Notes under the pieces: model-generated
Seen by the model: only the letters and a program-made list of their open reading frames with translations
Told to the model about the DNA's origin: nothing
Databases searched by the model: none
Position numbers and translations under genes: made by a program
In this document: one piece after another, positions 1-20,397 of the stretch
How positions within the stretch are numbered: the first letter of the stretch is position 1
Layout of the letters: each line of letters opens with the position of its first letter
From: Asterionellopsis glacialis
Lineage: Eukaryota; Bacillariophyta; Plagiogrammaphyceae; Rhaphoneidales; Asterionellopsidaceae
Assembly: GCA_014885115.2 (NCBI GenBank)
Contig: WKLE02000508.1
Location: 5,706 to 26,102, forward strand
Direction: 5' to 3'
Length of the DNA stretch: 20,397 bases

Positions 1-90
1 CTACTTTGTACTTTATATACAACATCCATACAGCACTGTTCCAACATACAGTACAATGCACACACTACTACCATGATATACTTAAACTGT

Positions 91-978
91 TCAACACATG
101 ACTGCGGCAAGAACCCAACCAATAATGCATAATGCCACCACACCCACAATAACGCCAATAATGATCCCCTTATGATCATCCCAAATGTTGGATATATCCT
201 CCTTGAATTCTTCTCCTCCAGTCTTGTATTTGATTTCTTCAATGATCCACTTACTAAACACACCATCTGACTCACTCAATGTGCACTCTTGAACAGGATA
301 CACCAAGGGATCACGTCCCCTACCATCACATTCCATTAAGGAAACTGTATTTTCCAATAATTCATACACAGCCTCACGACCTAAAAGACATGTATCCAAT
401 TTAAAATAATTCTTGGCCACCTCATGACCCTCGGGACAATTGGGATCATCCCCATTACGAGTACTACTGCTACTACTAAAAATGTCTTCTATATCAAAAA
501 GACGAGTGTCATACCAATTTTGAACCGCATACGTTCCAGGGACTATCTCATCTTGTAAATCGGACCATGACGTATGGTACGTAAACAAAAGATGAGGATT
601 ATTATACTCTTCCATATCTTGTTGCAATTCAAAATTAGCACATAGGTCATATTGACGTTCAATCGTTTCTGCCTCTAAAAGACTCCCCGACTGACAATCA
701 TCGGCACCATAATATTCAATATGAAAATTAGCACGATCATCACGTGCCAAAGATCGGTCGACACGATGACATACATTAGTCTTTTGTGCTGCCACCACAC
801 CAAAAAAACTACAATCGGAATCCGACTTATCATGGAATCGTTGAGCAACCACACTGTTGTCACGAATCGCCTCTACTCCCATGATGCCATTACTACTACT
901 TGTTGTTGTCGTGATGCAAATCACAAAAGTGAAAACTGCCAAACGACGTAGAAGAATGGTTGGATCCGTAATCATCAT
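91..978 (-). CDS. Secretory single-pass membrane protein, unknown function
   Basis: An uninterrupted 295-codon frame starting at tandem ATG codons. Residues about 8-27 are a hydrophobic signal-peptide or signal-anchor segment followed by a Thr/Ser stretch. Residues about 272-293 are a strongly hydrophobic, Gly- and Val-rich transmembrane helix that ends only two residues before the C-terminus. The region between has about ten cysteines (for example C56, C70, C95) and many acidic and aromatic residues, which suits a disulphide-stabilised luminal or extracellular domain. The predicted topology is therefore type I with almost no cytoplasmic tail. I recognise no family. It is divergent from the zinc-finger gene, with about 0.7 kb between them. 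That the frame is a gene is well supported by its length and the two end signals; the function is unknown. Confidence 0.75.
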   Translation of the reverse strand: MMITDPTILLRRLAVFTFVICITTTTSSSNGIMGVEAIRDNSVVAQRFHDKSDSDCSFFGVVAAQKTNVCHRVDRSLARDDRANFHIEYYGADDCQSGSLLEAETIERQYDLCANFELQQDMEEYNNPHLLFTYHTSWSDLQDEIVPGTYAVQNWYDTRLFDIEDIFSSSSSTRNGDDPNCPEGHEVAKNYFKLDTCLLGREAVYELLENTVSLMECDGRGRDPLVYPVQECTLSESDGVFSKWIIEEIKYKTGGEEFKEDISNIWDDHKGIIIGVIVGVVALCIIGWVLAAVMC

Positions 979-1679
979 GATGAAACCTGCAGAGGAAATG
1001 TTTATGTTCTTTGAAAGGTGAAGTGATGAAAATCTGTTTGTGTGTTCTTCTTCTCTTTTTCTTGTGGGGAGTAGAACAATAAGATCTGACCATAACGTTA
1101 GGATCTTAGTGCTCTAGGTACCGTATAGTAATTCCCTGCGATTTCAATCAAGAATTATAAAGAGTCGCGGGTATCGTTCACAGGTTCGGTTTTACGAATA
1201 TTGTGTGTGTCTGAAGAAGATTCTAAATATTCAGTAAAATTAGGTACGGTGTCGTACCAGGTATAATCTATTAATTATTTTATATGTACAATGTACACCG
1301 CAAATAAATAATACCTTATTTATGACTAGTACGAAGGTGCGTGAAGGATTTCAATAATATTATATTTACAAGTCCACGCACGTGCAAGTATCTTATATGT
1401 TTAACATTTAACGTTAAAACAGCGTTATGTCTGCTATATGCTGCACCATCACATCATGATGAAGGTAGTCAATCACCTGACTCGTGGTACAGCTGCATTT
1501 GACAAACATGGCTGTGTTACTTTGGAGGGACGGTATTATCGGTCACATGTTTTGCCTCCCACCGCTGACCTGTCTGGTTGACTTCGTTTGATAGTGGAAT
1601 ACTGTAGTGGAACTAGCTTTAACTTGTTGTTACTTTAGGAGCCAACCACTGTATTTTAGGAGTGAATGCAGCTGCATTC
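979..1679. other. Divergent intergenic region, candidate bidirectional promoter
   Basis: AT-rich spacer between the minus-strand membrane-protein gene and the plus-strand zinc-finger gene. It contains an E-box/G-box palindrome GCACGTGC at 1378-1385 and the GTACC-type inverted repeat at 1243-1258. It may also hold an unassigned first exon of the zinc-finger gene. No open frame here looks like a gene. Confidence 0.4.
1243..1258. repeat. Short inverted repeat of the GTACC type
   Basis: GGTACG and CGTACC arms are separated by GTGT, and a further CAGGTA follows directly. It belongs to the dispersed GTACC-centred palindromes found only in spacers of this window. Confidence 0.5.
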
Positions 1680-1943
1680 ATGTGTAAGCTATGTAGGCAA
1701 ACGTTCATGGTGAACGCCAAGCCACTACTCCTATACTTCCACGTGACCTCAAAACATCCCGAGGGTACCAACCCAGCCAAGTTTTTGGACATATTGAAAG
1801 ATTACGATCTCGATAATCCTAAAGGTCTGAAAAAGGCAGCAGGCACAGGAGGAGCTGCCAAACCAAAGAACAAAAAGCAGGAAGCCAACCTCGATGATAT
1901 ACTTAGCACCGGTTTATCCAAGGGAAAGTCCAAGAAGAAGTAA
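1680..1943 (+). CDS. Small C2H2 zinc-finger protein, zf-met2/At2g23090-like; 5' end uncertain
   Basis: From the ATG at 1680 this encodes 87 residues. The start has Cys2, Cys5, His21 and His26 in a C-x2-C-x15-H-x4-H-P pattern with the context CKLCRQTF...HVTSKHP. This closely resembles the single zinc finger of the small eukaryotic At2g23090/ZNF706-type proteins (zf-met2). Those proteins normally carry a basic N-terminal 4F5-like segment before the finger, which is missing here. Instead the C-terminal half is lysine-rich (GLKKAAG, KPKNKK, GKSKKK) with an acidic LDDIL motif. The frame is open upstream to 1623, and three AG acceptors (ending at 1638, 1659 and 1671) all enter it in the same phase, so an upstream coding exon is plausible. 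I found no convincing donor. The role is unknown; small basic finger proteins of this kind are often nuclear. Confidence 0.65.
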   Translation: MCKLCRQTFMVNAKPLLLYFHVTSKHPEGTNPAKFLDILKDYDLDNPKGLKKAAGTGGAAKPKNKKQEANLDDILSTGLSKGKSKKK

Positions 1944-3042
1944 AATCTATTTCTGTGTTTGTTTGATTAGGTAAGTTTTGATTCTACTTAAAGTTGTATA
2001 TTTTTAGATACGCAGATTGCCGAACCATCTATGGAGTTGCAGGCTGGAAACTGTTGTTATAACTTTTTTTAAATCAATGTGATGTGTCAATACCATCTCA
2101 TTATTAATATTGAGAAACTTTGAATGAATTTTTATTCAAGTAGAACATTTTTTCAAAACTACCATGTTCAATTATTGATATATGATTCAGATCCTTGAGG
2201 TGTCTCTGGTAGAACGAAAAGTTCAGGTGGTTGAAAGTCAGAAATACTTTTTTTTACCTTGTGTGTGATTTTGCGTATCTACTTTACAGTTACAGTGTAC
2301 AATGAAATGTTCCAAAACAACACAAAACTTTTTATGTTTGATTTTTCCCAAAAAGAGCATTTTGTGTTTGAAACTGACAAGAATGTAGTCTCACTCAAGG
2401 CTACCAGCATTGATTGAATCTTTTTGTTTAAGTTCTTGCTTTTGGTATTGCAATCCTTTTTCACCTACACTATTTTCAGTCCCAACATGTTTTATTTTTT
2501 CCCTGCACACTGCTTTACTCAGAATAACATTATTTGTTGTACGAAATGATCAAAAACACAAACTACAAGAACGTTCAACGTTTCTTTGTTTCTTTGATAT
2601 CACTTTTGAAGTTGCAAATATATTCCAATTAGAACCAAATGATTTTTGAGATTGTATGTGTGAAAATGTATTTGAAGTCGTGGGGGATCATTTTGAAATC
2701 AGTCAGCTTGGTAGGTCCTAACAGAAAATAGGAAGGCAAGAACCTAACAAAAAATTGGGTCATGGGGTCATACAGTATTAGGACTAGGACCTAAAAATTA
2801 CTGTATGAAGGAGCCTTTCTGAAAACCGCAAAATAATTACGTGTGGGCGACTGATAACCTATTTTTGGGCTGATGAACCCACCGCACAAACGCGTCTGCC
2901 ATACTCTGGGTTGTGGATGCACGGGAGAAAGAAATTTCAAAACAACACAGACATTTAGACACATTACAACTACGGTGGTTTCCATTGTTACGACGAAGCG
3001 TCAAACAGTTGAGCACTCGAAATTGTTTCCAATCAAAGAAAT
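1944..3042. other. Intergenic, no gene seen
   Basis: AT-rich spacer between two plus-strand genes with several T-runs of about 7-8. It presumably holds the zinc-finger 3' UTR and the promoter of the CS-domain gene. The few open frames have no recognisable protein character. Confidence 0.4.
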
Positions 3043-3726
3043 ATGCAGGCAGGATCAAGAGTAAGAATCCATGGTTTGAAAAGTGATCAGGGAATGAAGT
3101 TGAATGGAGCCGAAGGAATCATTGAACATTTTTCTTCTGGTAGACAGAGGTACGCTGTGAGTCTTCCAGGCGATGCTGATCTAAAAATGTTAAAAGAATC
3201 GAACATTGAATTGATAGAATCTGCTTCGTCATCATCAGCAGCAGCGGGAGAAAACAGCAATGCAGTATTTGCAAACGAATCAGCAATGCTGGAACGACTC
3301 AAGGGAATGGGGATGCCACCTGAAATGCTTGCCAACTTGACACCATCCCAAAAGAAAACAATGTTCGAAATGACACAGCGTCAAGACATTGTCGACCGAG
3401 CAAAGCAAATGGCAGGAGTTGATGGCTCTTCAGAGGAAGGAGAATGGAAAAATTCAGCCGATGGGCTATACTCATGGCAGGATTCGGGTAATCATGTGAA
3501 GTTGAAAATCAATAGCAACGTTACAGATAAGAAAAATGCCCAATGCAAAATCACAGAAGAGTCGATAGAAGTAACAACAACGCACGACAATAATACTTTG
3601 TTAAAAGGAAAATTATTTCAAAATATTAATGCTAGCGAAAGTACATGGAATCTTGAACACGATGGAACAATCTCTGTCAATCTTAAAAAAAAATCTCCCA
3701 TGAGGTGGTTAATGATTACTCGATAA
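3043..3726 (+). CDS. CS-domain (p23/NudC-like) protein with N-terminal KOW/SH3-like segment
   Basis: A 227-residue intronless frame from an ATG in the context AAATATGC. Residues about 2-58 (GSRVRIHGL, LNGAEGIIEHF, RQRYAVSLPG) look like a small KOW/SH3-type beta barrel. Residues about 60-75 are Ser/Ala-rich. Residues 80-125 (MLERLKGMGMPPEML, LTPSQKKTMFEM) form a Met-rich helical segment with some resemblance to STI1-type chaperone-binding repeats. Residues about 141-223 match the CS domain: YSWQDSGNHVKLKI, then IEV, LLKGKLF and STWNLE, with a terminal KKKSPMRWL. CS domains are seven-stranded beta sandwiches of co-chaperones such as p23, Sgt1 and NudC, which often work with Hsp90 or Hsp70. A cytosolic co-chaperone or scaffold role is therefore likely, but the client is unknown. 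The CS assignment is firm; the other two domains are tentative. Confidence 0.85.
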   Translation: MQAGSRVRIHGLKSDQGMKLNGAEGIIEHFSSGRQRYAVSLPGDADLKMLKESNIELIESASSSSAAAGENSNAVFANESAMLERLKGMGMPPEMLANLTPSQKKTMFEMTQRQDIVDRAKQMAGVDGSSEEGEWKNSADGLYSWQDSGNHVKLKINSNVTDKKNAQCKITEESIEVTTTHDNNTLLKGKLFQNINASESTWNLEHDGTISVNLKKKSPMRWLMITR

Positions 3727-4114
3727 AGCTTACTATGTAGAGATGATTTCGGAAATCAGTGCTATCACAATAATGATTTCGAGTTTTGGCATTTATAATA
3801 TCACTTTCTCTATAGAATATCTGAATCGCGGGAAGGATATGCAAAACGCTGCAAAATTACGTTGCCACCAAAAGACAAAATAATACTTTTCTGTCGTAGT
3901 ATAATTAATTAGATGCACCTATAATCATTAAGTTCTTCGACGATTTCTAAAAGCCAAAGTAATCAACTTAACCTAGGTACTTTCACAGTTGAAAGAATTC
4001 GTAGTGCATTCACAAGAACTTGTGCTTGTTCAGTTTCCAATCTCAAAGTCATGTCCGCTAACCTTTAGACAACCAAAAATAAAGGTCTGTTCTGTGCCTG
4101 CCGAAATGAAACTT

Positions 4115-4124
4115 GGTACGTACC
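4115..4124. repeat. GGTACGTACC perfect palindrome
   Basis: A perfect 10-bp palindrome, one of the dispersed GTACC-centred elements of this window. Confidence 0.45.
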
Positions 4125-4236
4125 GGGTGCTGTAGGTACTGAGATATGTGGCAGACACCATCCACTTTATGTAAACAGCACTTTTTTGTCTTTCATACAC
4201 ACAGTACCATATAGTCGCATACAAGAAGCTGAAATT

Positions 4237-4254
4237 GTACCAGATACCTGGTAC
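4237..4254. repeat. Near-perfect 18-bp GTACC palindrome
   Basis: GTACCAGATACCTGGTAC differs at one base from the perfect palindrome at 16743-16760. The two copies lie 12.5 kb apart, which points to a dispersed repeat rather than chance. Confidence 0.6.
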
Positions 4255-4985
4255 TTGTTGGTCTGCGTTTACAGGTACAGCAGCATAGAAGTAGGTACAG
4301 ACAGTACCCGCAATCGCTGTTGGAAGTTAGTAGATACAGTACCTTTCTGGGTCTTTGGCATTCTGATTACCAAAATTATACGTATTTAAGTAACAGGACG
4401 GCAACACGTACTTTCACGGGAAACGTAAATATCGATGCTGGGGAGTGCTAGAAGATCAATTCAAGTAAAAAACTTTACGTGGAACAACGCGTGTTATCTG
4501 TTTTACTGAGAAGTGAAGTCATCAATACCATGACGGCAATCATCCAAGCACTTATCAAAATGAACGATTGCCACAATAAATGACTAGAATATCATTATCC
4601 CACATTGCTAAACTAGATGGATTGATTGTTGAGTGTAAAAAGTTCTATTTTACATGCTTTTAGGCCATGCATCGTCTAGATACCGTACAGTTTGACAATT
4701 CTTCTTGTGTGATAGCATTTTTTTGGTAGATTGTCAATTCTTCAAAGAATAACATGTCCCTAAACCTTTTATTGGATGTTTAGTTGTACCATGGTGGGAT
4801 TTATTGTTGGTTAGTTTGATGAAATAATCGGCGTCCTTGTGATCTACTTTTCCATGTGATTCCTTGCAGTTTCTCCTCCATTTTCTTCTTCTTGAGGTGT
4901 AATTCTTGATTTTTTTCTCCTCTTTCTCCCACGAAAGCCGAATTTACTACAACATTATTGACTGGTGTGTCTTTCTAGCCTTCAA

Positions 4986-5558
4986 ATGGTCTTGAAAGTC
5001 ATCTCTGGCGCCTTCAAAGTAAAAATACACGTTTCTGGCTTCCTTCAAGATGCCGGTAAGGATTTTGAAGGCTTCTTGTCGTGGTGATGGTCTCCCACGG
5101 ATCCGCTCTGGTGTGAGATTCACTAAATAGTGGCAAGTACTGTGCTTCCTCGGATCTATGGGATATCACTTCCTGCCCAACAATGACCGTCGCGTTTTGA
5201 CCATTGTCGATCGGTCGGTTTTCGGCAAAAGAAAAGCCAGTGGCGTGTGGAATTATTCTCACGAGAGCAGCAAACAAGGATTAATCGACTCCTTCCGAAG
5301 TGATCTGTCGTGACTCCGGGTTTTCGACTGCTTCTTGATAACGACTATGACCGGAGTCTATCGTTTTCTACACACTTTACATACGATGAGTTTTACGATG
5401 CAGTTGGTATTCAGAATGCCAAAGCCCCATTGTACCTGTACCTGGTAGTCCTAGAGTCCTACGAACGAAAAAAAGGTATCCGCGTCACTCTCTCACCTTT
5501 TGCCACAAAATGCTTTCTGAAAGCGAATGACTGTGATTCAATTCAGAATAGTCAGTAA
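4986..5558 (+). pseudogene. Unresolved gene-like island: gene remnant or unmodelled spliced gene
   Basis: Composition is visibly less AT-rich than the flanks. On the plus strand there are three consecutive coding-like stretches: 4986-5087 (ATG start, after a good acceptor TTTCTAG ending at 4979), 5131-5313 (about 60 codons, no suitable ATG at its start), and 5304-5558. The third opens in a different frame just as the second closes. On the minus strand about 5166-4950 is also coding-like without an ATG at its start, as is 5277-5014 (first possible start TTG). No single frame has both a start and a usable length, and I recognise no family in any of them. A decayed gene with frameshifts, or a multi-exon gene that I cannot resolve, would both fit. 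The strand is uncertain. Confidence 0.25.
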
Positions 5559-6032
5559 ATCGGACATCATAATAATATCACATCTGCCATTTACCTGATA
5601 CAACATAGAGAGTTTGGGCCGTACCACGTACCCAGGTACCAGGTAATCTTAATGTCGCCGCCGCACCTGCGCCGGTTCCAAAAAAGGTATCACAAAACAG
5701 GATTGCGGGCATTCATTATTTTTTACTCGGTAAGGACTTTAACGCCGCCGCCTTCATCGTGAACAATGATCGACTTTACGTACAATGACATTGTTGATTG
5801 AGTAGTTTCATTCGGCTTCAAAACCAAGTCTATCACGTTCTCACCCGCTGTATGTTTGCGTTTCATTATTTGCAACGTTTCTATTCTCCGCAGAACAGTA
5901 TCATTTTGTTTGGCTTGATTCCAGTCCTTTAATTTGCTTCCATTCCATACCAGTCAGTCACTGTTACAGGAAACCTACACGTACCGTAGAGAAGAGAAAC
6001 AACATTACGATTATTTCGTTTGACATACGAAG
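5559..6032. other. Intergenic upstream of DUF6824-like gene
   Basis: Spacer with the GTACC cluster at 5621-5645 and T/C-rich stretches close to the next start codon. No open frame of note. It probably contains the promoter of the gene at 6033. Confidence 0.35.
5621..5645. repeat. GTACC repeat cluster
   Basis: Overlapping copies read GTACCACGTACC followed by CAGGTACCAGGTA, with GTACC/GGTAC arms that can pair. It is of the same family as the elements at 4237 and 16743. Confidence 0.5.
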
Positions 6033-6860
6033 ATGGCAATTACCCCAAAAGAAAAGATAGCACTCTTGAAGCAATTCGCTGCAAATGCCGGAACAAATGG
6101 CGTCGATGAATATCTTTGCGTTCCATTCGGGACTGGAGCAAAGGTGGTCCAGTGGCTCAAGCGAACTGTTTTTCGAAAACAGGTGGAACTCCAAAAGGCG
6201 GCTTATCTTGATGCAACTCCAAAGGGAAAGAGGCAAATTGCTCTCAACATTATTGAGTTCATCGAGGCATCCAATGGAATATTTGTTGAATTTGATAAGG
6301 AACTCTGTGACTGGAAACAAGTCACCGATATACAAAGGAAAGTTTTAAAAACTATGCAAGCTTTGAGACAAGATGCCAAGATCTTCCGTCAAAACCATCA
6401 AAAAGAACAAATCCAGTTTTATGCTGAAGTATGTTCCCACAGACACATAATGGAGATCTTCATGAAATACAATGGACAAAACCAAAACCAGAGGGACAAC
6501 CTTAATATATCTTTTCAACGGCCGCAAGAAACACCAAAGCTCCTACTACGTCAAGAGACTGGTCAATCTTTACACAAAGATCCTCAACAACAGCTTGTTC
6601 ACCATACACAGCTGCATCAGAATCAGAATCAGCTGCAATATGAAGAACAGCATCAAGATCAGATTGAAGAAGCACACCAGCTTCTGAATAAGGAGCTATG
6701 CCAATATCAAGGTAGAGAACACCATCGGGGACAAAATGAAGAGACGAATCAGCTGCTGGAGCCATATCCATTCGAACATCAAGACGAAGAAGAACAAGAA
6801 ATCGTAGGACTGGAAGACTTGGGCAACGCAATATGGCCTCTAAGTTTCTCAGACGAATAG
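6033..6860 (+). CDS. DUF6824-like N-terminal domain with Gln/His-rich tail
   Basis: A 275-residue intronless frame starting at an ATG with A at -3 (AAGATGG). Residues about 25-115 resemble DUF6824, a domain much expanded in diatoms: an Arg/Lys-rich helix (VVQWLKRTVFRKQVEL), AAYLDATPKGKRQIALNII, the NGIFVEFD turn, and W94 followed by VTDIQRKVLKTMQALRQ. The N-terminal Gly-Arg-Gly motif usual in that family is absent; the matching stretch reads VPFGTGAK. Residues about 145-245 are very rich in Gln, His and Glu (QNQNQ, HQNQNQLQ, EEQHQDQIEE), giving a disordered or coiled-coil, polyQ-like region. The C-terminus is acidic. DUF6824 proteins are poorly characterised; a regulatory or nucleic-acid-associated role is a guess based on the basic helix plus Q-rich tail. 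The family link is moderate, and the gene itself is well supported. Confidence 0.7.
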   Translation: MAITPKEKIALLKQFAANAGTNGVDEYLCVPFGTGAKVVQWLKRTVFRKQVELQKAAYLDATPKGKRQIALNIIEFIEASNGIFVEFDKELCDWKQVTDIQRKVLKTMQALRQDAKIFRQNHQKEQIQFYAEVCSHRHIMEIFMKYNGQNQNQRDNLNISFQRPQETPKLLLRQETGQSLHKDPQQQLVHHTQLHQNQNQLQYEEQHQDQIEEAHQLLNKELCQYQGREHHRGQNEETNQLLEPYPFEHQDEEEQEIVGLEDLGNAIWPLSFSDE

Positions 6861-7906
6861 AGAAAGCTTTCGACGCACCTTCCAGCAAAAACGTGAAAAC
6901 AGTATGAATATTCTTATCTGTTATCTTTATCCAAATACACTGCAGTGGATAATATATTCTTATATAGAACAATGTATTTTTATAAACCATTTTGTATTAA
7001 AAGCGTGCAACAAATATGGATTATTGGCACAGCACCTATCAATTGGTGATTAATAATATTCACCACATATACTCTGTGCAGTATCTAATATCCATTTGCA
7101 ACAGATCTAAGGTTTTACGTGTTGTTTTCTTCACCTCTATAAAGAGATAAATAGCGGCAAGGTTCACCAACAGGATTGAGACAGAAATTTCTATCTAAAG
7201 CACCGCTCACATAAATTATCACGGATCCGGGTATGTGTATATGACAATTGTATTCCGTTGGCTCTTAATCTCTCATCTCCTCGGTAACCAAATGGCTTTG
7301 TTGGTAAACAGGTAGTAGGAGGCGGAATTGTTTTCTTTTGTAGGAGGGAATGTTGATGCTTTTATAGGCGACTTTGCGGGGTTCTGTAGTTCAAGACTAA
7401 GGCGATTTTTTCCATATTGTATGCTCTGATAGTAGATTATGGGAAAGAAATATTAGACGAACTTTATCTAAAAAATACTTATTTTTGCTTGTTGTAAAGT
7501 TACAATCTTGGTTACAAGCAGCAGAACACTGCAGAAAACAGCTTATCTATATGCCCAATGGATTTGGACCATAGCAAGAACCGCCAATACTGTAGCGAAA
7601 AGTAAATTAAAAAGACGTTTAATTCACCGCCCTGGTCTCCCAAAATTTTGGGACAGGAGGATTATACTGCTTGTCTATTTGTCCCAGTAATTTTAAAGTC
7701 GCTTCTATCCCTGCGGGTCGACGAGGGCAACCTTTAAAAGATTGAAAAAGTACTGTATAACATATTGTTTTATAGATTTTAGAAAGGTCTATTGTTGAAC
7801 TCTAACAGATTGCTTGCAAACACGTTATTAGGTGAATTGCATAGGAAAATGAATGTGCGACAATGCGATAGACCATGGCAGACCACATTGCCGACCCTGT
7901 ATATTG
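6861..7906. other. Convergent intergenic region, no gene seen
   Basis: About 1 kb of AT-rich sequence between the convergent DUF6824-like and truncated-cullin genes. I looked here on the minus strand for the missing C-terminal half of the cullin and found no open frame resembling it. Confidence 0.45.
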
Positions 7907-9121
7907 TTATTTAAATAGGTTGAAAACTGCATCTAAAAATGATTCTTCCACACCCTTTGCAACACCAGGACGTTCACTTCCATCCGCACAACTACCAGTA
8001 CTCCTCTTTGCGTTGAATACTTCGGTACAGGTTTTGAGTAGTTTGTCTTTAGTTGAGGGGGGTAATGAAAATTCCATAGCGCGCTGTTTTTCTTGAACAA
8101 GGATACGCTCTACCCTTGCGTGGTAGGATGTGTCCTGCTGCAAGGATGTAATACTTCTCGCTGATAAACTTGTTAGATTCAATAGTTGCATTCTTCTTGT
8201 AAGGTAGTATTCTCGACTTGCTTCAAGAAAAGGTTTTTCGAAATCCATTTGTTGTACATCTAAGCTTCCCATACCCATGGTTTCGAATAATTCAATAGCA
8301 GATTTGACAAGTATCTTGTCGTGATTCGTACTAGTGCCAACATGATGATTTTGTTGGTCTTGCTCGTAATCTTCTCTATCATCATTGATGAGCTTGATAC
8401 AGGAAGAAGCAATATCAGATTGGAATTCAGTATAGATGATAGCATGAAAAACCTCCAAACCGACTTGATACAAAGTCGGAACACCAAGAACCCGTACATA
8501 ATTATTATCAAGATAGGCAAAAGCACTCTTTAACCATTTGATCATGACATGATGGTTGTACCAACGATGACGAACTTCTTCTAAGAATTGAGTTGCTGAT
8601 TCTTTTGTGTGGGCATTGGTTCCAATGGTTGTACGGAGTGACGGGAGAACATTTGTTTGAAGATACGATTCCATAACATCTCTATACTTTCTGTACAGCA
8701 TAGATTGGTAGTCAGAATCCGGGGCGGCAGAAACCGATTCGACTTTTGCTGAATGTTGCTGCTTTTGCTTCTTCTGTAGCATGCAAAGATTTGTGCAAAG
8801 CTGGTTTGTTTCAATACAAACATCAGATCTGAGTACATATACAGTGCCATTCTCGACTTTTTCGATCAAAAGATCAATTCGCTTCGAATGCAAGAGAGGA
8901 AAGGATATTATGGCAGGCGTGGTTTGGTGAGAAATGATGCAGCATATCATTTGAAATGTTATACTTTTGATTTGCCAAGCCGGGTAGGAGCCAATTTGAT
9001 TGTAACTTGTGCATTTGCAGTGCTTACCTTTTGGATCTTTGACCATGTCTCTTCGAATTCTCTTCCCATGACAGAAGGTGGATGTAGTCAGATGATCAAT
9101 ATCTGAGATTCGAGATAACAT
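7907..9121 (-). CDS. Cullin N-terminal region, C-terminally truncated (CUL1/CUL3-like)
   Basis: A 404-residue frame. Residues about 142-370 read as cullin repeats: YRKYRDVMESYLQ, FLEEVRHRWYNH, MIKWLKSAFAYLDNNYVR, then a LIN-D-RE segment, AIELFETMGM, FEKPFLEASREYYLTRR, YHARVERILVQEKQRAMEF and LLKTCTEVF. In full-length cullins this arm binds the substrate adaptor, and about 350 further residues form the cullin homology domain that binds RBX1 and is neddylated. Here the frame stops about 34 residues after the repeats and no such domain follows. Residues 1-100 do not resemble a cullin, and a strong donor (AAG/GTAAGC, GT at 9027-9026) lies inside them, so the 5' end may be spliced or the start wrong. 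It could be a truncated paralogue, a dominant-negative-like scaffold, or a pseudogene with an intact N-terminal frame. Confidence 0.7.
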   Translation of the reverse strand: MLSRISDIDHLTTSTFCHGKRIRRDMVKDPKGKHCKCTSYNQIGSYPAWQIKSITFQMICCIISHQTTPAIISFPLLHSKRIDLLIEKVENGTVYVLRSDVCIETNQLCTNLCMLQKKQKQQHSAKVESVSAAPDSDYQSMLYRKYRDVMESYLQTNVLPSLRTTIGTNAHTKESATQFLEEVRHRWYNHHVMIKWLKSAFAYLDNNYVRVLGVPTLYQVGLEVFHAIIYTEFQSDIASSCIKLINDDREDYEQDQQNHHVGTSTNHDKILVKSAIELFETMGMGSLDVQQMDFEKPFLEASREYYLTRRMQLLNLTSLSARSITSLQQDTSYHARVERILVQEKQRAMEFSLPPSTKDKLLKTCTEVFNAKRSTGSCADGSERPGVAKGVEESFLDAVFNLFK

Positions 9122-10295
9122 CCACTTTGATCCACTTTCCTATAATTGCTAAAACAAACTGAGACCCGGAATCCGTATCTGCAACTGCAAGGAAAGAAAC
9201 GGTGCAATCGTGTGACCTTTTTTGTTTGTTGATTCGGTTGATTCGAGTGGCAAACACCTATTACCTAGCACAGTTTAGCTGCTTCATAGCGTGACTAACA
9301 ACAGTTCGCGGGTAGTTTTCAAACCTTCGAAATAATAATGCAACATGAGATTTCACCATGTAAAAAAATGGTTCACTTTGTATTACTTTATTCTCCCATT
9401 AATTATCACGAGCAGGCGCAACGGCTCTCGTTTTTTTTTAATACAAAAATATTGTGAAGGCACGTGCCATGTCGAGTACGTTACTTAAGGACAGAAAACT
9501 TAAAATAAGAGGTGAGTTTTATATAATAAAATTGTACCTTACTTTACTCTGACACGATTCAGGAAAAAAAGGTTAGTAGCATCGTGCCTTATTTATTATT
9601 TTTTTGTTTTCAAAACGTTATCATGCAGCATCGTATTAAATTAAAAAACAATAATGAGTATCAATTATTGAGTAATACTTCTGAAAAAGTATTTACATGT
9701 GAAACCAAAATTATGCCGCCTGCCGGCGTTTGAATTCGGAAGAAGAGCGGGAGGAGGAAGGGGAAAGCGGTCCAAGTGGAAACAATGCGAGAGAAGGCCC
9801 AGGAAGGTATCTACTACAAATGAGTTTTTAACATCTAAATTTTTAATCATCTATTTGCGTTCCGACTATATAAGTATGTTGAAATGCTTACCAATATATT
9901 GTTCAACTTCACGACAAATATCCAAGGGAAATCAATTAGCTCCAATTTCAGAACTTTATCAGATGATGATTGGGATACGAGGAAATTTCACTCATTTTGT
10001 CCGGTGCTCTAATTGTACACTTGATATTTGTGGTTTCTTATGTAATACCTTGTCGAAGAGGTATACCTTTTTAGCAAGACATGAGGGTATTTTGGATACA
10101 CACCTATAACGAATGACTGGTTTGAGAATAGATGATAATCCAGATCCAAGAAACCTCAATTGTAGCATCTTACTTCTGGAACATCAAAAGATGCTTTCTT
10201 TCAATTCAGACTTGTAAAGTTTATATCAACAATTATTACCCCAACCCATCATGTACCAATATTTTGCAATCCGTTGTTTGGTGGGATAACATCCG
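9122..10295. other. Intergenic, probable upstream region of the cullin-like gene
   Basis: AT-rich, with a perfect GGCACGTGCC palindrome at 9459-9468 and homopolymer T/A runs. A purine-rich, less AT-rich patch at about 9717-9809 ends at a possible splice donor. The open frame at 9699-10109 begins at GTG, has no early ATG and loses coding character after 9810, so I do not call it a gene. Confidence 0.4.
9459..9468. promoter_or_regulatory. G-box/E-box palindrome GGCACGTGCC
   Basis: A perfect 10-bp palindrome with a CACGTG core about 340 bases upstream of the cullin-like ATG. CACGTG is the classic bHLH and bZIP target, but binding here is not shown. Confidence 0.25.
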
Positions 10296-11417
10296 CTATG
10301 AAAAAAATGACATAATCTTGTCAAACCCATAAAATGCCGCATACAACATTGATCCAAGGTATCCATTGGCAGTTGTTACAATAAGTCCAGCACCAGGTGG
10401 TGGAGTATCTACCGCATCCCACCGAAGTACCAATACTGGTCGATCATTAGTAACTCCATTATTATGAATATCACTGTTTTTTTGGTAGGCATTACTTGTA
10501 TATCCTCGACCTCGATGCAATACTCTCGCATCATATAGAATAGTATCACCGGCATGTAAACATCCAAGAAGTGGTTTACATGATGGTATCGATATTGTGC
10601 ATGCATCAATGTCACTGCGTTTCTGTTGTCGGTATTGCTCTTGTCGTTCTTCCCATGCATTCTTGAGTTCTAACCATAAGGTATAATGATCTAAATGAGA
10701 TTTGGGCAATAATTCTGTTGGACCATTGAAAGTTACATCCTTCAATGCCACGATGGCTGTTAATCCTGGGAACGTATTGTCTCGGTGCCATATTTGATTC
10801 TTCGATTTGTTAGGTATTGCATTTAGAAATTGTAATTGAGTTAACCGATAATTAGTAATGGAATGCTCTTTAAAGTATAGTTCCACAATTTCTTGTAATG
10901 AAAGTTGCTGAGATGCTTTCTGCTCTTCTTTATTGTTACTTTTTCTTTTATACCAGTTTCTTTTTGTGGTTGTTGATTCGCCCACGATCTTAGGCCCACC
11001 ACCATTGCAAGTACCAACCTGATTCATATCAGTATAATACTTGGATCGTTTAGATATATTACAATGAGCACGTCCACGATTCCAAACAATACTCTTTGGA
11101 TTATCAAATGTTTCCTTTGTTTTAACATTCCATTCGTTTACTTGTAATGGTGACAATGTTTCTTTCACGACAGTTACACCATACTTTTGAAGATTGGCTA
11201 GATGAGAGAGTGGTGCAAGTGATTTTTGTACTGCTGATGATGATGATGATTGCGGTTCAGGAGGAGTTACACGGTAAAGCCATTGTCGAGATGCTTCAAC
11301 TTCAGCAACTGATACATCTCTTTCATCGTGGTTCCTAATAGATACATAAACCCATACTGATGTGGAACCCGCGATTGCCAACAAGGTTGGTTTCCACCAT
11401 TTACTAGACGATGACAT
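10296..11417 (-). CDS. PhyH-like Fe(II)/2-oxoglutarate dioxygenase with N-terminal membrane anchor
   Basis: The first ATG in the frame is at 11417 and gives 373 residues; the frame is open further upstream but starts there only with GTG. Residues 6-27 (KWWKPTLLAIAGSTSVWVYVSI) form an N-terminal hydrophobic anchor or organelle-targeting signal. The catalytic core fits the phytanoyl-CoA dioxygenase family: Q-I-W-H211-R-D213 supplies the HxD iron ligands, followed by a TAIVALKDVTFNGPTELLPKSH segment typical of PhyH proteins. H301 in ARVLHRG is the distal iron ligand. An Arg after it (R326 or R332 in RPVLVLRWD) is placed to bind 2-oxoglutarate. All key residues are present, so it should be active, hydroxylating an unknown substrate. 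A Lys/Asn-rich insert (about 150-170) is unusual. A spliced N-terminal extension starting at 11799 is possible. Confidence 0.88.
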   Translation of the reverse strand: MSSSSKWWKPTLLAIAGSTSVWVYVSIRNHDERDVSVAEVEASRQWLYRVTPPEPQSSSSSAVQKSLAPLSHLANLQKYGVTVVKETLSPLQVNEWNVKTKETFDNPKSIVWNRGRAHCNISKRSKYYTDMNQVGTCNGGGPKIVGESTTTKRNWYKRKSNNKEEQKASQQLSLQEIVELYFKEHSITNYRLTQLQFLNAIPNKSKNQIWHRDNTFPGLTAIVALKDVTFNGPTELLPKSHLDHYTLWLELKNAWEERQEQYRQQKRSDIDACTISIPSCKPLLGCLHAGDTILYDARVLHRGRGYTSNAYQKNSDIHNNGVTNDRPVLVLRWDAVDTPPPGAGLIVTTANGYLGSMLYAAFYGFDKIMSFFS

Positions 11418-12259
11418 TGAAATGTTTGTTTTCAGGAATCGTTTTTCAGATAGAGCTACGAGATGCGGTATACGGACTCTATACACTCGTGTACATGAGT
11501 GAATGACGATTGCTTTGTCTACTGAAGTCTCTTTCCGGTCATCGGTGCAAGTATGATTGGGGCAGCTATGATGTCGGCTCCTCCTGTTGCAAGGATTCCG
11601 TTGATGAATGTGTGGGGGAAAGTGATGTGGTCGCCTACGAAATGTAGGTAAACGCTAAAATCAAAGTTAATTAGAACATTTTATTTTTGTTACTGTATAC
11701 AATAGGATAGAGATCGCACTCAAAAGGAACTTTATGAAAAATGAACGATTTCAAGACGCTTACCACGTGACGGTGGTTTTCGTGCTGGAATTTCATCATC
11801 GATATATTAGAACAATATCAATAGAGATAAGGTTCAGTTTTGGAGGGAACCAAATTCCTACGTACAATTTGTACTAGTATGGTAAAATTCTACGTTGAAA
11901 TACGTAGAGAATACAAAAGGATCCTCCGACCGCAGATCAAAAGCTATTGCACACCACCTTTACTAGACCTAATGTGTCTCTACTAGTAGAGCCGATACTT
12001 CTTGATCTAAAAATAGGTCTGGTTCCTGTCAAGAAAGTAATGACGATCATTATGATTCGTTCTTAGAAATATGTCCTCCTGAATAAAATTGCACATCGGT
12101 TTGACAGTTTTGCTCTCAAAGACTTATTCTTCAATGGTTGACATTGATACATTTGGTAGATGCCATAGGATATCACATTCATATATCTCGATAACGCGTC
12201 ATTTGTAGTTCTGTGACATTATATTGATCGCTTTGCCCGTACTGTAGATCTAGGTCGTG
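11418..12259. other. Divergent intergenic region between oxygenase and nuclease genes
   Basis: Shared upstream region of the minus-strand oxygenase and plus-strand nuclease, so a candidate bidirectional promoter. It contains an exon-like segment (11519-11654), a preceding canonical intron (11655-11763) and a CACGTG G-box at 11764-11769 that overlaps the splice donor. The remainder is AT-rich and unremarkable. Confidence 0.45.
11519..11654 (-). other. Possible exon upstream of the oxygenase gene
   Basis: On the minus strand a donor (CACGTG/GTAAGC, intron from 11763) and an acceptor (TTGATTTTAG, ending at 11655) bound a 109-nt intron of typical size. Downstream, one frame gives 44 codons ending in TAG at 11519 with strong coding character: many C-ending codons and protein-like text such as VGDHITFPHTFINGIL. 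A second frame is open straight into the oxygenase frame, so an ATG at 11799 plus this splice would extend the oxygenase by 91 residues, but that extension is a poor-looking Arg/His/Pro-rich sequence. Which reading is real cannot be settled here. Confidence 0.35.
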
Positions 12260-13348
12260 ATGCCATCATTGTGGAACAAAATTGTTTCGCATTCTATTGC
12301 GGCTTCTTTGGGAGCAGGATTGTTGTCTTACTACAAATGGAGTCTGCAAAAGATTGGAAACAACAAAGATGAAGAACACGATAACGACAAGCTCACAACA
12401 GTAACGATGAAATTGAATGATTTTTCACCATCAATCCCCATTACTATATTTCGACCAAATAAAAATCTTGAAATTGCATTTGATACGCGAACAAGAAATC
12501 CTGTATATGTCTTGGAACATCTAAAAAGAAATCATAAGAACAACAATACCGAAGAAGGAAGCCGGAAAAAATATAATTATCGATTTACAGAAGAAACATC
12601 ATTGGCACCGGAGTTCAGATCACGTAATGGACATTATAGGAATAGTGGATATGACCGTGGACATTTAGCACCAGCAGCAGATTTTGCCATTGGCGATGAA
12701 CGGAATGACACGTTTACACTTACCAATGCCAGTCCTCAAGTCGCAAGTATGAATCGTAAAATATGGGCCAATTTAGAAGCATTTGTTCGCAGCATTGCTG
12801 CAAGAGTAGCTAACGATGAAGAACAACATCCAGCCTTAGACACTTATGTTGTGACTGGACCCTTATGGATTCCAATAAAGCAAATAACCCAACAGGAATT
12901 CCAATATGGGTATAATGGTATTGGTATACCACCTTCCTTGGTTTCAGTACCGACTCACTTTTTTAAAGTTGTTGTGATGTACTGTCCTGAACAAAAGGCC
13001 ATCGCCAAATTTGCGGCCTTTGTTGTTCCCAACACCGAAAATGAGACTAGCAATAAAGATTTCACACAATATTTGGTACGCTGGACTGATTTAGAAGCTG
13101 TTGCTGGCATGCATTTTTTCCCATCCTTGGTAGATGATACCTTTAAGAAAACTGCCGACACCCTTACAGAAGTCATGTGGAACCGAGATGATTCTATAGT
13201 AAAGGAAAAAATGCCCATGCTATTGTTACCATCTTCGAATGCGTCTAATTCCATCGGTACAAAGAAAACTTATCAAAAGCCCAAAGAGAAGTCTAGAAAG
13301 TTGGCAAAGCTTCAACACATTTGCCAAGATGGATGCTGTACACGATGA
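12260..13348 (+). CDS. Endonuclease G-like DNA/RNA non-specific (beta-beta-alpha-Me) nuclease
   Basis: The ATG at 12260 gives 362 residues. The catalytic signature is intact: Y-D132-R-G-H135-L-A-P-A-A-D matches the DRGH motif, where the His is the general base. TLTN156ASPQVASMN165RKIWANLE matches the SNxAPQ...NxxxWxxLE helix of EndoG, with N165 the expected metal-binding Asn. R119, F120 and G124 upstream fit the usual substrate-loop region. The N-terminus (about 1-27) is a short amphipathic and hydrophobic segment with few acidic residues, as in mitochondrial EndoG and Nuc1, so the mitochondrial intermembrane space is the likely location. Such nucleases degrade mitochondrial or nuclear DNA during organelle turnover and programmed cell death. 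The C-terminal 60 residues (Lys-rich, ending CQDGCCTR) are a lineage-specific extension. It ends 57 bases from the convergent Trp-repeat gene. Confidence 0.92.
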   Translation: MPSLWNKIVSHSIAASLGAGLLSYYKWSLQKIGNNKDEEHDNDKLTTVTMKLNDFSPSIPITIFRPNKNLEIAFDTRTRNPVYVLEHLKRNHKNNNTEEGSRKKYNYRFTEETSLAPEFRSRNGHYRNSGYDRGHLAPAADFAIGDERNDTFTLTNASPQVASMNRKIWANLEAFVRSIAARVANDEEQHPALDTYVVTGPLWIPIKQITQQEFQYGYNGIGIPPSLVSVPTHFFKVVVMYCPEQKAIAKFAAFVVPNTENETSNKDFTQYLVRWTDLEAVAGMHFFPSLVDDTFKKTADTLTEVMWNRDDSIVKEKMPMLLLPSSNASNSIGTKKTYQKPKEKSRKLAKLQHICQDGCCTR

Positions 13349-13405
13349 CAAAAAAATTCAAAAACGCCTGAAAAAATAGAGCTGTTTCTGTTCGAAAAAT
13401 TAGTG

Positions 13406-16400
13406 CTACATTAGGAAGGTTGACACGGATGCCGCAAAACTTAGACATGTTGCTATGGAGGGAAAGCGTGTGGAAAGAGTCTTAGCTACTCCACTTTCCT
13501 TTTCAAGGCCAGATGGTGTTCTCTTGTTAAAATCTTTCAAATTTAGGCCATCCCAGAGTTCTTGAAAGTAGCAAATTTCTTCCGCTGCTTTTCGTTCTTC
13601 CGTGGTTAATTCTTCCCAACCCTTTTCGTCAGTTTCTGGGACTGACGATTCTGAATCCGTGGAATTCCACATCGTTTCTGTCCACCCCAGCGCAATGAAT
13701 GCTGATTGGACTTCTTCTACTTCCAGTTCCGACCAATCATATGTCTGGTAGTGTGACTGGTAGCAATCCCACACAATCTCTTTCATTCCTAACGATAATG
13801 CGGCATCCTGTTGACTGGAAGTTAGTTCTGAAAATGACAACTTTTCAAGTTCATTCGTTTCAGGTTGGTTCCATGTTTCTTCAGTGTACAGGAGAGTCTC
13901 TGCATCTTCTTTGGAATTCGAAGTCAATTCATCCCATATATAATTATAACGCACACGTGGAAATATTATTGGTGATAAAGGCTCGCCTGTCCATGTATTC
14001 AAGTTTTGGCCGTCCCATATTTCACGAAAGTAACATATTGAATTTGCAGCTTCTTGTTCTGCCGGTGTTAGATCGATCCACTTTTTATCACTGTCCATAC
14101 CCATCGTTTTGGATGCTGCTGCCGTACCAGGCCAACTATCTTTCGTCCATCCCAACAAAATCATATGTTGTTGGACGTTTACATCTTCCAATGCCTCCCA
14201 ACTATATCCACGATAATGATTAATATAACAGTCCCAAACATCACCTGTAAAACCCATGGATAGTGCAGCTTGCTGTTGATCCTCATTTAAACTTGCAAAC
14301 GCTATTTTCTCGATATCATCCGTTCCAGGAATATCCCATGTTGATTGAGTGTACAAAAGTGTTGTTGCGGCCTTCTTTATTTCGTCAGGCTGGTACTGCC
14401 ATTGGCCATACCGATAGTCAGGATACAAAGACATCCAATTGATTACTTCCTTTGTAGGAGAAGTTGACGGAGGAATAGATGGCTCGGTTGTGGTTGATAA
14501 AAGCGTGGGTGCAGGCGAAGTTGATGGTGACAATGACATCGATGGTGATACTGATGGATATTCACTAGGCGATGTTGATGGTGACAGTGATACCGATGGT
14601 GCCACAGATGGCTGCACAGTTTCAGATGGTGCCACAGATAGCGTCGGTGCGATAGACTGCGTTGGTAACTGTGAAGGATAAGCACTTGTCGATGGAGGAG
14701 ACGACTGTGATGGGGACATTGAGACAGATGGAGCAGCAGTGGCGGGAGACCATTCAGATAAATTGAGTCCGTCCCAAATTTCGGGGAACCAACAAATTTC
14801 TTGTGCAGCTTGTTGTTCTGCATAGGTGAGGTCAAACCAATACTTTTCATCAGATTCGGGTTTTTCATCGATGCTGTTGAATAGCTCTTCATTCCACCCT
14901 AAGTCAATGTAGAAACCTTGCACATTGAGAGTAGTATCAAGTTCCTCCCATGAGGCACCCACGTAGTGATTTATATAGCTACATCAAGAGACAAAATTAG
15001 GTGAGCATTAAACAAACATGGTACACATAAAAGCTGGCGTTTTAACTTACCAGTCCCATACTTTCGTGGTAAACCCCATATCCGCCACTACATCTATCTG
15101 TTCTTGCGTTAATTTTGCAGAGGATAACTTTTCGATTTCGGCAGTACCAGGATTATCCCACGTTTCCTTTGTATACCCAAGTATGACTGCATTGGCTCGA
15201 AAAATTTCGTCAAGTAAATCCCAAGGAGCGTAACGAAATTCAGGATAGGTGATCCATTCCTGAATGGGTTCTCGATCCCAAATATTACGGAACCAGCAGA
15301 GCTCCTCGGCAGCCCTTTTTTCACTGACAGTGAGAGCATGCCACATGGAAAGAAAACTTTCAGGAATATCATTGACGTTGTCGGACTCCCATCGCTCTTG
15401 CGTGTACCCCAAATCGATGAAATACTTCAGAAGGTTATACTCTCCGAGTTCTTCCCACGAGAAGTCAAAATAATGATTTACATCTACCGTCCATAAAAGA
15501 GCAAAGAATACCACCGTAAAGCAAAATGAGATACCCAAAGAAAATAAATTTGACAAGGAGAAAATATGTCCTCAAACTCACAACAGTCCCAATTAGCCTC
15601 TGTGAAGCCCAGACTCTGGGCTGCCTGTTGTTCTTCTTCGTACAAGAAAAACCACGAAATGTATTCTATATCCGCTGAAAATGGGTTATTCCATGTTTGT
15701 TCGGTATAGTTCAATTCTCCACTGGCAACTTCACGAAATACTAAATCTTTCTCATCCCAAGGCAGATACCGAAAATCTGGATAAAATATCCAATCTGAAA
15801 GTTGCCTATAATCCCACGTAAACCTAAACCAACACAGTTCTTTTGCAGCAATTTGCTCTTCTGTTGTCAATTCAAACCAATTCTTCTCCTCGGCCTCAGG
15901 GATATCATCAGTATTATCGATGTTGTCCCATTGTTCTTGTGTCCATCCGATTGTACTTAAATGCTTTGCAAGTCCTATTTCTTCAAGGAATGACCATGGA
16001 AATGATCTGTAGTGGTTCACATAGCAGTCCCAAACATGTTCTGTGAATCCTAAACGCTCGGCTGCTTGCTTTTGTATTTGAGACAAACTTTGAAATGCTT
16101 TGTTTTCAATATCTGCAGCTCCTGGAGTATCCCAGGATTCGACACCACTGGTATAGCCGAGCACAGACGCTGCCAGTTTGCTTGGTTCGTCTAGCTGATC
16201 CCATGTTGTATATCGAAAGTCAGGATACGGTGCACCTCGAATTCCGGATTTGCCGACTAGATTGAATAGATTCAAGGACCTCATGTCTGGACGTGCATAA
16301 GCCTCGCTATAACAACAAGGGATGATTGAAGCCACTATGCACAACAACAAAAATTTGCCGTTGAAATAAGTAAAGCCGTTCATCATGGTGGTCAAAATTA

Positions 16401-16449
16401 GTCCTAATTTTGGAATGAGTGGGGCGTGCAACAAGTGTGAGACAGACAT
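13406..16449 (-). CDS. Five-unit Trp-rich repeat surface protein (three exons, 957 aa)
   Basis: Exons 16449-15582, 15483-15051 and 14978-13406 join into one open frame of 957 codons plus stop. Both junctions restore the WDCY-NHY motif that is broken in the raw frames. The first ATG is at 16449; the tandem ATG at 16386 gives a cleaner signal peptide (hydrophobic core about residues 32-46). Five repeat units occupy residues about 75-222, 223-368, 369-510, 619-763 and 773-917. Consensus points are P-x-F-R-Y at the start, LGYT..TWN.PG, IE..sF..L...QQ.AA..LGF...VWDCY.NHY, W..L....LGW....W, and W..LT.EE..AA.E[LI]C[YW]F...WD. Residues 511-614 are a Pro/Ser/Thr linker. The last 19 residues are hydrophobic, as in a GPI-anchor signal. 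I recognise no named family. I infer a secreted, probably GPI-anchored surface or wall protein. Confidence 0.85.
14438..14749 (-). repeat. Pro/Ser/Thr low-complexity linker with degenerate DNA tandem repeats
   Basis: It encodes about 100 residues of PSxSPS-type repeats (SLSPSTSPSEYPSVSPSM). At the DNA level GATGGTGNCA-like 9-18-base units recur degenerately on the plus strand. It separates repeat unit 3 from unit 4. Such linkers in algal wall proteins are typically extended and O-glycosylated, which is inferred here. Confidence 0.75.
14979..15050 (-). other. Intron 2 of the five-unit Trp-repeat gene
   Basis: 72 nt, donor TG/GTAAGT and acceptor TTGATGTAG/C. It is a phase 2 intron inside the Cys codon of the WDCY motif of unit 3. 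Removal restores WDC-YINHY in a single frame. Confidence 0.85.
15484..15581 (-). other. Intron 1 of the five-unit Trp-repeat gene
   Basis: 98 nt, donor TGTT/GTGAGT and acceptor GACGGTAG/AT. It is a phase 1 intron inside the Tyr codon of the WDCY motif of unit 2. Removal restores WDCYVNHY and joins the two frames exactly. Confidence 0.85.
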
Positions 16450-16515
16450 GGGACGGAGGGAGGCGAATAATTATGCAACCGCGTAGCGAATTTGATTTCC
16501 GGTCGAGTATCTAGA

Positions 16516-16523
16516 TGACGTCA
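16516..16523. promoter_or_regulatory. CRE palindrome TGACGTCA upstream of the five-unit gene
   Basis: A full cAMP-response element 67 bases upstream of the ATG at 16449 (130 from the ATG at 16386). In diatoms TGACGT and ACGTCA are the published CO2/cAMP-responsive elements bound by bZIP factors. I saw no other full palindrome in the window. Function is inferred from position only. Confidence 0.4.
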
Positions 16524-16741
16524 AGAATGAAGAAACAGTACTTTTTTAAGGCAATAAAATTTGAGAGTCCATAAGCAATTCCAAGTCTAAAAATAGCCCC
16601 CTTTGCTTGTTAATTGCTTTTTATAATATATGTATTATGCCTATAGATTCTAAATCTTGGAAAGTAATTAGTAATATACTTTTTAATTATTATGACGGGG
16701 AAAATTTCAAAAATCAGTACCTGTACCGGTAAAGTTTTTCT

Positions 16742-16761
16742 TGTACCAGGTACCTGGTACA
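16742..16761. repeat. Perfect 20-bp GTACC palindrome
   Basis: GTACCAGGTACCTGGTAC flanked by T and A is fully self-complementary over 20 bp and contains a central GGTACC. A related GTACC lies 18 bases to the left (16723-16727). It is the best copy of the dispersed element. Confidence 0.7.
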
Positions 16762-17348
16762 GTGCTGTAGTTGAGGACCTGATTTGAACACTCTTTGAAA
16801 CTCTAGATTTATAAGGGGAATATTTTAGTAGAGATTTAAACCCGCCGGTCCCATAATCCAATGTCCTCTCTATCATAAGTAGGACTAAATAGAAGGCTAA
16901 ACAAGTTCTCATTACTGTATCCTCCATTCTTTATTGGCAGAGTTGAAATTTTCGACAACTGAAAATGTCAATGTGGATATGGACTCAGAGTCTGCAGAAA
17001 GAAGTACCAATATTCTCTAGACAGCTGTATCTTATGCCTATTTTCGTCTTAATGTCTGGCTTGACAAACATGCTAAAAATATGTATACAGCCAGAATACC
17101 ATGATGCATCTGGGTACTGGTTGAAAATAGAAGTAAACATATTAGATACTGCGCTTGTTAATCCTGTCCTATACGCATAGTACAACTTTTCGTCCTTTAC
17201 CAGGTAACCGTTCTTTCTTGCTTTTTCTTCTAAAATATTTGTATTTTACTTGAGAGAAGGCATATTGAAATGATTCGCTATTCCGTTCATTAGCTTTTAA
17301 AGTCCTTACTGTACTGGTGTTAACTTATAAGAATTATTAAGGCTGATG

Positions 17349-17363
17349 TACAGGGTACCTGTA
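17349..17363. repeat. Short inverted repeat TACAGG-GTA-CCTGTA
   Basis: Six-base arms with a 3-base loop, of the same CAGGTACCTG flavour as the other dispersed palindromes. Confidence 0.4.
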
Positions 17364-17783
17364 GGACATTCATGTGGCCGGGTCGATTTGAGTCGTGAAA
17401 ATGACACTAAAAGGTTTCGCGGTTTAATGCAACAGACGAAAAGTCACAGTAGACTGGAACTCGCAATTTTTGTTTTAGATTTCGGGAGAATCTCGATAAA
17501 AGACGATCAATCTACTGTCAAAATAAACTTTAACCTATTACGTAAACTTTGCCTGCCTGTCATTTCTGATTTGTGCTTCTAAGAGCTCTGTCACTTGAGA
17601 GTTTTTATACCCATATTTACTATAATCAATAATCAACAGGCGTTCAACTCTGTTCAACCACAATGCCAATGTATTCATGACTTGTAACGCTGCAGTGGTC
17701 ACATTCTTTTTTATGTATTTCATATGGACAATAGATGGATTATATAATCTTAATTTAGATTGCATTTTTTTTCGAGCAATAAG

Positions 17784-19583
17784 CTATATCTCAAATAACA
17801 CAAAGCCTGCATTGAAGGTCAACGTAAGAAGAAAAGCAAAAGAGAGTGCCCGTCCGTTGTAACCTGTTGACGTGTCATCATCATCACTAATCCTACCACC
17901 ACTGGTAGTAGACGTGCTCCAACTTGAAATTGGAATTCCATTCCAAGTTTCACGAAAGTAACAAATCTTCTTTGCACCGGCTTTCTCCTCAGGAGTTAGA
18001 TATTCCCAATCTTTGTCGTTACTCATAGGTTCAGCTGCATCACCATCCCATGACTCTTCACTCCATCCCAAGGCCATGTAGGCTTCGTGTACTTCCGCTT
18101 CAACTAATTCAGACCAATCATAATTATCGTAGTGATTGATGTAACAATCCCATACAACATCCATAAAGCCCAAAGATGCTGCCAAGCCCTTTTCGGTTTC
18201 TGTTAAGCCATCAAACGACCATTCTTCAATACTGCCCGTGCCTAAAATATTCCAAGTTTTTTCAGAATATGACAATCTCGTTACAGTTTCTTTATTATCA
18301 TCATTCAAATCTTTATAGGCGACATATCGAAAGTGGGGAAAAGGCAATGCATCCCATGTTAATAAATTCAAACCATCCCAAATTTCTTGAAAGTAGCATA
18401 GTTTTCTGGCCGCAAATTTTTCATCAACTGATAGCGTAGACCAAGCGGCATCAGCTGTCACTGGTCGAAGTGTGTTACTATTCCAACTATCTTCATCCCA
18501 CCCCAACATTTGGAAGGCAGAATCAAGGCCCATAATTTCTAACATGGCCCATTCGTAGTCACCATAATGTGCCTGATAACAATCCCATGTCTCTTCTGTA
18601 AAACCCATGGCAGTCGCTGCTTCTTTCTGACCACGATCTAGGTTTGAAAATGAAGTGTTTTCTAAATCATTTGTACCAATTTCATTCCAACTATTTGATG
18701 TATAGGATAACACAGATGCTTGGTTGCGTGTGTCGCCATCAATATCAGCATATTTTTCATAGCGAAAGTACGGGAAAGGTAAAAAAGTAGGTAAGGGGGT
18801 TGGAGCAGGTGTAGTTGGTGATGCAGTTACAGGTGGTTTCGTGGGATACATTGTGGGTGCCAATGATGTGGGAGATGGTGTTGTTGGGACAGGCATTTGT
18901 GTAGGTGCAAATGGATCAAACTCTGTAGGTGATGCTGTAGGTTGAGGTGCAGCTGTTGGTGACATTGTTGTTGGTGCATATGTTGGTGCATCTGTATAAT
19001 TTGTCAAATGTTCTTCATCCCAAAGTTGTTCAAAGAAACAAAGTTCATCTGCTGCTTCTTGTTGTGTTTCAGTCAAATTAATCCAATCTGCCGTATCTGT
19101 GATAGGTGCATCAATGTCACCTTCCCATGATTTTTCAGACCAACCCAAGATTCTAAAAAATTGCTGTACTTCCTCATCTTCTAAATCGTCCCAATCATAT
19201 CCTTCGTAGTGATTAATGTAACAGTCCCATATTTCCTCGATGAATCCTAATTTTTTAGCTGGGTTTTGACGATTTCTTAAATCGGAAAAGGCTAAATATT
19301 CAATTGTTGCAGATCCTGGTGTATTCCACGTTTCTTCGGTATAAGTCAAGTCCGATGCTGATGATCTGTCTGCTCCGTTCAATGATGACCACAACACAAA
19401 TCGAAACTCAGGAAAGTCCTCATCTTCCTCAAAATCAATTATGTATTGCCCATTCGCCTGGGTCATGATAGTGGAAAAGAGAAACGAACTCAACAAGAGA
19501 ATAGTTGATAATGATAATAAGGAACCATTCTTTCTTCTTTTCATCGTCGTGCGCCTGACTTTATCGCCGTGATACGTGTTCAT
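17784..19583 (-). CDS. Three-unit Trp-rich repeat surface protein (single exon, 599 aa)
   Basis: One uninterrupted frame from the ATG at 19583. A second ATG (residue 14, at 19544) directly precedes the basic n-region and hydrophobic core of a signal peptide (residues 21-40, cleavage probably near ANG). Repeat units are at residues about 57-196, 270-410 and 415-555, with the same consensus as the neighbouring five-unit protein. Each has one Cys in WDCY and one in LC[YF]F, exactly 61 residues apart in all three units. Residues 197-268 are a Pro/Thr linker (APT, SPT, PTP repeats). Residues 556-578 are Ser/Thr/Gly/Asp-rich and 579-599 are hydrophobic to the end, as expected for a GPI signal. It is a tandem paralogue of the five-unit gene, and I recognise no named family. 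I infer a secreted, surface-anchored, acidic structural or adhesive protein. Confidence 0.87.
   Translation of the reverse strand: MNTYHGDKVRRTTMKRRKNGSLLSLSTILLLSSFLFSTIMTQANGQYIIDFEEDEDFPEFRFVLWSSLNGADRSSASDLTYTEETWNTPGSATIEYLAFSDLRNRQNPAKKLGFIEEIWDCYINHYEGYDWDDLEDEEVQQFFRILGWSEKSWEGDIDAPITDTADWINLTETQQEAADELCFFEQLWDEEHLTNYTDAPTYAPTTMSPTAAPQPTASPTEFDPFAPTQMPVPTTPSPTSLAPTMYPTKPPVTASPTTPAPTPLPTFLPFPYFRYEKYADIDGDTRNQASVLSYTSNSWNEIGTNDLENTSFSNLDRGQKEAATAMGFTEETWDCYQAHYGDYEWAMLEIMGLDSAFQMLGWDEDSWNSNTLRPVTADAAWSTLSVDEKFAARKLCYFQEIWDGLNLLTWDALPFPHFRYVAYKDLNDDNKETVTRLSYSEKTWNILGTGSIEEWSFDGLTETEKGLAASLGFMDVVWDCYINHYDNYDWSELVEAEVHEAYMALGWSEESWDGDAAEPMSNDKDWEYLTPEEKAGAKKICYFRETWNGIPISSWSTSTTSGGRISDDDDTSTGYNGRALSFAFLLTLTFNAGFVLFEI
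18780..18995 (-). repeat. Pro/Thr-rich linker of the three-unit protein
   Basis: It encodes about 72 residues dominated by P-T-x and S-P-T. It is placed between unit 1 and unit 2, i.e. directly before the final two units, as in the paralogue. Confidence 0.75.
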
Positions 19584-20397
19584 GCTATCTTTGGATAGAT
19601 GTGACCCAATTTACGGTACAACTGATGAACGAATTTAAAGACTCTTGAAATTAGCGCAGATTGCAAATGAGACTCAACGAGAGGTATCTCCTCGAAAAAG
19701 TTGTAATGGTGCGTAATTTTATGTCTGGTGTTGATGTTACCATTTACCATGCTATGAGTCGAAAGGTCTCGCCGGATCCTTTCCTGAACGAAGCTCAGAT
19801 GTGGCTTGGACACAAAAAGTGAAATTTTCAAACGCCGTCAAAAATATTTGAATACAGTACTCTGTATTATACCAGGTAGTTCTATTGTCGTGTACGAGTA
19901 CATTTATTTAAAAAAGTGAATCCAATATACATCATTGAAAGCCTTATTATGAAATACATTATTAATGGACATATAAAGTATACCATACGTTGATCCAAGA
20001 CAACATTGGCAATAATCTTCAGTGTTGCATATCAAGATTGCCGGGTTGTCAGTACTAACGCGCACACGCGTCAACATTGAGGCAATTGGAAAACATTATC
20101 CCTGATGATATTCAATTCTTTCAATCCTTTTTTTTAATTTGTAGTAAAAATCTGAGTTCCTCATAAATCGGACAGAGAATGAAAGATTGTATTAATATGT
20201 GTTTTAGTGTCTAGCATGTGTCTAAAACTTGTTCGATGACCCTTTCTTTTGTGTTAGTGATGTATGCATAAAGCCTGCCAGTAGGGAGATATGATGGAAA
20301 ACAGCGTCTTGCATTTTATAGTAAGTAGACTCTTGAGTGAAATTTCAAGTTGAATGTATTAGAATTAGCAAAAAGGAAGTAAAGCAACCATGGAACG
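19584..20397. other. Upstream region of the three-unit gene; possible next gene at the edge
   Basis: AT-rich, with weak GTAC inverted repeats at 19870-19878 and 19891-19902. An ATG with good context (CAACCATGG) occurs at 20390, eight bases from the window end, and may begin another plus-strand gene that cannot be judged here. Confidence 0.3.

Follow-up and report, generated by a model that had tools for sequence, protein, structure and literature searches.

Neighbouring diatom genes encode putative surface proteins of a Trp-rich, all-helical repeat family with two-segment relatives in bacteria

Diatom surface proteins are relevant to attachment, biofouling, and cell–cell contact, and many of them are still orphan sequences. 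Among the closest described systems, the proteins of diatom adhesive trails, including those with a GDPH domain, are secreted extracellular proteins encoded by multiple genes (PMC7335047, PMC8027222), and frustulins, which include an epsilon type with a "tryptophan-rich domain", are secreted wall proteins that carry ACR Cys motifs, some of them combining Pro-rich linkers with a Trp-rich part, which is annotated as a ricin-B lectin domain in Fistulifera (PMC4712521). The silicalemma-associated proteins (SAPs) of diatoms have a signal peptide, a transmembrane (TM) segment, and R-x-L sites, R-x-L being described as one of the sites at which biosilica-associated proteins are cleaved; they differ from the proteins described here in having a conserved 28-aa cytoplasmic segment and a Ser-rich lumenal region, and a Trp repeat is not mentioned in the available part of that report (PMC5647440).

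We describe here two adjoining genes, A and B, in a window (the whole stretch of DNA analysed, 20,397 nucleotides) of the genome of Asterionellopsis glacialis, for which the source assembly comprises 40.3 Mb in 1503 contigs. The products of both genes resemble the adhesive trail proteins in that they appear to be secreted members of a multi-gene extracellular family, but the GDPH motif was absent from both in a pattern search, and no match to vWF-D or any other Pfam family above the cut-off was obtained for gene B and two of the three gene A ORFs. They also differ from frustulins, because the ACR motifs (CQGDCD and VPGCSG) were absent from both by the same kind of search and the model of their repeat unit is all-helical; identity with frustulins or GDPH proteins was rejected on the missing motifs only. 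Gene B is transcribed, in the source species or a very near one, as indicated by the MMETSP transcript protein P0042, which corresponds to residues 351–599 of gene B with 1 difference in 249 (248/249). Gene A is split over three ORFs and requires two short GT-AG introns; no transcript of it was seen, and the predicted introns, when spliced out, leave the WDC-Y-x-N-H-Y motif restored at both junctions. They occupy nearly equivalent sites of consecutive units, with an offset of 2 nt and a difference in phase (Table 1). Outside the units, Pro, Ser, and Thr make up 43% of the sequence in A and 38% in B.

Table 1. Coordinates of genes A and B and their features in the window
Feature	Positions	Strand	Description and basis
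Gene A	13406..16449	minus	957-aa protein, predicted to be secreted, 5 units (spliced translation; unit profile)
Gene A exons	16449-15582, 15483-15051, 14978-13406	minus	
Gene A, possible alternative true start	near 16386	minus	Met22/23
Gene A intron 1	15484..15581	minus	GT-AG, phase 1, in unit 2 at WDC|Y
Gene A intron 2	14979..15050	minus	GT-AG, phase 2, in unit 3 at WD-C|Y
Gene A unit 1	15787..16227	minus	aa 75-221, by profile
Gene A unit 2	15242..15783	minus	aa 223-370, by profile; intron 1 inside
Gene A unit 3	14732..15247	minus	aa 369-516, by profile; intron 2 inside
Gene A Pro/Ser/Thr-rich linker, units 3/4	14444..14722	minus	translation
Gene A unit 4	13976..14425	minus	aa 619-768, by profile
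Gene A unit 5	13514..13963	minus	aa 773-922, by profile
Gene B	17784..19583	minus	599-aa protein, predicted to be secreted, 3 units, single exon
Gene B, possible alternative true start		minus	Met14
Gene B unit 1	18978..19415	minus	aa 57-202, by profile
Gene B Pro/Thr-rich linker, units 1/2	18777..18977	minus	translation
Gene B unit 2	18345..18776	minus	aa 270-413, by profile; unit modelled with AlphaFold2
Gene B unit 3	17901..18341	minus	aa 415-561, by profile
Gene B C-terminal hydrophobic end, GPI-signal-like	17784..17860	minus	hydropathy

The repeat unit is about 147 aa long and occurs five times in A and three times in B, as had been predicted from the sequence, and each of the eight units scored 194–213 bits against the unit profile. 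This profile derives from those eight units themselves, so independent support comes from 34 outside homologous proteins found at E ≤ 0.001 and from tests of the segments. Each unit consists of four segments of about 35 aa, which, compared in all six pairings, gave hhalign probabilities of 97.0, 96.2, 97.4, 95.5, 97.5, and 92.5, with 0 of 100 column-shuffled controls per pair reaching the real score; the original prediction of four mutually alignable segments, and hence of about 20 and 12 motif copies in the two proteins, was borne out. The pattern proposed for the segment needs correction at its opening Tyr or Trp in segment 2, where the first aromatic residue of the consensus is usually Phe. 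Using the unit profile, 86 full units were found in the 34 homologues, the two window proteins, and the ORFs of eight regions of genome G000. Trp is kept at six columns (in 86, 86, 85, 83, 81, and 80 of the 86 units), and the other conserved residues are two Cys (86 and 85), His (86), Arg (84), Glu (83), and Tyr (83). The unit is defined by four homologous segments, the Cys pair, and a WDC-x2-NHY motif; it is acidic, with a mean pI of 4.3 (4.05–6.31), and contains 7–12 Trp. The Cys pair and the invariant His, which are among its best conserved residues, had been absent from the motif as first proposed. Both Cys are present in 85 of the 86 full units, the exception being P0023/264–410, which is without the second Cys, and no Cys is found at the pair positions in the seven small two-segment proteins (P0035–P0041) or in the spliced L016 protein. 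Given this distribution, a disulfide within the second half of the unit in the secreted form is strongly suggested as the simplest reading.

An AlphaFold2 model of unit 2 of gene B (pLDDT 96.5, pTM 0.89) indicated four helical segments, in line with the all-helical repeat expected, and their patterns were similar in all four, as equivalence of the segments demands, with the third deviating somewhat. In the model, a segment comprises a short helix, a turn, a helix of about 10 residues, an LG[YFW] loop, and a short helix ending in Trp. A similar helix pattern was predicted for both segments of the two-segment protein P0039 (pLDDT 86.4). A Foldseek search with the confident unit model gave no significant match in the PDB or in BFVD. 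By sequence, 41 units (five of the eight window units and 36 from homologues) matched no Pfam family at E ≤ 0.01, gene B and two of the three gene A ORFs gave sub-cut-off Pfam rows or nothing, and the same ORFs together with six two-segment proteins gave only rows below the cut-off in NCBIfam. PDB profile matches to TIM barrels (E 0.0007–0.006) were rejected, since the matched structures are designed proteins and no one stretch passes on its own, and three FXYD peptides, at E 0.84–0.87 with the two-segment profile, were judged to be chance matches. In the literature searched, with most subscription journals outside its scope, we found no description of such a family and no mention of the unit's motif strings or of the accession FisN_31Hh089. 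Taken together, these results support an all-helical family with internally equivalent segments that had not been recognised previously, consistent with the earlier statement that no named family fits. Within the databases and literature covered, the domain family ranks as new, but its general kind is familiar; as a modular helical-repeat surface protein, the object is not categorically new. The unit may possibly represent a new fold; it is a candidate for a fold absent from the PDB as well as for the exchange of domains between bacteria and diatoms.

Relatives in bacteria, which had not been anticipated, consist of a two-segment module. Comparison of a seven-protein alignment of the small forms with genome contigs gave 64 pattern matches and four confirmed loci, of which three were credited, in metagenome-assembled genomes (MAGs) of a beta-proteobacterium, a Methylococcaceae member, and a Leptospiraceae member; as the scan hangs on two short peptide patterns, these counts are a lower bound. 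A Ruminococcaceae locus (L020, E 3e-6) was rejected on reading, as the 355-aa ORF that contains the match does not show the LGY...W pattern. The ORFs flanking L017 and L018 are bacterial-looking on reading, one neighbour of L018 being DUF2330. In samples that count the starting genome and partly overlap, the module was found in 1 of 369, 1 of 398, 1 of 48, and 1 of 200 genomes, each time only the starting one, and in 10 of 201 genomes of the order of the Methylococcaceae MAG, which we take to be Methylococcales, two of them (G627 and G686) by weak partial matches. The module occurs in bacteria as a stand-alone protein of 78–82 aa. At five further loci it forms the C-terminus, either of short proteins that begin with a signal-like stretch (L044 and L045) or of membrane proteins (L043, L046, and L047), two of which bear a Coa1 domain. 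A diatom-only profile scored all eight bacterial proteins at 43.8–54.3 bits, compared with 6.3 for the best other ORF of 578 and 10.8 for the best of 1600 composition shuffles; a caveat is that L043–L047 had originally been found with alignment A3, in which three diatom half-units are included. The module is thus homologous to the diatom unit, with a similar predicted helix pattern, but it has two segments and lacks the Cys pair and the NHY motif. A search of viral contigs with the diatom unit gave 16 pattern matches, none of which was confirmed as a relative.

The profile of the small proteins matched the first half of the unit at 98.9% and the second at 99.1%, and three alignments of bacterial proteins to the diatom profile span positions 71–137, which correspond to the second half. 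In a half-unit tree of 15 of the 41 units, which is unrooted and based on few columns with many forks unresolved, the first halves formed one group (98/99) and the second halves another (96/86), and the bacterial modules were placed with the diatom second halves and the small diatom proteins, not with the first halves. Twelve of the 13 bacterial-labelled rows formed one group (97/89), P0036, the source of which is uncertain, lying outside it. Because each half forms one group, the four-segment unit was probably assembled once, before the units multiplied. We consider, tentatively and at somewhat less than even probability, that a new alpha-helical fold built from the 35-residue Trp segment was exchanged between bacteria and diatoms and, in the latter, was doubled, locked by a disulfide, and expanded into a large anchored family of surface proteins that contribute to the cell coat. 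Transfer would probably have gone from bacteria into an ancestor of diatoms; the tree is unrooted, and P0036–P0041 have no organism names. In L009, L010, L011, and L014 of G000 and in P0001, full units are followed by an extra second half, indicating that a half can be added alone. As for the two genes in the window, their adjoining position agrees with the tandem pair originally predicted, whereas a recent duplication was not supported: unit B2 is 38–45% identical to A1, A4, and A5 and 39–40% identical to B1 and B3, that is, no closer to the latter, and the largely unresolved unit tree did not join A with B. A and B thus appear, as judged from these comparisons, to be neighbours for which a recent duplication is not demonstrable.

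The few relatives with an organism name are all from diatoms, namely Cyclotella, Fistulifera, Thalassiosira, Minutocellus, and Chaetoceros, and the source genome has further relatives on eight other contigs. Judged by simple hydropathy, a signal-like stretch is present at the N-terminus in 27 of 44 family sequences, and 30 of the 44 end in a GPI-like hydrophobic stretch (18, including A and B; the tail of P0026 is 11 residues) or in a TM segment with a tail (12). Among the 14 that fit neither class are fragmentary sequences, incomplete gene models, and proteins in which a long N-terminal part may hold the anchor. The hydropathy pattern of A and B fits a signal peptide and a C-terminal GPI signal; their secretion, anchoring, and surface location are thereby strongly suggested, and the surface role proposed earlier is supported by this architecture.

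From these findings, the explanation that we favour, at about even probability, is that A and B are anchored, modular surface or cell-coat proteins derived from a doubled two-segment module that is shared with bacteria. They would be secreted and held on the outside of the plasma membrane, probably via a GPI anchor, as compact acidic all-helical domains strung on flexible Pro/Ser/Thr-rich stalks, with the second half of each domain probably locked by a disulfide. Each domain would have been born by doubling of the module also found in bacteria and small diatom proteins, and the domains would most likely act as a series of rigid modules that provide cohesion of the cell coat or its attachment. 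Such an adhesive or structural role is proposed by analogy with other extracellular proteins of diatoms (PMC7335047, PMC8027222), and a ligand would be equally putative. Adhesiveness is not an inherent property of the module, as shown by the small two-segment diatom proteins (P0036–P0041 themselves being without an organism name), which lack a signal peptide, and by the bacterial membrane proteins. The absence of GDPH and ACR motifs from A and B and the 14 of 44 sequences outside both C-terminal classes likewise weigh against the favoured reading.

Less probable, although deserving consideration, is a glycan-binding surface lectin or receptor, in which the conserved Arg, Glu, and His would form a sugar or ligand site together with the aromatic residues, and TM members would signal inward. 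Trp-rich sites are frequent in lectins, the residues in question, including Tyr, are kept almost throughout the 86 units, in those TM-family members that carry extra half-units the units cluster by position across species (P0001 with L009, L010, and L011), and the short tails of this family end similarly; nevertheless, the unit matched no Pfam family and gave no significant fold match in the PDB, and in the alignment the bacterial and small forms do not have its His. Rather unlikely is a role as a matrix protein of the silica cell wall (frustule), in which the proteins would reach silica deposition vesicles and become part of the wall or coat it. Acidic secreted family members do occur in several diatoms, and of the 27 proteins that could be tested, 5 have R-x-L in the region from the signal-like stretch to the first unit, compared with 1.3 expected (4 of 2000 shuffles were as high), gene A being among those with the site. 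However, gene B is without it, three of the five proteins (L009, L010, and L011) are a single paralogue group and hence not independent cases, a role confined to the wall does not agree with TM tails, GPI-like ends, and bacterial relatives, and A and B have no frustulin ACR motif. That the unit is an established alpha-helical repeat (TPR, HEAT, Myb/SANT-like, or similar) too diverged for sequence searches seems very improbable, its support being the all-helical structure with regular Trp and stray weak Pfam matches below the cut-off, such as Myb_Rap1 at E 0.049.

With the domain defined and modelled confidently, and with its probable disulfide, its relatives in bacteria, and the architectures that recur, a set of proteins now listed as hypothetical can be annotated and tested. 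Other domains accompany the unit in a few relatives: P0028 has a Hint domain in the same chain, and at L012 and L015 a PQQ_2 propeller is encoded by the ORF directly downstream of the unit ORF, the position of which suggests that the two ORFs are one gene.

At two loci in the source genome of the window (L012 and L015), a single Trp unit was found to be followed by a long Pro/Ser/Thr stalk, with a PQQ-type beta-propeller encoded in the adjacent downstream ORF. We infer that the unit ORF and the propeller ORF constitute one gene at each locus. The propeller ORF of L012 ends in a GPI-like hydrophobic stretch.

In P0028, a homologous protein of the family, a Hint (Hedgehog/intein) self-processing domain and a Trp unit are present on one chain, followed by hydrophobic segments. 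The surface domain may be released by autoproteolysis. N-S-R-G directly ahead of the first Trp unit is recurrent in the family, being present in the homologues P0011, P0014, P0015 and P0017 and in L014, a region of the source genome.

The two introns of gene A (window 15484-15581 and 14979-15050) are located at almost equal codon positions in two consecutive units; their positions in the unit differ by 2 nt, and their phases differ. The small secreted-looking proteins of the bacterial loci L046 and L047 resemble each other, and in both bacterial genomes the protein adjoins the gene that carries Coa1 and the two-segment module.

Coordinates of the other window genes, the propeller loci and the bacterial neighbours
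Feature	Position	Strand	PQQ_2 E
DNA/RNA non-specific endonuclease (PF01223)	window 12257-13348	+	
PhyH-type dioxygenase	window 10296-11486	-	
Cullin-like ORF	window 7907-9121	-	
DUF6824 protein	window 6033-6860	+	
CS-domain protein	window 3043-3726	+	
Trp unit, stalk and PQQ-type beta-propeller	L012 1872-4560 (G000 C488)		8e-9
Trp unit, stalk and PQQ-type beta-propeller	L015 2103-5001 (G000 C531)		1.5e-11
Small secreted-looking protein, adjoining Coa1 and two-segment module gene	L046 1950-2318		
Small secreted-looking protein, adjoining Coa1 and two-segment module gene	L047 1023-1415
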